Assembly (NCBI GenBank): GCA_949288785.1
Contig: CASELQ010000010.1
Coordinates: 1 to 64,000 of the forward strand
Source of the DNA: an uncultured Eubacteriales bacterium
Lineage (GTDB): Bacteria; Bacillota; Clostridia; Christensenellales; Borkfalkiaceae
Direction of reading: 5' to 3'
Length of the DNA stretch: 64,000 bases
The position numbers were made by a program, and so were the translations under genes. Under the pieces are notes generated by a model, which worked only from the letters and a program-made list of their open reading frames with translations, did no database searches and was not told the origin of the DNA. Below are positions 1 to 64,000 of this stretch, piece after piece (within the stretch, counting starts at the first letter, position 1; each line of letters opens with the position of its first letter).

Positions 1-3
1 GCA

Positions 4-24
4 AGCGGGTTACTCCGCTTTTTT
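4..24 (+). terminator. intrinsic terminator of a gene left of the window
   Basis: A five-bp stem (AGCGG / CCGCT) with a six-base loop is followed directly by six T. It would end a plus-strand transcript that enters from outside the window. More of the stem may lie upstream. Confidence 0.5.
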
Positions 25-245
25 GTCATGCACTTTTTTTCTCCAAAAATTTTTATGATTTCTTTGACTTTTCGCTTGACTTTTCAATAGTTAGCTCCTG
101 AATTTTTACATTAAAATCTTTTATCAAAATACAATATTGCTTACCAAAATATAATCTTGCTCAAAACAAATAAGCATTCATATGATTTCCGCAGCCTGTT
201 TACTGTACCGTATCTCTTGCGACACCCGAAAATTTGCCGCCCGTG

Positions 246-989
246 TCATAATATCGGCTGCACCCCCGCCGCGCGCAAGACATTTGCAAATTGTTCAAGG
301 TCTGATTTTTGCAACCCTTTTACGCCATTAAATGAATATTTAAGCCCGTATTTTTCGTATTTTCCTTCGCCCAGCTGATGAAACGGCATAAGCTGCGCCT
401 CAAATACGCCCGCGCGTTTAAGTACGCGGGCAAAACCTTCCGCATCCTTGTCCCCGGCGTTATATCCGGGTATAACCGGGATACGCACGCGGAACTTCCG
501 TTTACTCTCGGCAAGCCATGAAATATTATGCAATATATTGCCGAGTTTTACTCCCGTGCCCGCTACGTGCGCCTCCTCGGAATAATGTTTCAAGTCTATG
601 AAAACATAGTCCGCAATGCCGGCAAGCGTGCGGAAATCCGCGTTTTCCGCGTTACCCGCCGTCTCTATCGCCACGTTTACGCCAAAATTATGCAATATAT
701 TACATAATTCTATCGCAAACTCGCGCTGCATGAATACTTCGCCGCCGGTAAGGGTAACCCCTCCCCCGCTCTTATCGTAATAAGGTTTATCCTTTAATGC
801 CTCTCCGGCAAGTTCCTCTGCGTCATATAACTTTGCGCCGCTCCGCCCGTCCGAAAAAGGCAGGCGGCACTCCGGATTGCAGCACCATTTGCAATTAAGA
901 TCACAGCCCGAAAAAAATATGTCCGTTCTTATGCCCGCCCCGTCGTGCAGGCAGAATTTCTGAATGTTGAAAATATAACCCTTTTTCAT
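246..989 (-). CDS. glycyl-radical enzyme activating protein (radical SAM)
   Basis: A 247-residue radical SAM protein of the pyruvate-formate-lyase-activase type, which uses a 4Fe-4S cluster and SAM to place the glycyl radical on a partner enzyme. The cluster motif CxxxCxxC is visible as CDLNCKWC (Cys29, Cys33, Cys36), and the N-terminus (DGAGIRTDIFFSGC) and TGGE near residue 81 are typical. It is shorter than most glycyl-radical activases (about 300 residues) and goes straight from the cluster to the core, so the usual ferredoxin-like insert with extra cysteines is absent, as in PflA. No glycyl radical enzyme is in the window; its target lies elsewhere. It is divergent from the DeoR regulator at 1111, about 120 bases away. 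The partner and substrate cannot be told from this sequence. Confidence 0.88.
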   Translation of the reverse strand: MKKGYIFNIQKFCLHDGAGIRTDIFFSGCDLNCKWCCNPECRLPFSDGRSGAKLYDAEELAGEALKDKPYYDKSGGGVTLTGGEVFMQREFAIELCNILHNFGVNVAIETAGNAENADFRTLAGIADYVFIDLKHYSEEAHVAGTGVKLGNILHNISWLAESKRKFRVRIPVIPGYNAGDKDAEGFARVLKRAGVFEAQLMPFHQLGEGKYEKYGLKYSFNGVKGLQKSDLEQFANVLRAAGVQPIL

Positions 990-1110
990 TTTCAGGTTTT
1001 AAAACCGTTGCTTTTTTTATATTACTATTATATAATTATGTCATAAAATTGTCAATATGTGTTTATAAAAGGGTTTAATTGACAACAATAAACACAATTT
1101 GGGGGCATAA

Positions 1111-1890
1111 ATGAACAATATTGAACAAGAAGGGCTTATTCCCGCACTCAGGCAAAAGCAGATACTTGAAATAATAGAAAAGAAAAAAACGGTAAGCGTA
1201 AAAGAACTCTCTTCCGCGCTGTTTATAAACGAGGCCACCATAAGGAGAGACCTTAACGTGCTTGCAAAGAGCGGCGCCGTAACCAGGACATACGGCGGAG
1301 CAGTGCTTAACGAAGGGGCGGACGGGGAGATCCCCTTTTCGGTAAGGGCAACCACTTTCACCGAGGAAAAAAGGCAGATAGGCAAAACCGCAGCCGAATT
1401 CATAAGAAACGGGGACACGGTGTTTTTGGATTCATCTTCCACGGCGGCGCATATCGTGCCGTATCTTGCGGAGAAAACGGGGCTTAAAATAGTAACGAAC
1501 GGCGTTAAGATCCTCGCTTTGCTTGCCGCCCGCGGAGATTTTGACGTATTCTCCACCGGCGGCAAATTAAGGGAAAACAGCCTTTCGCTTGCGGGGAGCG
1601 CGGCGGAGGCGGGGCTTAAACGCTTTCATTTTGACAGCGCCTTTTTCTCCTGCCGCGGGACAGACGTTACGCACGGCTTTACCGATTCCAGCCCGGAGGA
1701 GGCGGAGATAAGAAAAATACTTTTAACCAACTCAAAAAAATGTTACGCCCTGTGCGACAGTACCAAGTTCGGCGCGGTGGCTTTTTATTCTATCGCCCCC
1801 GTAACCGCCGTTACCGCCATAATAGCGGACAGCGCGCCCGAACAAACGGTTAATGCGCTCAAAAGCATGGGCGTGCCGGTATATTTTTAA
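1111..1890 (+). CDS. DeoR-family transcriptional regulator
   Basis: A 259-residue DeoR/GlpR-type repressor. Residues about 12-65 form the winged helix-turn-helix (RQKQILEIIEKKKTVSVKEL, then NEATIRRDLNVLAKSGAVTR with the family's YGGA). The rest is the sugar-phosphate sensing domain of the ISOCOT fold (DTVFLDSSSTAAHIVPYL, IVTNGVKILALLA, CDSTKFG). Such proteins usually bind a phosphorylated sugar and repress sugar-use genes. The ATG follows GGGGG at a fair spacing. Its divergent position from the glycyl-radical activase suggests it controls that gene and itself; this is inference. Confidence 0.9.
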   Translation: MNNIEQEGLIPALRQKQILEIIEKKKTVSVKELSSALFINEATIRRDLNVLAKSGAVTRTYGGAVLNEGADGEIPFSVRATTFTEEKRQIGKTAAEFIRNGDTVFLDSSSTAAHIVPYLAEKTGLKIVTNGVKILALLAARGDFDVFSTGGKLRENSLSLAGSAAEAGLKRFHFDSAFFSCRGTDVTHGFTDSSPEEAEIRKILLTNSKKCYALCDSTKFGAVAFYSIAPVTAVTAIIADSAPEQTVNALKSMGVPVYF

Positions 1891-2278
1891 TGTTTTACCC
1901 ATGCAAAACTTTATATTAAAAAAGCATAAGAATAAAAGCGGCTTTGCCGCCCGCAAAAAGCCGAACAAGAAAACTATACCTTAACCTATAATATGGCGGC
2001 AAAAACGGCAAGAATATATAAAATAATGCAATATATTGCCTTTTTCGCTATACAATCAAATTTTTTATCTGCCGCTATTAAATTATATATTTTTCTTAAA
2101 TTTCTTTGATAATTACAAAAAACTTATTTTACGGCGCTGAGCAAAATATTCAGCGTTATGTTATTTTTTTGCAAATTTTGTAAAATTTATATTTTTTACA
2201 TAAATATTACCTTAGTATGAAGATGATTTTACGTGCCGTGTGTTAGAATGATACTCAGAAAAATAAAGGAGAAAAAAA
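1891..2278. other. AT-rich intergenic region
   Basis: No gene seen in 388 bases. A GCGGC-TTT-GCCGC hairpin lies 50 bases after the DeoR stop, and a CGCTGA / TCAGCG stem at 2135-2155 is followed by a T-rich stretch, a possible late terminator. The last 60 bases are AT-rich and probably hold the promoter of the lipoprotein gene, but no hexamer pair stands out. Confidence 0.4.
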
Positions 2279-2722
2279 ATGAAGGCAAAAAAACTTTTTC
2301 CTGTCATCATTACCGCATTTCTGCTCACGGTAACAGCTTTATCGGGCTTTGCGGGCTGCGCACAGGACGAAGAACCGACGTATGACGTTGCTATAAAGAT
2401 AGCAAATAATTACGGCATGGAATGGATATTCGAACCCGGGGTAGACGAACTGTACTATGAGTTCGAATACACGGGCGAGGATATGACTTTCAACGTTGAA
2501 TCGTATTACGTTTACGGTGAACCACGTTTCGGAGACAGGTGGCACGATAATTCAGGTATGTCGGGAGAATGGTTTTACAGTTCTTATTGGCATGAAGGTT
2601 TAGACGGAAAAACCGATTCATCCAGGATCGTAAAAGAACGCGGGATATATATTATAAACTATACCACGCGTAATTCTCACTGGAACAACAGAGATATTGT
2701 TTTTAATGTTAAAGTAAAATAA
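2279..2722 (+). CDS. putative lipoprotein of unknown function
   Basis: A 147-residue protein that I do not recognise. It begins with a positively charged stretch (MKAKK), a hydrophobic segment, and a lipobox-like end (GFAGC, Cys27), so it is very likely exported and lipid-anchored. The mature part is acidic and rich in Tyr and Trp (residues 50-130: many W, Y, D, E), consistent with a small beta-rich extracellular domain. The ATG has a good ribosome binding site (AAAGGAG, eight bases upstream). It stands alone between the DeoR gene and a regulator remnant. Confidence 0.7.
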   Translation: MKAKKLFPVIITAFLLTVTALSGFAGCAQDEEPTYDVAIKIANNYGMEWIFEPGVDELYYEFEYTGEDMTFNVESYYVYGEPRFGDRWHDNSGMSGEWFYSSYWHEGLDGKTDSSRIVKERGIYIINYTTRNSHWNNRDIVFNVKVK

Positions 2723-2851
2723 TCGGAGGAAAACCATATTACCGTAAAATAACAGCAGAAAAGGATTATAAAAAAAGTAATTTGGCGGCAGCTTTTCCAA
2801 CCTTTAAGCGCTTATAACTTTTTCAGGTTATTTTTAACGGTTTATTATAGT

Positions 2852-3074
2852 TTAATTCTTTTTAACGCCCAATATTTCATCAGAGCTTACGTCTAATGCC
2901 ATACAAATATTTGCAAAAGTCTCTAAACTCGGCATTTTCTTCCGTGCTTTCAAGGTATTCCAGCGGTACCACCTGTGCCAGTTCCGGGAATGTTTGACCA
3001 TAATCCCCCAATTTAACATCTGCTGCAAAGTCTATTATATCTCTTGTTGACTCAGTTCCATTTAATAGTAGCAA
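2852..3074 (-). pseudogene. remnant of an XRE/Cro-type HTH regulator, frameshifted
   Basis: Two minus-strand frames each carry part of a Cro/C1-type helix-turn-helix. The first (from 3074) reads TFPELAQVVPLEYLES, which fits helices 2-3. The second, shifted by one frame near 2945, reads PSLETFANICMALDVSSDEI and ends at 2852 with LGVKKN, the textbook end of an HTH_3 domain. Read together they give most of one small repressor with a frameshift in the middle. The N-terminal part is poorly matched, so the gene may be decayed more widely. The second frame is the strong part of the evidence. Confidence 0.6.
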
Positions 3075-3328
3075 TTGATCGCTGACTGTATATTGCTCTG
3101 CTGAATAATATATGGTTTCAGCCTTTTCTGCTTGTTACAAACGAAATAATAAAAACTCTGCAAAAAATTATGCTTTAATATGTACTGAACTGATATATCA
3201 ATATATAAACCGAATATAAACCGAAACGTATATACTGCCCGAACGGATTTATGCCTGCCGCAAGCAAGGGCTGACAAAGCCCGCAAAACCGGCGGCGCGC
3301 AAACGCCTTTTAACGCGTAAAATAAAGT

Positions 3329-4342
3329 TTATTTGCCGCGCTTTGCATACTCTTTTAAGAGTTTTACGAAAAGCCTGTAATCTTCTATCGAGACGGAAGG
3401 CGGCGTCTGATGGTCTACGGAAACTATATATTTGCCCCTGTTTATACATGGTTTAAGCCGCTCGAATTCCTTTCTCAAAGCCGCCTCGCCCTTGTGCATT
3501 ATCATCTTGTCGAAATTGCCGATGAAAGCCGTGTCCGGATAGCGCTTTGCAAACTCGTTCACGTCGCACCCCGCCTGTGCTTCCAGCGGGTGGTAACCCG
3601 CCACCCCCACTTTGTTAAACCAGGATATGGGCTCTTTTATATCCCCGTCGCTGTCCACAAGTACGGGCAGCCCGAAAGAATTTATAAACGGCACCATCTC
3701 CTTATAATACGGCGCCATAAACTCATCGAAATGTTCTTTGCTGAGCAGCGGGCCGTTATTGTAACTCATGTCCTCCGCCACGGTAACGTAATCGAACGGA
3801 AGGGTGTTCATGGCGTATTCCACCACCTTTTTCTGCCATTCCATCATCTCGCTCACCATGCGCTTATACAGGTCCGGCTGGTCGTAAAAGGCATAAAGGT
3901 GTTCTTCTATGCCCATATAGTCCCGCGGCTCCCAAAAAGGCCCGTTCATAATAAATTCAAGCACGATATCGCCCTTGCTCTTGCGCTTTTTCACCCAGTC
4001 TATAAACTCTTTGTCCATTTTAAGCTCGGGGAAAAGCGTGGCGCGAAGTTTTTCGTAACTCTCCTCGTCCCGAACGCCGCGGTCGCACCCGAACCCTTTG
4101 GGCTGGGGCGAAGCTTCGGTATAGGGGCGTATCCACCAGTGCACAAGCACGTCCAGCCCGAAATATTCCTGTATTGCCGCAACTTCCTGCATGGTGCCCT
4201 GATAGTCCTTTATTTTAAATGGCATCCCCTCTTCTTCCCAGCGGTATAAAGTCTTGTACCACCACATGGAATTTTCTATGACGGGCATCCTGTCCGTTTC
4301 TTCGCCTTTAAGCGTCTTAACAAATCTTTCGTCCGCTCTCAT
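3329..4342 (-). CDS. uroporphyrinogen decarboxylase-family protein (URO-D/MtaA-like)
   Basis: A full-length 337-residue member of the URO-D superfamily, a TIM barrel that includes true uroporphyrinogen decarboxylases and corrinoid-linked methyltransferases such as MtaA and CmuA. The start (MRADERFVKTLKGEETDRMP), a central EDMSYNNGPLLS, the VDSDGDI segment and IGNFDK near residue 275 follow the family. No heme pathway genes are nearby. The neighbours are a PocR-AraC regulator and rhamnosidase remains, so a role in sugar or methyl-group metabolism is more likely than heme synthesis. No metal-binding HxC...C methyltransferase signature was found, so substrate is unknown. Confidence 0.82.
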   Translation of the reverse strand: MRADERFVKTLKGEETDRMPVIENSMWWYKTLYRWEEEGMPFKIKDYQGTMQEVAAIQEYFGLDVLVHWWIRPYTEASPQPKGFGCDRGVRDEESYEKLRATLFPELKMDKEFIDWVKKRKSKGDIVLEFIMNGPFWEPRDYMGIEEHLYAFYDQPDLYKRMVSEMMEWQKKVVEYAMNTLPFDYVTVAEDMSYNNGPLLSKEHFDEFMAPYYKEMVPFINSFGLPVLVDSDGDIKEPISWFNKVGVAGYHPLEAQAGCDVNEFAKRYPDTAFIGNFDKMIMHKGEAALRKEFERLKPCINRGKYIVSVDHQTPPSVSIEDYRLFVKLLKEYAKRGK

Positions 4343-4492
4343 ATTCGTTCGTTCGCTCCTTTTTTCTTAATTTACCGCTTTGCACGGTTAAACACGGATG
4401 TTGCCACTTAATATAATACCGCAAAAATCATATTAAAAACATATCGCTTTTTGCACAAAAGTTATCAAAATTCGCCTCAGTTTGGCGACCTT

Positions 4493-5758
4493 TTAAAAAG
4501 ACCCGCCCGAAAAGCCCGTTACCGCCTTTTTATATTTCGCGGGCGTAATGCCGACATACCGCTTGAATATCTTCATAAAATACGCGGGGTCGTTAAAGCC
4601 GGTTTTTTCCGCCGCCTCCGCCACGCCGCAGCCCTCCGACAAAAACTCTTTTGCCCTGTCCACCCGCACTTTATTGAGATAGTCGGTAAAAGTTATGTCC
4701 ATCTCGTCCCGGAAAAGGTGACTTAAGTAATAGGCGCTCACGAATACCTTAGAAGCAAGGCTTTCCAGGGTAAGTTCCTCGTAATACCGCTCGTTTATTA
4801 TCTTTACCGCCTTGGAAAGGTGCTCGCTTGCCGCCCGACGCTTTCTGTTTTCATACACCGTGTCTAAAAAATCGTTCATTATCTCCACGGCAGTGGTACA
4901 TATGGATACGTAGTCCACGTTTTCCGCAAGCAGGGTAACCGATTTTTTAATGGTGTCCGCCAAGGTATTGAGCGGCGCGCCCGCCTCTACCGCCGCGCGG
5001 GACAAAAAGGCGGTAAATTCAAAAAGTTTTGCCTTTATTATATCCAGATCGCCGCAGGCATAGGCGAATATCTCGCCGAGAAAGTTGTTTATTATCGCCC
5101 TTGCGCGCACTTTGTCGCCCAACTGCACGTAGGCTATGAGTTCTTTTTCAAGTTCTATAGGATACTTTCTGTACCCCGTGCGCGCCTCTTTTAAGCGGAG
5201 TTCCGCCTGCATCTTTAACTGCTCGGTAGCCATTCTGCCGAGTTCGTCCTTCCTTTTTAAATAGCGGCCGGTCTCCTTTGCCATGTATTCCACCGTTACC
5301 GCCAGCATGCCCGCAAGCCCCGTAAGATAGTTGCAGGACACCTGTTTTACGTTCTCCGGCGCAAAACCCGCCTGCTCCGCGTTAAACCCCATATCACGGC
5401 ATTTTGAATAAAACTCGTTCCGAAAATACTCGTCGTTATCCCACAGCCGCGCGGGACCGCAGGCTATGTACGCAAGCGTTTTGCCCTCCGGCGCAACGGG
5501 AGATATGCACATTATAAGCCCGCACGGGGTTTCGTAAATGTACGCGGACTTCAGCTCCGCCGCCTTTGCGCCGCTGTACGCTATCTTGCGCCCGCACTCA
5601 TCGGCGCGGATAAAGTTACATATGCAGTTTTCCGACCGCACCGAAAAAACCTCTTTCCCATCGGTGTCAAACAGCGCAACGTCCAGCCCGCACGTTGCAG
5701 AAAGGCTTTTGAACAGTTTTTCGGTTTCACGGTAATCGAGTATTTCTTTTAAATTCAT
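4493..5758 (-). CDS. AraC-family regulator with N-terminal PocR sensor domain
   Basis: A 421-residue regulator. Residues about 5-165 form a PocR-type ligand domain with its conserved cysteines (NCICNF around residue 45, and YETPCGLIMCISPV around residue 97). Residues about 315-415 form two AraC helix-turn-helix units (LTLESLASKVFVSAYYLSHL, then AEAAEKTGFNDPAYFMKIFK with YVGITPAKYK). PocR domains are linked to sensing of small organic compounds such as 1,2-propanediol. The gene lies between two URO-D-like genes on the same strand and probably controls this cluster. The start at 5758 gives a normal N-terminus. Confidence 0.9.
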   Translation of the reverse strand: MNLKEILDYRETEKLFKSLSATCGLDVALFDTDGKEVFSVRSENCICNFIRADECGRKIAYSGAKAAELKSAYIYETPCGLIMCISPVAPEGKTLAYIACGPARLWDNDEYFRNEFYSKCRDMGFNAEQAGFAPENVKQVSCNYLTGLAGMLAVTVEYMAKETGRYLKRKDELGRMATEQLKMQAELRLKEARTGYRKYPIELEKELIAYVQLGDKVRARAIINNFLGEIFAYACGDLDIIKAKLFEFTAFLSRAAVEAGAPLNTLADTIKKSVTLLAENVDYVSICTTAVEIMNDFLDTVYENRKRRAASEHLSKAVKIINERYYEELTLESLASKVFVSAYYLSHLFRDEMDITFTDYLNKVRVDRAKEFLSEGCGVAEAAEKTGFNDPAYFMKIFKRYVGITPAKYKKAVTGFSGGSF

Positions 5759-5811
5759 TCTCTATAATGCCTTTAACCGCAGACGTATTATCATTCTGAT
5801 ATTTGTTTAAA

Positions 5812-6600
5812 TCAGTATCTGCCGTATTTATGCGCGGCGTTATACATTGCCACAACGTTTACTACGGGCGTGTTGTCCTGTATCTGATGGGTGGGCGCAA
5901 AATGATAGCCCCTTACTTTCATCATTATTTCAAGCGTATCCCTGCACACCTTTTCGGTTTCCTCCGCGCTGCCGTAAGCAAGTGCGCCCGCCGTGGATAT
6001 GCACCCCCTGAAATTCAGCCTTCCGCCGAACTTTTCCGCAAGATATGCCGGGCTCATATTCTTTGCTTCGGGTTGGAGAGTATCCACCCCGCGCATCCCC
6101 ATCTCTATAAAATCTTCGTAAGCCCAGCTGCTGCTCCCGCAGGTATGTATCATTGCGGGAAGTCCGTAAGCCGACGCAAGATCTACAAACCGTTTATGTA
6201 TGGGCTTTATGTGCTTACGGTACATTTCAAGGCTTATCATGGGGGCAATCTGCGTTCCCAGATCCTCCCCCAGCCACACGAAGTCCAGATACTTTCCGCA
6301 AGCGTCCAGCAGCCGCTCCATATGCTTTAACTGAAAGTCCGCGCGGCGGCGCATGAACGCCAAAGCCGCCTCGTCCTCCATGGCAAGGTGGATAAGCACA
6401 TCCTCAGTTCCCATAATTCTGCCGTTGGAATTTATCACGTCCGGCGTGCCCGGCCCGCCGATATACAGCGCCATATCCTTGCCGTAACTTTCGGCTAAAT
6501 CCCTTGCGGAAGTATAGTCGAAATCATCCGCGTCCGGCACGGGGAAATTATAAAACATCTCGTCGGTTGCGTCCTTCAACGGAAAGTCGCAATAGTCCCA
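5812..6600 (-). pseudogene. uroporphyrinogen decarboxylase-family protein, N-terminus missing
   Basis: The frame encodes about 260 residues of the C-terminal two thirds of a URO-D-like protein: DFPLKDATDEM, YPWP-like FPVPDADD, GGPGTPD, VWLGEDLGTQ, HTCGSSSW and a final HQIQDNTPVVNVV. The first 90-110 residues of the family (start and first barrel strands) are absent. The frame runs directly back into a TAA at 6601 that ends the rhamnosidase-like fragment, in the same frame, so the two genes are joined by a deletion. A TTG at 6579 is the only plausible start and has no convincing ribosome binding site. Probably not functional, unless the junction is an assembly error. Confidence 0.7.
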
Positions 6601-7368
6601 TTAAGAGCCAGTTTCGTGCTCCACAAACCGCATAATACAACCTTCGAGCGGATCCGCCTTTTTGCCGGGCGGCGAATCGGGCTCGAACACCTCCCACCAG
6701 GTGGTGGCGCCCCGCCTTAACATCTCGCCCCAAAACTTATCCGTCCACTCCCGCGCCAGGGCTTTATACCCGTTTTCAAGCATATAGTCAAGGCACAAAC
6801 ACATCAGGAACGCGCCCCGCACCTTAACGCCCGAAAACCCTTCGGAAGTAACCTTGTAAAGAACCTTTTCGGGCTCCTCCGCCACGCCCGTTATAACGGC
6901 GTACATACTTGCCTGCTGCGAAAAACTTCGGCTGCGAATGCCGTCCGCAACGCAATCGCAATACAGACCGCTGGCAGAATCATACATAATGCGGTTTATA
7001 TTTTCCTTTAACCTTTCCGCCTTGGCGCGGTAAAAGCCGCCCTCTTTTCCCGCGCGCTCCAATATATCGGCATAGCGGCAAAGCGCCTGAAAGTAAAGGC
7101 AGTTGAGCGCGGTAACCTTGCCCCGCCTGTCGGTATCCGCCCAGTCTATAAAGCACCACCACTCCTCTTCTTTGCCCGAAATATCAATGAGCCCGTCCGC
7201 CGCCTCGTTCTTTTCAAACCACGCAAAAAGCCTTGATAAGGCGGACATTATCTCCCCGTCGCAGACCTTGCCGGAATATCTGAAATACTCCTCCGCCATC
7301 ATCACGAAATGCGTGCAAAAATCAGGCATCACCCTGCCTGCCGGCATGGGACCTAACGGCAGAATCAC
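6601..7368 (-). pseudogene. alpha-L-rhamnosidase-like protein, catalytic-domain fragment
   Basis: This frame holds the later part of a GH78-like six-hairpin catalytic domain: MPDFCTHFVMMAEEYFRYSG, EEWWCFIDWADTDRRGKVTA, SQQASMYAVITGV and GATTWWEVFEPD, the last two being hallmark regions of the fold. After PGKKADPLEG the expected C-terminal region is missing and the reading runs into URO-D-like sequence. At its N-terminal side the first hairpins, with the general-acid region, are missing. The pieces at 7322-8319 are the upstream part of the same gene in other frames. Not expected to be active. Confidence 0.75.
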
Positions 7369-7987
7369 TCCCTCCGCCGTTCGCGCTTATTTTAAGGTAC
7401 CGAAACGCCCGGCGGCAAAAGGGCGAAAGGGTCTGTTCTTCGCCGTTTAAAATAAAGGTATCCGTCCGCAACAGTTCCAGGCTCTCTCCGTACCAAAACG
7501 AAATACTGCTCCCGCGTTCACCCTTTACCACCGCTTCGGGATAACCCGTTATCTCCCTTGTAAAGTCATATATCACGGCGGGAAACGACCCCGGCGTTTG
7601 TGTATGCAGCGCCGCGGCGCCGCCCGAAAACACCTCTGCCCTGCCGAGATTGCCTATGGTTTCCAGCACCTCCGGCACCACGCGCTCAATCGTTTCGGGA
7701 GAGGGCAAACAATACCGCTCGGGCTCTCCGAACTTCGTGTTTGCGAGCACACATATATGAGGACGCTCCCAATTCCCGTCGTCATATCCGGGAAGTTTCC
7801 AGCCGCCGTCATATAACCTCGTATCGTATATCTCTTTAAAGCCGCCCCATGCGCTTATGCGGCTTGCCATGGGGTCCGCGTCGGTATCCCCGCGGATAAA
7901 GTGCGGAGAAAGCCGGCACCTGAAATCTTCTCCGCAAAAGTTCTTTTCCCCCGCCTCCACGCATATGTTGAGCGCGGCGGGTCCCAT
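7322..7987 (-). pseudogene. alpha-L-rhamnosidase-like protein, middle fragment
   Basis: About 200 residues of the beta-sandwich part of the same rhamnosidase-like gene: ISAWGGFKEIYDTRLYDGGW, PGYDDGNWERPHICV, VIYDFTREITGYPEA, SISFWYGESLE and CRRAFRYLKIS. These follow the order seen in GH78 proteins just before the catalytic barrel. The match then stops abruptly near 7390, and the next recognisable segment, in another frame, is roughly 100-150 residues further on in a normal protein. The upstream joint near 7985 looks like a loss of one base. Confidence 0.7.
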
Positions 7988-8289
7988 ATTCTACCCGGTT
8001 CGCAGGGAATGTTTTTACCCTCGCAATACACTTCCGCCGCTATACAAAAACGCCCTTCGCCCGTACTTACGGTTATCTCGTCATAATACGGAAACCGGTA
8101 ACAGGAAGGAGCGGGACCGCGTTTTATAAACCTGCCGTTAAGGTACAAAGCGTATTCTCTGCACGCGTGGATGCATACGTGCAGAGCGCCGCCTTCAACG
8201 CTTTCGAACTCGCGGCGGAACTGAATAAGAAGATTGTTCTTTTTCTCCGTTCCCTCTGGGCAAACCCACCCCTTTTCCAACTTTTTCAT
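7855..8289 (-). pseudogene. alpha-L-rhamnosidase-like protein, N-terminal fragment
   Basis: The start of the rhamnosidase-like gene. The ATG at 8289 follows AAGGAG at six bases. The protein begins MKKLEKGWVCP and has a carbohydrate-binding-like sandwich: IHACREYALYLNGRFIKRGP, YRFPYYDEITV and CIAAEVYCEGKN, as in the first domain of GH78-type enzymes. No signal peptide, so the intact enzyme would have been cytoplasmic. The meaningful sequence stops near 7990, where the reading frame moves by one. It lies 50 bases after the second Wzz-like gene and may be the last gene of that operon. Confidence 0.7.
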
Positions 8290-8338
8290 GCGCCGCTCCT
8301 TGTTTAGCGCCTCTCGCAAAACATTTGCGGGAGCGGGT

Positions 8339-9139
8339 TCAGGCCTTTACCGAACCCGAGTTTTTTGCGTTGTCGTAATCCGTAAGTCTTGCCACGAGAT
8401 ACGCGCCCGTTATTTCCTCTAACTCATCTTTGCTCTTTACGCTGTTATCCGTTAAATATACGGCAAGCAAGATTATAGCCGCCAGCACCGCGCCGCCTAT
8501 AAAACCTATTACCGTAAACTTTACAAGTCCGTTGTCCTCACTGACGTCCGCGCGGTTCTGCACCGATATCAGTTCCACCTCCGTGGCATCGATATAATCC
8601 GGCAATAAAAGATTGGCGCTCTCTATCACCGCGGCAAGTTTTTCTTCCGCCGCGGAGGCCGAAACGTCGGAGTAACTTATGGTAAACACAAGGGTATCAT
8701 CGTCATAGTTAAGCGCTATCGCGCGGGAGGAAACGCTGCCTTCCGTACCGCCCCCGTCCTTATATATCTTGTCCGCCTCGTTCACATACTTGGGCGAAAC
8801 GATGTGGTCTTCCACCGTGGGCATATATCTATCCGAAAGGCTTTTGTTTGTGGTGGGAGACGTTTCGGTAACCCCGTCGTTTTCACGCAATTCCAATACC
8901 GCAAACAGCACTTCCGTTTCGGCGGTATACACTGTATCCCGCACGAACGCCGCATAAAGCGCTGCCACAAGAGCCATTATAACGGCGCCCAATACTATAT
9001 AGCCCCATTTCCTTGCAAACATTTTGAGCATACGGTTATTCCCCGCGCGCTCTTTTTCAGCCGCACGGATATCCGCCGCGGGCAGGTTCCCGCCGTTTTC
9101 TTCCCGCACTGCGGTATATGCGTTACGTTCTTCCGTCAT
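8339..9139 (-). CDS. Wzz-like polysaccharide co-polymerase/chain-length protein (paralogue 2)
   Basis: A 266-residue membrane protein with the Wzz/YveK layout: a cytoplasmic N-terminus of about 46 residues, one transmembrane helix (residues 47-68), a long outer domain, and a second transmembrane helix (about 222-245) followed by a short tail. The tail has the motif DELEEITGAYLVARLTD, also present in the neighbour. No tyrosine-kinase domain is attached or nearby. Its start overlaps the stop of the upstream paralogue by four bases, so translation is likely coupled. The family sets chain length or guides export of surface polysaccharides; a specific role here is inferred only. Confidence 0.78.
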   Translation of the reverse strand: MTEERNAYTAVREENGGNLPAADIRAAEKERAGNNRMLKMFARKWGYIVLGAVIMALVAALYAAFVRDTVYTAETEVLFAVLELRENDGVTETSPTTNKSLSDRYMPTVEDHIVSPKYVNEADKIYKDGGGTEGSVSSRAIALNYDDDTLVFTISYSDVSASAAEEKLAAVIESANLLLPDYIDATEVELISVQNRADVSEDNGLVKFTVIGFIGGAVLAAIILLAVYLTDNSVKSKDELEEITGAYLVARLTDYDNAKNSGSVKA

Positions 9140-9936
9140 GCTATCGCCTCCTGATCTTCGAGCCTTGCCAAAAGTTTTACGCCGGTTATCTTTTCCAGCG
9201 TGTCCCTGTCGCTTACCGTGTTGTCGGCAAGATACGCTATATATACCGCCCCCGCCGCAAGCAGCAGCCCGGCAAGCAGGGCTATTATCATTATTCTGGA
9301 TGCCGGCATATCTTCCTTTATCGGTATATCCTCTTCACTGTCGACAAGTTCGCGTATCTCGATAGTTACGCCCGGGAAACAATTGCGCACTTCCAAACCG
9401 AAAGCCAGCACGAGAACCCGTAATTTTCTGCGCGCCTCCACGGGGCTTTTATCTTTTAATGAAACAGTAAAAGTATACGTCTGCGAACTTGAAGAATAGC
9501 TTGTGTCTATTGCGGAAGGCGATATATATCGGGGGATATTTTCGGTATCTCCCGCGGCAGACGCCGTTTCGTACTTTATTATATCCGTTTCCGTTCCGCC
9601 GTTCTCTTCCAGTTCCGCCGCACGCACGGCGGCAAGAAACGCATTCAGATCGGTTTCGTCTCCTTTCAAAAACAGGCCGTAATAATAGTTTGCCCTGTCC
9701 ACCGATTTACCCGAATCGCAAAGATCCGCAACGGTACCCATATAAGCGGTCATAACGCTCTGATCGGCAGTTATCGTAGTACCTATCGTAGCGCTGTAAT
9801 CTACCGGTTCGGCGGCGGTATAATACGGATCCCGTATCACTGCCACCGCTCCGCCCACCGCAAGCGCCGCGCACAGCACCGCAAGTATAAGCACAATGTT
9901 CTTCTTCATAAGTAGCAAAACTTTTTTCATGGCCAC
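9136..9936 (-). CDS. Wzz-like polysaccharide co-polymerase/chain-length protein (paralogue 1)
   Basis: A 266-residue protein with the same two-helix layout as its downstream paralogue: helix 1 at residues 11-33 (IVLILAVLCAALAVGGAVAV), an outer domain with TISLKD-like strands, helix 2 about 225-246, and the tail DTLEKITGVKLLARLED. It lacks the N-terminal cytoplasmic extension seen in the paralogue. It starts seven bases after the ABC transporter stop and overlaps the next gene by four bases, so the three genes form an operon. No glycosyltransferase, flippase or polymerase is within the window. Confidence 0.78.
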   Translation of the reverse strand: MAMKKVLLLMKKNIVLILAVLCAALAVGGAVAVIRDPYYTAAEPVDYSATIGTTITADQSVMTAYMGTVADLCDSGKSVDRANYYYGLFLKGDETDLNAFLAAVRAAELEENGGTETDIIKYETASAAGDTENIPRYISPSAIDTSYSSSSQTYTFTVSLKDKSPVEARRKLRVLVLAFGLEVRNCFPGVTIEIRELVDSEEDIPIKEDMPASRIMIIALLAGLLLAAGAVYIAYLADNTVSDRDTLEKITGVKLLARLEDQEAIA

Positions 9937-9943
9937 ATCCTTG

Positions 9944-11635
9944 TCAAAGCGTATATTCGGCTATTCTGCCGCCTTTTATTTTAAGTTCCCTGTCGCATAT
10001 GTCGAGCGCCGCCCGCCTGTGCGAGATGATTATAATGGTCTTATCTTTAAGTTCTTTCAGGTTATTAAGCACTTTCGTTTCGGTAACCGCGTCCAGCGCG
10101 CTGGTAGCCTCGTCCAAAAGCATTACGGGCGCGTCGCACAAGACTGCACGGGCAATAGCCACTCGCTGCACCTGCCCTTCCGAAAGCCCGGCGCCGTTTT
10201 CACCCACGCGGGTTTCCAGGCCTTCGGGCAGTTCGCTTAAAAAATCCGCCACGCAGCTGACTTCCAGCGCCCGCCGTATTTCCTCTTCTCCCGCGCGTTC
10301 GTTTATAAAGGTAACGTTTTTACGCAAAGTGCCGGAAAACAGCATATTGCCCTGCGGCACGTACGAAAAGACCGAACGGGTGCCGACTCCCGCCGGCACT
10401 TTTTCCTCTTCGCACTCGAAACATATTGACCCGCCGTCCGGCTCGTAAACGCCCAAAAGCAGTTTAAATAGCGTGCTTTTGCCTATGCCGGACTGCCCTG
10501 TTACCGCCACGCACTCTCCCTTTTTTATGCTTGCGGAAGCCCCGGAAAAAACCGATTCCCGCCCGTAAGAAAAACTTATCCCGTTAACGCATATACGTCT
10601 TAACGAACGGTAAAACGAAACGGGTTCCGCACGTTTTTCGGCAGGTTCGTCGGTAAGTTCCTCAAGCTCCATAAGCCGCTCGGCGGAAGCCGTCATCGCA
10701 TAATACCGCGGGAACACGGAAGACAGCGATGCAAACGGCACCTGCACGTTGTTTACAAGCTGCAATATTGCGGAAAGATCCCCGTACGTAAGCCCCCACC
10801 CGTTGAAAATGGACAGGCCGCCGTAAATAAGCGCGAACAGGTACCCCGCGCTGAAAATAAAGTTATACGTTGCGGAACCGAGCACGGCGTAATTTTTCCG
10901 TTTCATCTTAACGCGGAAGTTTTCCGCCTGCAAACTGTCCGCCTCCGCCTCTATCCTGTCGTTCACCGAAAAAACTTTTAAGGCGAGCAGATTTTCAAGG
11001 CTCTCCTGCATAAAAGCGCGCACACTGCCCTCCGTTTCCAGAGATTTTTTATGCAGGCTTTTTAGTTTGCCGCGAAGGAGAGCTATGGTTAAAAAAACCG
11101 CAAGCCCCGCCGCCACGAACGCCAGAGCAAATATCCAGTCAAGCACGATAAGCGCCGCTACCGCGCAAAGCAGCCGCACGCCGGAGGACACCACGGAAGG
11201 TATTATCGTGGTAACCCCGTCCGACACCACGGTTACGTCGCTGGTGAGCCTGTTTATCAGTTCGCCGCTGTGATAACCCTTTATTTCACTGTATTTTTTG
11301 TCCAAAATCACGGAAAATATGCGGGAACGGAAGGCTATTTCCAGCCTGCCGCGTATGTGTTCCGAAAGGGCGTTGTTTATTATCCTGAAAGCAAATTGCA
11401 GCACTACAAGCGATATTATGAAGATTATGCCCGCGACAAGTTTATCCCGGTCGCCCTCCACCGCTCCGTTTATAATGGCCCTTACGGCAAACGCAAACGC
11501 CACCGAAAGCACCGAAAAAAAGGCGTTTGAAAAAATAAGGCACACCATCTTGCCGCGCTGACCTTTTGTCATGCGATAAAGCCAGAGCAGCGCCCTGCCG
11601 TTTTTTTCTTTCGCACCCTTTTTCATGTTTAACAT
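9944..11635 (-). CDS. ABC exporter, fused permease and ATPase
   Basis: A 563-residue half-transporter. The first 320 residues form a six-helix type I exporter membrane domain. The ATPase domain has Walker A GQSGIGKST (about residue 375), the signature LSEGQVQRVAIARA, Walker B VMLLDEATSALD and the H-loop IIIISHRRA. It would act as a homodimer in the membrane, exporting a lipid, peptide or glycan precursor. No peptidase C39 domain and no precursor peptide are visible next to it. It is the first gene of an operon with two Wzz-like proteins, which suggests a cell-envelope glycan or lipid-linked substrate, but this is inference. Confidence 0.88.
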   Translation of the reverse strand: MLNMKKGAKEKNGRALLWLYRMTKGQRGKMVCLIFSNAFFSVLSVAFAFAVRAIINGAVEGDRDKLVAGIIFIISLVVLQFAFRIINNALSEHIRGRLEIAFRSRIFSVILDKKYSEIKGYHSGELINRLTSDVTVVSDGVTTIIPSVVSSGVRLLCAVAALIVLDWIFALAFVAAGLAVFLTIALLRGKLKSLHKKSLETEGSVRAFMQESLENLLALKVFSVNDRIEAEADSLQAENFRVKMKRKNYAVLGSATYNFIFSAGYLFALIYGGLSIFNGWGLTYGDLSAILQLVNNVQVPFASLSSVFPRYYAMTASAERLMELEELTDEPAEKRAEPVSFYRSLRRICVNGISFSYGRESVFSGASASIKKGECVAVTGQSGIGKSTLFKLLLGVYEPDGGSICFECEEEKVPAGVGTRSVFSYVPQGNMLFSGTLRKNVTFINERAGEEEIRRALEVSCVADFLSELPEGLETRVGENGAGLSEGQVQRVAIARAVLCDAPVMLLDEATSALDAVTETKVLNNLKELKDKTIIIISHRRAALDICDRELKIKGGRIAEYTL

Positions 11636-11702
11636 TTTATCACAATTATATCCGTAAGTAAAGCGTTATAAATAACCCGCGCAAAAAACGGACATTTGCG
11701 GC

Positions 11703-13520
11703 TTATTTGCCGCCGAGGATTTTTTGCAGTTCTTCCTCCGCGGCGGCGGCGGTAAGCCCGCATTCGCCCAGCTGAAAACTTACGCTCCCGTGCGCTATGA
11801 ACTCATCTTTCACGCCCATTACGTGCAGGCGCGAACCCGGTTTTTCCGCGTAATATTCAGCTACCGCCGCGCCGAATCCGCCCGCCGTTGCGTTTTCTTC
11901 AAGCGTAATTATCTCCCTGCCGCTCACCTCGTCAAGATACTGCCCGCAAAGCGGCTTTATGCAGCGCACGGCAATAACAGCGGCGTCCGCTTCGGGGCAT
12001 GCCTCTGCGGCGGCAAGCGCGGAGTTGAGCATGCGCGGCCCCACGGCAAGCAGCACCGCTCCCTTGCCCGGGCGCACTTCCGCCCACAGCCCTTTTGACA
12101 GCGGTATGGGGCGGCACTCGGCGTGCGCGTCGCTCTTAGGATATCTTATGGCAACGGGCGTGTTAAGAGAGAGCGCGTAATCAAGCATTTCCGCCATCTC
12201 CGCCGCGCACACGGGGGCAAGCAGCGTAATGCCGGGAATGTGCCTTAAATACGACAGGTCGAACACCCCCTGATGGGTCTTTCCGTCCTCCCCCACAAGG
12301 CCCGCCCGGTCTATACAGAACACCACGGGCAGATTTTGCAGGCACACGTCGTGCAAAATCTCGTCATACGCGCGCTGCAAAAAGGTGGAATACACCGCCA
12401 CTATCGGTTTAAGCCCGCCCTTTGCCATGCCCGCCGCAAAGGTTACGGCAAATTCTTCGGCAATGCCCACGTCGAAAAAGTTGGAGGGGTGTTTTTTCTC
12501 CACGGCGGAAAGCCCCGTCCCGTCCTTCATGGCGGCGGTAACCGCCACCACCCTGCCGTCCTTTTCTATGAGCGCATTAACGGCGGCGCCAAGCGCCTCG
12601 GAAAATTCGCCCGCCCCGCACTGCATGTTCTTGCCCACGCCGTGATAGTAGTCCGAACTCTCCTCCGCCTTTTTAAGCCCCTTGCCTTTCGTGGTCTTTA
12701 TGTGCAGAAAAACAGCCTTTTCCCTGCACGCCTCTTTCACGCGGGAAAGTATGGCGGAAAGTTCTTTTATATCGTTCCCGTCGCACAGCCCCACGTATTT
12801 GAAGCCGAATTTTTCGAAATAGTTCTCGCTGTTGAAAATGCGCTTGATGAGCCCGCGTATTTTACGCAGAAATCTTGTGATAAAAGAATTGCCGAATACC
12901 TTTTTGAAGAGCCTTTTGCTCTTTACGTAACCCTTTTTCGTGGTGCTCTTTGAGATAAAACCGTAAAACCCGTTGCGGTTTTTTGAGATGGACATGCCGT
13001 TATCGTTCAATATGACGATATAGTTTTTGGGTTTGGTATCCTTTGACATTATGGCTTCCAGATTAAGCCCGTTTACAAGCGACCCGTCCCCCACCACGTT
13101 TATAACGCAATAGTCCTCGCCCGCCCTGTCCCGCGCGGCGCAAAGCCCCAGCCCCATGGATACCGAAGTACCCGCATGCCCGGTGGTAAACACGTCGAAC
13201 GGGCTCTCGTTCGCGTCCGGAAACCCGGATATGCCCCCCTCCGTTCTCAGCCCCCCGAACGCCTCATACCTGCCGGAAAGCATCTTGTGCGCATAGCACT
13301 GGTGCCCCACGTCGAAGATTAACTTATCCTTGGGGAAATCAAAGGTATGATAGAGCGCCAGCGTGGTCTCCACTATGCCGAGATTTGAAGAAAGATGCCC
13401 GCCGTTGCGGCTGACCACTTCCACCGTTTCCTTACGGATCTCCTCAGCCAGGCTTTTAAGCTGACTTGCGGAAAGGGCTTTAATTTGCGAGGGATCTTTT
13501 AATTGGCTTAACAAACTCAT
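11703..13520 (-). CDS. dxs: 1-deoxy-D-xylulose-5-phosphate synthase
   Basis: Thiamine-diphosphate enzyme that joins pyruvate and glyceraldehyde 3-phosphate, the first step of the MEP isoprenoid pathway. From the ATG at 13520 it has 605 residues, near the family length. Visible marks are GHLSSNLG, VGHQCYAHKMLSGR, the ThDP motif GDGSLVNGLNLEA, EEFAVTFAAG and the pyrimidine-domain stretch GEDGKTHQGVFDLSYLR. An in-frame GTG at 13529 is an alternative start with better spacing to AAAGG. The reading frame stays open to 13598, but that part runs through a hairpin and is not protein-like. It is the only MEP gene in the window. Confidence 0.95.
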   Translation of the reverse strand: MSLLSQLKDPSQIKALSASQLKSLAEEIRKETVEVVSRNGGHLSSNLGIVETTLALYHTFDFPKDKLIFDVGHQCYAHKMLSGRYEAFGGLRTEGGISGFPDANESPFDVFTTGHAGTSVSMGLGLCAARDRAGEDYCVINVVGDGSLVNGLNLEAIMSKDTKPKNYIVILNDNGMSISKNRNGFYGFISKSTTKKGYVKSKRLFKKVFGNSFITRFLRKIRGLIKRIFNSENYFEKFGFKYVGLCDGNDIKELSAILSRVKEACREKAVFLHIKTTKGKGLKKAEESSDYYHGVGKNMQCGAGEFSEALGAAVNALIEKDGRVVAVTAAMKDGTGLSAVEKKHPSNFFDVGIAEEFAVTFAAGMAKGGLKPIVAVYSTFLQRAYDEILHDVCLQNLPVVFCIDRAGLVGEDGKTHQGVFDLSYLRHIPGITLLAPVCAAEMAEMLDYALSLNTPVAIRYPKSDAHAECRPIPLSKGLWAEVRPGKGAVLLAVGPRMLNSALAAAEACPEADAAVIAVRCIKPLCGQYLDEVSGREIITLEENATAGGFGAAVAEYYAEKPGSRLHVMGVKDEFIAHGSVSFQLGECGLTAAAAEEELQKILGGK

Positions 13521-13533
13521 AACAAGCACCGGG

Positions 13534-13560
13534 CCTTTCCCGCGCACTGCGCGGGAAAGG
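13534..13560 (-). promoter_or_regulatory. perfect hairpin in the dxs leader that pairs the ribosome binding site
   Basis: A 12-bp perfect stem (CCTTTCCCGCGC / GCGCGGGAAAGG) with a three-base loop lies just before dxs. On the minus strand its 3' arm ends in GGAAAGG, the only purine-rich ribosome binding site before the start codons at 13529 and 13520. The folded form would hide that site. Read on the plus strand it is followed by CTTTTT and could also act as a terminator. Confidence 0.55.
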
Positions 13561-13713
13561 CTTTTTAATATTTTACTATATAATTTTACGAAAGTCAATA
13601 TTTGTTATGATAAAAAGGGTTTGAAATGCCTTCCGCGCCCGTGCCGGGCACGCCCTGCACGGGCGCGGCGCAAAAATACGCGCTTTCCTCCGCCCATTTA
13701 CCATTTTTCGCGC

Positions 13714-13742
13714 TTGACATTATGCAATCGGAAGAATAAAAT
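13714..13742 (+). promoter_or_regulatory. sigma-A-type promoter of the M29 aminopeptidase gene
   Basis: TTGACA at 13714 and TAAAAT at 13737 with a 17-base spacer, about 95 bases before the start codon at 13838. A GC-rich hairpin (GCGCCCGTGC / GCACGGGCGC) lies upstream near 13645-13680. Confidence 0.65.
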
Positions 13743-13837
13743 AATTACAGGCGGCGCGGTCAAGGGCAATTAAAACCCGAAAAGGCAGCGGCAAAGCCTG
13801 AATACTAAACTTCGCCGCGGGCGAAAAGGCGGTAAAC

Positions 13838-15064
13838 ATGTTCGATAAAGACACTCTCGGCAAATATGCGGAACTCGTGCTCAAAAAAGGGGTAAACATT
13901 CAAAGCGGTCAGGGTCTGGAAATAGCCTGCCCCATCACGGAAGCGTATGTGGCGCACGCCGTTGCCGAAAAGGCGTATTCTCTCGGCGCAAGCATAGTTC
14001 GCGTGCGGTGGGAAGACGAACTGCTTGATAAGATAAATTATATAAACGCTTCCGAAAAGGCGCTTTCGGAAGTGCCGAAGTGGTTTGTTGCGAGCAAGAA
14101 TTATCTTGCGGAAAAAGGTTTTTGTTACATAGCGGTATCCGCGGAGGATCCCGCCGCATTTAAGGACGTGCCCGCCGAAAAGACCGCCGCGGCAGCCGTT
14201 GCCAGGAGCCGCGCGCTTAAAAAGTTTTCGGAAACGGTAATGGCAAACGGCATACGCTGGTGCGTTGCGCCGGCGCCTTCAAAGGCATGGGCAAAGCAGG
14301 TATACGGCGACGGCGAAGACTCCGTTAAAAGACTTACGGCGGACATAGAGAAGGCAATGCGGCTTGACCTTCCCGACCCGCAGGCGGCTTGGGAAAAACA
14401 CGTGCAAAACCTTGAAAGGCGGGCGGAAATTCTTAACGGACATAAATTTGCGCTGCTGCGGTTTGAAAACAAGCTTGGCACCGACCTTACGATAGGGCTT
14501 GCGCGCGACCACGTGTGGCTTTCGGCGCGCGAAAAGGCGGCGGACGACGTGGAGTTTATAGCCAACATGCCCACGGAAGAGGTGTTCACCGCGCCGCACG
14601 CGGGTATTGCGGAAGGTGTGGTAAAATCTTCCATGCCCCTTTCGTACAACGGGCAGATCATAGACGATTTTTACATAAGGTTCAAGAACGGCAGAGTGCG
14701 CGATTTTTACGCCGAAAAGGGAAACGATGCCTTAAAGAACATAATCGGCACGGACGCGGGCACCCGCAGGCTGGGAGAAGCGGCGCTCATAGGCAAAAAT
14801 TCGCCCGTGGCACAGGCGGGAACGCTGTTTTTCAATACGCTGTTCGATGAAAACGCAAGCTGCCACCTGGCTCTCGGCAAGGCCTACCCCACTACCGTGA
14901 AAAACGGCAGGGCGCTTAATTTGAAACAGTTAAAGGCGCTGGGCGCAAACGACTCTTCCGAGCACGTCGATTTCATGATAGGCACGCCCGACTTGAAGGT
15001 AACGGGCATTAAAAACGACGGGAGCGAGATCCCCGTGTTTACCGACGGAGAATGGTGTTTTTAA
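13838..15064 (+). CDS. M29-family aminopeptidase (AmpS/aminopeptidase T type)
   Basis: A 408-residue cytoplasmic metallo-aminopeptidase of the thermophilic M29 family, which removes N-terminal residues using two metal ions. The C-terminal half carries the metal-ligand regions: MPTEEVFTAPH (about residue 247), a central GTDAGTRRLGEAALIG, then ENASCHLALGKAYP and SSEHVDFMIGTPDL. The length is normal for the family. It has its own promoter at 13714. A second, more distant M29 protein is encoded at 47789-48904, so the organism has at least two. Confidence 0.92.
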   Translation: MFDKDTLGKYAELVLKKGVNIQSGQGLEIACPITEAYVAHAVAEKAYSLGASIVRVRWEDELLDKINYINASEKALSEVPKWFVASKNYLAEKGFCYIAVSAEDPAAFKDVPAEKTAAAAVARSRALKKFSETVMANGIRWCVAPAPSKAWAKQVYGDGEDSVKRLTADIEKAMRLDLPDPQAAWEKHVQNLERRAEILNGHKFALLRFENKLGTDLTIGLARDHVWLSAREKAADDVEFIANMPTEEVFTAPHAGIAEGVVKSSMPLSYNGQIIDDFYIRFKNGRVRDFYAEKGNDALKNIIGTDAGTRRLGEAALIGKNSPVAQAGTLFFNTLFDENASCHLALGKAYPTTVKNGRALNLKQLKALGANDSSEHVDFMIGTPDLKVTGIKNDGSEIPVFTDGEWCF

Positions 15065-15067
15065 TTT

Positions 15068-15122
15068 TTTATTAAAAGCTGACCGTTTAATTTAATTTGT
15101 TTATTAAAAGCTGACCGTTTAA
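15068..15122. repeat. short tandem direct repeat
   Basis: A 23-base sequence starting TTTATTAAAAGCTGACC occurs at 15068-15090 and again, without a mismatch, at 15100-15122, a period of 32 bases, immediately after the aminopeptidase stop. It looks like a local duplication. Confidence 0.7.
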
Positions 15123-15142
15123 AGAATATTAAATAATTTATG

Positions 15143-15178
15143 TGTCAGCGCCGCGCTCAAATAAGCGCGGCGCTGACA
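15143..15178. terminator. GC-rich hairpin between convergent genes
   Basis: A perfect 15-bp stem (TGTCAGCGCCGCGCT / AGCGCGGCGCTGACA) with a six-base loop between the convergent aminopeptidase and cardiolipin synthase genes. There is no T tract on either side, so it would be a stem-only terminator or a 3'-end stabiliser. Confidence 0.55.
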
Positions 15179-15199
15179 GTTATACGTTTACCGAAATTT

Positions 15200-16732
15200 T
15201 TACATGAGCGGAGCAAACAGCCTTAAAAGCGCCTGCCATATGCGCTTAAAAAGCCCCGCCTTGCAGCTTTCCGCGGAAATCTTCTGGCTCACGGCGAGCA
15301 CGTTTTCAAAGTCTTCTTTTACGGCGGCGGCTATCTTTTCGTCATAGGCGACGGCGCCGCACTCGAAATGCAGATACAGGCTCCTGAAATCGAGGTTGGT
15401 GGTGCCTATCACCGCAATCTTGTCGTCGGACACAAAGGTCTTGGCGTGTATAAATCCTTCGCTATATTCGTAAATCTCTACCCCCGCGTCTATAAGTTCC
15501 TTATAATATGACCGGGTGGTGGCGTGCACCACCTTTTTATCCGCAATGTGGGGCGTTGCTATCTTAACGTCTACCCCGCTCTTTGCGGCAAGGGTAAGAG
15601 AATTTATCATTTTGTCGTCTAATATGAGATAGGGCGTGGTGATATAAAGATAGTCCCTTGCGGCGCCTATTATGTGCATATATACGTGCGCGCCCACGTT
15701 TTCCGCGTCGGTGGGGCTGTCCATATATGGCTGATAAAAGCCCTCTCCCTTTATGTTGCACGGCTGCACGGCGTAAGGATAATAATACGAATATTCTTCC
15801 TGTTTACCGGAAGCAAACTCCCACATCTGCAAGAACATTGCGGTAAGCTCCCACGCCGTCTTCCCGGTAAGTTTGATGCCTGCGTCCTTCCAGTGCCCGA
15901 AACGGCGGATCTTGTTGATATATTCGTCTGCAATGTTTATGCCGCCCGTGAACGCCACTTTGCCGTCTATCGACGTTATTTTTCTGTGGTCGCGGTTGTT
16001 CTGAATGGAAATAAGATACGGGACGAAAGGGTTGAAAGCCTTGCACTCTATCCCGTAATTTTTATACAGCCCTTTCATTTCGTCGGGCAGACCGAAAAGA
16101 CAGCCTATATCGTCGTACAATATCTTTACTTTCACGCCGTTTTCGGCTTTTTTTATGAGAATTTGCAGCAGCTCTTCCCACATATTGCCTTCGCGAATGA
16201 TGAAATACTCCATAAAAATATATCTTTCAGCCTTTTCGAGCGCTTCTTTCATGGAAGAAAACATCTCTTCGCCTATGGGCAGATATTCCCCCTCCGTTTC
16301 CGAATATACCGGGAAGGACATCTTATCCAAATACCTCATGAGCGGCAAATACCTCGGAACGGCGTTCCCCGCCTCCTCAAGACTGCCCTCTATCAGATCT
16401 CCGTGCAGTTTCATGCGGTCTTCCGTGGCGCGCTCCTTTACCGAGAAACGCTTGCTGGACGCCTGATGATTGAATATCAGGTAAAACAGCACACCGAACA
16501 CCGGGAACAGAATAAGCACGAACAGCCAGGTGAATTTGAAAGCGCTCTCTCCGCGGCGGACTATTAACCTTATCGCCACTATAAAACTCGCTATATTTAT
16601 GAGAAAAACAAAAAGACGCGAAGCCAGCCCCTGCGTGCTTACGACCAGTATAAACGCCGCAAGCTGCAGGAGTATCAGCAGAATAACGAGTATTCTTTTG
16701 TTAAAAATGGCTCTCAGTCTTCTGTTTTTCAT
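15200..16732 (-). CDS. cls: cardiolipin synthase
   Basis: A 510-residue membrane enzyme of the phospholipase D superfamily that condenses two phosphatidylglycerol molecules into cardiolipin. Two hydrophobic helices lie near residues 12-35 and 38-58, with a further one at about 68-88 (FTWLFVLILFPVFGVLFYLI). Both HKD motifs are present: HRKITSID (followed by GKVAFTGGINIADEY) and HAKTFVSD (followed by DKIAVIGTTNLDFRSL). The length and layout match bacterial cardiolipin synthases. It stands alone, followed downstream by a convergent aminopeptidase gene. Confidence 0.93.
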   Translation of the reverse strand: MKNRRLRAIFNKRILVILLILLQLAAFILVVSTQGLASRLFVFLINIASFIVAIRLIVRRGESAFKFTWLFVLILFPVFGVLFYLIFNHQASSKRFSVKERATEDRMKLHGDLIEGSLEEAGNAVPRYLPLMRYLDKMSFPVYSETEGEYLPIGEEMFSSMKEALEKAERYIFMEYFIIREGNMWEELLQILIKKAENGVKVKILYDDIGCLFGLPDEMKGLYKNYGIECKAFNPFVPYLISIQNNRDHRKITSIDGKVAFTGGINIADEYINKIRRFGHWKDAGIKLTGKTAWELTAMFLQMWEFASGKQEEYSYYYPYAVQPCNIKGEGFYQPYMDSPTDAENVGAHVYMHIIGAARDYLYITTPYLILDDKMINSLTLAAKSGVDVKIATPHIADKKVVHATTRSYYKELIDAGVEIYEYSEGFIHAKTFVSDDKIAVIGTTNLDFRSLYLHFECGAVAYDEKIAAAVKEDFENVLAVSQKISAESCKAGLFKRIWQALLRLFAPLM

Positions 16733-16779
16733 TCATTCCTCTCGCTGTGCCCGGGGGCGGCGGAAAAACCGCCCGAACG

Positions 16780-17508
16780 TCAATCGGCAAGCATGGTCTT
16801 TACAAGTTCATAGGCAAACATCCAGTGCATTTTTTCCACGGGATGATTTAAGTAGTTTGCCAAAAGGTCGGTAGTGTCCACCCCGCGGCTTCGCAAAAGC
16901 TGCCAAAGGGCATAACAGTCGCATATCTTCACTCCGCTCTCACGGCAGGACGTGCGGGCGGCTTCCATGTACTTGTCCATAAGCCCGCTCTCCATGCGCC
17001 CGGCAAAGACTTCTGCAAGATCTTTTCTGAAAAAGTCCCCTTTAAGGTGCGGACTTACGGTATAATTCATGGGGTTAGGCGTCATGAAAATAACTTCCGA
17101 TCCCGCCGATTTGATTCTTCCGAATATTTCTTTAAGTCCTTCGGTATATCTGTCTATTGCGCCTTCTCCAAGACCAACGTCGTTAAGCCCTAAACATACC
17201 ACAGTCAAGTCCGGGCGGTATGTAAGCACGTCCCTTTCCAGCCGTGCGCGGGCAGATTCCGTGCCGCCGCCCGATATGCCGGCGTTTATCACCGTTACGG
17301 GCACGGAAGGATATAACGTTGCCAATATGCTCTTAACCTTTTCGCAATACGCCCTTTCGGGGTAGAACTTGGTTTCCACCACGTTGGGGCTTTTTTCGTA
17401 ACACTCGAAACATCCCTGGGTAACGCTGTCCCCCAAAAACGCTATGGCTATGGGGCCGCGGCTGTAAAGATCCTGCTGTTTTTTCCTTATTTCATCGGCT
17501 ATCTTCAT
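16780..17508 (-). CDS. SGNH/GDSL-family hydrolase
   Basis: A 242-residue esterase/lipase-like hydrolase. Block I is IAFLGDSVTQG with the nucleophile serine near residue 28, block II is the glycine in NAGISGGGT, block III is CLGLNDVG, and the catalytic Asp-x-x-His region is represented by ANYLNHPVEK near residue 225. No signal peptide is seen, so it acts in the cytoplasm. The substrate, possibly an acetylated sugar or a phospholipid, is unknown. It is upstream of cls on the same strand with a GC-rich hairpin between them, so the two may not share all transcripts. Confidence 0.85.
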   Translation of the reverse strand: MKIADEIRKKQQDLYSRGPIAIAFLGDSVTQGCFECYEKSPNVVETKFYPERAYCEKVKSILATLYPSVPVTVINAGISGGGTESARARLERDVLTYRPDLTVVCLGLNDVGLGEGAIDRYTEGLKEIFGRIKSAGSEVIFMTPNPMNYTVSPHLKGDFFRKDLAEVFAGRMESGLMDKYMEAARTSCRESGVKICDCYALWQLLRSRGVDTTDLLANYLNHPVEKMHWMFAYELVKTMLAD

Positions 17509-17934
17509 ATCATACCTTCCTTTATTCTCTATTCCGGGTTGATTTGCGGCAAAGACTGCCGCGCCGCCGTGTAAACCTGTAAAGCCGCTATTATATTATG
17601 CGGAACAGGCGGCATATTATTTATGTGCCGCCGAACACATGCGGCGGTGTTCCGGCGCACGGGGCGGCGGAACACCGCCCGATACCCGTTTTTACATAAA
17701 TTAACAAATATTTTATCATAACGCAATATATTTTGCAAGCATAAAATAAAGTTTTACCGCCGAACAAGCAGTATTTCGCCCGTACGTTACCCGTTTTGCG
17801 CCCGCCGCGGAAAAGTTTTGCCCGCCCGTCGGTTATTTTGATAAAAAACAATTGACAAAACCCCCGTCCCGCGTGTTATATTTTAATATATTTATAAAAC
17901 AACTGCACGGTTGTTTAAATTAAAGGAGTGTGTC
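17509..17934. other. intergenic region before glnN
   Basis: No gene seen in 426 bases. A strong inverted repeat (GCGGTGTTCCG / CGGAACACCGC) lies near 17643-17678. A promoter-like TTGACA near 17853 with a TTATAT 18 bases further stands 55-80 bases before glnN. A small hairpin (AAACAAC / GTTGTTT, 17898-17917) sits just before the ribosome binding site AAAGGAG. Confidence 0.45.
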
Positions 17935-20028
17935 ATGATAAACGTTCCGGAACTGTTCGGCTCTATGGTGTTTAACGAGGCGGTCATGAAAGAAAGGCTG
18001 CCCGAAGCCGTTTACAGGGAATTTTTAAAAACCCTTGAAGAGGGCAAGGAACTGGATATTTCGCTTGCAAACGTGATTGCTGGCGCCATGAAGGACTGGG
18101 CGCTTGAAAAGGGCGCCACCCATTTTACCCACTGGTTCCAGCCGCTCACGGGAGCCACCAGCGAAAAGCACGACGCGCTCATCACCCCGCAAAAAGACGG
18201 AACGGTAATAATGGAATTTTCGGGCAAGGAACTCGTGCGCGGGGAATCGGACGCTTCCAGTTTCCCCTCCGGCGGTTTAAGGGCCACGTGTGAGGCGCGC
18301 GGCTACACGGTGTGGGACCCCACGTCTTACGCGTTTATAAAGGACGGGTGCCTGTGCATACCCACCGCTTTCTGCTCTTACGGGGGCGAAGCGCTGGACA
18401 AAAAGACCCCGCTTCTGCGCTCCATGGAGGCGATAAGCGCGCAGGCGGTGCGCGTGCTGAAACTGTTCGGCCACAAAGACGTTAAATCTGTAAAGACCAC
18501 CGTGGGGCCGGAACAGGAATATTTTTTAGTTGATAAGGACGTTTTCGACAAGAGAAAGGACCTCATTTACGCGGGCAGAACCCTGTTCGGCGCGCAGCCG
18601 CCCAAAGGTCAGGACATGGAAGGGCACTATTTCGGCATAATAAAGCCGCGCGTGCAGGCATTTATGAAAGAGCTGAACGAAGAACTGTGGAAACTGGGCG
18701 TACCCGCAAAGACCGAGCATAACGAGACGGCGCCCGCCCAGCACGAAACGGCGCCGGTTTTCGCCACCGCAAATATAGCCACCGACCACAACCAGCTCAC
18801 CATGGAACTTCTGCAAAAGATCGCAAGAAAACACGGCATGGTATGTCTTCTGCACGAAAAGCCTTTCAACGGCGTGAACGGCAGCGGCAAGCACAACAAC
18901 TGGTCGGTATGCACGGATACGGGGATAAACCTCCTGGAACCGGGAGACACGCCTAAGGAAAACGCACAGTTTTTATTGTTCTTCTGCGCGGTAATAAAGG
19001 CGGTGGACGAGTATCAGGACCTTTTGAGAATATCGGTGGCAAGCGCCGGCAACGATTTGAGGCTGGGTGCAAACGAAGCGCCCCCCGCAATAGTTTCCAT
19101 GTTCATAGGAGAAGACCTGGAAGATATTTTAAAGGCAATAGCCAGCGGTACCGCGCTCGATACAAAGGCGGTGGAGCAGCTCAAAGTGGGCGTGCACGTG
19201 CTGCCTAAAATACCACGGGACACCAGCGACCGCAACCGCACTTCCCCCTTTGCCTTTACCGGCAACAAGTTCGAGTTCAGGATGCTTGGCTCCTCGGAAT
19301 CGGCGGCATGCACGAACATAATGCTAAACACCGCGGTGGCGGAGTCTTTAAGGGTGTTTGCGGACAGGCTGGAAAAAGCCGCCGACTTCAAAAAAGAGTT
19401 GGACGCCATTATAAAGGACGTAGTAAACAAGAACGGCAGGATCATTTTCAACGGCAACGGCTACGGCGAGGAATGGGTAAAGGAAGCCGAACGGCGGGGG
19501 CTTTTGAACCTTAAAACCATGCCGGACGCATATCCCCACTATCTGGACGAAAAAAACAAGAAACTGTTCGCCCGCCACGGCGTGCTTTCGGAATCGGAAA
19601 TGCACGCGCGCTTCGAAATAGGTATGGAGCACTACTGCAAGACCATAAAGATAGAGGCGCTCACCATGATAAATATGACGGAAAAAGAGATACTGCCCGC
19701 CGTGAGCAGGTTTGAAAAGGACCTTGCCGAAACCGTTATAAACAAGCGGGCGGCGGACAAAACGGCGGACTGCGCTTACGAAACTTTTGTATTAAAGGAG
19801 CTCTCCGCGCTTACCGGCAGGGCGCTTGATTCGGTTCAGCGATTAAAATCCCTCGTGCGGGATGCGGAAAACGTTGCGGGCATTACCCCGCAGGCACAGT
19901 TTTACAGAGACAGGATACTTCCCGAAATGGAAAATCTCCGCGCCTCGTGCGACCGCATGGAAGAAAAGACTGCCAAAGATTACTGGCCCTTCCCCTCTTA
20001 CGGCGATCTTTTGTATTCGGTCAAATAG
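17935..20028 (+). CDS. glnN: glutamine synthetase type III
   Basis: A 697-residue GSIII enzyme that makes glutamine from glutamate, ammonia and ATP. The large size, the N-terminal [34 protein letters not shown], the [20 protein letters not shown] loop, [22 protein letters not shown] and the [17 protein letters not shown] block identify the type III family rather than GlnA type I. The ATG at 17935 was chosen because AAAGGAG lies six bases upstream; the open frame begins eight codons earlier without a binding site. guaA follows eight bases after the stop, so glutamine production and its use in GMP synthesis are likely co-transcribed. Confidence 0.96.
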
Positions 20029-20036
20029 GAGAATTT

Positions 20037-21563
20037 ATGGATACTTCGAAATGTATTATAGTAATGGACTTCGGCGGCCAGTATAAAGAACTCATAGCGC
20101 GGGTTGTGCGCGAGATGGGGGTATATTCCCTTATACTTCCCTCCCGCACGCCGGCGGAAAAACTAAGAGAATATGACCCTGCGGGCATAATATTTTCGGG
20201 CGGGCCGCACAGCGTATATAAAGAGGGCGCGCCCTCGTGCGACCCGGGCGTGTTCTCCTTAAACGTCCCCGTACTCGGCATATGTTACGGTATGCAGTAT
20301 GCGGCGCAACGCTTCGGCGGAAAGGTGCAGCCCGGTACCGTAAGCGAATACGGCGAAACCAAGGTGGAATTATCCGCCTCTCCCCTTTTCAAAGGCCTCT
20401 CCTCACGGGAAACCATGCTCATGAGCCATACGGACATAGTTTCGGAGCCGCCCGCGGGCTTTACAGTTACCGCGAGCACAGAAAACTGCCCCGTTGCCGC
20501 CATGGAAGACCGCGAAAGGAAAATTTACTGCGTGCAGTTTCATCCCGAAGTAAACCGTTCCGCGCACGGAAAAACCCTGCTTTTCAATTTCATATTCGAT
20601 ATATGCGGGGCGCACAAAAACTATTCTCTCGAAGGATACATAGAAAGTCAGATAACTTCGATACGCGAACAGGTAAAGGACAAAAACGTGCTTTTGGGGC
20701 TTTCGGGCGGGGTGGACAGCGCCGTTGCCGCCGCACTCATAGCAAAGGCGCTGCCCGGCAGGCTCTTATGCGTTTACGTTGACCACGGCTTTATGCGCAA
20801 GAACGAGACCGAGCAGATAAAAACCGCCTTTTCTTCCCTGCCGTTAAAGCTTGAAGCAATAGACGCGCGCGCGCAGTTTCTGCAAAAGTTAAAGGGAGTA
20901 ACCGACCCCGAGCAAAAGCGCAAGATTATAGGCGGAGAGTTTGTAAAAACGTTTGCCGAGGCAGCAAAAAAATACGGCGAAGGCGCCTTTTTGGCGCAGG
21001 GCACCATTTATCCGGACGTCATAGAGTCGGGCGCGGACAATTCCGCCAATATAAAAAGCCACCACAACGTGGGCGGCCTGCCGAAAGACATGCCGTTTAT
21101 AGGGCTTGTGGAGCCCTTGCGCGGGCTGTTTAAGGACGAAGTGCGAAAACTCGGCAAAAAATTAGGGCTCCCCGAAGACATAGTTTCCCGCCAGCCCTTC
21201 CCCGGGCCCGGGCTTGCCATCCGCGTTATAGGCGAGGTAACCGAGGAAAAACTGAACGCGCTGAGAGAGGCGGACTATATTTTCCGCGAGGAGATGGCGG
21301 CGGCAAACGTTGCCGCAAGCCAGTATTTTGCCGTGCTTACGGACAGCCGGTCTGTGGGAGTTATAGGCGATTTCAGAAATTACGGGTACGTGGCGTGTTT
21401 AAGGGCGGTTATAACCGAGGACTTTATGACGGCGCAGTTTGCCCGTCTGCCCTATGAACTTTTGGAAAGGGTATCCTCGCGCATAGTGAACGAAGTGCGG
21501 CTTATCAGCCGCGTGTGTTACGATATTACGGGCAAACCTCCCGCCACGGTGGAGTGGGAATAA
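20037..21563 (+). CDS. guaA: GMP synthase (glutamine-hydrolysing)
   Basis: A 508-residue enzyme that converts XMP to GMP with glutamine as amino donor. Domains in order: glutamine amidotransferase with the nucleophile in GICYGMQ (about Cys82) and the His/Glu pair in QFHPEV (about residue 170); ATP pyrophosphatase with LSGGVDSAVAAALI (about residue 225); and a dimerisation domain ending YDITGKPPATVEWE. The ATG at 20037 follows TAGGAGAATTT, eight bases after the glnN stop. Length is normal for the family. Confidence 0.97.
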   Translation: MDTSKCIIVMDFGGQYKELIARVVREMGVYSLILPSRTPAEKLREYDPAGIIFSGGPHSVYKEGAPSCDPGVFSLNVPVLGICYGMQYAAQRFGGKVQPGTVSEYGETKVELSASPLFKGLSSRETMLMSHTDIVSEPPAGFTVTASTENCPVAAMEDRERKIYCVQFHPEVNRSAHGKTLLFNFIFDICGAHKNYSLEGYIESQITSIREQVKDKNVLLGLSGGVDSAVAAALIAKALPGRLLCVYVDHGFMRKNETEQIKTAFSSLPLKLEAIDARAQFLQKLKGVTDPEQKRKIIGGEFVKTFAEAAKKYGEGAFLAQGTIYPDVIESGADNSANIKSHHNVGGLPKDMPFIGLVEPLRGLFKDEVRKLGKKLGLPEDIVSRQPFPGPGLAIRVIGEVTEEKLNALREADYIFREEMAAANVAASQYFAVLTDSRSVGVIGDFRNYGYVACLRAVITEDFMTAQFARLPYELLERVSSRIVNEVRLISRVCYDITGKPPATVEWE

Positions 21564-21619
21564 AGCCCGAAGCAACAAAAACTCTTGACCGTTGAAATTT
21601 CAAAAGCGCTGTCGGTTTA

Positions 21620-21653
21620 GCGGCGTAGCGATAGGGATTTATCGCTACGCCGC
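21620..21653. terminator. stem-loop after guaA
   Basis: A perfect 13-bp stem (GCGGCGTAGCGAT / ATCGCTACGCCGC) with an eight-base loop, 57 bases after the guaA stop. No T tract follows. It marks the left edge of the hairpin array at 21655-21835. Confidence 0.6.
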
Positions 21654-21654
21654 A

Positions 21655-21835
21655 ACTATATTTGCCCTACGGCAAGTTATATTGCTAACGCAGTTATATT
21701 TTGCTTTCAGCAAAGTGTTATTTGTCTATTCGAGAGAAGTTAAGGCAAATATAATATAACTTCGGCTGAAAGTCGAAATATAACTTTTAGACTTGTTCTG
21801 AAAATATAACTGTTTGCAAAGCAAACAATATCACT
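21655..21835. repeat. array of mini-hairpins with inverted AT-rich spacers
   Basis: Several tiny palindromes (TTGCC-ctac-GGCAA, TTGCT-ttc-AGCAA, TTCGGCTGAAAGTCGAA, GTTTGC-aaa-GCAAAC) are separated by a constant AT-rich spacer. In the left part the spacer reads GTTATATT (21676-21683, 21693-21700). In the right part it is the reverse complement AATATAAC (21753-21760, 21777-21784, 21803-21810). The array as a whole is therefore a two-armed imperfect inverted repeat. It ends just before the AT-rich methyltransferase gene. Confidence 0.65.
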
Positions 21836-21923
21836 TTACTAAAAACTCAATTTATGGTATAATAACTACACGAGTGAAAGCATTATAAGAGAAAAAGCAA
21901 AAGAATTTGCAAAAAACAAAAAA

Positions 21924-22520
21924 ATGATTAGCGTTTCAAAACATTACGATTTACTTATAGAAAACGGCAACGATCCTGTTTTAGACGGGAAATTATTATC
22001 CGAATATATGAACAAGTGGGATGGAGAAGAATTTATCAATCTTCTTGACTTGGATAAAAATAAAACTGTTCTCGAAATAGGTTGCGGTACGGGTAGAATT
22101 GCTAAAAAAATCGTTGATTTATGTAAAATATACGTTGGAATAGACGTTTCGCAAAAAACGATAAACGTAGCAAGAAATCATTTTAAGAAGGAAACAAACG
22201 CAACGTTCATTGACGGTGATTTTCTCAATTATGATTTTACTAAAATGTATGACGTGATTTGTTCCACATTAACTTTTATGCATATTCAAGATAAAGAATA
22301 TGCTCTAACGAAAATCTTCAGTTTGCTAAAACAAGACGGCAAAGCGGTATTATCGATAGATAAAAATCAGCAAACTTATATAAATACCGGTTATAGCAGA
22401 ATTACGATTTTTCCAGATACCCCGAATACAATATGTGGGCTTTTGAGACAGATAGGGTTTTCTAATATAGAGGTAAAGGAAATAGAATTTGCCCATATAA
22501 TTAGCTGTATAAAAAATTGA
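21924..22520 (+). CDS. class I SAM-dependent methyltransferase, AT-rich
   Basis: A 198-residue methyltransferase with the SAM-binding motif LEIGCGTGRIAKKI (about residue 50), GIDVSQKTI, FIDGDFLNYDF and a typical FSLLKQDGKAVLSID strand. Target unknown. Base composition is much more AT-rich than the neighbours, which suggests transfer. No ribosome binding site precedes the ATG at 21924. The same frame continues upstream, without an ATG, as a credible protein stretch (ESIIREKAKEFAKNKK), so the natural start may have been lost or a non-standard start may be used. A TATAAT-like box lies at 21857. It is flanked by a hairpin array and a good terminator. Confidence 0.8.
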   Translation: MISVSKHYDLLIENGNDPVLDGKLLSEYMNKWDGEEFINLLDLDKNKTVLEIGCGTGRIAKKIVDLCKIYVGIDVSQKTINVARNHFKKETNATFIDGDFLNYDFTKMYDVICSTLTFMHIQDKEYALTKIFSLLKQDGKAVLSIDKNQQTYINTGYSRITIFPDTPNTICGLLRQIGFSNIEVKEIEFAHIISCIKN

Positions 22521-22578
22521 AGTATAGCACACTATACTATGCAAGCAATGTCGTGTGTTTTTGCAAAGCAAAAAAGCC

Positions 22579-22606
22579 AAAGGGTAGCAAAATTTGCTAC
22601 CCTTTT
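22579..22606 (+). terminator. intrinsic terminator of the methyltransferase gene
   Basis: A perfect 13-bp stem (AAAGGGTAGCAAA / TTTGCTACCCTTT) ending in four T, about 60 bases after the stop. The A-rich and T-rich arms make it work in both directions. Confidence 0.8.
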
Positions 22607-22683
22607 ACAATGTACTAAAAAATCCCTAATGGGGACGCGCTTTCAGGCAGCGCTTTTATTTTACATATATTTTTCCGCGGTTT

Positions 22684-22794
22684 TCAGTTCGGCGGCTTAA
22701 ATAATTCCGCGGGCTCAATCTCCAAAACCTCGCATATCTTAAGTATGGTTTTAAGGCTGACGTTGATTTCCGGTCTGATTGACTGACACGCCAT
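22684..22794 (-). pseudogene. C-terminal remnant of an XRE-type HTH regulator
   Basis: The minus strand encodes 36 residues, with the stretch RPEINVSLKTILKICEVLEI followed by EPAELF, the classic end of a Cro/C1 helix-turn-helix domain, then a stop at 22684. A stop codon (TAA) lies four codons before its only ATG, and no HTH start is seen in the other frames. This is a broken copy of a small repressor, one of two in the window. Confidence 0.65.
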
Positions 22795-22858
22795 ATGATG
22801 GACTTACAGTCAATTAAAATTAAAAAACCGGAAGTAAACATTGCTGTTTTACACGCTC

Positions 22859-22898
22859 CGCTCCGTGCTGCGCACCGAACAGTGCGCCGCACGGAGCG
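22859..22898 (-). terminator. long stem-loop downstream of the NAD(P)H oxidoreductase
   Basis: A 10-bp outer stem (CGCTCCGTGC / GCACGGAGCG), one mismatch, then a 6-bp inner stem (GCGCAC / GTGCGC). It follows the minus-strand gene that stops at 22922. No clear T tract. Confidence 0.55.
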
Positions 22899-22921
22899 AT
22901 AAAAGTTATTCGGTCTGCTCT

Positions 22922-23560
22922 TTACTTCCCTATAACCGAAAAGCGCTCCCCTATATGTTTAGCGTTTTCGATTTCGTCTATCATGGCGATGGCGTAATCG
23001 GCATAACTTATGCGGCTTTCGCCCTTGTCGTTCACAAAATATTCCTCTCCGCCGGTAAGATATTCGCCCGTCCTCTCGCCGTCCGCCACAAAGTCGCCCG
23101 CCGGGGAAAGATAGGTCCATTTAACGTCGCTGCGGGTACGGAGTTCTTTAAGCGCCTCCCCCATATTTGTTGCCAATGGTTTGAATATATCCGGGAAACT
23201 CTCCAGATCTTTTACCTGCATAGTGTGTTCGGGGTTTACGTATAAACTTCCCGCCCCGCCCACTACGAGCAGGCGCACGTCGGTTCCGCTTAAAATATCG
23301 CACAGGTGTTTTAAAGAAGTCCTGTGCAGGGGGAGCGTTTCGGGCGTCCATGCGCCGAACGCGTCTATCACAGCGTCAAACCCGGACAAATCTTCCCGCG
23401 TAAGGTCAAATAAATCTTTTACCACCTTCTTTGCCGCGGGATTAACAAAAGAATCGCCGTTACGGACAAACCCCGTTACCTCATACCCGCGGGAAACCGC
23501 CTCGTCCGTAAGCAATCTCCCCTCTTTTCCTGCCGCGCAGATAACTGCTACCTTTTTCAT
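22922..23560 (-). CDS. NAD(P)-binding oxidoreductase of the NmrA/YwnB type
   Basis: A 212-residue Rossmann-fold protein (atypical short-chain dehydrogenase). The dinucleotide motif is AAGKEGRLLTDEAVSRG near residue 10, followed by VTGFVRNGD; then FDAVIDAFGAW, LLVVGGAGSLYV and YLSPAGDF, all as in NmrA/YwnB-like proteins. Such proteins are often redox or stress linked, but the reaction is not known. Two identical-arm palindromes stand just upstream (23587-23655) and an Rrf2-type regulator is the next gene. B. subtilis has a similar pair, ywnB and ywnA, which supports the assignment. ATG preceded by GGAGG. Confidence 0.85.
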   Translation of the reverse strand: MKKVAVICAAGKEGRLLTDEAVSRGYEVTGFVRNGDSFVNPAAKKVVKDLFDLTREDLSGFDAVIDAFGAWTPETLPLHRTSLKHLCDILSGTDVRLLVVGGAGSLYVNPEHTMQVKDLESFPDIFKPLATNMGEALKELRTRSDVKWTYLSPAGDFVADGERTGEYLTGGEEYFVNDKGESRISYADYAIAMIDEIENAKHIGERFSVIGK

Positions 23561-23586
23561 AACGTGTACCTCCTGAAATTTTTAAT

Positions 23587-23613
23587 TTGTTGTAATCACA
23601 TTGATTACAACAA
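23587..23613. promoter_or_regulatory. operator 1 of the oxidoreductase gene (Rrf2 type)
   Basis: TTGTTGTAAT, seven bases, ATTACAACAA: a perfect palindrome 26 bases before the oxidoreductase start. The arms are identical to those of operator 2 and the centres are 42 bases apart, about four DNA turns. A binding site for the neighbouring Rrf2 protein is the simplest reading. Confidence 0.75.
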
Positions 23614-23628
23614 AAGTATAGCATCGCC

Positions 23629-23655
23629 TTGTTGTAATGTCAACCATTACAACAA
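23629..23655. promoter_or_regulatory. operator 2 of the oxidoreductase gene (Rrf2 type)
   Basis: Second copy of TTGTTGTAAT-N7-ATTACAACAA with the same arms and spacer length but a different spacer sequence. A degenerate third copy (right arm 8 of 10, left arm 6 of 10) lies at 24266-24292 before the regulator gene itself. Confidence 0.75.
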
Positions 23656-23789
23656 ATTTTTTTGATTTTTTTAAAAAATTTTAAGCAATAAAAAAACCGC
23701 CCTCAAAGGCGGTTCCCGAATATGTTTATTTAAATTTTTAATTTGTGTTTATTTAATGTTTTTAACTATTGATTTTATTTAATATATGC

Positions 23790-24224
23790 TCATACGTTAT
23801 CGTCAAGTGTTTTTATAAGGTCGGCAAGGGTTACCTTTTGCAATTCGTCTTCCAAGGCTCTCTGCGCGGATGAAAGGTGCCCGTCCAGCACAGTATGGAT
23901 ATTGCGCCCCACCGGGCATGCGGGGTTGGGGTTTTCATGAAAGCGGAATATTCCCCCGTCGGTATTTTCCACCGCGTCAACCGCCCTGTACACGTCAAGC
24001 AACGTAATGTCTTTTGGCGCTTTTATAAGGCTTGCCCCGCCGCTGCCCGCCTTTACCTCCACCATTCCCGCGGCCTTTAAAGATAAAAGCGTTCTGCGTA
24101 TTATAACGGGGTTTACCCTTACGCTGGCGGCTATAAAGTCCGAAGTAACTTTATTCTCTTTACCGAACATATCAATCACAAGCAACGTATGCACGGCTAT
24201 TGTAAATTTGGAAGTAATTTTCAT
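23790..24224 (-). CDS. Rrf2-family transcriptional regulator (YwnA-like)
   Basis: A 144-residue winged-helix regulator: MKITSKFTIAVHTLLVIDMF, VTSDFIAASVRVNPVIIRRT, LSLKAAGMVEVKAGSGGASL and the dimer helix DVYRAVDAVE. Only one cysteine is seen in the region where IscR or NsrR hold an iron-sulfur cluster (NPACPVG), so cluster binding is unlikely, and single-cysteine sensing is possible. It lies upstream of the oxidoreductase gene, both on the minus strand, separated by the two operators. It probably represses that gene and, through the degenerate site at 24266, itself. Confidence 0.88.
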   Translation of the reverse strand: MKITSKFTIAVHTLLVIDMFGKENKVTSDFIAASVRVNPVIIRRTLLSLKAAGMVEVKAGSGGASLIKAPKDITLLDVYRAVDAVENTDGGIFRFHENPNPACPVGRNIHTVLDGHLSSAQRALEDELQKVTLADLIKTLDDNV

Positions 24225-24265
24225 AAAAACGCCCTCTTATATGTTTTTTTAATTATAACGCAAAA

Positions 24266-24292
24266 CAGCTGTAAAGTCAATTATTACAACGC
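24266..24292. promoter_or_regulatory. degenerate Rrf2-type operator before the regulator gene
   Basis: CAGCTGTAAA, seven bases, ATTACAACGC, matching 6 of 10 and 8 of 10 positions of the operator arms found at 23587 and 23629. It is 41 bases before the regulator start and suits autoregulation. Confidence 0.5.
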
Positions 24293-24367
24293 CTGCCCCG
24301 AAATTATTAAAACCTGCAAAACGACCTGTTATATTCTGAGTGCGGATTTTTAAAATACACTTTTAAT

Positions 24368-24396
24368 TTGACAAACAAACGGGCACAATATATAAT
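24368..24396 (+). promoter_or_regulatory. sigma-A-type promoter of the SDR gene
   Basis: Consensus TTGACA at 24368 and TATAAT at 24391 with 17 bases between them, 30 bases before the start codon. The ribosome binding site is AAAGGGAG. Confidence 0.8.
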
Positions 24397-24425
24397 ATAA
24401 TCAATATAAACAAAGGGAGTGAAAT

Positions 24426-25250
24426 ATGAAAAAAGTATGCGTAATAACGGGCGGCGGCAGCGGAATGGGGCTTGCGGCGGCTAAATTTATGCCGAAAGAC
24501 CGCATTATAATCATTGCGGGCAGAACCGAAAAAAAGTTGATTAAAGCCGCGGAAGAACTGGAAGAGTTGGGCTACACGGTAAAATATAAGACGTGCGACA
24601 CGTCTTTAAGAGAAAGCGTTAAAGAACTTGCGGAATTTGCGGCAAAGGCGGGCAAAGTGCAAACGGTTATAAACAGCGCGGGGCTTTCCCCCGCCATGTC
24701 GGACCCCGAAACCATTGTACGGGTAAACGCGCTCGGCACCGTATACGTGAATAAAGAGTTTTCCGCCGTGATGGAAAAGGGCGGGGTTATCGTGGATATA
24801 GCCTCAAACTCGGCGTATATTTTGCCGTCCTTTTTAATAAACAAAAAGGTATACCGCCTTGCAGATACGGATGAGGCAAAATTCGTGCAAAAACTCGTTA
24901 AAAAGAGCAGGCTTGCAAAGGGCGATTATCAGCGGTCGGGCTTTGCCTATGCGCTTTCTAAAAACTTTGCCGTATGGTACGCTAAAAAATGCGCCTTTGA
25001 ATACGGCGAAAAAGGTATAAGGGTGGTATCTTTAAGCCCGGGGCTCATTTCCACGGATATGGGCAACCTTGAAAAGAAGGACGGCGGTATGCTGATAGAT
25101 TTCTCCGCCGAGCGCCGCATGGGCACCCCGGAAGAACTCGGTTTTGCAATCGCATTTCTTGCGGACGAACGTAACGGCTACCTTGCCGGCGTGGACGTAC
25201 TGTGCGACGGGGGCAGCATAAACGGCAAAAAGGAATTCCGTAAAAAATAA
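24426..25250 (+). CDS. short-chain dehydrogenase/reductase (SDR)
   Basis: A 274-residue classical-type SDR. NAD(P) motif TGGGSGMG (residue 8), CDTS, NSAGLS, the catalytic serine in VDIASNSAY, YALSK with Tyr and Lys (about residue 180), and SPGLISTDMG. The C-terminus (AFLADERNGYLAGVDVLCDG) is typical. An insert of about 30 residues between the serine and the YxxxK motif is slightly longer than usual. It has its own strong promoter. Substrate unknown. Confidence 0.92.
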   Translation: MKKVCVITGGGSGMGLAAAKFMPKDRIIIIAGRTEKKLIKAAEELEELGYTVKYKTCDTSLRESVKELAEFAAKAGKVQTVINSAGLSPAMSDPETIVRVNALGTVYVNKEFSAVMEKGGVIVDIASNSAYILPSFLINKKVYRLADTDEAKFVQKLVKKSRLAKGDYQRSGFAYALSKNFAVWYAKKCAFEYGEKGIRVVSLSPGLISTDMGNLEKKDGGMLIDFSAERRMGTPEELGFAIAFLADERNGYLAGVDVLCDGGSINGKKEFRKK

Positions 25251-25330
25251 CCGCTTGAAAACAGATAAAAAAACCATTTAATATATTAAAACAAAAAAAT
25301 ACAGAAAAACGTAAAATACAGAAAAACGTC

Positions 25331-25366
25331 AGCCCCGCCTCCCCGTAAAAACGGGGAGGCGGGGCT
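25331..25366. terminator. GC-rich hairpin between convergent genes
   Basis: A perfect 16-bp stem (AGCCCCGCCTCCCCGT / ACGGGGAGGCGGGGCT) with an AAAA loop, 80 bases after the SDR gene. No T tract follows. Confidence 0.6.
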
Positions 25367-25503
25367 TGATTTCGGTTCTAAAATTTAATTTATTTCGTTC
25401 GTAATTTAATTTATTGCGCTTTATTTTCGCTTTTATAATTATTCTTTTACGTTTTGCTTTTTCCGTTTATCCCGCAACAAAGCGTAACTTATTCGGCAAA
25501 CTT

Positions 25504-25965
25504 TCAGTCCCGCTTATTCTTTTCCGCCAAAAACCCCGTAAGAAAATTGTAAAATTCGCTCATGCTGCCTTCGCCCAGATCCAGATAATAACACCTGCCG
25601 GTATACTTTCCGTCGATTTTCCTCATTACGTTAAAGCCGCGGTACCCGGGGCATATCTTAACTAAAAGCGCGGTGAAATTCATATTCCACACCCAAACTT
25701 CTTTTCCGAAACCGAACTCCACCCACAGCCCGCTTTTTTTCTCTTCCTGCGTAAGTTTATCAATGCTCACGCCGAGAGCCGGCATCTGCCGCGCCGTTTC
25801 CATGAGCGAAAGCCACGCTTTCATAATACCGCCGAACTCCGCGCTTTCCCTCTTTGCGCATATTTCGGAGTTGCCTTCGCTTAAAACTTCAATGCTTTCC
25901 GCCTGCGGGAAAATATCTTTAAGTTCAATATATTCTTTATTGCTCGTATTATTTATATCTTTCAT
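25504..25965 (-). CDS. hypothetical protein
   Basis: A 153-residue soluble protein that I do not recognise. It has no signal peptide or membrane helix. It is rich in Trp and aromatic residues (GLWVEFGFGKEVWVWNMNF, residues about 80-98) and ends with a lysine-rich tail. The start follows GAGAGG-type sequence. It is a single gene, convergent with the SDR gene. Codon use is like the neighbours, so I take it as real. Confidence 0.65.
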   Translation of the reverse strand: MKDINNTSNKEYIELKDIFPQAESIEVLSEGNSEICAKRESAEFGGIMKAWLSLMETARQMPALGVSIDKLTQEEKKSGLWVEFGFGKEVWVWNMNFTALLVKICPGYRGFNVMRKIDGKYTGRCYYLDLGEGSMSEFYNFLTGFLAEKNKRD

Positions 25966-26054
25966 ATATAAACCTCTCTTTTATTATATCACCCCGCCGG
26001 GCGGCAATCAACCAAAATACACGAAAATTTTGCAAAGATTTTTATATAAATCGA

Positions 26055-26082
26055 TTGACAAATTTTATAAACGTGGTATAAT
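26055..26082 (+). promoter_or_regulatory. promoter of the RHH-clpB unit
   Basis: TTGACA at 26055 and TATAAT at 26077 with a 16-base spacer, 30 bases before the RHH gene. No CIRCE element and no CtsR-type repeat was found by eye before either gene. Confidence 0.7.
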
Positions 26083-26112
26083 ATAGTAAATAAATCCGAA
26101 AGGAGGCGTTAT

Positions 26113-26769
26113 ATGAAAAAAAGTATGTACAGCCTTATGCTTAACGAAGATATTATAAGGGAAATTGATAAGCTTGCGGCAAAGAACAACACAAACCGCT
26201 CCAACACCATAAACCAGATATTGGCGGAACACCTGTCCCTCATCACGCCGGAAAAACACGTGCAGAATATTTTCGAGGAAATAGACCGCCTTATAGGAAA
26301 CAGCAACGAATATATGCTGTATTTTCAGCCGAACGACATGACTATGTCCATAAAGAGTTCTTTAAAATACCACTACCGCCCCACCATAAGGTACGAAGTG
26401 GAAATGTACAGAACCCCGGGCGAAACCATAGGGCAGTTAAAAATTAACTTCCGCACCACGTCCGGAGAACTGCTCATGGAACTTACGCGGTTTTTCAAGA
26501 TATGGATGCAGCTGGAAAACATATATATAAAGCACTTCTTCCCCGCTGGGGATATAGAGTACGGAATGGAAAACGGCAGGTTTACCCGCTCCTTTGCCAT
26601 CCCGAGGGACGCCGCCTACACCGAAGAGCAGACGGGCGCCGCCATAAGCAACTATATATCCGCGTTTGACGATATGCTTAAAACCTATCTTGCGGGCGGG
26701 TTCAGCGGCACCCGCGATATAGAAAACAGGTACCTGCAATATCTGAACGGCGGCGCGCTTATAATTTAG
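26113..26769 (+). CDS. ribbon-helix-helix protein with unknown C-terminal domain
   Basis: A 218-residue protein. The first 45 residues look like a ribbon-helix-helix DNA-binding unit (MYSLMLNEDIIREIDKLAAK, then NRSNTINQILAEHLSL). Residues about 60-218 form a domain I do not recognise, with several beta strands (TIRYEVEMYRT, IGQLKINFRT) and a helix near the end. The start has GGAGG seven bases upstream. clpB follows 84 bases after the stop on the same strand with no terminator between, so both are probably one transcript. A role as regulator of clpB is inference. Confidence 0.75.
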   Translation: MKKSMYSLMLNEDIIREIDKLAAKNNTNRSNTINQILAEHLSLITPEKHVQNIFEEIDRLIGNSNEYMLYFQPNDMTMSIKSSLKYHYRPTIRYEVEMYRTPGETIGQLKINFRTTSGELLMELTRFFKIWMQLENIYIKHFFPAGDIEYGMENGRFTRSFAIPRDAAYTEEQTGAAISNYISAFDDMLKTYLAGGFSGTRDIENRYLQYLNGGALII

Positions 26770-26853
26770 CGTAAAAAAATTATCATAACCGAAAAAGGTA
26801 AAAATATAAAGATAGAATAACAGAGTAAAAAAGGAAAAAAGGAGGAAACCAAA

Positions 26854-29445
26854 ATGAACGCGCAAAAATTGACAAAAAAGGCGCTGGAAGCGCTTAATTC
26901 GGCGCAGAACATAGCGCTTGAAAATCAGAATATGCAAATAATGCCGGAGCATCTTTTATATGCCCTTGTCGACCAGGAAGGCGGGCTTATCCCCCAGCTG
27001 CTTAAACGCGCGGGCGTGAATACCGATAATCTTCTGGCACTTTTAGACGGGGAGATAAGCAAGATTCCCGCCGTTTCCGGCAGCGGCAGAGAGCCGGATA
27101 AAATATACATCTCCCCTCTTACGGATAAAATATTAAGCGGTGCGGAGCGGCTTGCGGACTCTCTTAAAGACGAATACGTTTCGGTAGAGCACATAATGCT
27201 CTCGATATTCGACAACCCTTCGGACGGGATAAGAAATATCTTCCGTTCGCTGGGGATAACAAAGCAAGGCTTTACCGAGCAGCTTAAAAAAGTAAAGACG
27301 GACAGAGTTACCAGCGACGAGCCGGAAAACACCTACGATTCTCTCAATAAATACGGGTTTGACCTGGTGCAGCGGGCGCGGGAACAAAAACTCGACCCCG
27401 TGATAGGCAGAGATAACGAGATAAGGAACGTTATCCGCATACTTTCGAGAAAGTCCAAAAACAACCCCGTGCTCATCGGCGAGCCGGGCGTGGGCAAAAC
27501 CGCCATTGCCGAAGGGCTTGCCCAGCGGATCGTGCGCGGGGACGTGCCGGAAGGGCTTAAAAACAAGACGGTTTTCGCGCTGGATATGGGTTCGCTAATA
27601 GCGGGCGCCAAATTCCGCGGGGAGTTCGAAGAGCGGCTTAAAGCCGTACTGAACGAGATAAAAAAGAGCGAAGGCAAAATAATACTGTTCATAGACGAAC
27701 TGCACACCATAGTGGGCGCGGGCAAATCGGACGGGGCGATGGACGCCGGGAATCTCTTAAAGCCCATGCTGGCGCGCGGCGAACTGCACTGCATAGGCGC
27801 CACCACGCTGGACGAGTACAGAAAGTATATAGAAAAGGACGCGGCGTTGGAGCGGCGTTTCCAGCCGGTAATGGTAGACGAACCCACCGTGGAAGACACG
27901 ATATCCATACTGCGCGGCTTAAAGGAACGTTACGAAGTGTTCCACGGCGTGCAGATACACGACCAGGCGCTGATTGCCGCCGCCACCCTGTCAAACCGCT
28001 ATATTACGGACAGGTTTCTGCCCGACAAGGCGATAGACCTTGTGGACGAGGCGTGCGCCACCATAAGGACGGAAATAGACTCCATGCCCCAGGAAATGGA
28101 CGACACCTCCCGCAAGATAATGCAACTCGAAATAGAAGAGACGGCGCTCAAAAAGGAGACCGATACCCTCTCCATGGAAAGGCTTAAAAACATACAGAAA
28201 GAACTTGCCGAACTCCGCGAAAAGTTCGGCGCCATGAAAGCGCAGTGGGAAAACGAAAAGGCGGGTATAACCGCCGTATCGGACACCAAGGCGGAAATAG
28301 AGCGCGCCAACGCCGAGATGGAAGCGGCGGAACGGCAGGGCGACTATGAAAAGGCGGCAAAACTCAAATACAGCCGCCTGCCGGAGTTGCAGAAAAAACT
28401 CGAAGAGGCGCAGAAAAAAGGCAGCGAAAAGCATACCCTTTTAAGGGACACGGTTACCGAAGAGGAGATTGCGCGGGTGGTATCGCGCTGGACGGGTATC
28501 CCCCTTACTAAACTTATGGAAGGCGAGCGGGAAAAGATACTGCACTTAGACGAAATACTGCATAAACGCGTTATCGGGCAGGACGAGGCGGTAACCAAAG
28601 TATCCGAAGCAATACTGCGCTCCCGCGCGGGGATAGCCGACCCCAACCGCCCGATAGGTTCGTTCATGTTCTTAGGTCCCACGGGCGTGGGCAAGACCGA
28701 ACTTGCCAAGGCGCTTGCGGAAAGCCTGTTTGACGACGAGCACAATCTCATCCGCATAGACATGACCGAGTATATGGAAAAGTTCTCGGTATCCCGCCTT
28801 ATAGGCGCGCCTCCCGGATACGTGGGTTACGACGAGGGCGGGCAACTTACCGAAGCCGTGCGGAGAAAACCCTATTCGGTAGTGCTGTTCGACGAGATAG
28901 AAAAGGCGCACCCGGACGTGTTCAATATCCTTTTGCAGGTGCTGGACGACGGCAGGATAACCGACAGCCGGGGGCGCACCGTGGACTTTAAAAACACCAT
29001 AATAATACTAACCTCCAACCTGGGTTCCTCTTACCTGCTCGAAGGGATAGACGAAAAGGGCGAAATAAGCGAGGAGGCAAAGGCGCAGGTTTCCGCACTG
29101 CTTAAACAGAGTTTCCGCCCCGAGTTTTTGAACCGGCTGGACGAGATAGTGTATTATAAACCGCTCACCAAGGACAACGTAGCCAAGATAATAGACCTGC
29201 TCATTGCCGATTTAAGCGAAAGGCTTAACGAAAAGCAGTTAAAACTTTCCATAACGGACGCGGCGAAAGACCTTATTATAGAAAACGGTTACGACCCCGT
29301 TTACGGCGCACGCCCCTTAAAGCGCTATCTGCAAAGCAAGGTGGAAACCATGATTGCAAAGGTAATTGTTTCCAAGGACCTTTTGCCCGGCAACGTTATA
29401 GAGGTGGACGCCGCCGGCGGAGACTTTACGATAAACGTAAAATAA
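26854..29445 (+). CDS. clpB: ATP-dependent chaperone ClpB
   Basis: An 863-residue AAA+ disaggregase that pulls proteins out of aggregates with DnaK. In order: N-domain repeats (residues 1-145), AAA-1 with [13 protein letters not shown] and the pore/Walker B stretch [14 protein letters not shown], a coiled-coil middle domain (about 390-530), AAA-2 with [15 protein letters not shown] and [12 protein letters not shown], and the C-terminal D2 small domain. The middle domain and absence of a ClpP-binding loop distinguish it from ClpC or ClpA. The start follows AAAGGAGGAAACC. Confidence 0.96.
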
Positions 29446-29591
29446 CTTAAATCACGGTAATTCACCGGGCAAAATAACAAGACTTTAAGAATTTAGCCGT
29501 TATTTAAAAGGTAATATAAAATTTTTTACTTATTTTGCCCTAAGCTTACGGCAAAAAAAAATTAAAAAACACGCAAAATATATTAAACCCT

Positions 29592-29622
29592 TGCGGGGCG
29601 GCGCAAATTGCGCCGCCCCGCA
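29592..29622. terminator. perfect hairpin between clpB and the surface-protein gene
   Basis: A 15-bp perfect stem (TGCGGGGCGGCGCAA / TTGCGCCGCCCCGCA) around a single A, between two convergent genes. There is no T tract. The rest of 29446-29684 is AT-rich with no gene. Confidence 0.6.
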
Positions 29623-29684
29623 TTAAATTCGTCTTTTAACCTGTTTCCGATTTAATCAGTTATATCTTTTCGCCTGCTCCCGAT

Positions 29685-30200
29685 TTACGCGACAACAAGT
29701 TCATTCCCCTGAACGGTAAAGGTCGTGCCCCAAAACGTAACCTCGGTTATCGCGCCGGTATCGTCCGTGGTTACTTCCGCGTCCAACGTGTATCCAAGCA
29801 ACCACACGTTTTCTTCTATCGGTTTTATATAGTCGTCCCTGTATATCTCGGCGTAGCGCCTGCCGTCCTCCTGCGGCTCGGTTATCTTTACAAGCAGAAC
29901 GAGGTCCATATTCAGCAAAAACACGTTGTTTTCCGCATTCGGCTCGGAGGGCGTTTCGCCCGAGGGCTGCCACGAACAGAGCGTTATATCTTTGTCCGAC
30001 CTGTCTATAAAGTAATAGTTATCGGGAGAATCTCCGCCCATATGCAGCAATATTATATCGGTTTTATCGGTTAGTTCATAGGTGTATACAATCGGCTCCG
30101 ACCATTCTATAACGGTAACGGTGCGTTCGGTCTCGTTTAAAATGGCTTTTACCTCTACAAAAGTTTCGGCATGGCTGGTAAAGAGGCAGCGCTCCCCCCC
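29685..30200 (-). pseudogene. surface protein, C-terminal fragment (third repeat)
   Basis: The last part of the repeat-containing surface protein, in frame only if the G tract at 30194-30202 has seven or ten G instead of nine. The frame runs from the G tract (RCLFTSHAETFVEV) to a stop at 29685 and forms a third copy of the approximately 125-residue repeat: YELTDKTDIILLHMGG, NYYFIDRSDKDITL, SWQPSGETPSEPNAENNVFL and FTVQGNELVVA at the end. An internal ATG at 30050 could start it alone but has no good ribosome binding site. No sortase motif, dockerin or SLH domain follows. Confidence 0.7.
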
Positions 30201-31950
30201 CCGTTTTCCAGTTCGAGAACAATGCTGTTACCCTGCACGGTAAAGTTCATACCCATAAAGTTCACGCTCGCAAAGGCGCCGTTCTCGCCCGTCTCCACGG
30301 TCGCGGCAACGGTAGCAAACGGAATATAGCCTTCCTCGCCGAGTTCAGGCATTTTACGGTATATTACCGCATAATATCCGCCGTTTATATCGTCATAAAT
30401 AAAGGCAACCAGCGCGGCCTCCCCGCTTAAGTCCGCCGAATATATATGTTTGGATGCTTCCGCCGCCTGCGGGAAGCCCATACTTTCGTTCCACTCCGCA
30501 GTAGAAACCCAGGGCATTATAAGAAGCGCGTTCGGGAAAGTCCTGTCAATATAGGCGTAGAGCGCGGGAATATCCGTTCCGGGTGAAAAAAGAGTTATCA
30601 CGTTGTTGTTGTAGCCGCTCAGATATTCAAAGGAATACTCCGCCGTTCCGCTGTCGGTATACACTACGAGCATGCGGTTTTCCTCATCCAGATACCCCAC
30701 CGCATCTATCGCGCCTATCGGTATATACGTAACGGTGCATAAAACGAAGTTATCCGGAGCGGCGGGAATAAGCGCCGTGCCGCGCACGATAAATTCCATT
30801 CCGAAAGCGCTGCCGCCCGTTATCTTGCCCTCTCCGTCAAAAGTAACGGTTGCGTCCAGCGTGTAGGCGAGGACATATTCCGAACCGTCATACTCATACA
30901 TTTCGGCATAGCCTATGCCGTCTTCCCCTATGTTCACAAGCCTTATAAGAGTGTCCGAACCGCCGCCCAAATTCAGCAAAAACACGTTGTTTTCCGCATT
31001 CGGCTCGGAGGGCGTTTCGCCCGAGGGCTGCCAGGGGTAAAGCGAAAGCGTCTCCCCGCTCCTGTCTATGCAATAGTAGTTGAGAGGATATCCGTCTCCC
31101 ATATTCAGCAATATTATATCGGTTTTATCGGTTGTTTTATAGGTAAACACGCGTTTTTCGCCGTAAGGCGTGGTAATCGTTATATAGTGCCCCACTTCGT
31201 CTATAAGGGCGTCGGACTGCGTAAGCCCCATCACGACGTTGGTAAACAGGCAGGTTTCGCCGCCCGGAAGTATAGTTACGGTAAAGGTATATACCGTGCC
31301 GTTATACGTTACGGTAAAGGTCTGGTCGCCCACCGTATTGAAGTTCACGCCCGAAAAATCTATCATCTCCGCCGTAAGATACAAAGACGCCTCGTCTTCC
31401 CACATGCTGATATTTTCTATCTCGATTACTTTACTGAGCGTCGCCTGCTTTTCCGCTGCGGCAATTTTCGCCTCTTCCTCGGTAACGCCGGCGTTCAGAA
31501 CGAGCGAACCGCCCGAAAAGCTGCCCCTGTAAGACACGTTTTCGTCTGTGAAGATCCACGCATTGATATTTTCCTGCCAACCTTGGTTGAACGTGCTCTT
31601 TACGGTGATCTTATAGTCGCCTATATCGCACGAAAAAACGTCGAAAATATTCTCCCCGCTCTCGTCGTAAACCTCGTTCACGCTCTCGTAATAAACAACG
31701 TAATATCCGGATATTTCAAGGTCATGCCTTATATACCACCCGCTCAACCCGCTTTGTTCCGAACGGTTAAAATATATCGTCGTATAGCCGCTGTTGTACC
31801 CGTCTTCCGTGAAGTATACGAATTGAGAATTGTTTCTGCCGAAATCTCCGTTTGCAAAAGTCGTTTCGGGCATCAGCACCGCTTTGCTTCCCGTTTCATA
31901 TCCTTCGTAAGTAATGGTGAAAACAACGTCCGTCGGCTCCGATCTCTTTT
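30155..31950 (-). pseudogene. surface protein, middle fragment (two repeats)
   Basis: Continuation of the surface protein after a one-base shift near 31950. It opens with TDVVFTITYEGYETGSKAVL, then a region of beta strands, and two copies of the repeat: the first has KTTDKTDIILLNMGDGYPLN and YPWQPSGETPSEPNAENNVF, the second is more diverged (SGYNNNVITLFSPGTDIPAL, MPWVSTAEWNESM). The frame is broken off by the nine-G tract, after which it reads only 12 more residues and stops at 30155. No separate ribosome binding site or signal peptide precedes it. Confidence 0.7.
30194..30202 (-). repeat. homopolymeric G9 tract inside a coding region
   Basis: Nine consecutive C on the plus strand, that is nine G on the coding strand, in the second surface-protein fragment (codons around ELENGGGS). 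With nine G the protein ends 12 residues later; with seven or ten the frame joins the next repeat. This is the kind of tract at which strand slippage switches genes on and off. Confidence 0.85.
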
Positions 31951-33398
31951 ATCTGCGCTTGGTCATAAGAAATCATATCCTCCGTAAGAGGAACGTAAGA
32001 GGTTGTATTGTTGTTACGGTAAACGTTCAGCATAAACCCGTCTATATGCATAGTGAGTTCGTCGTTTTCGTCCACGGTTACGATAAAAGTATTGCAGCTT
32101 ATACCGTTTACCGTGGTATCGTCAGGATCTATAAGCCGCAGATACGCATCCGCGCCCGAACCTTTGTATTCTATATGCAGGTTATATTCGCCCGCCGCGG
32201 CGGAAGAGATGTCAAAGGGCTCGTTAGTATTCATATCGGTTACGGTAGCCCCCGCCTCTATCATAGCGGAAAGGGTGGTGTCCTCATAGCCGCCTACGTT
32301 ATATTCGATTGAAACTATGGGATCCTCGCCGAGGTAGGTTTCTTTAATGTATATGGAAATTATCTCCCTGTCCGCGGGGTCTACTATCGTTACCGTAAAC
32401 TGTTTTGTAAACCCTTCGTACTCGGCGGTAAAGGTATAAGTACCCGCCGCGTCCCAATTCACGCTGCCCGCCGTTATATTCTTAAGGTCGCGCGGGCTGA
32501 TGTAATCGTAATTCCAGTCGCTGTAACGAACGATAACTTTGGTATTATCAACGTCGCTCAGCAATATTTCGGAAGGAAGTTCTATATCAATTATTTCCGC
32601 AAGCCCCTCGTACGCGGCGGTAAAGCTGATATCTTCGTATATACCGCCGGTATAAGTAAACGTGCTTTCGCCGTAACCGTAACTGTTGCCGTACTGGTCG
32701 AGCCAATAATTAAAAAGATGCCCGTCTTTTTCTGCGGGGGCGGTTACGGTAATCGCCTCGTTAGCGTTATAAAGCCCGTAAGTAAACCCGTCCGAAAGGG
32801 TGCCGCCGTTCACCTTTACGTTAACATATTCTCCGTCCGCCGGCCTTTCGATATTATAGTTATAATAACGCTGAGCGGCGCTGCCGTAATTAAGCATGGA
32901 ATAAAGCAGGTCTTGCAGCATATGATCTTCCGTGCCGCCGTTCCTCATATTATAGGCATATTGCAGAATACTGTACTTAAAAGGCGCGCTGTAAACGGGC
33001 GTGCCGTTATCGTCGTAATATGCGCATACGTAAACGTCGTCCGTCATCTGTTTTGCGGCAAGTTCGGTAAAGCAGAATACAGGATAAGTTACCCCGTTTA
33101 TCTCCTGATGGTTATATACGTTCAACGTATAATCGGGGGCGCTCTCCGCAGTGTATTCCGCGGGTACGCTATCCCATACCAGCAGTTTTATAGAAGAGGT
33201 ATCCTCTATATTTTCACTGCCCGCCGCGTAAAGTATGTACACGTTGTCCTCGAACTTTAAGTTGGCATAATGTATGTTGAGCGACTTTGCCCCGCCTTCT
33301 TCCGGCTGTGCCGCAATTGCAGAAACGCCGAACGCAAAACACAGCGCGCACATAACGCTCAATACGGCTGCCGCCGCTAACTTTAACCCTCTTTTCAT
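31896..33398 (-). CDS. secreted repeat-containing surface protein, N-terminal fragment
   Basis: A 500-residue frame that starts with a clear signal peptide (MKRGLKLAAAAVLSVMCALC, cleavage near AIAA). Behind it are a helical module with YSILQYAYNMRNGG and YSMLNYGSAAQRYYNY, a motif common in clostridial surface proteins, an InlB B-like stretch (VKVNGGTLSDGFTYGLYN to FNYWLDQYGNSY), and bacterial Ig-like domains (VNWDAAGTYTFTAEYEGFTK and similar). The frame ends in non-family sequence from about 31950, where a one-base shift leads into the next fragment. The full gene would encode about 1,235 residues. The ribosome binding site AAAGGAG is eight bases before the ATG. Confidence 0.8.
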   Translation of the reverse strand: MKRGLKLAAAAVLSVMCALCFAFGVSAIAAQPEEGGAKSLNIHYANLKFEDNVYILYAAGSENIEDTSSIKLLVWDSVPAEYTAESAPDYTLNVYNHQEINGVTYPVFCFTELAAKQMTDDVYVCAYYDDNGTPVYSAPFKYSILQYAYNMRNGGTEDHMLQDLLYSMLNYGSAAQRYYNYNIERPADGEYVNVKVNGGTLSDGFTYGLYNANEAITVTAPAEKDGHLFNYWLDQYGNSYGYGESTFTYTGGIYEDISFTAAYEGLAEIIDIELPSEILLSDVDNTKVIVRYSDWNYDYISPRDLKNITAGSVNWDAAGTYTFTAEYEGFTKQFTVTIVDPADREIISIYIKETYLGEDPIVSIEYNVGGYEDTTLSAMIEAGATVTDMNTNEPFDISSAAAGEYNLHIEYKGSGADAYLRLIDPDDTTVNGISCNTFIVTVDENDELTMHIDGFMLNVYRNNNTTSYVPLTEDMISYDQAQIKEIGADGRCFHHYLRRI

Positions 33399-33440
33399 TT
33401 TCTTTCTCCTTTTTGTTTCCAGGAATAAAAATTTCCCGGA

Positions 33441-33581
33441 TCAGCCTCCCGTTACGCCCGTAACGTCATCCCACTCGCCCTGATTGTCGCTGTCTCCGGT
33501 GCCGCCGGCGCCAGAAGAAAGCAACGGCTCATCCGCCGAAAAGGTAAAAAAATCCGCCTTTTCGTATGCGCGTTTTCTCAT
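33441..33581 (-). CDS. 46-residue acidic small protein before the surface-protein gene
   Basis: A short frame with a strong ribosome binding site (GGGGAGGG, six bases from ATG). The N-terminus is basic (MRKRAYEKADF), the rest acidic and rich in Gly and Ser, ending DDVTGVTGG. No cysteine and no hydrophobic segment. It stops 43 bases before the surface-protein start on the same strand and is probably co-transcribed with it. I do not know its function; similar short basic-to-acidic peptides occur before surface proteins in other Clostridia, as far as I recall. It is not obviously a RiPP precursor, as no maturase is near. Confidence 0.6.
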   Translation of the reverse strand: MRKRAYEKADFFTFSADEPLLSSGAGGTGDSDNQGEWDDVTGVTGG

Positions 33582-33620
33582 AAAAAACCCTCCCCGAATA
33601 AAATTCCGATAATTACTGCT

Positions 33621-33657
33621 GCCCGCAAGTTTTGCGGGCAGAGGGGCGCGCCCCTCT
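33621..33657 (-). terminator. twin GC-rich palindromes after the aminotransferase-family gene
   Basis: Two stems in a row: GCCCGCAA / TGCGGGC (33621-33639) and the 18-base palindrome AGAGGGGCGCGCCCCTCT (33640-33657). They lie between the minus-strand synthase gene that stops at 33846 and the small protein, so they probably separate the two transcripts. Confidence 0.5.
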
Positions 33658-33845
33658 CATTGCTTCATTTAATTTTATTATACTGCGCACAAAATACGCC
33701 GTCAAGCGAAAATTTAAATTTTTTGCGTATTTTAAGCCTGTTTTACACTTTTTTTACATAAACTGCCGCCGCGCAAGTTGCACGGCGGCGGGAAATTAAG
33801 GCGCGGCGCGCCGATTTTCAGTTATTAAACCGATACGTTGCGCCG

Positions 33846-35039
33846 TCAATCTTCAATATCTTTAACCTCTTCAAGCACCTCTTTTATTATATGCGCCGCA
33901 CGGGAAAGCTGTTCCTCTTTATGGGTTGCCATATAACTCGTCCTCAAAAGGCTCTGCCCCTCCGGCACGGCGGGCGACACGGTGGAATTTACGTAAACCC
34001 CGCGCTCGAACAGTTTTTTGCAGGCGGTAAACGTGCGCCTGTTGGTATATGTATATATGGGGATAATGGGGGTTATCCCGTCCTCGTGCATTATGGGCAC
34101 GCCCTCTTTTATGAGCGCCTTACGCATAAACACGCTGAGGTCCGTAAGCCTTTGCACCCGCTCCGGCTCTCTTTTAAGAATTTTAAGCGCCGCCCGCGCG
34201 CAGGCTACCGAGGCGGGCGTCATACTGGCGCTGAATATAAAGGGGCGGGAAACGTGGCGCACGTATTCGCACACTTTTCTTTCCGCCGCCATATATCCGC
34301 CTAAACTCGCAAGCGACTTGGAAAAGGTGCCCATATAGATATCCACCTCTTTTTCCAGCCCGAAATATTCCGCCGTGCCCCTGCCGCGCGCGCCAAGCAC
34401 GCCGAGTCCGTGCGAATCGTCTACCATCACCCTTGCGCCGTACTGCCGCGCAAGCCGCACTATCTCGGGAAGCTTGCATATATCTCCGCCCATGGAAAAA
34501 ACCCCGTCCGTAACTATGAGTATGCCCGCGCTTTCGGGCACCGAACGGAGTTTCTCCTCCAAATCCGCCATATCTGAATGATTATACCGCACCATCTTGG
34601 CAAAGGAAAGGCGGGCGGCGTCGTATATGCTGGCGTGGTTTTCCCTGTCGCACATTATATAGTCCGTCCTCCCCGCGACGGCGGAGATTATACCTAAATT
34701 ACTCTGAAAACCCGTGGAAAAGGTTACCGCCGCCTCCTTGTCAAGAAAATCCGCAAGCTCTTCTTCGAGCAGAACGTGCTCTCTTAACGTGCCGTTTAAA
34801 AACCTGCTGCCCGAACATCCCGTACCGTATTCCTTTATTGCCGCCACGCCCGCCTCTATAACTTCCGGATGGGTGGTAAGCCCCAGATAGTTGTTGGAGC
34901 CTATCATTATTGTCTTTTTGCCCTCCATCACCACTTCCGGGCCCTGGCGGCTTTCCAGGCGGTGAAAATAGGGGTATATCCCGTCTCTCTTTACCTGTTC
35001 TATCCATTCGGTCTGTTCGCACTTTTTAAATAGATCCAT
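33846..35039 (-). CDS. alpha-oxoamine synthase, serine palmitoyltransferase-like
   Basis: A 397-residue PLP enzyme of the family that joins an amino acid to an acyl-CoA (BioF, KBL, HemA, SPT). Visible: GSNNYLGLTTHPEVIEAGV, GTGCSGSRFLNGTLREHV, STGFQSNLG, the cofactor stretch VDDSHGLGVLG and the lysine in GTFSKSLASLGGY. The start (DGIYPYFHRLESRQGPEV) and the SGSRFLNGTLREHVLLE block resemble bacterial serine palmitoyltransferases more than BioF, judging from memory of those proteins. There are no biotin genes, no threonine dehydrogenase and no acyl carrier gene nearby. The substrate remains open: serine with a fatty acyl-CoA, or glycine with acetyl-CoA. Confidence 0.88.
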   Translation of the reverse strand: MDLFKKCEQTEWIEQVKRDGIYPYFHRLESRQGPEVVMEGKKTIMIGSNNYLGLTTHPEVIEAGVAAIKEYGTGCSGSRFLNGTLREHVLLEEELADFLDKEAAVTFSTGFQSNLGIISAVAGRTDYIMCDRENHASIYDAARLSFAKMVRYNHSDMADLEEKLRSVPESAGILIVTDGVFSMGGDICKLPEIVRLARQYGARVMVDDSHGLGVLGARGRGTAEYFGLEKEVDIYMGTFSKSLASLGGYMAAERKVCEYVRHVSRPFIFSASMTPASVACARAALKILKREPERVQRLTDLSVFMRKALIKEGVPIMHEDGITPIIPIYTYTNRRTFTACKKLFERGVYVNSTVSPAVPEGQSLLRTSYMATHKEEQLSRAAHIIKEVLEEVKDIED

Positions 35040-35108
35040 TTGCTCTCTCCCTTGAAAGATGAGTATATTATATAATTTTTCCGGGAGAAAGGCAAACGAT
35101 TTACGGGG

Positions 35109-35804
35109 TCATTCCCCCTGCGAGCCGCCCCGCCTTGCTCGTTGAACGCGAAAATATCCCGCGGCGGTATTGCGGCTTTTATACAGCATCTCCGCGCGGA
35201 GGGCGGAAACTTCCGCTTCCAGCGCGGCGACCCGCGCCCTCAAAAATTTGTTTTCCCGCTGTTTTTTGGCGGCTATCCTGCTTATAAGCCCGTTTATCTC
35301 CCTTTTTACGCGGGCAAACTGTACTTCCGATACCATTCCGCTTACGTCCTGCCCGCGCGCCGTTATATCCTTTACGCCCGCCTTTTCGCATGCGGCGAGC
35401 ACCCTTTCGGGATCCTTTTTCATTATGCCGCGGAATTTGTTCTGATACCTTAACGCCGTCTTTCCGTTGCCGCCCGCAAGTTCCATTATAACGCTGCGTA
35501 CCGATTTTCCCGCCTTTTTGCCTTCCGCCACCTTTTCGATGAGCATGTCTTCCTCTTCCTTTTTAAAAGGTTCCGTCCTCATTACCTCGGGCGCGCCGCC
35601 GCTGAAAAAGCGGGCGCGGAACTCCTCGTCGGATTTGGCGCGTTTCTGGACGGCGTAATACAGGTTTCTCGCCGTGCCGGCGGACTTGCCCGTCTTTTCC
35701 GAAAAACGCGTAAAAACCGCGGTAAGCGACTCTCCTTTCCGATCCTTTAATATCTCGCATAAAAGCGCCGCGTCAGATAATTTAAATCCGTATAACTCTT
35801 TCAT
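35109..35804 (-). CDS. putative DNA-binding protein with two Myb/SANT-like repeats and coiled coil
   Basis: A 231-residue protein that I recognise only by fold. Residues about 10-55 (LLCEILKDRKGESLTAVFTR to GKSAGTARNLYYAV) and about 80-125 (FKKEEEDMLIEKVAEGKKAG to GKTALRYQNKFRGI) resemble two SANT/Myb-like repeats of the RsfA type. Residues about 165-210 are a charged coiled coil. The tail is very basic (RVQRARRGGSQ). It is divergent from the unknown gene at 35878, 73 bases away. A regulatory role is probable, but the target is not known. Confidence 0.6.
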   Translation of the reverse strand: MKELYGFKLSDAALLCEILKDRKGESLTAVFTRFSEKTGKSAGTARNLYYAVQKRAKSDEEFRARFFSGGAPEVMRTEPFKKEEEDMLIEKVAEGKKAGKSVRSVIMELAGGNGKTALRYQNKFRGIMKKDPERVLAACEKAGVKDITARGQDVSGMVSEVQFARVKREINGLISRIAAKKQRENKFLRARVAALEAEVSALRAEMLYKSRNTAAGYFRVQRARRGGSQGE

Positions 35805-35877
35805 AGCCCCTCCTTGTTTTGGCTTTTACACGGTTATTGACATAATAACGTAAAATTATACATACTTTTTTTATATA

Positions 35878-36837
35878 ATGTATTATTATTTTTCATGCGA
35901 CTACCCCGCCGCGCTTAAACTTAACGGCATATATATGGGCATTATAACGGACACGGTAAAATACTGCAAAGCCGACCCCGCCGCGCCGCCGCTTGCCGAA
36001 ATACTGCCACTCGGAGCGGACGGAGCGGCGCCGCTCGCCTTTTTGCCGGACGATAATTTTTTAAACTCACCGCCTGATAATATGAGCGTTACAGACCTTA
36101 AAGGGGGATATTTTTTCAGGCTTAAAAGGCGGTGCACCGCAGGGGGTTTTTCGGTTATCGCCCAGGAAAGATATCCCGACCTTTTAGTTACGGTATTCAA
36201 CGAGAACGGCGCCAAACTTTCCATTGAGACAAGGGCGGACTTTTATGCCGAAAGCCTGGAATTTCCGATAATATCCGCCGCTTTTGAAAGGTTTAATTTA
36301 AAAGGGGAAGAATTTCTTGCGGTAAACGCAGCCGCCTCGGAAGAGGAAGGCACACTGCTTTTTATCTACCGCACGGGGCAGAAAACCGAAAAGCTGCTGG
36401 CGCTTGGCGTGCAGAGTTTTAACGCGGAAAACGGGCTTACCACCGTGCGGCACATTAAGGATATGGCAAAGCATACCGTAACTTCCGTATGGGATTTTGA
36501 CGGGACAAAACTTTACGAAAAAGAAAAAACGGTTACTTCAAACCCTGACTTTTCACCTGAAAAACTGCCCGAAAAACTGCTGCCTTACGCCTTTTGCGAG
36601 GAGTTTTTGTGCGGCGGAGATATTTCGGGCTATCTCGGCGAAGATATTTTGAAAAACGCCGATAAACTCGGCGGGTATCTCGGCGGCTTTATAGGCGTTA
36701 TGCCCCCGCCGCGCTTTCGAAAAGAGGACGAAGTGGGGCTTATTTACCCGCGCGGCAAAAACGTGTATGAAGTAAAATACGCCGTCTTTACCCTGTCCTC
36801 CCGCAAAATAGTAAACCTGCGCATACAGGACTCCTGA
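35878..36837 (+). CDS. conserved-looking hypothetical protein, nearly leaderless
   Basis: A 319-residue soluble protein, mostly beta-rich, that I cannot name. The N-terminus (MYYYFSCDYPAALKLNGIYM) looks like a domain start, and the rest has no signal peptide or membrane helix. A promoter with TTGACA (35837) and a TATACA-like box puts the expected transcript start only about 10 bases before the ATG, and no ribosome binding site is visible, which suggests leaderless or weak translation. It is divergent from the SANT-like gene, so the two may be a regulator and its target or share control. Confidence 0.65.
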   Translation: MYYYFSCDYPAALKLNGIYMGIITDTVKYCKADPAAPPLAEILPLGADGAAPLAFLPDDNFLNSPPDNMSVTDLKGGYFFRLKRRCTAGGFSVIAQERYPDLLVTVFNENGAKLSIETRADFYAESLEFPIISAAFERFNLKGEEFLAVNAAASEEEGTLLFIYRTGQKTEKLLALGVQSFNAENGLTTVRHIKDMAKHTVTSVWDFDGTKLYEKEKTVTSNPDFSPEKLPEKLLPYAFCEEFLCGGDISGYLGEDILKNADKLGGYLGGFIGVMPPPRFRKEDEVGLIYPRGKNVYEVKYAVFTLSSRKIVNLRIQDS

Positions 36838-36998
36838 CATTCTTTGCACTTCCCGCCATGCCGCAACGGGCGCTCATTTGTCTTGCCGCGCATTGCCCCG
36901 GCCGCAGCCCTTGGCATGCCTTGTCCTTCTTTACCCCGTCGTCCCCGTAATGCTTGCCCGTCTTGGCGGACTGTGCCGCCGTAACATTTAAAAAGTTC

Positions 36999-37025
36999 CC
37001 GCCCTGCCGGTATCCGGCAGGGCGG
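36999..37025. terminator. hairpin between convergent genes
   Basis: A 12-bp perfect stem (CCGCCCTGCCGG / CCGGCAGGGCGG) with a TAT loop, without T tract. The 36838-36998 stretch before it holds no gene and is oddly pyrimidine-rich. Confidence 0.55.
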
Positions 37026-37104
37026 CTGAAATTGATTTAAAACTGTTTATAGTTCCAAAAACAAGCCTTGTAATAAATCAGTTTATTTAAAACCGGGCTT
37101 TTAA

Positions 37105-38280
37105 TCAATAAGCGGTCTTATAGATTTCAAGTATCTCCTCAACGCTGGTCTTTCTGGGGTTGCCGCCGGTGCAGGGGTCTATAAACGCGTCCTTAGAAAG
37201 CTGAACAAGGTCGCTTTCCTTTATGAGAACTTCTCCCGTCGCCCTGTTTTTAAGTTCCTTTATGGTCTTGGGGATATTCACGTCCTCGGCGAGTTTTTTG
37301 ACTGCCGCAATAGCCGCGTCCGCCGCCTGCTCTTCGCTCATGCCCTTTATATCCACGCCCATGGCGCGCGCTATGTCGCCGTATTTTTTGAGCGCCGCGC
37401 ATTTATTGTATTCCATAACGTAAGGCAAAAGCAGTGCGTTTGCCACGCCGTGAGGCACGTCGAACCGCGCGCCGAGGGGGTGCGCCATGGAGTGCACTAT
37501 CCCAAGCCCCACGTTGGAGAACGCCATGCCCGCCACGTAAGAGCCGTAAGCCATGCCTTCCCTTGCGGCGGCGTTGTTTCCGTCCGCCACGGCAGCCCTT
37601 AAATTTTCGGCTATGAACTTTATGCTGTTCCAGCACAACAGGTCGGAAATGGGGTTTGCGCCCGGGGTGATATATCCCTCTATCGCGTGGGTGAGCGCGT
37701 CCATACCCGTGGATGCGGTAAGCCCTTTGGGCATGCTCATCATCATCTCCGCGTCGTTAAACGCTATCATGGGGATATCGTTGGGGTCCACGCACACGAG
37801 CTTTCTGCCCGCCTCTTCATCGGTAATAACGTAGTTTATGGTAACCTCCGCCGCCGTGCCGCTGGTGGTTGCAAAGCATATGGTGGGGAAAGCCTTGTTC
37901 TTGGTGTTTGCCGTGCCCTCTAAACTCTTAACGTCCGCAAACGAGGGGTTGGTGGCTATAACGCCCACCGCCTTTGCGGTATCTATGCAGCTGCCGCCGC
38001 CTATCGCTATAATAACGTCCGGCGCGTAATCGTTAAACGCCTTCATAGCCGCCTTTACGTTTGCAATGGTGGGGTTTGCCTTTACGTCCGAAAAAATGGT
38101 GTAGGTTACCCCTGCGCCGTCCAGAACGTCGGTAACCATCTTGACCACGCCGAACTTTACAAGGTCCCCGTCGGATACTATGAACGCCTTTTTCATATCG
38201 CGCTTATTCAGTTCCGCCACAACTTCTTTTCTGCAGCCTGCTCCGAAATAACTTGTTTCGTTCAAAACCATTCTTGCCAT
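37105..38280 (-). CDS. fucO: lactaldehyde reductase (iron-containing alcohol dehydrogenase)
   Basis: A 391-residue group III alcohol dehydrogenase, very like E. coli FucO, which reduces L-lactaldehyde to L-1,2-propanediol with NADH. Matching parts include RMVLNETSYFGAGC, IAIGGGSCIDTAKA, TTSGTAAEVTINYVITDEEA and CVDPNDIP. Metal-binding His/Asp positions are in TGMDALTHAIEGY (Asp and His), GLGIVHSMAHPLGA and PHGVANALLLPYVM. The end, DPCTGGNPRKTSVEEILEIY, is also FucO-like. Lactaldehyde arises from L-fucose and L-rhamnose breakdown, which fits the rhamnosidase remains in the window. It stands alone, with a 14-bp palindrome upstream at 38372. Confidence 0.92.
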   Translation of the reverse strand: MARMVLNETSYFGAGCRKEVVAELNKRDMKKAFIVSDGDLVKFGVVKMVTDVLDGAGVTYTIFSDVKANPTIANVKAAMKAFNDYAPDVIIAIGGGSCIDTAKAVGVIATNPSFADVKSLEGTANTKNKAFPTICFATTSGTAAEVTINYVITDEEAGRKLVCVDPNDIPMIAFNDAEMMMSMPKGLTASTGMDALTHAIEGYITPGANPISDLLCWNSIKFIAENLRAAVADGNNAAAREGMAYGSYVAGMAFSNVGLGIVHSMAHPLGARFDVPHGVANALLLPYVMEYNKCAALKKYGDIARAMGVDIKGMSEEQAADAAIAAVKKLAEDVNIPKTIKELKNRATGEVLIKESDLVQLSKDAFIDPCTGGNPRKTSVEEILEIYKTAY

Positions 38281-38371
38281 AAGATTTTTCTCCTTTGCGG
38301 AATTCCCGCCAAGTAAAATTTACCATTATACGGTAATTTTGTCAACCGTTTTATTAAAAATACGCATAAAA

Positions 38372-38385
38372 CGTATGCGCATACG
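38372..38385. promoter_or_regulatory. 14-bp palindrome CGTATGCGCATACG (copy 1)
   Basis: A perfect 14-base palindrome in the gap between fucO and engB, 91 bases before the fucO start. An exact copy is at 51761-51774 and near copies are at 50272 (core TATGCGCATA) and 61364 (13 of 14). All are between genes. A protein-binding site is possible. Confidence 0.45.
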
Positions 38386-38415
38386 CATGATTTATTTAAA
38401 AAGTTTGCCGAATTT

Positions 38416-38997
38416 TTATTCAGCAGCAATCATACGCTCAATTTCGGCAAGTATTTCTTCCCTGCCCGCGCCCGTAACCGCCGAGGCGGCCATCACGTTG
38501 CCGACCCCCACTTTAAGTTCCGCCGCCAACGCGGCAATTGCGGGCTTTACCCGCGTTTTGGGAAGTTTATCCGCCTTGGTGGCGATTAAAGTAAAGGGCA
38601 CCGCGTAATGATATAAATAATTTACAAGCGTTTTATCGTCCTCCGTAGGGGGGTGGCGTATGTCTATGAGGGACAGCAAAAGGGTTATTTTATGCTCGGC
38701 AAAAAAACTGTCCGTAAGCCGCGCCCAGGCAAGTTTTTCATCTTTACTTACCCGCGCAAAGCCGTACCCCGGAAGGTCTGCAAGCACAAAATCCCCGAAA
38801 TCGAAATAGTTTACAAGCCGCGTGCGGCCGGGAGTTACCGAGGTGCGGGCAAGTTTACGGTTGTTTGCAAGCATGTTTATAAGGGATGACTTGCCCACGT
38901 TGGATTTTCCCGCCACCGCAACAAGCGGTTTGGGGGTAATATAAAACCCGTCTTTTGCCGCCGCGCTCTTTATGAATACAGGATTTTTTATTTTCAT
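38416..38997 (-). CDS. engB: ribosome biogenesis GTP-binding protein YsxC/EngB
   Basis: A 193-residue GTPase needed for assembly of the large ribosomal subunit. G1 is AGKSNVGKSSLINML, G2/G3 region DLPGYGFARV, G4 is ATKADK, and the family hallmark RTSVTPGRTR is present. It overlaps the lon stop by four bases, so it is translationally coupled to lon. Length is normal. Confidence 0.95.
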   Translation of the reverse strand: MKIKNPVFIKSAAAKDGFYITPKPLVAVAGKSNVGKSSLINMLANNRKLARTSVTPGRTRLVNYFDFGDFVLADLPGYGFARVSKDEKLAWARLTDSFFAEHKITLLLSLIDIRHPPTEDDKTLVNYLYHYAVPFTLIATKADKLPKTRVKPAIAALAAELKVGVGNVMAASAVTGAGREEILAEIERMIAAE

Positions 38998-41393
38998 AGT
39001 CCCTCCATAGCCGCCTTGAAAACTTCGCCCACTTCGCCCGCGGTGATAAAGCGCACTTTTTCCTTTACTTCCGCGGGGATGTCCGCAAGGTCCTTTGCGT
39101 TGGCTTTGGGTATGATCACGGTATTTATTCCCCGCCTGTAAGCGGCAAGCGCCTTTTCTTTAAGCCCGCCTATGGCAAGCACCTTGCCGCGCAAAGTTAT
39201 TTCCCCCGTCATTGCCACGCCGCGGCGCACGGGCAGCCCCGTGAACGCCGAAAGAATGGCAGTCGCCATGGTAATTCCCGCGGAAGGCCCGTCCTTGGGG
39301 GTTGCCCCCTCGGGAACGTGAATGTGTATATCGGTAGTTTCAAACCGCGCCTCGTCTATCCCGTAACTCTCGGAGTGAGAACGAATGTAACTTATTGCGG
39401 CGCGGGCGGATTCTTTCATCACGTCCCCAAGTTTCCCGGTAAGAAGTATTTCGCCCTTGCCGCGCATGAGCCCCACCTCTATGGTGAGAGTGGTGCCGCC
39501 CACGCTCGTCCAGGCAAGCCCGGTGCAGGCGCCCACCTGGTCGGCATCCGCCACCTCGTCCGAAAGCCGCCGCCTTACTCCCAAATATGTGCTCACGTCC
39601 TCTTTGCATACTTTCTGTTTTCTTATGCGCGGATGCTCCGCCACTTTTACCGCTATCTTTCTTATAACGGCGCCAAGCTGCCGCTCTAAGTTTCTCACCC
39701 CCGCCTCCATGGTGTAACCCTCTATTATCTCGGTTATCGCCTCGTCGGTTATCTCGGCTTTTTTCTCGGATATGCCGTTTTCTTTTAACTGTTTGGGGAT
39801 AAGGTACTGCCTTGCTATCTGCAATTTTTCCTCGTCCGTATACCCGTTCAGCTCTATTATCTCCATGCGGTCCAACAGCGGATACGGTATGGTTTCCACC
39901 GTGTTTGCGGTGGTTATGAACATCACCGAGGAGAGGTCGAACGGGATTTCAAGGTACCTGTCCCTGAAAGTGCCGTTCTGCTCGGGGTCCAGAACTTCTA
40001 AAAGCGCGCTGGCGGGGTCTCCGTGAATGTCCGAGGAGAGTTTGTCTATCTCGTCCAGCAAAAATACGGGGTTACACGTGCCCGCCGATTTAAGCCCGTA
40101 AATTATTCTGCCCGGCATTGCGCCCACGTAAGTTTTTCTGTGCCCGCGGATCTCCGCCTCGTCCTTAAGCCCGCCAAGGCTCATCCGCACGAACTTTCTG
40201 CCGAGCGCGCGGGCAATGGACGTGGCTACCGAAGTCTTGCCCACCCCGGGCGGCCCCACGAAACACAGTATGGGACCTTTTATCCTGCCCGTCAGTTGCA
40301 GTACGGCAAGATATTCCACTATCCGCTCTTTCACCTTTTCTAAGCCGAAATGGTCGGCGTCCAGTATCGCCTTGGCCTCCGAAAGGTTCTCCCTGTCCTT
40401 GGTGTATACGCCGAAAGGCATGTCAAGTATCCAGTCTATATAATTAAGTATCACCGAATATTCGGGCGAGGAAGGGTTTATCCTGTCCAGCCGGGCAAGT
40501 TCTTTTAACGCCTTTTCCCGCGCGTACTCCGGCATATCCTTTTCCATAATGCGGCGGCGCAGCCCGTCCCCCTCTTCGGGGTCGTCTCCCAGTTCCGAAT
40601 GTATCGCCTTTAACTGCTCTCTTAAATAAAATTCCTTCTGGCTCTTGTCAATACTGCCGCGCACCTTTCCCGCAATCTTTTTTTCTATCTTCAAAATTTC
40701 AAGTTCGGTGCGGAAAAGTTCGGTGAACATGATAAGTCTTGCCGAGGTTTTGTCCTCCGAAATCATGCTCTGCGCCTTGTCTTCCCTTAAATTTATGACC
40801 GACATAGCGTTATCCATAAAGGCGTTCGGTTCGGCAACTCCCTCTATGGTCTCCAGCATCTCTTTTCCTATGCGGTTATCGAACAGCGCAAACTCGTAAA
40901 ACGCCTTTTTGGCAAGGCGGAAATACGCCTCCTTTTCGGTGCCTTCAAGGTCGTCCGCATAAGGGGCGCGGCGCACCGTGGCGGAAAAATACCCCTCCGA
41001 AGCGCCGAACGAAACGATTTTCGCGCGCGATACCGCTTCCGCCGTTACTTTCATGCCGCCGGCGGGCAGTTTCATTATCTGCTTTACGCGCGCTATTACG
41101 CCCGTTTTTAAGATGTCGCCTTTCTTGGGCGTATCGGTGAGCATGCTCTTTTGCGCCGCAATGAACAGTTCTCCGCGCGCGGCGTTCATTGCGTTTACCG
41201 AAACGGGGCGCGCCACGTCGAAATTGAGTATTGTGCCCGGGAACAGCACCTTCCCGCGGAGCGCCAGCACGGGCAGCACCTTTTCTTCCGCAGGGGCGGG
41301 CACGGGCGGCGCCGCATCGGGAACCGCTTTACTGTTTTGTTCGGCCGCGCCGGTATTTTCTTCGGCGGTATTTTCTTTTCTCATCTCTTCCAT
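38994..41393 (-). CDS. lon: ATP-dependent protease Lon
   Basis: A 799-residue protease that degrades misfolded and regulatory proteins. N-terminal substrate domain after a low-complexity start (Ala, Pro, Glu rich, residues 1-35), AAA+ module with [19 protein letters not shown] and LLDEIDKL, and the S16 protease domain with the serine in [14 protein letters not shown] and the lysine in [11 protein letters not shown]. The N-terminal 35-residue extension before [15 protein letters not shown] is longer than in most Lon proteins. It lies 21 bases after the HAD gene and overlaps engB. Confidence 0.96.
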
Positions 41394-41414
41394 AATTTCA
41401 CCTTATAAAGGGGT

Positions 41415-42221
41415 TTACAGGCAGTATTTTTTTAAGAGGTACTCAACCGGCCGGTCTTTATACGGCACGGTTATCTCCTTTGCAACCGCTTTAAGCTCCT
41501 CCCTTGCGTCCCCCACGGCAACGCCGTGCCAGGGGCCGCTCAGCAATTCTATGTCGTTAGTGGAATCTCCCACCGCTATCACGCTGTCATAGGGCACGCC
41601 GTAATGCTTTGCCAGAAACTCCACCGAAAACTTTTTGTCGCACTCGCGGGAAACGATTTCCACAAACATGGGCGCGCCGTTGTTTATTGCAAGTTTATCC
41701 TTATAAATGCCGTTGAGTTCCGCGGTGAGCTTGTCCGCAAGAGGGCGCTCGCAAATGCCGCCCACTTTAAGCACCTTTTTCTTTTTCCGCCGGATGTACT
41801 CCGAGAGTTTGCCCACGCACACCCCTTTCACCCGGCACGCCTGCTGATAATAATCGGTGTAGGGCGAGGGCTTTTCTATGTGCATAACGTCGTCTATATC
41901 GGCAAGCACTGCAACGTTCTGCCGCCCTTCCAAAAACTCCGCCGCCTCGGCGGCAAGTTCGTAATCTATACCGCCGGAAAACACGGCTTTTCCCGTTTCA
42001 ATGTCGTTTATCATTGCGCCCTGATAGGATATCACCAGCCCTTTTATGCCGTATTGCAGGCAGATGGGGCGTATGGAGGCGAACATCCTGCCCGTACATA
42101 TGGCAAATATGCCGCCCTTTTTCTGATATTCTTTTACCGCTTCAACCGTTTCCGGCTCTATCACGTCCGGCGCTTTGCCCAAAGTCCCGTCAAAATCGCT
42201 TACGAAAAGTCTGTATTTCAT
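41415..42221 (-). CDS. HAD-superfamily Cof-type phosphatase
   Basis: A 268-residue haloacid-dehalogenase-like hydrolase. Motif I is FVSDFDGTLG, motif II FAICTGRM, and motif III/IV is GDSTNDIELLSGPWHGVAVGDA. The cap domain between residues about 85-185 is of the Cof/YkrA type. Such enzymes dephosphorylate sugar phosphates or cofactors. It overlaps uvrC by four bases and precedes lon by 21, so it is part of the same operon; the reason for this link is not clear. Confidence 0.9.
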   Translation of the reverse strand: MKYRLFVSDFDGTLGKAPDVIEPETVEAVKEYQKKGGIFAICTGRMFASIRPICLQYGIKGLVISYQGAMINDIETGKAVFSGGIDYELAAEAAEFLEGRQNVAVLADIDDVMHIEKPSPYTDYYQQACRVKGVCVGKLSEYIRRKKKKVLKVGGICERPLADKLTAELNGIYKDKLAINNGAPMFVEIVSRECDKKFSVEFLAKHYGVPYDSVIAVGDSTNDIELLSGPWHGVAVGDAREELKAVAKEITVPYKDRPVEYLLKKYCL

Positions 42222-44047
42222 TGATGCCGTAATCCTTCCGAGTTAAGTTTTTCCATAATTCTGTCCGCCTGTACTTCGCCTATGCCCTCTACCTGCATAA
42301 GCTCTTCTTTGGTGGCGTTTATAATGCCGCCCAGGTCGCGGAACCGCTCCATGAGCGCGTGTTTTTTAAGTTTTCCCAGCCCCTTCACCCCGTCTAAAAC
42401 CGAGGCGAGCGAGCGCTTGCCCCGCAGTGTGCGGTGATAGGTTATTGCAAAGCGGTGCGCCTCGTCCCTTATCCTTTGCAGCATTTTAAGGCAGTAATCG
42501 CTTTTAGAGAGCACCACCGGGTCGCTTTTCCCGGGCAAAAATATCTCCTCCTCGCGCTTGGCAAGCGATATGAGGTCTATGCCCTCTATATTTTCCTCGC
42601 GGAAAATTTCGCCCACGGCGGAAAGCTGCCCCTTGCCCCCGTCTATCACCATGAGGTCTGGCTTGGGGAACTTATCGGGGTCTGTTGCCATGCGGGCAAA
42701 CCTCCGGCGCAGCACCTCCTGCAAACTCCTGAAATCGTCCGCCCCCTCAAAGGTCTTTATTTTAAAGCGGCGGTATTCGTCCCTGTCCGCCTCGCCCTCC
42801 GTAAACACCACCATGCTGCCCACCTTGTCCACGCCGGAGATGTTGGAAATATCGTAACACTCCATGCGGTGCGGGTAGTTTTTAAGCCCCAGTTTTTCCT
42901 GCAAAGAGCGGCAGGCGGCAACCGTCATGTCGTCTTTATGCTTTATTTTGTCCACCGCCACCGAAAGGTGCTCGCCTGCGTTCACTTCCGCCATATCGGC
43001 AAGCTGCCGCCTTACCCCCTGTTTTGCGGTATGAACGGCTACGCTCCTGCCGAGCACCGTTTTAAAATACTCTTCAAGAACTTCCGCATCTGTGAGCGGC
43101 GCGGCGGAAATTATCTCGGCGGGGATATCAGCCCCCTCCTTATAATAGCGCAATATAAATTCGCTTATGGCGTCGGAGGCGGAGAGCGCTGCGCTCTCGA
43201 ACGAAAAGTTTTTAGAGCCCAGCATTCTCCCGCCCCGCACTATGAGCAGGTTTGCGGCGGAATATATGCCGTTTGCGGCAAAGGCTATAATATCCGCGTC
43301 AAGCGGGCGGTTGATGGCGGTTACCCGCTTTAACTTTAACTTATCCAGCCCCGCCAAGCTCTCCTTGTATTTAAGCGCCAGCTCAAAGTCCTGGTTTTCC
43401 GCCGCGGCAAGCATGCGCTCTTTGAGAATTTTTTCCGCGGGAGCTATGTCGCCCGAAAGAAACTCTACCCCCGCTTTTATTCTTTCCAAATATTCCTCGC
43501 GCGTAACGCCGCCGGCGCAGGGCGCAAGGCATTTTTTAAGATGGTAATTGAGGCAGGGTTTTAAAACTTTGCCTTCCGTAAGCGCCTTGTCGCACGGGCG
43601 CACGGAATATAAAAGATTAAGGGTATCGAGCAGGGAATTGACGGAAATTCCGCCCATATACGGCCCGAAATATTTCGCCCCGTCCCTCTTTATGCGGCGG
43701 GTTATGCGGAATGTGGGAAAATCCTCTTTAAGATTTATTTTGAGGTAAGGATAAGTTTTATCGTCTTTAAGCAGAATATTGTACCTGGGCTTGTACTTTT
43801 TTATGAGATTGTTTTCAAGCGAAAGCGCGTCTATCTCGCTGGGGACGATAATATAGTAAAAGTCGGCGATGTTCTTTACCATCGCCAGAACTTTATCGGG
43901 TTTTGCGCCCCCCTGAAAATACTGCCGTACCCGGTTTTTCAGGTTTTTGGCTTTACCCACATATATTACCTGCCCTTCTTTCCCCAGCATAACGTATACG
44001 CCGGGGTCCTTGGGCAGAAGTTTTAACTTTTCTTCTATCACGCTCAC
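42218..44047 (-). CDS. uvrC: excinuclease ABC subunit C
   Basis: A 609-residue DNA-repair nuclease that cuts both sides of a lesion after UvrB loading. GIY-YIG nuclease (GVYVMLGKEGQVIYVGKAKN), UVR motif region (ENQDFELALKYKESLAGLDK), RNase-H-like domain (PHRMECYDISNISGVDKVGS, PDLMVIDGGKGQLS) and helix-hairpin-helix repeats at the end (VKGLGKLKKHALMERF, VEGIGEVQADRIMEKL) are all present. The start is GTG at 44047. The gene follows the ArsR gene by 39 bases and leads uvrC-HAD-lon-engB. Confidence 0.97.
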   Translation of the reverse strand: MSVIEEKLKLLPKDPGVYVMLGKEGQVIYVGKAKNLKNRVRQYFQGGAKPDKVLAMVKNIADFYYIIVPSEIDALSLENNLIKKYKPRYNILLKDDKTYPYLKINLKEDFPTFRITRRIKRDGAKYFGPYMGGISVNSLLDTLNLLYSVRPCDKALTEGKVLKPCLNYHLKKCLAPCAGGVTREEYLERIKAGVEFLSGDIAPAEKILKERMLAAAENQDFELALKYKESLAGLDKLKLKRVTAINRPLDADIIAFAANGIYSAANLLIVRGGRMLGSKNFSFESAALSASDAISEFILRYYKEGADIPAEIISAAPLTDAEVLEEYFKTVLGRSVAVHTAKQGVRRQLADMAEVNAGEHLSVAVDKIKHKDDMTVAACRSLQEKLGLKNYPHRMECYDISNISGVDKVGSMVVFTEGEADRDEYRRFKIKTFEGADDFRSLQEVLRRRFARMATDPDKFPKPDLMVIDGGKGQLSAVGEIFREENIEGIDLISLAKREEEIFLPGKSDPVVLSKSDYCLKMLQRIRDEAHRFAITYHRTLRGKRSLASVLDGVKGLGKLKKHALMERFRDLGGIINATKEELMQVEGIGEVQADRIMEKLNSEGLRHQ

Positions 44048-44086
44048 ATATATATTATATATTATTTTGCGCGCAAAAACAAGAGT

Positions 44087-44419
44087 TTAATAACCTAAAA
44101 ATTCCACGCCTTTCAAAAGAACTTCGGAAAGCGTGTCGTTCCGAAGGGAATAAAACACCACCTTGCCCTGCCGCTTGGTTCTTACGGCGTTAAGGTTTTT
44201 AAGGAGCCTTAGCTGGTGGGAAACCGTGGTCTGGTTAAGGTTGAGTATCCCGGAAAGGTCGCTCACGCACATCTCGGATATGGCGAGGGCGGAAATCATT
44301 TTTAAACGGGTATAGTCCGAGAATATGGAAAAAAAGCACACCAAATCGTCCAGAATCTCGCCTTTTGGCACATAGTCTTTTACCATATCCTGCAAGCGCT
44401 TGTCGATGAGCATATTCAT
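44087..44419 (-). CDS. ArsR-family transcriptional regulator
   Basis: A 110-residue winged-helix repressor: FSIFSDYTRLKMISALAISE, MCVSDLSGILNLNQTTVSHQ and LRLLKNLNAVRTKRQGKVVF. The one CVSDL cysteine is in the position of the ArsR/SmtB metal site, but the second cysteine is missing, so a classic CxC metal site is not present. The ATG at 44419 has GAGGTG five bases upstream; the open frame begins ten codons earlier without a good site. It is upstream of uvrC by 39 bases and divergent from the Leu/Asn-rich small protein at 44561. Confidence 0.88.
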   Translation of the reverse strand: MNMLIDKRLQDMVKDYVPKGEILDDLVCFFSIFSDYTRLKMISALAISEMCVSDLSGILNLNQTTVSHQLRLLKNLNAVRTKRQGKVVFYSLRNDTLSEVLLKGVEFLGY

Positions 44420-44560
44420 AAACACACCTCTTTGCCTGTTTTTTGGCAATTTTTAATGATTGCACATATATTGTAACAAAAAGACAGCGCGCTTTTTACC
44501 GATTTAGGTCGCAAAAACAACTTTATTGGCGAGTATTCCGAAAAATAAAGGAGGTTTTAT

Positions 44561-44716
44561 ATGAACTCTACCACTATTACGCTGGCGGCTCTGTTGTTGC
44601 TTCTCACGGGAAACAACAACATCACCACCACACAACTATTGCTGTTGCTTGCGCTCCTTTCCTCATCTTCTAACGGCTGCGGGTGTTTCTTCGGCAACAC
44701 CGGGACGGGAAATTAA
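44561..44716 (+). CDS. 51-residue Leu/Asn-rich hydrophobic mini-protein
   Basis: A short frame with a near-consensus ribosome binding site (AAAGGAGG, seven bases from ATG). It has two hydrophobic leucine runs (TITLAALLLLLTG and TTQLLLLLALLSS) separated by GNNNI, then NGCGCFFGN with two cysteines and a Gly/Thr tail. The layout suggests two short membrane-inserted helices or a small aggregating peptide. I know of no named family. It is divergent from the ArsR gene and is followed by a very strong bidirectional terminator at 44795-44849. The good start signal and terminator argue that it is expressed. Confidence 0.6.
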   Translation: MNSTTITLAALLLLLTGNNNITTTQLLLLLALLSSSSNGCGCFFGNTGTGN

Positions 44717-44794
44717 AGAGAAAATATTCAATTCACCTCCGATAAAATTTGCCTTAAACTTAAAGCATAAAATACTTTTGAAACCGGCGACGCA

Positions 44795-44849
44795 TTAAAA
44801 TACGTAAGCGCCCGCCGCAAAGCTTGCGGCGGGCGCTTACGTATTTTAA
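44795..44849. terminator. 26-bp perfect bidirectional terminator
   Basis: A perfect inverted repeat with 26-bp arms and an AGC loop, GC-rich in the centre and ending in A-tract and T-tract arms. It separates the mini-protein gene (plus) from the zinc-ribbon membrane protein (minus) and can act in both directions. Confidence 0.85.
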
Positions 44850-44934
44850 ATATAAAAAATATTTTATGAACGATATTTTCCTATCCCGTAAAAAATATGA
44901 AGTATATTCTCCGCCCGAAAAACTTGCGCCGAAC

Positions 44935-46335
44935 TTACTCTGCCGCGGTATTTTCGCTCTTTTTATCCCGCGTAAGTATGCAAGCCGCGATTGCCGTGCC
45001 CAGCAGTAACAGCGAAAATACCAGCGCGCATATGGGCGAGCCGCCTACACTTCCCGCTGCCGCGTCATCAAGCACGGAAAGGGTAAGTATAAGATATGCC
45101 AAAGAAAGCGCCGCCGCTATGCAGGAAAACACCATATTAAGCATGCCGCCCTTCTTTGCCCCCGTTATCCTGCGAGCAAAGACCGCCATCATTATTATGA
45201 GCAGGACAAAGATAATGAGATAAACGGCAAACGCCGCAATGGACTTATTCATAATGGTATACATAATATCTTCCGGCGCTTCCGTAAGCCCTATCGCGCC
45301 CAAAATACCAATGGCAAGTAACGGTGCGGAAACACCGGCATTGACCGATTCGGTTACTGAAGAACCGATAGTAACCGATTTTATCATGTTTCCGGCAAGC
45401 GTTAAAAACGATATGAATACAAGCGCCGCGCATAAGCCGTTCATGACGTAATTCATAATATTTTTACCGGCGTCCTTGGGGTGGGTTATTATATGCAGTA
45501 CGGCGGCGCCCGCCAAAAATACGGATACAAACGCCACGTTCAATATGGAAACGGTACCTAACCTAAAACTTACTTCCGCGCTCCCCGAGCCCGCTTCCAC
45601 AGACATAAAACTTTTAAGTAAAATCAAAAGCCCCAAAAACGCCGCGGCGGGGGTAACAACGTACTTGCTCATGGCAAATTCCTTTTTGCCGCGCATGCCG
45701 CGCACGAACGCCACAGTACCGATTGCAAAGTACACCGCGCACACTATTATTATTGATGCAACTATGGCGCATAAAGACCCGGCAAGTAAATAGTTTGCTA
45801 TCTCGAACTCACGATAGTATGTACCGGTCTGCGCCAATAATTCTTTGACATCTTTGAAACTGTCCACGAGAAAATAAAAGGAAGTTGCCCCGGAAGACGA
45901 GGTCAACTGCTCCGCTCCCCTTTCGGAATACACCATGGTAAAACTTATAAAGAATGAGCACACGAACATTATGCAGAGCGCCGCAAACAAAAGGCTTTGT
46001 TTTATCACGCTCATCACGTTATACGCCTTGCTTTTTGCCGCCTGCCTTTCCTGCTCCGCCTTTTTAAGTTTTTCGTGCGGCATCATGTAAGTTTCCGCCG
46101 CGGCGGTAATTTTTTTGCCGCACCGGGGGCAAAAAGAGCCTTCGAACGCCGTTCCGCAACCTTTGCAAACGGTCTTCCCGTCCGCCCGTGCGCCGCAATA
46201 AGAGCAAAAAACAGCCTCTTCGGGAATATCGCGCCCGCAATGCAAACACTTTTTCTTTCCGTCCACCCTCGCGCCGCATTGCATACAATATATCGAGTCA
46301 TCCGCAAGTTCTGCGCCGCATTTTTTGCAAACCAT
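44935..46335 (-). CDS. membrane protein with three N-terminal zinc ribbons
   Basis: A 466-residue protein. The first 75 residues hold three zinc-ribbon units: CKKCGAELADDSIYCMQCG, CLHCGRDIPEEAVFCSYCG and CKGCGTAFEGSFCPRCG. After a charged helix (KLKKAEQERQAAKSKA), about eight to nine hydrophobic helices follow, arranged as a membrane domain with short loops. The function is not known; zinc-ribbon-plus-membrane proteins are common in Clostridia and Bacilli and may sense envelope state. The ATG follows AAAAAGGAGAG. Convergent to the mini-protein gene. Confidence 0.75.
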   Translation of the reverse strand: MVCKKCGAELADDSIYCMQCGARVDGKKKCLHCGRDIPEEAVFCSYCGARADGKTVCKGCGTAFEGSFCPRCGKKITAAAETYMMPHEKLKKAEQERQAAKSKAYNVMSVIKQSLLFAALCIMFVCSFFISFTMVYSERGAEQLTSSSGATSFYFLVDSFKDVKELLAQTGTYYREFEIANYLLAGSLCAIVASIIIVCAVYFAIGTVAFVRGMRGKKEFAMSKYVVTPAAAFLGLLILLKSFMSVEAGSGSAEVSFRLGTVSILNVAFVSVFLAGAAVLHIITHPKDAGKNIMNYVMNGLCAALVFISFLTLAGNMIKSVTIGSSVTESVNAGVSAPLLAIGILGAIGLTEAPEDIMYTIMNKSIAAFAVYLIIFVLLIIMMAVFARRITGAKKGGMLNMVFSCIAAALSLAYLILTLSVLDDAAAGSVGGSPICALVFSLLLLGTAIAACILTRDKKSENTAAE

Positions 46336-46497
46336 AGCACTCTCCTTTTTCCTTACTCTTTCATAATTATGAAAGTTTATGAATTGATTTTAACACACCC
46401 TTGCCGCCCCTGTCAATACAGGTCGTGAAATTTTTTCGTAAATTTTTTGCGAGCAAGACCGCCGCAGTTTTTTAAGCAGATCCGCGGGCATAAATAA

Positions 46498-46529
46498 CCC
46501 GTCCTCCGCGTTTTTTCGCGGAGGACGGG
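46498..46529 (-). terminator. terminator of gap
   Basis: A perfect 13-bp stem (CCCGTCCTCCGCG / CGCGGAGGACGGG) with six unpaired bases in the loop, 25 bases after the gap stop. The following minus-strand sequence (TTATTTATG) is T-rich but not a tract. Confidence 0.65.
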
Positions 46530-46553
46530 CAAATTACTTTTGATTATCGCCGA

Positions 46554-47609
46554 TTATTTGATTTCGGAGAAATACTTTATGGTCCTAACCATCTGGCTGG
46601 TATAGGAGTTTTCATTGTCGTACCAGGCAACAACCTGAACCTGAGTCTTGCCGCCCTCCATGGGGATAACCATGGTCTGGGTAGCGTCGAACAGGGAGCC
46701 GTATTTCATGCCGATAACGTCGGAAGAAACGATTTCATCGGTGTTGTAACCGAAAGATTCGTTAGCGGCAGCCTTCATGGCGGCGTTAATTTCCTCTTTG
46801 GTAACGGCTTTGTTCACAACGGCAACCAGGATGGTGGTGGAGCCGGTAGCGGTGGGAACGCGCTGAGCGGAACCGATAAGTTTGCCGTTGAGTTCGGGGA
46901 TAACAAGACCGATGGCCTTTGCAGCGCCGGTGCTGTTGGGAACTATGTTCATGGCACCCGCTCTCGAACGCCTGAGGTCGCCCTTTCTCTGCGGCCCGTC
47001 GAGAATCATCTGGTCGCCGGTGTAAGCGTGAACGGTGGTCATGATACCCGCTTCGATGGGAGCAAGGTCGTTAAGGGCCTTTGCCATGGGAGCAAGACAG
47101 TTGGTCGTGCAGGAAGCGGCGGATATAATATGGTCGTCCTTGGTCAGAGTCTTGTGGTTTACGTTATATACGATGGTGGGAAGGTCGTTGCCCGCGGGAG
47201 CGGATATAACGACGTTCTTCGCGCCGGCGTCGATATGCGCCTGAGCCTTTGCCTTGCTGGTATAAAAACCGGTGCATTCCAGCACGACGTCTATCCCCAG
47301 TTCGCCCCAGGGAAGTTCGGCGGCTTTTGCCATGGCGTAAATGGTGATTTTCTTTCCGTCGACAACGATATAGCCGTTTTCCTTTACGGACCCGTCTTCA
47401 TTGAGAACGGCTTCTCCGAAAGTTACTTCGTGCTCTCTCGCGTAGTTGCCCTGCATGGTATCGTATTTGAGCAGGTGAGCAAGCATCTTGGGGCTGGTAA
47501 GGTCGTTGATGGCAACAACTTCGTAACCCGGTGCGCCGAACATCTGGCGGAACGCAAGACGGCCGATGCGGCCGAAACCGTTAATTGCAACCTTTGTTAC
47601 TTTCGACAT
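46554..47609 (-). CDS. gap: glyceraldehyde-3-phosphate dehydrogenase, type I
   Basis: A 351-residue NAD-dependent glycolytic enzyme. NAD site [15 protein letters not shown], catalytic cysteine in [18 protein letters not shown] (about residue 165), and the phosphate-binding regions TVHAYTGDQ and [14 protein letters not shown]. Ending with [16 protein letters not shown] is typical. It has its own promoter (47652-47680) and a terminator. Strong coding bias agrees with high expression. No pgk or tpi follows, unlike in many Bacilli. Confidence 0.97.
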
Positions 47610-47651
47610 TATTTATGTCCTCCAAATTTATTTCTTTGATTTCCTTAAACT

Positions 47652-47680
47652 ATTATATAGTCAATCGAAATTTTAGTCAA
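47652..47680 (-). promoter_or_regulatory. promoter of gap
   Basis: On the minus strand TTGACT (47680-47675) and TATAAT (47657-47652), spaced by 17 bases, 43 bases before the gap start. The ribosome binding site is GGAGG. Confidence 0.75.
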
Positions 47681-47788
47681 ACATTTTCGCGCCGAATTTT
47701 AAACTTAAAGGGGTTTTAAGGGCTTTATCGGCGGTTTTTCAGATATTTTTATGCCTTTCGGTAGTTTAAAACTTTTTGCGGCGCCCGC

Positions 47789-48904
47789 TTATTTTAAATT
47801 TTCGGGGTTAAGGCACAAAAGGTCTTTGGGCAAAAACCTGCCGTCCTTTCTTATGAGTTCCCCGTCTAAATAAATTTCCCCGCCGCCGTATTCGGGCGTC
47901 TGTATCTGCACCAGGTCCCAATGCACGGCGGAAACGTTGCCGTTATAGCAATCGTCGTAACAGCAGCCGGGCGTAAAGTGTATGGAACCGGATATCTTTT
48001 CATCGAACAGAATATCCCCCATCGGCTTTACTATATAGGGATTAACGCCGAAGGAAAACTCGCCCACGTACCTTGCCCCCTCGTCCGTATCGAACACGGC
48101 GTTTATCTTTTCGGGCGCGTTGCCGGTGGCTTCTATAATCTTTCCGTCCTTAAAGGTAAGGCGCACGTTTTCGTATTTAAAACCGTTCTGCACGGAAGGC
48201 GCGTTGTAGGTTATTACCCCGTTCACGCTGTCCTTTACGGGCGCGGTATAAATCTCCCCGTCCGGAATATTGTGCTCGCCCGAGCACTTTTTGCTGCCTA
48301 TTCCCTTTACGGAAAAAGATATATCGGTATCCTTGGCGATTATGCGCACCTTATCCGCCGCGTCCAGCCGCACTTTAAGCGCGTCCATGGCTTTATCCAT
48401 TTTGGAATAGTCCAGATTGCACACGTTAAAATAAAAGTCCTCAAAGGCTTCCGTGCTCATGCCCGCCTGCTGCGCCATACCCTGATTGGGGTAGCGGAGT
48501 ATCACCCACTTGGTGTTTTTCACCCTCAGTTCGTGGTGTACGGGGTGGGAATAAAATTCGCTCTCTATCTGCAAATTACGCTCGGGCACGTCTGAATTTT
48601 CAAGGCTGTTCTCGCCCCCGCGCACGCCGATGTAAGCAGCCATCTCTTTCATGCGGAAACCGTCGTACTTAGCGCGGAGTTTGGCGTATTCCTCGGTCTC
48701 TCCCATCAAAAGGGCGCGGGTTACGCGATTGTCGGAAATTTCCACGAAGGGATACGCCCCCGCTTTGAACGCCTCTTTTATGAGCGCGGTTACAAGCATA
48801 TAGTCTATGCCCTTTGCCTCTATAAGCACCTTTTCGCCCTTTTTTAAGCTGCACGAATACCGCACAAGATTTGCGGCAAGTTTTTCTATTCTGGGATCTT
48901 GCAT
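47789..48904 (-). CDS. M29-family aminopeptidase (second paralogue)
   Basis: A 371-residue M29 aminopeptidase. Early stretch VRYSCSLKKGEKVLIEAKGI, metal region with YTAPVKDSVNGVI, and the C-terminal GSIHFTPGCCYDDCYNGN and VSAVHWDLVQIQTPEYGGGE with the conserved His and Glu. The glycine-rich VEISDNR region and the order match AmpII/T-like proteins, though only distantly similar to the one at 13838. It is a stand-alone gene between gap and fba. Confidence 0.88.
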   Translation of the reverse strand: MQDPRIEKLAANLVRYSCSLKKGEKVLIEAKGIDYMLVTALIKEAFKAGAYPFVEISDNRVTRALLMGETEEYAKLRAKYDGFRMKEMAAYIGVRGGENSLENSDVPERNLQIESEFYSHPVHHELRVKNTKWVILRYPNQGMAQQAGMSTEAFEDFYFNVCNLDYSKMDKAMDALKVRLDAADKVRIIAKDTDISFSVKGIGSKKCSGEHNIPDGEIYTAPVKDSVNGVITYNAPSVQNGFKYENVRLTFKDGKIIEATGNAPEKINAVFDTDEGARYVGEFSFGVNPYIVKPMGDILFDEKISGSIHFTPGCCYDDCYNGNVSAVHWDLVQIQTPEYGGGEIYLDGELIRKDGRFLPKDLLCLNPENLK

Positions 48905-48995
48905 AATTATCGCTCCTTACCTGTTCTCGTTTTAATTATTATACTACATTTTAACTCCGTTTATAAAGGATTTTAAGCCAACCCGATAAATTTAT

Positions 48996-49024
48996 TTGCG
49001 TATTTTCTTAAAAAATGGTATATT
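48996..49024 (+). promoter_or_regulatory. promoter of fba
   Basis: TTGCGT at 48996 and TATATT at 49019, spacer 17 bases, leaving a 5' leader of about 110 bases before the ATG at 49145. The ribosome binding site is GGGAGGA. Confidence 0.6.
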
Positions 49025-49144
49025 TGTATATAAGCGGCGCAGGGCTTAAAAACCTTTGTCGGCTCCGTTTACCGGCACTCTGCCGTAAAAAGCGGCGGCG
49101 GGTAAAAATCAGATAAAAATTATTTTTTCCGGGAGGAATATAAA

Positions 49145-50119
49145 ATGGCATTGGTAACTTCCAAAAAAATGTTCGAACAAGCCTATAAAAACGGTTACGC
49201 CATAGGCGCGTTCAACGTTAACAACATGGAGATCGTTCAGGGTATCACCGAGGCGTGCAAAGAGGAAAAGGCGCCCGTTATCCTTCAGGTTTCCAAGGGC
49301 GCAAGGGCTTACGCCAACCACACTTACCTCATAAAACTCGTGGAAGCGGCGGTCATAGAGTGCCCCGACATTCCGATAGTTCTGCACCTTGACCACGGCC
49401 CCGATTTCGAGACCTGCAAAGCTTGCATTGACGGCGGCTTTACTTCGGTTATGATAGACGGGTCCGCCCATTCTTTTGCGGACAACATTGCCGTTACCAA
49501 AAAGGTTGTGGAATACGCGCACGACCACGGCGTGGTGGTGGAAGGCGAACTTGGCACGCTTGCCGGCATTGAGGACGAAGTGAGCCACGCGGTAGGTTCC
49601 TATACCCGCCCCGAAGAAGTGGAAGAGTTTGTTTTAAAGACCGGCGTGGATTCTCTCGCCATTGCGATAGGCACCAGCCACGGCGCTTATAAGTTCAAAC
49701 CCGATCAGTGCACCAGAAACGCACAGGGCATCCTCGTTCCCCCGGAACTGAGGTTCGATATTCTGGAAGAAGTGAGCAAGCGCCTGCCTAACTTCCCCAT
49801 AGTGCTGCACGGGTCTTCTTCCGTTCCGCAAGATTACGTTAAGATGATAAACGAAAACGGCGGCAAAATGCCGGACGCTATCGGCGTTCCCGAGGAGCAG
49901 TTAAGGAGAGCCGCCGAACTTTCGGTGTGCAAAATAAACATAGATTCCGACCTGCGCCTTGCAATGACGGGCACCATAAGAAAGTTCTTCAACGAACATC
50001 CCGACAAGTTCGATCCGAGAGAATATCTTAAACCCGCAAGGGCAAACATAAAGGAACTCGTTCGCCACAAGTTAAAAGACGTGCTGGGCTGCGCCGGCAA
50101 AGCGGACGAATGCAAATAA
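49145..50119 (+). CDS. fba: fructose-bisphosphate aldolase, class II
   Basis: A 324-residue zinc aldolase that splits fructose 1,6-bisphosphate. Zinc and substrate residues are in VLHLDHGPDFETC, GVVVEGELGTLAG, GTSHGAYKF and VLHGSSSVPQDY, then INIDSDLRLAMTGTIRKF. It is about 20-40 residues longer than many class II FBAs; the extra lies mainly in the 220-280 region. It is transcribed from its own promoter and ends in a G-rich terminator. Confidence 0.96.
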   Translation: MALVTSKKMFEQAYKNGYAIGAFNVNNMEIVQGITEACKEEKAPVILQVSKGARAYANHTYLIKLVEAAVIECPDIPIVLHLDHGPDFETCKACIDGGFTSVMIDGSAHSFADNIAVTKKVVEYAHDHGVVVEGELGTLAGIEDEVSHAVGSYTRPEEVEEFVLKTGVDSLAIAIGTSHGAYKFKPDQCTRNAQGILVPPELRFDILEEVSKRLPNFPIVLHGSSSVPQDYVKMINENGGKMPDAIGVPEEQLRRAAELSVCKINIDSDLRLAMTGTIRKFFNEHPDKFDPREYLKPARANIKELVRHKLKDVLGCAGKADECK

Positions 50120-50146
50120 GCATATAACAAAATAAGAGCGTTAAAC

Positions 50147-50188
50147 CTTGTGGGGGGGCGCGGGTTGGGGGGGCCCACCAAGTTTTTT
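50147..50188 (+). terminator. fba terminator with a very G-rich loop
   Basis: Stem CTTGTGGG / CCCACCAAG (one mismatch) followed by six T, 30 bases after the fba stop. The loop side has G tracts of seven, three and seven (50152-50158, 50162-50164, 50167-50173), able to form a G-quadruplex in the RNA. Confidence 0.65.
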
Positions 50189-50271
50189 ATAGAAAATCCC
50201 GTTTTAATTAATTTGGGCCGTCCGCAGAGGTTATATTCATAAACGCGCATTTGTTGCGCTAAAAAATCATT

Positions 50272-50285
50272 TATATGCGCATACG
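50272..50285. promoter_or_regulatory. degenerate copy of the CGTATGCGCATACG palindrome
   Basis: TATATGCGCATACG, with the central ten bases TATGCGCATA intact. It ends directly at the stop of the HtrA-like gene. See 38372, 51761 and 61364. Confidence 0.3.
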
Positions 50286-51554
50286 TTATTTGCCCGTGTC
50301 GCAGAACCTGTACTGCCGCGCGGTGAGCGTTACGGAAAAGTCCTCGTAAGAAGAGCCGCCCCACGGGAAAGAAGATTTCTGCCGCTCGCCGTATATGGTA
50401 ACGGTATCGCCGAAGACAAGCCTTTCTATCACACCGCTTACGTCCGCAACGGAAGAAACCGAAATCTTCGTACCGCCGTTTTGGGCTATTCCGGTTATTA
50501 TATCGCCCACTTTAAGCCCCGCGCTTTCCGCCTGGCTGCCCGCGGTTATCGCCGCAACGCCCACGCTACCGTTGCTTTCCAGCACGGTAAAGCCAAAACT
50601 TTCCCTGTGCCCTTCCACAAACCCGTAATTGGCGCCGGTGTAGGTGGAGAGCAGCTCCTCGGCAATTCTTACGAAACCGTTATTCTCTTCCGCCGAAACG
50701 CTTTCAAACGGTATGGCGAAATTTATCTGCTGATAATCGTCGTTCCCTGCGTTGGTTATACCCACGAGTTCACCGTAAAGATTATACAGCCCGCCGCCCG
50801 AATTGCCGTGGTTGGAAGTTACGTCTATCTGCACAAGGTGCATATCGCCTATATCCGCCACCGAGACCACACGGTCGAGATAACTTATATACCCCGCCGA
50901 AAAAGAACCGGGAAGTTCGCCCGTGGGGTTGCCTATGGCAAACACTTCTTCCGCCACCGAAAGGGAATAACCCTCTTCAGTGGGGACCTGCGCCTTTACG
51001 ATATTGTCCGCCGAAAGCCGAGTTCCCGAGAGCGCAGGTTTTGAAAGATCGAGTTTTATCACAGCAATATCGGATGTTTTGTCGCCCCCGATAAGCGATA
51101 CCGCGTTCTCACCCGTAATGTCGCCGCCTATATATCCTTCAAAAATATAATCTTCGTTGTCGTAACGGCAGTTCTCGTCGGGAAGATACAGCGTTATGTC
51201 CCCGCCGGACTCTACAACGTGATGGCAAGTTACTATATATACGTCTTTGTTGTTTGCGCCGCTCTCGTACTGCACATCCACTATAACGCCGGAACCCGCG
51301 CTGGTGCCTTCTGCCGTGCTCATGATTATTGCCACGGAAGTACGCTTTACCGCTTCATACGCCTGCGCATAGTTTGAATAGAGCGTCCTCTCTCCCTCTT
51401 CCTCGGTATTGAACACAACGGTCTGCCTCTCCGCGGTCATGCCCGAACCGTTACCTCCTCCCGAGCCCGTGCTTCTGAAAGAACACCCCGCCGCGGCGGT
51501 TACCGCTATCGCAAATATAAGTAAAACGGATAATATTTTACTGAATTTTTTCAT
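50286..51554 (-). CDS. HtrA/DegP-like serine protease, lipoprotein, with PDZ domain
   Basis: A 422-residue S1C protease. The signal ends in AAAGCSF (Cys about 23), a lipobox, so it is anchored on the outer side of the membrane. The trypsin-like domain has the triad His (VTCHHVVESGG, about residue 133), Asp (TSDIAVIKLDL, about 190) and Ser (NHGNSGGGLYN, about 265). One PDZ domain follows (GVAAITAGSQAESAGLKVGD). The ATG at 51554 follows AAAGGAGGGATAGT; the open frame begins eight codons earlier. Likely envelope protein quality control. Confidence 0.92.
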   Translation of the reverse strand: MKKFSKILSVLLIFAIAVTAAAGCSFRSTGSGGGNGSGMTAERQTVVFNTEEEGERTLYSNYAQAYEAVKRTSVAIIMSTAEGTSAGSGVIVDVQYESGANNKDVYIVTCHHVVESGGDITLYLPDENCRYDNEDYIFEGYIGGDITGENAVSLIGGDKTSDIAVIKLDLSKPALSGTRLSADNIVKAQVPTEEGYSLSVAEEVFAIGNPTGELPGSFSAGYISYLDRVVSVADIGDMHLVQIDVTSNHGNSGGGLYNLYGELVGITNAGNDDYQQINFAIPFESVSAEENNGFVRIAEELLSTYTGANYGFVEGHRESFGFTVLESNGSVGVAAITAGSQAESAGLKVGDIITGIAQNGGTKISVSSVADVSGVIERLVFGDTVTIYGERQKSSFPWGGSSYEDFSVTLTARQYRFCDTGK

Positions 51555-51760
51555 ACTATCCCTCCTTTTTACACCCATATTTTAATTTAACAGTATTGAA
51601 AAAAACTTTAAAACCCGAAAATTTTTAAAATATTTTGCGGCAGAATATTTTAAATTTTCTTATCCTGATTTCATTATTGCCTTACTATTTAAAATTTCTG
51701 TCTTACCGCAAAATATTATATATGTTTAACCGCTTTTTTTGTTTCGCGCCGCCGGGCAGA

Positions 51761-51774
51761 CGTATGCGCATACG
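51761..51774. promoter_or_regulatory. 14-bp palindrome CGTATGCGCATACG (copy 2)
   Basis: Exact copy of the palindrome at 38372. Here it extends to 16 bases (with flanking A and T) and is bordered by GGCA / TGCC arms. It is 206 bases before the HtrA-like start. Confidence 0.45.
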
Positions 51775-51799
51775 TTGCCTGCCGAACGGTATAAAAAGA

Positions 51800-51821
51800 T
51801 AAAGGGCGCCGGCGCCCTTTA
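51800..51821 (-). terminator. terminator of yebC
   Basis: A 22-base perfect palindrome (TAAAGGGCGCC / GGCGCCCTTTA), on the minus strand followed by TCTTTTTAT. It lies 160 bases downstream of the yebC stop. Confidence 0.6.
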
Positions 51822-51981
51822 CCACGCCGGCGCCCGCGGAATACTGCCGCAAACACAGACGCAATATGTTAAACGGCAGTAATTTCCGGTAATTTCAGGC
51901 TATCACTAAAATGAAAATCACCTTACCGCCGACAGGATAAGTATTGGCAAATAAGGTAATTTTATGCGGCGAATATTAAAT

Positions 51982-52722
51982 TTATTCCTCTTCCTCTTCT
52001 TCCGGAAGGTCCACGTTGTGGTAGACGTTCTGCACGTCGTCCAAATCTTCGAGAGCGTCTATAAGCCTTTTGAACTTGGCAAGGTCGTCGCCTTCTAAGG
52101 TTATCTTGTTCTGCGGCACCATCTCAATCTGCGCCTCGAAAAAGTTAAGCCCCTTGTCCTCCAAAAACTTTCTTACGGACGAAAAACCGGCAACGGAAGT
52201 ATGCACCTCGAACGCGTCGTCTTCCGAAATAACGTCGTCCGCGCCGGCCTCTAAAGCATATTCCATCATGGCGTCCTCCGTTAAGTCGGGCGTTCTCTCC
52301 ACTATTATAATGCCCATATTGGTAAAAGTAAAGGAAACGCAGCCCGCGTTGCCGAGCGAACCCCCGTGTTTTCTCATGGCGGTGCGCACAAAGTCCACCG
52401 TGCGGTTTTTGTTGTCCGTAAGCGCCTTAATTATTATGGCGCTGCCAGCGGGGCCGTACCCCTCGTAAGTGAGTTCTTCGTAATTATCGCCCGAAAGTTC
52501 GCCCGCCGCCTTGGCTATGCAGCGCTTTATGTTGTCGTTGGGCATATTGGCGGCCTTGGCTTTGGCAATGGCGTCCGCAAGCTTACTGTTGGTGTTGGGA
52601 TCGGGGTTATTTTTTGCGGCAACCGCTATCTCCCTGCCCACCTTGGTGAAAATTTTGCCCCTCGCCGCGTCCTGCTTGGCTTTTTTAACGGCGATGTTCG
52701 CCGCATGACTGTGTCCTGACAT
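51982..52722 (-). CDS. yebC: YebC/PmpR-family regulator (TACO1 type)
   Basis: A 246-residue protein of the YebC family, which includes DNA-binding regulators and ribosome-linked factors that relieve stalling at proline-rich stretches. The start MSGHSHAANIAVKKAKQDAA and KIFTKVGREIAVAAK are diagnostic, as are the EGYGPAG and FVRTAMRKHGGSLG motifs. The C-terminus is very acidic (EEEEEE). It begins ten bases after the TrmH-type methyltransferase stop, so the two form an operon. Confidence 0.95.
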   Translation of the reverse strand: MSGHSHAANIAVKKAKQDAARGKIFTKVGREIAVAAKNNPDPNTNSKLADAIAKAKAANMPNDNIKRCIAKAAGELSGDNYEELTYEGYGPAGSAIIIKALTDNKNRTVDFVRTAMRKHGGSLGNAGCVSFTFTNMGIIIVERTPDLTEDAMMEYALEAGADDVISEDDAFEVHTSVAGFSSVRKFLEDKGLNFFEAQIEMVPQNKITLEGDDLAKFKRLIDALEDLDDVQNVYHNVDLPEEEEEE

Positions 52723-52732
52723 ATATATCTCC

Positions 52733-53479
52733 TTATGATAGTGAATCGTGTTTCAGGGCGTACATAATTATGCCGGCGGCAACCGCCGCGTTAAGGCTTT
52801 CCATACCGCCCTCCATTGGTACCGATACGCACTTTTGCGAAAGCGCGCGCATACGGTCCGACACCCCGTGCGCCTCGCTGCCTATTACAAGACAGAATTT
52901 TTTTGCCGGCACAAAGGTAAATACGTTTTCGCCGCGCATATCAGCCGCGTAAAAGGGGACATTCACCAATGAAGCAAGCGCCTCCCTCTCCCCCGTGTGT
53001 ATGCGCACCCTGAATATCCCGCCCATGCTGGCGCGCACCGACTTGGGGGAATACGCGTCCGCACAGGCGGCAAGATACAGGTCGTTATACCCCGCTGCCG
53101 CGGCGGTCCTTATTACTGCGCCCACGTTGGCGGGGTCTGCCACTCCGTCCAAAAAGACCGAGTTCCCTTGGGGCGGAGTAAAACTTTCCGCGGGTTTTTT
53201 AACCACTGCGACAACCCCCTGCGGACTCACCTCGCCCGATAAACTTTCAAACACGCTTTCGGTTACCGCGTACACGGTTTCTCCTTTGAGGTCTGCCGCG
53301 TTTTCCAGCGCGTTAAGCCCTTTTTCGGTGCCGAAAATGCATTTTACGCCGCCGAAAGAAAGCGCTTCCGCCGCGGTCTTGACGCCTTCCGCAAGGAAAA
53401 GCCCTTCCCTGTCCCGCGATTTTTTATCGAAAAGCGCGCGAGCCGCTTTTACCTGTTCGTTTTGCCGTGAAGTAATCAT
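52733..53479 (-). CDS. TrmH/SpoU-family RNA 2'-O-methyltransferase
   Basis: A 248-residue rRNA or tRNA methyltransferase with the SPOUT knot. N-terminal substrate-binding part (MITSRQNEQVKAARALFDKK), then the SpoU motifs: DPANVGAVIRTAAAAG, SVRASMGGIFRVRI, LVIGSEAHGVSD and VPMEGGMESLNAAVAAGIIM. The target nucleotide is not evident. It is separated from rplT by a terminator (53488-53518) and precedes yebC by ten bases. Confidence 0.93.
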   Translation of the reverse strand: MITSRQNEQVKAARALFDKKSRDREGLFLAEGVKTAAEALSFGGVKCIFGTEKGLNALENAADLKGETVYAVTESVFESLSGEVSPQGVVAVVKKPAESFTPPQGNSVFLDGVADPANVGAVIRTAAAAGYNDLYLAACADAYSPKSVRASMGGIFRVRIHTGEREALASLVNVPFYAADMRGENVFTFVPAKKFCLVIGSEAHGVSDRMRALSQKCVSVPMEGGMESLNAAVAAGIIMYALKHDSLS

Positions 53480-53487
53480 ACGACCGA

Positions 53488-53518
53488 AATAAAGCCTACG
53501 CTTTCGGTAGGCTTTATT
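53488..53518 (-). terminator. terminator after rplT
   Basis: A 12-bp perfect stem (AATAAAGCCTAC / GTAGGCTTTATT), four bases after the rplT stop, with the A/T-rich ends expected for termination of the infC-rpmI-rplT transcript. Confidence 0.75.
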
Positions 53519-53521
53519 CTC

Positions 53522-53878
53522 TTACTTTTTTAAGTTGGCTTTGGCGCTCTCGCAAAGCGAGGAAAAAGCGGGCGCGTCGGACACGGCGATCTCCGCCAGC
53601 ATCTTCCTGTTGAGGTCTATGCCCGCGTTTTTAAGCCCGTACATGAACTTGCTGTAAGAAAGCCCGTTTATCCTGCACGCGGCGTTGATCCTCGCTATCC
53701 ACAGCGATCTGAAATCGCGCTTTTTCTGTTTCCTGCCGTAATAAGAATAAAGCTGCGCCTTCATCACGGCTTCTCTTGCCACTCTGTATCTCTTGCTCCT
53801 GCCGCCGAAATAGCCTTTGGCAAGTTTAAGTATTTTTCTACGTTTTTTAACGGCGTTTACCGCTCTTTTGATACGCAT
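53522..53878 (-). CDS. rplT: 50S ribosomal protein L20
   Basis: A 118-residue protein that binds 23S rRNA early in assembly and, in Bacillota, represses its own operon by binding the leader. Start [35 protein letters not shown] and the C-terminal [20 protein letters not shown] are standard. Third gene of infC-rpmI-rplT, 11 bases after rpmI. Confidence 0.98.
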
Positions 53879-53889
53879 GTCAAACCCTC

Positions 53890-54087
53890 CTATTTATTGT
53901 ATATAAGCGTCTTTACGGTCTTAGCCTGCGTAGCGTCTACGTAAGCGCCGTCGCACAGATTGTTCTTTCTCTTTCTGTCTTTCTTGGTAAGAATGTGATT
54001 CTTGCCGGAACAAGCCCGTTTTATCTTGCCCGTTGCGGTTACTTTGAATCTCTTTTTCGCCGCGCTCTTTGTCTTCATTTTCGGCAT
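53890..54087 (-). CDS. rpmI: 50S ribosomal protein L35
   Basis: A 65-residue ribosomal protein, with [20 protein letters not shown] at the start and [12 protein letters not shown] in the middle, as in the family. It lies between infC and rplT, 34 bases after infC. Confidence 0.98.
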
Positions 54088-54121
54088 TTTAGTACCCTCC
54101 GTTAGTTTTATTGTTTATAGG

Positions 54122-54634
54122 TTACGCTTTGAGCGGAGCCAGCATCATCCAGATATTCCTTCCTTCGGTTAAAGGCTGTTTTTCAATGGTGCCGCAATCT
54201 TTTACTATGTCGTAAAACCGCTTCATCACGTCTATCCCCAGTTCCTGATGCGCCATCTGCCTGCCGCGCATCCTTATGGAGACTTTTACCTTGTTGCCGC
54301 CAGAAAGAAATTTCTGAGCCTGGCGAGCCTTTACGTTGAGGTCGCCCACATCTATCGTCATGGAAAGCCAGACTTCCTTTATCTCCACCGTCTTTTGGTT
54401 CTTTTTCGCCTCTTTGGCTTTTTTCGCGGCCTCGAAAAGATATTTCCCGTAATTCATCAATTTGCAGACGGGCGGGTTTGCCGAAGGCGATATCTTAACG
54501 AGATCCAGCCCCTTTTCCTCGGCAATGCTTTGCGCCTCCCGTGAAGACACTATGCCCAATTGTTCGCCCGTTTCGCCTATAAGGCGCACCTCTCTGTCCC
54601 GAATTTCTTCGTTTAACTGATGTTCTCTTTTGAT
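54122..54634 (-). CDS. infC: translation initiation factor IF-3, AUC start
   Basis: A 170-residue IF-3. The family N-terminus is visible only if translation starts at the ATC at 54634 (KREHQLNEEIRDREVRLIGE), with AAGGGG nine bases upstream; the first standard start is a GTG at 54589, which would cut off the first 15 residues. AUU or AUC starts are known in infC genes and allow IF-3 to limit its own synthesis. The two domains are seen: GEQLGIVSSREAQSIAEEKG, and the C-terminal VSIRMRGRQMAHQELGID. First gene of the operon. Confidence 0.93.
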   Translation of the reverse strand: MKREHQLNEEIRDREVRLIGETGEQLGIVSSREAQSIAEEKGLDLVKISPSANPPVCKLMNYGKYLFEAAKKAKEAKKNQKTVEIKEVWLSMTIDVGDLNVKARQAQKFLSGGNKVKVSIRMRGRQMAHQELGIDVMKRFYDIVKDCGTIEKQPLTEGRNIWMMLAPLKA

Positions 54635-54823
54635 AACCGTATACCCCTTTGATAAATTTTCTTTTTCCTAAGGCAAAAAGAAGAGCCGCCCGAAAAAGAC
54701 GACCCCGAACAGTACCGCAGGCGCATTACGCCCCCAAAAGGCATAGTTGCGCACGCATGTAAGTCTATCGAGCCGAACAAAATCTCCGCCCGGCGAGAAG
54801 GGTCTCTTCTTCTTGACCCTAAT
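54635..54823 (-). ncRNA. long leader of the infC-rpmI-rplT operon, candidate L20-type leader
   Basis: Roughly 185 bases separate the promoter from the infC start. On the minus strand they hold a small stem (AGGGTC / GACCCT), several GC-rich helices and T-rich stretches, in the place where Bacillota have the L20 autoregulatory leader. The fold was not computed, so the family assignment is a proposal from position only. Confidence 0.45.
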
Positions 54824-54852
54824 ATAATACTAAATTTTAAGGCGGCTGTCAA
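54824..54852 (-). promoter_or_regulatory. promoter of the infC operon
   Basis: On the minus strand TTGACA (54852-54847) and TATTAT (54829-54824) with 17 bases between. It sets the leader start near 54817. Confidence 0.75.
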
Positions 54853-54997
54853 CCGTTTTTTAAGTTTTTGTTTACGTCCGCCGAATTTTTTATTGTTTTA
54901 CGCACCTTCCGTAATATAACGCAATATATAACGTATAACGCGCCTAACGTATAACGCGCCGCAATATCCCGTATTATTGCAGCCTCTCGTAAATTCA

Positions 54998-55027
54998 CGT
55001 GCCCTCCGCATAATTGCGGAGGGCACG
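54998..55027 (-). terminator. terminator after the DUF1508 gene
   Basis: A perfect 13-bp stem (CGTGCCCTCCGCA / TGCGGAGGGCACG) with a TAAT loop, 127 bases after the gene's stop. No T tract. The rest of 54853-55153 has no gene. Confidence 0.55.
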
Positions 55028-55153
55028 GACTCTTAAACGAATAATTCATCGTTTTAATCAACCGTAAACGGTTTTACGCCCGAACGGTTTTTCGGCTAAC
55101 GCCCATTCGTGCCTTAACCAACAATTTCTTTTCGGCAAAACTTAAATACGGTT

Positions 55154-56407
55154 TCAGTTGGAGGAGGCCGCTCCCGCCGTTTCGCCCGGCGTAACGGCTA
55201 TGGCGGCAAACCGCCTTACCGATTCCAGCGCGCTTATACAGCTTTCAACCGTATCGTACCCCTCGCCCACGCATATAACGGACTTGTTTGCGTTGCGGAG
55301 TTTATAATAGAATCTGCCGAACTTATCTTTTTCTATTACGAAATTGCCCTCGGCTGAATTTTTCTTAACGCTTTCTATGGCCCTTAACGCCGTCTTTCTC
55401 TCCTTTACTTCTTCCGTGGAGAGCATGAGCTGACCGTTATTTGCGTACAGCCGCGCGCAATATCCGCCCGTCTCGCCGCGTTCTATCTTCCATTTGCCGC
55501 GAGCGCCGCGCTTTATTTCGTACTCCGCCTGCACGGGCTGATAGTCAACGTATCTTTCGCCTTCCTCTATGTTCTCGGATATTACGGCGGTCTTTATGAA
55601 CCGGCGCGCCGATTCCATTGCGGCGTAACACCCTTCGCGCGTGGTGTATATCTCGCCCACGCACAAAAGTTTGTTGCCCGCGGACTTAAGCTTAAAGTAA
55701 AAATCTCCGCCCTTGGTGTTGTATATGACAAAGTTGCCGTTCTGGGCGCCCTTGGCTATGGTCTCTATGCCGCTCTTTACACCATCAACCGAGGAATACG
55801 TTTCGCTGTTTAAAAGCACCTCTCCGTTGGAAGCAAGCAGTTTTGCGGTATATTCGCCCTCTCTTCTTATCTCTATTACCCATTTGCCGCTCGCCTTTTT
55901 TGACTTTGAAGTCCCGGACTTTTTAGCCGCCGGTTTTTTGACGGGCGCCGCGGTCTTTTTCTGTTCGGCGGGTTCTTCGGGTTCGGCCTCCCTTTCGGGG
56001 GCGGGCTCCTCTGCGGACTCCGTTTTTTCTTCAGGCTCGGTTTCTTCAGCTTCATCGCCTTGTGGAGGAATTTCTTCCTCCGCGGGCTCCTCCCTTACCG
56101 GCTCTTCCGCCCGTACGGGTGCGGCAGGCTCCTCTTCGGGAACTTCTTCGGCGGGTGCCTTTTCGGCGGCGGGCTGTACGGCGGTTTCAGCGGCGGCGGT
56201 TACTTCCGCCTTTTCGTCCGCCTTGTTTTCTGCCGCCTGTTTAGCCCGCTTTTTCTTTGCGGAATGCGCCGCGCATGCCCATATGATTATTGCGATAATT
56301 ATCACAATAACGCACAGGCCTATTATTCCCACCGCCAAGGTGGAAATGCCCAGCCATTGCCCTATGGGCCGGCAGATGCTTCTTAAAAAATCGAGAAGCC
56401 AATCCAT
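55154..56407 (-). CDS. membrane-anchored protein with four DUF1508 repeats
   Basis: A 417-residue protein. A transmembrane helix (residues about 22-47, LAVGIIGLCVIVIIIAIIIW) is followed by a long acidic Glu/Pro/Ala-rich stretch (50-150), a basic Lys/Ala-rich linker, and then four copies of the 50-residue DUF1508/YegP unit, seen as WVIEIRREGEYTAKLLASNG, FVIYNTKGGDFYFKLKSAGN, WKIERGETGGYCARLYANNG and FVIEKDKFGRFYYKLRNANK. YegP of E. coli has only two such units and no membrane anchor. The repeats alternate in type (1 and 3 versus 2 and 4). No function is established for the family. The topology, with the repeats probably in the cytoplasm, is inferred. Confidence 0.85.
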   Translation of the reverse strand: MDWLLDFLRSICRPIGQWLGISTLAVGIIGLCVIVIIIAIIIWACAAHSAKKKRAKQAAENKADEKAEVTAAAETAVQPAAEKAPAEEVPEEEPAAPVRAEEPVREEPAEEEIPPQGDEAEETEPEEKTESAEEPAPEREAEPEEPAEQKKTAAPVKKPAAKKSGTSKSKKASGKWVIEIRREGEYTAKLLASNGEVLLNSETYSSVDGVKSGIETIAKGAQNGNFVIYNTKGGDFYFKLKSAGNKLLCVGEIYTTREGCYAAMESARRFIKTAVISENIEEGERYVDYQPVQAEYEIKRGARGKWKIERGETGGYCARLYANNGQLMLSTEEVKERKTALRAIESVKKNSAEGNFVIEKDKFGRFYYKLRNANKSVICVGEGYDTVESCISALESVRRFAAIAVTPGETAGAASSN

Positions 56408-56508
56408 AATATTTTCCTCCCAAAATTATTGATTTATCTTACCGCGGCGGTACCGCACACGGAAAATTTCACACCGTTTGCCCGCTAAACCGAAAGGCGG
56501 CAGCCTTC

Positions 56509-57360
56509 TCAGAGCTTTTCCGCTCCGTCGTTAAAATACAGTATACCCAGGGTGTTTGCCCCGCAGTGGCTGGCAATCGTACCGCCCGCCCGGGTTTCCA
56601 GAATTTCTTTAAACCCTGCGTCCTCCACGGCGGCGCGAGCCGCCGCTACCATCTCCGGCGTGGCGGACGTATACGTTATAAACACCCTCTTTAAGTCGGG
56701 CGTATTGAATTCTTCAAGCACGCCCTTGCAATAGTCGGCAACCACCTTATCCATCTTGCCGCGGTACTTTTTGTCGGAAAGCATCTTGCCGCCTTTAAGC
56801 ACTATTCGCGGGCGGATTTTAAAAACGTTTGCGCCCAGCAGCTGCAGGCTGTTGCACCTGCCGCCCTTATAGAGATAATCAAGCCGTTCCACCACAAAAC
56901 TGACTTGCAGTTTTTCTGCGCGCGCCTGCGCCTTTGCGGCTATCTCGGCGGGCGCCACGCCCTGCTCCGCCAGTTCCCTTGCATACATGGCAAGCAGCCC
57001 TATCCCGGTGGATAAACTCATGCTGTCCACAACGTAGGCTCCCGGCACGTTTTTGGCGGCTTCAAACGCATTCCCGCACGAAGAGGTTATCCCGCCCGAA
57101 AGGCAGATATGCACTACCGCGTCATACTCCTTTCTCAATTCACGGAAAAAATCTTCGTACTCGAACTGATTGAGCGCCGTGGTCTTGGGCAGGGTGTTAT
57201 ATTTTTCAACGTATTCGAACATCTCCTTGGTGGTATGTTCGCCGTCCTTAAACGTCATATCACCGAGGGTAATGGTGTAGGCGATAACTTTTATATCGTA
57301 TTTTTCAAGTAACTCTTTGCTGAGGTCGTTTGTGGATTCCACCGAAACGGCTATTTTCAT
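56509..57360 (-). CDS. DegV-family fatty-acid-binding protein
   Basis: A 283-residue DegV/FakB-type protein, which holds a fatty acid and, with FakA, allows its phosphorylation. Start MKIAVSVESTNDLSKELLEK, HICLSGGITSSCGNAFEAAK with the conserved Ser, VVDSMSLSTGIGLLAMYA and YLYKGGRCNSLQLLGANVFK with a final SHCGANTLGILYF. The ATG at 57360 has GGAGGACC five bases upstream; the frame stays open 16 codons further without a site. No fakA is in the window. Its promoter is at 57399-57427. Confidence 0.92.
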   Translation of the reverse strand: MKIAVSVESTNDLSKELLEKYDIKVIAYTITLGDMTFKDGEHTTKEMFEYVEKYNTLPKTTALNQFEYEDFFRELRKEYDAVVHICLSGGITSSCGNAFEAAKNVPGAYVVDSMSLSTGIGLLAMYARELAEQGVAPAEIAAKAQARAEKLQVSFVVERLDYLYKGGRCNSLQLLGANVFKIRPRIVLKGGKMLSDKKYRGKMDKVVADYCKGVLEEFNTPDLKRVFITYTSATPEMVAAARAAVEDAGFKEILETRAGGTIASHCGANTLGILYFNDGAEKL

Positions 57361-57398
57361 CAGGTCCTCCCGCTCTGCACAATAATTTAATTTATTAT

Positions 57399-57427
57399 AT
57401 TTTATCACATAAAATAACCTTTGACAA
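57399..57427 (-). promoter_or_regulatory. promoter of the DegV gene
   Basis: On the minus strand TTGTCA (57427-57422) and TAAAAT (57404-57399), 17 bases apart, 38 bases before the start codon. Confidence 0.65.
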
Positions 57428-57499
57428 TCGTTTTATGTAAATTCCGCCGCTTTTTACCCTTTCTTTTTTCCTAAACCAAGCCTTTTTCCCACGAAACGC

Positions 57500-57528
57500 T
57501 TGCTTTACCGGCGGCAGAGTAGTAAAAT
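57500..57528 (+). promoter_or_regulatory. promoter of aspS
   Basis: TTGCTT at 57500 and TAAAAT at 57523 with a 17-base spacer, 32 bases before the ATG. The ribosome binding site is CAGGAG. Confidence 0.6.
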
Positions 57529-57559
57529 GATTGTGTAAAAAACATTTTCAGGAGTTTTT

Positions 57560-58897
57560 ATGCGGCTTATAGACGGAAACGTAAAAGAGAGCGCCGTAGT
57601 ATACGGCAGTTTCGGCGAACACGAGGGGCAGCTCGTTACCATAAGCGGGTATATACACCGCATAAGGGAAATGACGGGGTTTTCATTTGTGCTTATCCGC
57701 ACGCGGGATGACGTGGTGCAGTGCGTTTACGCCCCGGAATTTTCCGATTACCGGTGGGACGAGAGGCTAACCGAGGAGGCAACCGTTAAAGTTACCGGCA
57801 AGGTGGTTTCGGGAACGGACGCCAAGGGCGAAAAGCGCTACGAATTGCAGATACACGCAATAGAGATCCTCTCCCTTCCCGCCGAGCCCCTGCCAATAGT
57901 CATTAACAAAAAGACGCTGGACGGGGTGCATTTAAATACAATACTCGACTATCGCCCCGTGTCCCTCCGTAACCCGAGAGAGCGCGCAATTTTCAAATTG
58001 CAGGAAGGCATAGCCCGCGGATTCAGGGAATTTCTTTCTCTTAACGGGTTTACCGAAATACACTCCCCAAAAATAAACTATGCGGGGGCGGAAGGCGGCA
58101 CCAACGTATTTAAACTCGACTATTTCGGCAAACAGGTATACCTGGCGCAGAGCCCGCAGCTGTATAAACAGGCGCTGGTGGGCGTTTACGAGCGGGTGTT
58201 CGAAATAGCGCCCGTGTTCCGCGCCGAGCATCACGACACTTCGCGCCACTTAAACGAGTATATCTCCATGGACTTCGAGATGGGCTTTATAGACGGGTTC
58301 GAGGACGTTATGAACATGGAAACGGGCGTATTGAAATACATTATGAACCTGCTTAAAACCGAGTATAAGAAGGAGGCGGAACTGCTCCGCGCCGACATAC
58401 CTGAGATTACCGAAATACCCGCCATCAAGTTTACGGACGCCAAGGCGCTTTTAATGGACAAATTTAAATATAAGCCCACCGACATGAAGGACTTTGACCC
58501 GGAGGAGGAGAGTCTTCTCGGCAAGTACGCAAAAAAAGAACTGGGCAGCGACTTTTTGTTCGTTACCCACTACCCCTCCGTAAAGCGCCCGTTCTATACC
58601 ATGGACGACCCGGGAAACCCCGAATACACCTTGTCGTTCGACCTGTTGTTCCGCGGGCTGGAAATAACTTCGGGCGGGCAGCGCATACACGACTATAACA
58701 TGCAGGTAAATAAGATGGAAAAACTGGGCATAGACCCCGCCGCTTTCGACACCTATCTTATGCTGCATAAATACGGCGCGCCCCCGCACGGCGGGCTGGG
58801 CATAGGTCTGGAACGGCTTACCATGCACCTTTTAGGCTTTAAGAACGTAAGGGAAGCCGCAATGTTCCCGAGGGACATAAACAGGGTTACTCCCTGA
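57560..58897 (+). CDS. aspS: aspartyl-tRNA synthetase, archaeal type
   Basis: A 445-residue class II synthetase. An anticodon-binding OB-fold (residues about 15-110, with RIREMTGFSFVLIRTRDDVV), then the catalytic core: motif 2 FEIAPVFRAEHHDTSRHLNE, motif 3 GGLGIGLERLTMHLLGFKNV, and FLFVTHYPSVKRPFYTM. The about 100-residue GAD insertion of the bacterial enzyme is absent, so it is the archaeal/AspS2 type. Such enzymes often also charge tRNA-Asn, with GatCAB then making asparagine. Whether this one does cannot be seen from the sequence alone. Confidence 0.95.
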   Translation: MRLIDGNVKESAVVYGSFGEHEGQLVTISGYIHRIREMTGFSFVLIRTRDDVVQCVYAPEFSDYRWDERLTEEATVKVTGKVVSGTDAKGEKRYELQIHAIEILSLPAEPLPIVINKKTLDGVHLNTILDYRPVSLRNPRERAIFKLQEGIARGFREFLSLNGFTEIHSPKINYAGAEGGTNVFKLDYFGKQVYLAQSPQLYKQALVGVYERVFEIAPVFRAEHHDTSRHLNEYISMDFEMGFIDGFEDVMNMETGVLKYIMNLLKTEYKKEAELLRADIPEITEIPAIKFTDAKALLMDKFKYKPTDMKDFDPEEESLLGKYAKKELGSDFLFVTHYPSVKRPFYTMDDPGNPEYTLSFDLLFRGLEITSGGQRIHDYNMQVNKMEKLGIDPAAFDTYLMLHKYGAPPHGGLGIGLERLTMHLLGFKNVREAAMFPRDINRVTP

Positions 58898-59043
58898 TTC
58901 TCTCCCGTTTTTATACGTAACGCTTAAACTTCGGGGGCGGCTGTTTGCCGCCCCCGCGTTTTATTCCGTCTTTGCCCGGCGCTTTTCCGCTGCGCCCCGC
59001 CGTGCTTTTTATTGTTTACGATATACTTTGTTTAAGCAAACCG

Positions 59044-59430
59044 TTACTCCGTGCGCGCGCTTTTGGCGTTCACCGCAAGAATACCGCATATCGTGCCCGC
59101 CGCCGCGCCGAATACAAGGTCCGCCCAAAAAGAACCGCCCGCGCCGCTCCCGCACATTATTAAAAACGCAAGGTGAGTAAGCGATATGTATAATATACCC
59201 GTAAGCAGCCCTTTTAACCAGCCGCCTTTTCCCCTGACCGAAGTAAAACAGCCCAGAAACAAGGATATAACCTTTATGAACTGATTTACGGCTTTCACCG
59301 CCGTCGTAGAAAGCGCCGCCATTTTAAGCACCAGCGCAAAAAGCAGAATACCTACCAGGGTGCACACGAGCGCCACCGCCGCACCCTTTATAATCTGCAA
59401 AACAAAACTTCCGCCTGTCTTTACGTTCAT
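59044..59430 (-). CDS. TIGR04086-family membrane protein (YrzE-like)
   Basis: A 128-residue protein with four hydrophobic helices (ALVCTLVGILLFALVLKMAA, VNQFIKVISLFLGCF, GLLTGILYISLTHLAFLIMC, FWADLVFGAAAGTICGILAV). In Bacillota this small membrane family sits next to yajC, as here. The start ATG at 59430 was preferred since it gives the usual family length; a GTG at 59538 would add 36 residues encoded across a terminator hairpin. That hairpin (59431-59469) directly touches the start codon, see findings. Function unknown. Confidence 0.82.
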   Translation of the reverse strand: MNVKTGGSFVLQIIKGAAVALVCTLVGILLFALVLKMAALSTTAVKAVNQFIKVISLFLGCFTSVRGKGGWLKGLLTGILYISLTHLAFLIMCGSGAGGSFWADLVFGAAAGTICGILAVNAKSARTE

Positions 59431-59469
59431 AAAAAACCCCGCACACCTTTTTATAAAGGATATGCGGGG
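59431..59469 (-). terminator. intrinsic terminator abutting the TIGR04086 start codon
   Basis: On the minus strand CCCCGCA / TGCGGGG with an inner CCTTT / AAAGG stem, followed by six T at 59436-59431, immediately before the ATG at 59430. It should end most yajC transcripts, and its 3' arm holds the GGGG that would be the ribosome binding site of the next gene. Confidence 0.75.
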
Positions 59470-59565
59470 GATTACTCTGTTTATGACCTGCCGGATATTT
59501 TCGGGCAGATTAAACTTTAATTTCGCGCCGTTTCTCACCCGAATAAGGCAAATGCCTTAAACAAA

Positions 59566-60111
59566 TTATTTCTTTTTGCTCTTCTTTTTGGGCTGCGCCT
59601 CTTCCTCTGCGGGGGCGCTTTCTTCTGCCGCGGGTTCGGTTTCGGGCTTATCTTCCGCCTTATCCGCCGCGCCGACAGCCGTGTCGAAGGGTTCGGCGGG
59701 GCTTTCGGCAGGCGCCGCGTTCTGCGCCTGGTCAGCCGCGTTATCTGCGGGAGCCGGCGCCGCGTAGCCTTCTGCCGGAGCGGTCTGATAAATTGCCGCC
59801 TTATCGAACTTTACGTACGCCTTGTTGTCCCCCGTGCCCGTTTCGAGCACGAAAGTGTTTTCGGCGTTGTTAATCTCGTGCACAAAGCCGCATATGCCGC
59901 CTATGGTCTTTACCCTGTCCCCTATTTTAAGTGCGTCCACCTTGGCCTGCGCTTCCTTCTGACGCTTTTTGTTGGAAATGCTCTGCCATACAAAAAGCCC
60001 CACGATAGCCACAACCAGCACTACGAGCATTATTATGGTGCCCGTGTTGCTCCCGCCGCCGCCCGTATTTCCGCTGTCGGCAGCATCGGCCAATAAGTTA
60101 TAAAACCACAT
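59566..60111 (-). CDS. yajC: preprotein translocase subunit YajC
   Basis: A 181-residue single-pass membrane protein of the Sec accessory complex. A glycine-rich N-terminus, helix at residues 25-43 (TIIMLVVLVVAIVGLFVW), then the family's core (KVDALKIGDRVKTIGGICGF). It is nearly twice the usual length (about 90-110 residues): from residue 110 the protein is a low-complexity Ala/Pro/Glu-rich tail ending KKKSKKK. It lies downstream of tgt, as in other Bacillota. Confidence 0.93.
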   Translation of the reverse strand: MWFYNLLADAADSGNTGGGGSNTGTIIMLVVLVVAIVGLFVWQSISNKKRQKEAQAKVDALKIGDRVKTIGGICGFVHEINNAENTFVLETGTGDNKAYVKFDKAAIYQTAPAEGYAAPAPADNAADQAQNAAPAESPAEPFDTAVGAADKAEDKPETEPAAEESAPAEEEAQPKKKSKKK

Positions 60112-60214
60112 TATTTACGTCTCCTTTATAAACGAATTTTTTTGTTTTTATATATTGTAAATTATTTTTTCCGATTAGGCAAGCGTTTTGGCAAAGAAAA
60201 ATTGCCCCGGGCGT

Positions 60215-61742
<1,528 letters not shown>

Positions 61743-61863
61743 CGTGAAACAGAATGAGGATTAGAGAAGCAAGCAGGTCGCGGAGCGCGCGGAAACTGCA
61801 AGGGAGTTTACTAAGCCGTAAATGACCGAGCAGACCCGTAAGCGCGACAAAGAGATGCGCCGC

Positions 61864-62886
61864 TTATACAATCATCATTGCGTCGCCGAAAGAAAAAAAC
61901 CTATACCTTTCTTTCACTGCCTCTTCGTAAACTTTGAGCATCTTTTCGCGCGAAGAAAATGCCGACACAAGCATTAGCAGCGTGGACTTGGGCAGGTGGA
62001 AATTGGTTATGAGCGCATCCACGCACTTAAATTTATATGGCGGATAGATAAATATCCCCGTCTCCGCCTTAACGGGCTTTACAAAACCGCATTCGTCGGC
62101 GGCGCTCTCCAAAGTTCTCACGCTCGTGGTGCCCACCGCCACCACCCTGCGCTTTTCTTTTTTGGCGCGGTTTATCTGTTCGGCGGCGCGCTCGTCTATC
62201 TCATAATACTCGGTGTGCATATGGTGCTCGGAAATATCCTCCGCCTTTACGGGGCGAAAGGTCCCCAACCCCACGTGCAGCAGCACGTCCGCAATCTCCA
62301 CCCCCTTGTTTTGCAGGGAAGTTAAGAGTTCTTGGGTAAAATGCAGCCCCGCGGTGGGCGCCGCGGCAGACCCGTCTTTTAAAGCATAAACCGTTTGATA
62401 CTGCGAATTGTCTTTCAGTTTTTCCGTAATGTAAGGCGGCAGGGGCATCTCCCCCACGCGGGTAAGAATATCTTCGAACACGCCGTTATAATAAAATTGC
62501 ACCCTGCGCGTTCCGCCCTCCTCGTTTACCGACAGAACTTTAAGCGAAAGTTCCGGGCTTACGGTAAGCACCGCGCCCGGCCGCGCCTTTTTGCCCGGCT
62601 TTACAAGCACTTCCCATTCGTCTAAGGTAATGCGCCTTAAAAGCAGTACTTCCACCGCCGCCCCGCCCGCGGTGTGAGAATATATCCTTGCGGGCAGCAC
62701 TTTGGTGTTGTTCCTTACAAGCAGGTCGCCCTCTTTCAGATAGTCGCCTATCTCGTAAAAACGGCGGTGAAATATTTGGTCTTTCGCCCTGTCGTACACA
62801 AGCAGGCGGGAAGAATCCCGCGGCTCCGCCGGATGCTGGGCTATAAGTTCTTTGGGAAGAAAATAATCGAAATCGCCGGTCTTCAT
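61864..62886 (-). CDS. queA: S-adenosylmethionine:tRNA ribosyltransferase-isomerase
   Basis: A 340-residue enzyme that builds epoxyqueuosine on tRNA using SAM as ribosyl donor. Start MKTGDFDYFLPKELIAQHPA, DSRLLV, HTAGGAAVEVLLLRRI, PTAGLHFTQELL (about residue 177) with DVLLHVGLGTFRPVKAED, then VGTTSVRTLESA. Normal length. It begins two bases after the ruvB stop, so it is in one operon with ruvAB. Confidence 0.96.
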   Translation of the reverse strand: MKTGDFDYFLPKELIAQHPAEPRDSSRLLVYDRAKDQIFHRRFYEIGDYLKEGDLLVRNNTKVLPARIYSHTAGGAAVEVLLLRRITLDEWEVLVKPGKKARPGAVLTVSPELSLKVLSVNEEGGTRRVQFYYNGVFEDILTRVGEMPLPPYITEKLKDNSQYQTVYALKDGSAAAPTAGLHFTQELLTSLQNKGVEIADVLLHVGLGTFRPVKAEDISEHHMHTEYYEIDERAAEQINRAKKEKRRVVAVGTTSVRTLESAADECGFVKPVKAETGIFIYPPYKFKCVDALITNFHLPKSTLLMLVSAFSSREKMLKVYEEAVKERYRFFSFGDAMMIV

Positions 62887-62888
62887 GT

Positions 62889-63938
62889 TTATTGTTCTTC
62901 GTCCTTATAATCGAATACGGAAATCTGTTCGGCACGCCCGCGCGGCACGGGTATGCCCACGTGTTCGTAACCCTTTTTTAAAAGCACTCTCCCACGCGGA
63001 GTACGCGCTATAAAGCCGAGCTGCAGTAAATACGGCTCGTACACGTCTTCAATAGTGCCAGGGTCCTCGTTTATCGTGGCGGCAACCGTTTCCAGCCCGC
63101 ACGGCCCGCCCCCAAACTTTTCCGCCATGGAGGTAAGGAGCTTAATATCTATCGCGTCCAGCCCCAGCTCGTCTATTTCCAGCATTTTGAGCGCGCCCTT
63201 CGCGTCCGATAACTGCACCGTGCCGTGCCCCTTTACCACCGCGTAATCGCGCACGCGGCGCAACAGCCTGTTTGCTATCCTCGGCGTGCCGCGGCTGCGC
63301 CGCGCCACCTCTTCCGCCGCCGTATGCTCTATTTCGGTGCCCAGCATTCCCGCCGCCCGCTCCACAATCTCGGTGAGTTCGGCGGGCGAATAGGTTTCCA
63401 GCCGGCAGATTACCCCGAACCTGTCTCTTAAAGGAGATGACAGCATCCCCGCGCGGGTGGTAGCACCTATTAGCGTAAAGCGCGGCAGCGGCAGACGCAC
63501 GTTCTTGGCGGAAGGGCCTTTGCCAACTATAAAGTCCAGCGTAAAATCTTCCATTGCGGGATATAAAATCTCTTCCACGTTGTGGTTTAATCGGTGTATT
63601 TCGTCAATAAACAGCACGTCCCGCTCGTTGAGGTTAGTAAGTATGGCGGCAAGGTCGCCCGCGCGCTCTATGGCGGGGCCGCTGGTAACTTTTAACTGCG
63701 TGCCCAGTTCCGCCGCTATTATATGCGCAAGCGTGGTCTTGCCCAGCCCCGCGGGGCCGTATAACAATACGTGGTCCAGCGCGTCCCCCCGCATCTTGGC
63801 GGCGGCTATCGCAAGCGCCACGTTGTCCTTTACCTTTTCCTGCCCCACGTATCCTTCCATAGATTTGGGGCGGAGCACGTTTTCCGTTTCCGTTTCGGAT
63901 TCCGCAAGCGTGCTCGTAACCAGTCTTTCCTCTTCCAT
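62889..63938 (-). CDS. ruvB: Holliday junction DNA helicase RuvB
   Basis: A 349-residue AAA+ motor that moves Holliday junctions with RuvA. Walker [20 protein letters not shown], Walker [11 protein letters not shown], sensor region [20 protein letters not shown], and the winged-helix C-terminus with [20 protein letters not shown]. Normal length. It begins seven bases after the ruvA stop. Confidence 0.97.
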
Positions 63939-63945
63939 GCTTCCT

Positions 63946-64000
63946 CTATTTAATGTGCTTTAACGCGTAAGATATAAGCTGCTCCGCCGTTTCCGCGCCT
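63946..64000 (-). CDS. ruvA: Holliday junction DNA helicase RuvA, C-terminal end (partial)
   Basis: The last 17 residues of a frame that enters from the right edge ([16 protein letters not shown], stop at 63946). Its position just before ruvB and the look of the third RuvA domain, which ends in a short helical AL..L segment, make ruvA the natural call. The rest is beyond the window. Confidence 0.7.

Follow-up and report, generated by a model that had tools for sequence, protein, structure and literature searches.

A broken surface-protein gene with a nine-guanine tract, and candidate G-tract promoter switches, in an order of uncultured Clostridia

Most known cases of phase variation driven by slippage come from host-adapted Gram-negative pathogens, and the route described in gut Clostridia is DNA inversion. 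Promoters of the Neisseria porA, opc and fetA type carry a homopolymer in the spacer between their -35 and -10 elements, where slippage alters the promoter spacing, and the targets are surface proteins. In Helicobacter canadensis, poly-G tracts near the 3' ends of genes give rise to C-terminal phase variation (PMC2823697), and in Bifidobacterium a G-tract switch of sortase-dependent pili has been described for which slippage was measured directly by deep sequencing (PMC9187656). The portion of a 2025 review of phase variation that was considered here places Clostridia only under DNA inversion (PMC11868660), and searches of the open-access journal literature brought up no description of such promoters, with a G tract, in Clostridia.

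In this study, we followed up a sequence-only reading of the window, by which we mean the whole 64,000-nucleotide stretch of DNA analysed, and compared it with relatives from an order of uncultured Clostridia, possibly Christensenellales of the GTDB, with one genome per species; the assembly of the window's own genome comprises 54 contigs and is 90% complete. The interpretation that we favor, and to which we assign a probability of roughly 70%, is that a previously undescribed form of surface switching extends across the order. G9-G10 tracts located in promoter spacers upstream of genes for lipoproteins, further exported proteins and transporters would act as slippage switches, the commonest tract length would leave the spacer 1-2 bases off a 17-bp optimum, with low expression as the default and a single slip separating it from the on state, and intragenic tracts, that of the window included, would add on/off and C-terminal variation.

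Tract promoters were sought with the pattern TTGAC-N(1-12)-G7-N(1-12)-TATAAT, the reversed pattern serving as the control. The window's own genome has four tracts between TTGAC and TATAAT, that is, in -35/-10 spacers, and their targets are two ABC-transporter ATPase genes (one preceded by the promoter TTGACTttcgcacG9tgcTATAAT), one putative exported protein and one AraC-type regulator, the last with a poly-C tract. The two ATPase promoters of this genome (G000), with G9 at C5:18072-18102 (L023) and G10 at C5:28208-28239 (L024), are only 10 kb apart, and a further promoter tract is located at C15:7930-7960. Eight tract-promoter places were present in 6 of the 44 genomes of the genus. Of 396 genomes sampled evenly from the order, 70 had tract promoters, with a concentration in four families, and the reversed controls gave none in either set. 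An even sample of the rest of the phylum yielded 11 of 397 genomes with one match each, which is near chance (control 3). Poly-C spacers were rejected as an equal class, with one place against two control places in the genus. Eleven scattered tract promoters were located on viral contigs. In tract-rich genomes, contigs L132, L133 and L135 (G079) and L126 and L130 (G149) end no more than about 200 bases from a tract promoter, which suggests that multi-copy or variable promoter regions break the assembly there.

Among the matches listed there were 138 distinct promoters, with G9 in 87 and G10 in 28. The position of the tract in the spacer ranges from abutting the -35 to abutting the -10 element, which is unlike a fixed protein-binding site. 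Tract-free promoters for comparison were taken from 702 kb of DNA from seven related genomes, made up of stretches picked around tract promoters, a choice that biases the number of tracts, not their length or the spacer. Within the range of 15-19 bp, a 17-bp spacer was found in 5 of 101 tract promoters versus 34 of 51 tract-free promoters of the same DNA (Fisher p = 4e-16). The spacers of the tract promoters straddle 17 bp, and the dip at that length stays when either hexamer is relaxed and recurs in three families taken separately (0/39, 1/43 and 4/49). The genes downstream differ as well, as a signal-peptide-like N-terminus followed 33 of 41 tract promoters versus 12 of 45 tract-free ones (p = 5e-7) and a lipobox followed 22 of 41 versus 3 of 45, both called by our own simple rules rather than by a trained predictor. 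The simplest account of these patterns would be promoter phase variation by slippage, in which slippage of one base in a spacer would change the distance between -35 and -10 and, with it, expression, and in which the assembled state would usually miss the optimum by 1-2 bases. The dip itself is statistically strong, and it would then represent a "mostly off" state; for the latter we draw on what is generally known about promoter spacing and on the tract-free promoters found in these genomes. As a quantitative signature, the avoidance of 17 bp predicts that most cells express these genes at a low level and that a slip of 1-2 bases raises expression.

Nine is a preferred tract length rather than the far end of a random distribution, as the counts of G/C runs demonstrate: runs of 6, 7, 8, 9 and 10 number 99, 6, 9, 51 and 2, respectively, in the 702 kb, and tracts of 8, 9, 10, 11 and 12 number 3, 8, 2, 1 and 1 in the window's own genome. 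Loss of mismatch repair was ruled out as a cause in the latter, as MutL is present, and slippage rates may therefore be moderate; MutL was also found in 46 of the 61 genomes searched. Direct evidence of a change in length was found only in a repeat of genome G224, whose three copies in identical flanks (L158:15473, 15810 and 16021) carry G9, G8 and G7. Tract lengths were equal in eight of nine same-flank groups within the DNA compared, so fast switching is unsupported; we infer that lengths vary within populations. Tracts were also encountered within genes. In a related genus, a G8 tract in the lipoprotein gene at L125:4298 (G149) shifts the remainder of the gene out of frame, as in the window, while several long frames in related genera, some of them exported (L153:11346, with a signal-peptide-like start, L157:270 and L150:19457), contain an in-frame G9, so tracts in coding sequence do not necessarily act as switches. 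A lipoprotein gene of G000 (C17:17885-18043, L010:3386-3544) carries a G11 immediately ahead of its promoter, and a G9 directly behind the lipobox cysteine is in frame. Two G7 runs, 8 bases apart, lie between convergent genes of the window at 50152-50173 on the plus strand.

The surface gene of the window is spread over three minus-strand frames (Table 1). That these belong to one secreted protein with a signal peptide, as had been proposed, was confirmed by the frame positions and by an intact ortholog from a congeneric sister species (G024, contig CALVWQ010000012.1). The ortholog is syntenic, flanked by clpB and a PLP-dependent synthase gene, and has 868 codons in one frame with a single C-terminal repeat, lacking both the tract and repeat 3. 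The gene was detected in 2 of 81 relatives, own genome counted, plus one marginal match, and no convincing ortholog was found in the other relatives searched. The N-terminal module of frame A is also found in further secreted proteins encoded by genomes from gut metagenomes. The Ig-like domains attributed to the protein correspond to matches to Big_3 (PF07523) that are present but weak, their scores of 21.0 and 18.5 bits (E = 4e-4 and 2e-3) both falling just below the Pfam cut-off of 21.2. A PDB sequence search with the ortholog gave no match and an NCBIfam search no useful match. The 46-residue ORF upstream shares 46% identity with its G024 homolog (E = 9.6e-5), was not detected in the other 79 relatives searched and may encode a small peptide that is exported or acts in signalling. 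No G or C tract was found in the surface gene's own promoter spacer (TTGACGGCGTATTTTGTGCGCAGTATAAT at 33677-33705), and G024 likewise has a TTGACG/TATAAT-type promoter at the same place. Phase variation of the window gene via its own promoter was thus ruled out, the 17-bp spacer being tract-free.

Table 1. Features of the surface-gene locus, in window coordinates
Feature	Position	Strand	Remarks
Promoter of the operon, TTGACG-N17-TATAAT	33677..33705	-	17-bp spacer without G tract
46-aa ORF with motif DNQGEWD, upstream of the surface gene	33441..33581	-	Syntenic homolog in G024
Frame A	31896..33398	-	500 aa; N-terminal signal peptide, N-terminal module, weak Ig-like (Big_3) region
Break 1, frame A to frame B	31927..31936	-	At GACGGACG; net frame change +1
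Frame B	30155..31936	-	Rest of Ig-like region, repeats 1 and 2, short out-of-frame tail past the G tract
Repeat 1 (R1)	30761..31273	-	~170 residues; equivalent of the only repeat of the G024 ortholog
78-nt shared copy in repeat 1	30967..31044	-	Pair of 29906..29983
Repeat 2 (R2), diverged	30203..30760	-	24-29% identity to R1 or R3
G9 tract (C9 on the plus strand), break 2	30194..30202	-	Joint of repeats 2 and 3; exact junction of frames B and C
Frame C	29685..30194, open from 30221	-	Repeat 3, natural stop; coding-like
Repeat 3 (R3)	29688..30194	-	48% identical to R1
78-nt shared copy in repeat 3	29906..29983	-	92% identical to the copy in repeat 1

The sequence-only reading had counted three copies of a repeat of about 125 residues; the three copies stand, and the unit is in fact approximately 170 residues long. 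As the G024 ortholog has one repeat, the window gene has gained two, and the tract lies at the joint of the second and third. A model of the repeat built from four sequences was confidently predicted to be all-beta (pLDDT 90.5). Foldseek returned no convincing match to this model among solved structures, and the best VIA-align hit (Z 5.2 to NlpE over 66 residues) was below the level that the tool regards as meaningful. The stretch of more than 50 identical bases reported to be shared by two repeats exists, in the form of a 78-nt block of 92% identity. Elsewhere, the DNA of repeats 1 and 3 is ~42-77% identical, and the block accordingly looks like a recent local conversion or recombination patch, in keeping with the suggestion that the shared stretch could recombine. 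Frame C is free of stops over 169 codons, the other two frames of the same DNA having 15 and 4 stops, and repeats 1 and 3 differ with dN 0.47 and dS 1.15, with third codon positions the least conserved. Judged from these substitution patterns, repeat 3 was translated after the duplication and was under past coding constraint, and the break at the tract is younger than the duplication.

The placement of one break exactly at the G9 run was borne out. Since no TTGAC or TATAAT occurs around 30194-30202 on either strand, the tract was dismissed as part of an intragenic promoter. The other break had been put near 31950 at an AAAA; both position and sequence were wrong, as it lies at GACGGACG, and the remark that no long tract is found there was correct. 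The G024 ortholog has a single open frame across this position. Break 1 is upstream of the G9 tract, so slippage at the tract alone could not restore the assembled copy. A different tract length does join frames B and C, as had been pointed out, but the protein would still be cut by break 1. The surface gene, out of frame at its tract and broken upstream, is inactive as assembled.

It is improbable that the gene is a fully working phase-variable one, with switching at both sites and with break 1 as a tandem duplication that is either reversible or polymorphic among strains. The sequence GACGGACG, which is not a homopolymer, consists of a 4-base unit in two copies, in favor of this reading; however, it is expected ~1.5 times per window by chance, so that tandem duplication as the origin of break 1 is only a suggestion, and a 4-base unit in two copies slips rarely. 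Even less probable is an error of assembly or sequencing at one or both breaks. The genome is incomplete, as its contig number and completeness indicate, and G tracts are prone to sequencing errors (PMC9187656), but break 1 is outside any homopolymer and clpB, lon, uvrC and other long conserved or housekeeping genes of the window are unbroken, which makes sequencing or random assembly error unlikely. The lowest probability falls to programmed or transcriptional slippage, by which some ribosomes or transcripts would reach repeat 3 from unchanged DNA. A nine-base homopolymer ahead of an open, coding-like frame is what this would call for, but break 1 has no such sequence and the ortholog has neither the tract nor repeat 3.

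A plain pseudogene is a possible explanation to be taken more seriously, albeit one to which we give under even odds. Ordinary frameshifts would have inactivated the gene, and the G9 would be a mutational hot spot that shifted after selection was lost. The two independent breaks, one of them outside any tract, are consistent with this, as is the restriction of the gene to two of the relatives, own genome counted and one marginal match aside. A GH78 alpha-L-rhamnosidase gene nearby (~6601-8319, minus strand) is split over two frames by at least two breaks, none of them at a G tract, so decaying genes occur in the window's genome; of the earlier suggestion that part of the surface-gene pattern might be decay or sequencing error, the former is backed by this gene and the latter made unlikely by the intact housekeeping genes. 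The next ORF after the GH78 gene (5812-6579) is of the URO-D type and matches only the C-terminal half of that domain, so that the stretch as a whole is a decaying one. Against a plain pseudogene are the still open, coding-like repeat 3 and a tract that has the preferred length of the lineage and is situated in an exported gene.

For the window gene we put at about even the chance that it was once a contingency gene, or is one in some strains only, and is undergoing decay in the assembled genome. Its proposal as a phase-variable candidate is favored by the tract length, the export of its product, the clear habit of the lineage of placing such tracts at genes for exported proteins, the G8 parallel in the lipoprotein gene, and the coding constraint on repeat 3; it is opposed by break 1, which cuts translation upstream, so that in the assembled genome the product is the same whatever the length of the tract. 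Under the contingency reading, the secreted product would combine a conserved N-terminal module with Ig-like domains and with three C-terminal beta repeats, versus one in the sister species. The length of the tract where repeats 2 and 3 meet would set where the protein ends, either after repeat 2 or with repeat 3, resulting in C-terminal variation, and the G9 tract may in this manner have switched the gene. The window tract would then be an intragenic relative of the G9-G10 tracts that occupy promoter spacers ahead of exported-protein genes across the order.

By itself, the window gene is of modest value, being one broken candidate. The promoters carry wider implications, as G-tract promoters of exported proteins in dozens of genera would, if they switch, add a new source of surface variation at the population level among gut commensals, with a bearing on their interactions with phages, the immune system and nutrients. 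The Neisseria loci are a close counterpart to the order's promoters, as in both a homopolymer in the spacer shifts, or would shift, the promoter spacing and the targets are surface proteins. Unlike those of Neisseria, the tracts of this order are almost only G on the non-template strand, have one preferred length (G9) and avoid the 17-bp spacing as assembled; the hosts are an order of uncultured Clostridia, and the window tract is intragenic rather than in a promoter. The invertible promoters of Clostridioides difficile are also a case of phase variation in Clostridia but operate by site-specific inversion, not by homopolymer slippage (reviewed in PMC11868660). In Helicobacter canadensis, as in the window gene, a G tract late in the frame alters the C-terminus rather than expression, although the tracts of that species comprise at least ten G and show length variation among reads (PMC2823697), whereas that of the window is a G9 seen in the assembly only and accompanied by a second break upstream. 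Finally, while the Bifidobacterium switch concerns actinobacterial pilus genes and the window gene encodes an unrelated secreted repeat protein known from assembled sequence, both are cases of an intragenic G tract in a surface-structure gene of a gut commensal (PMC9187656).
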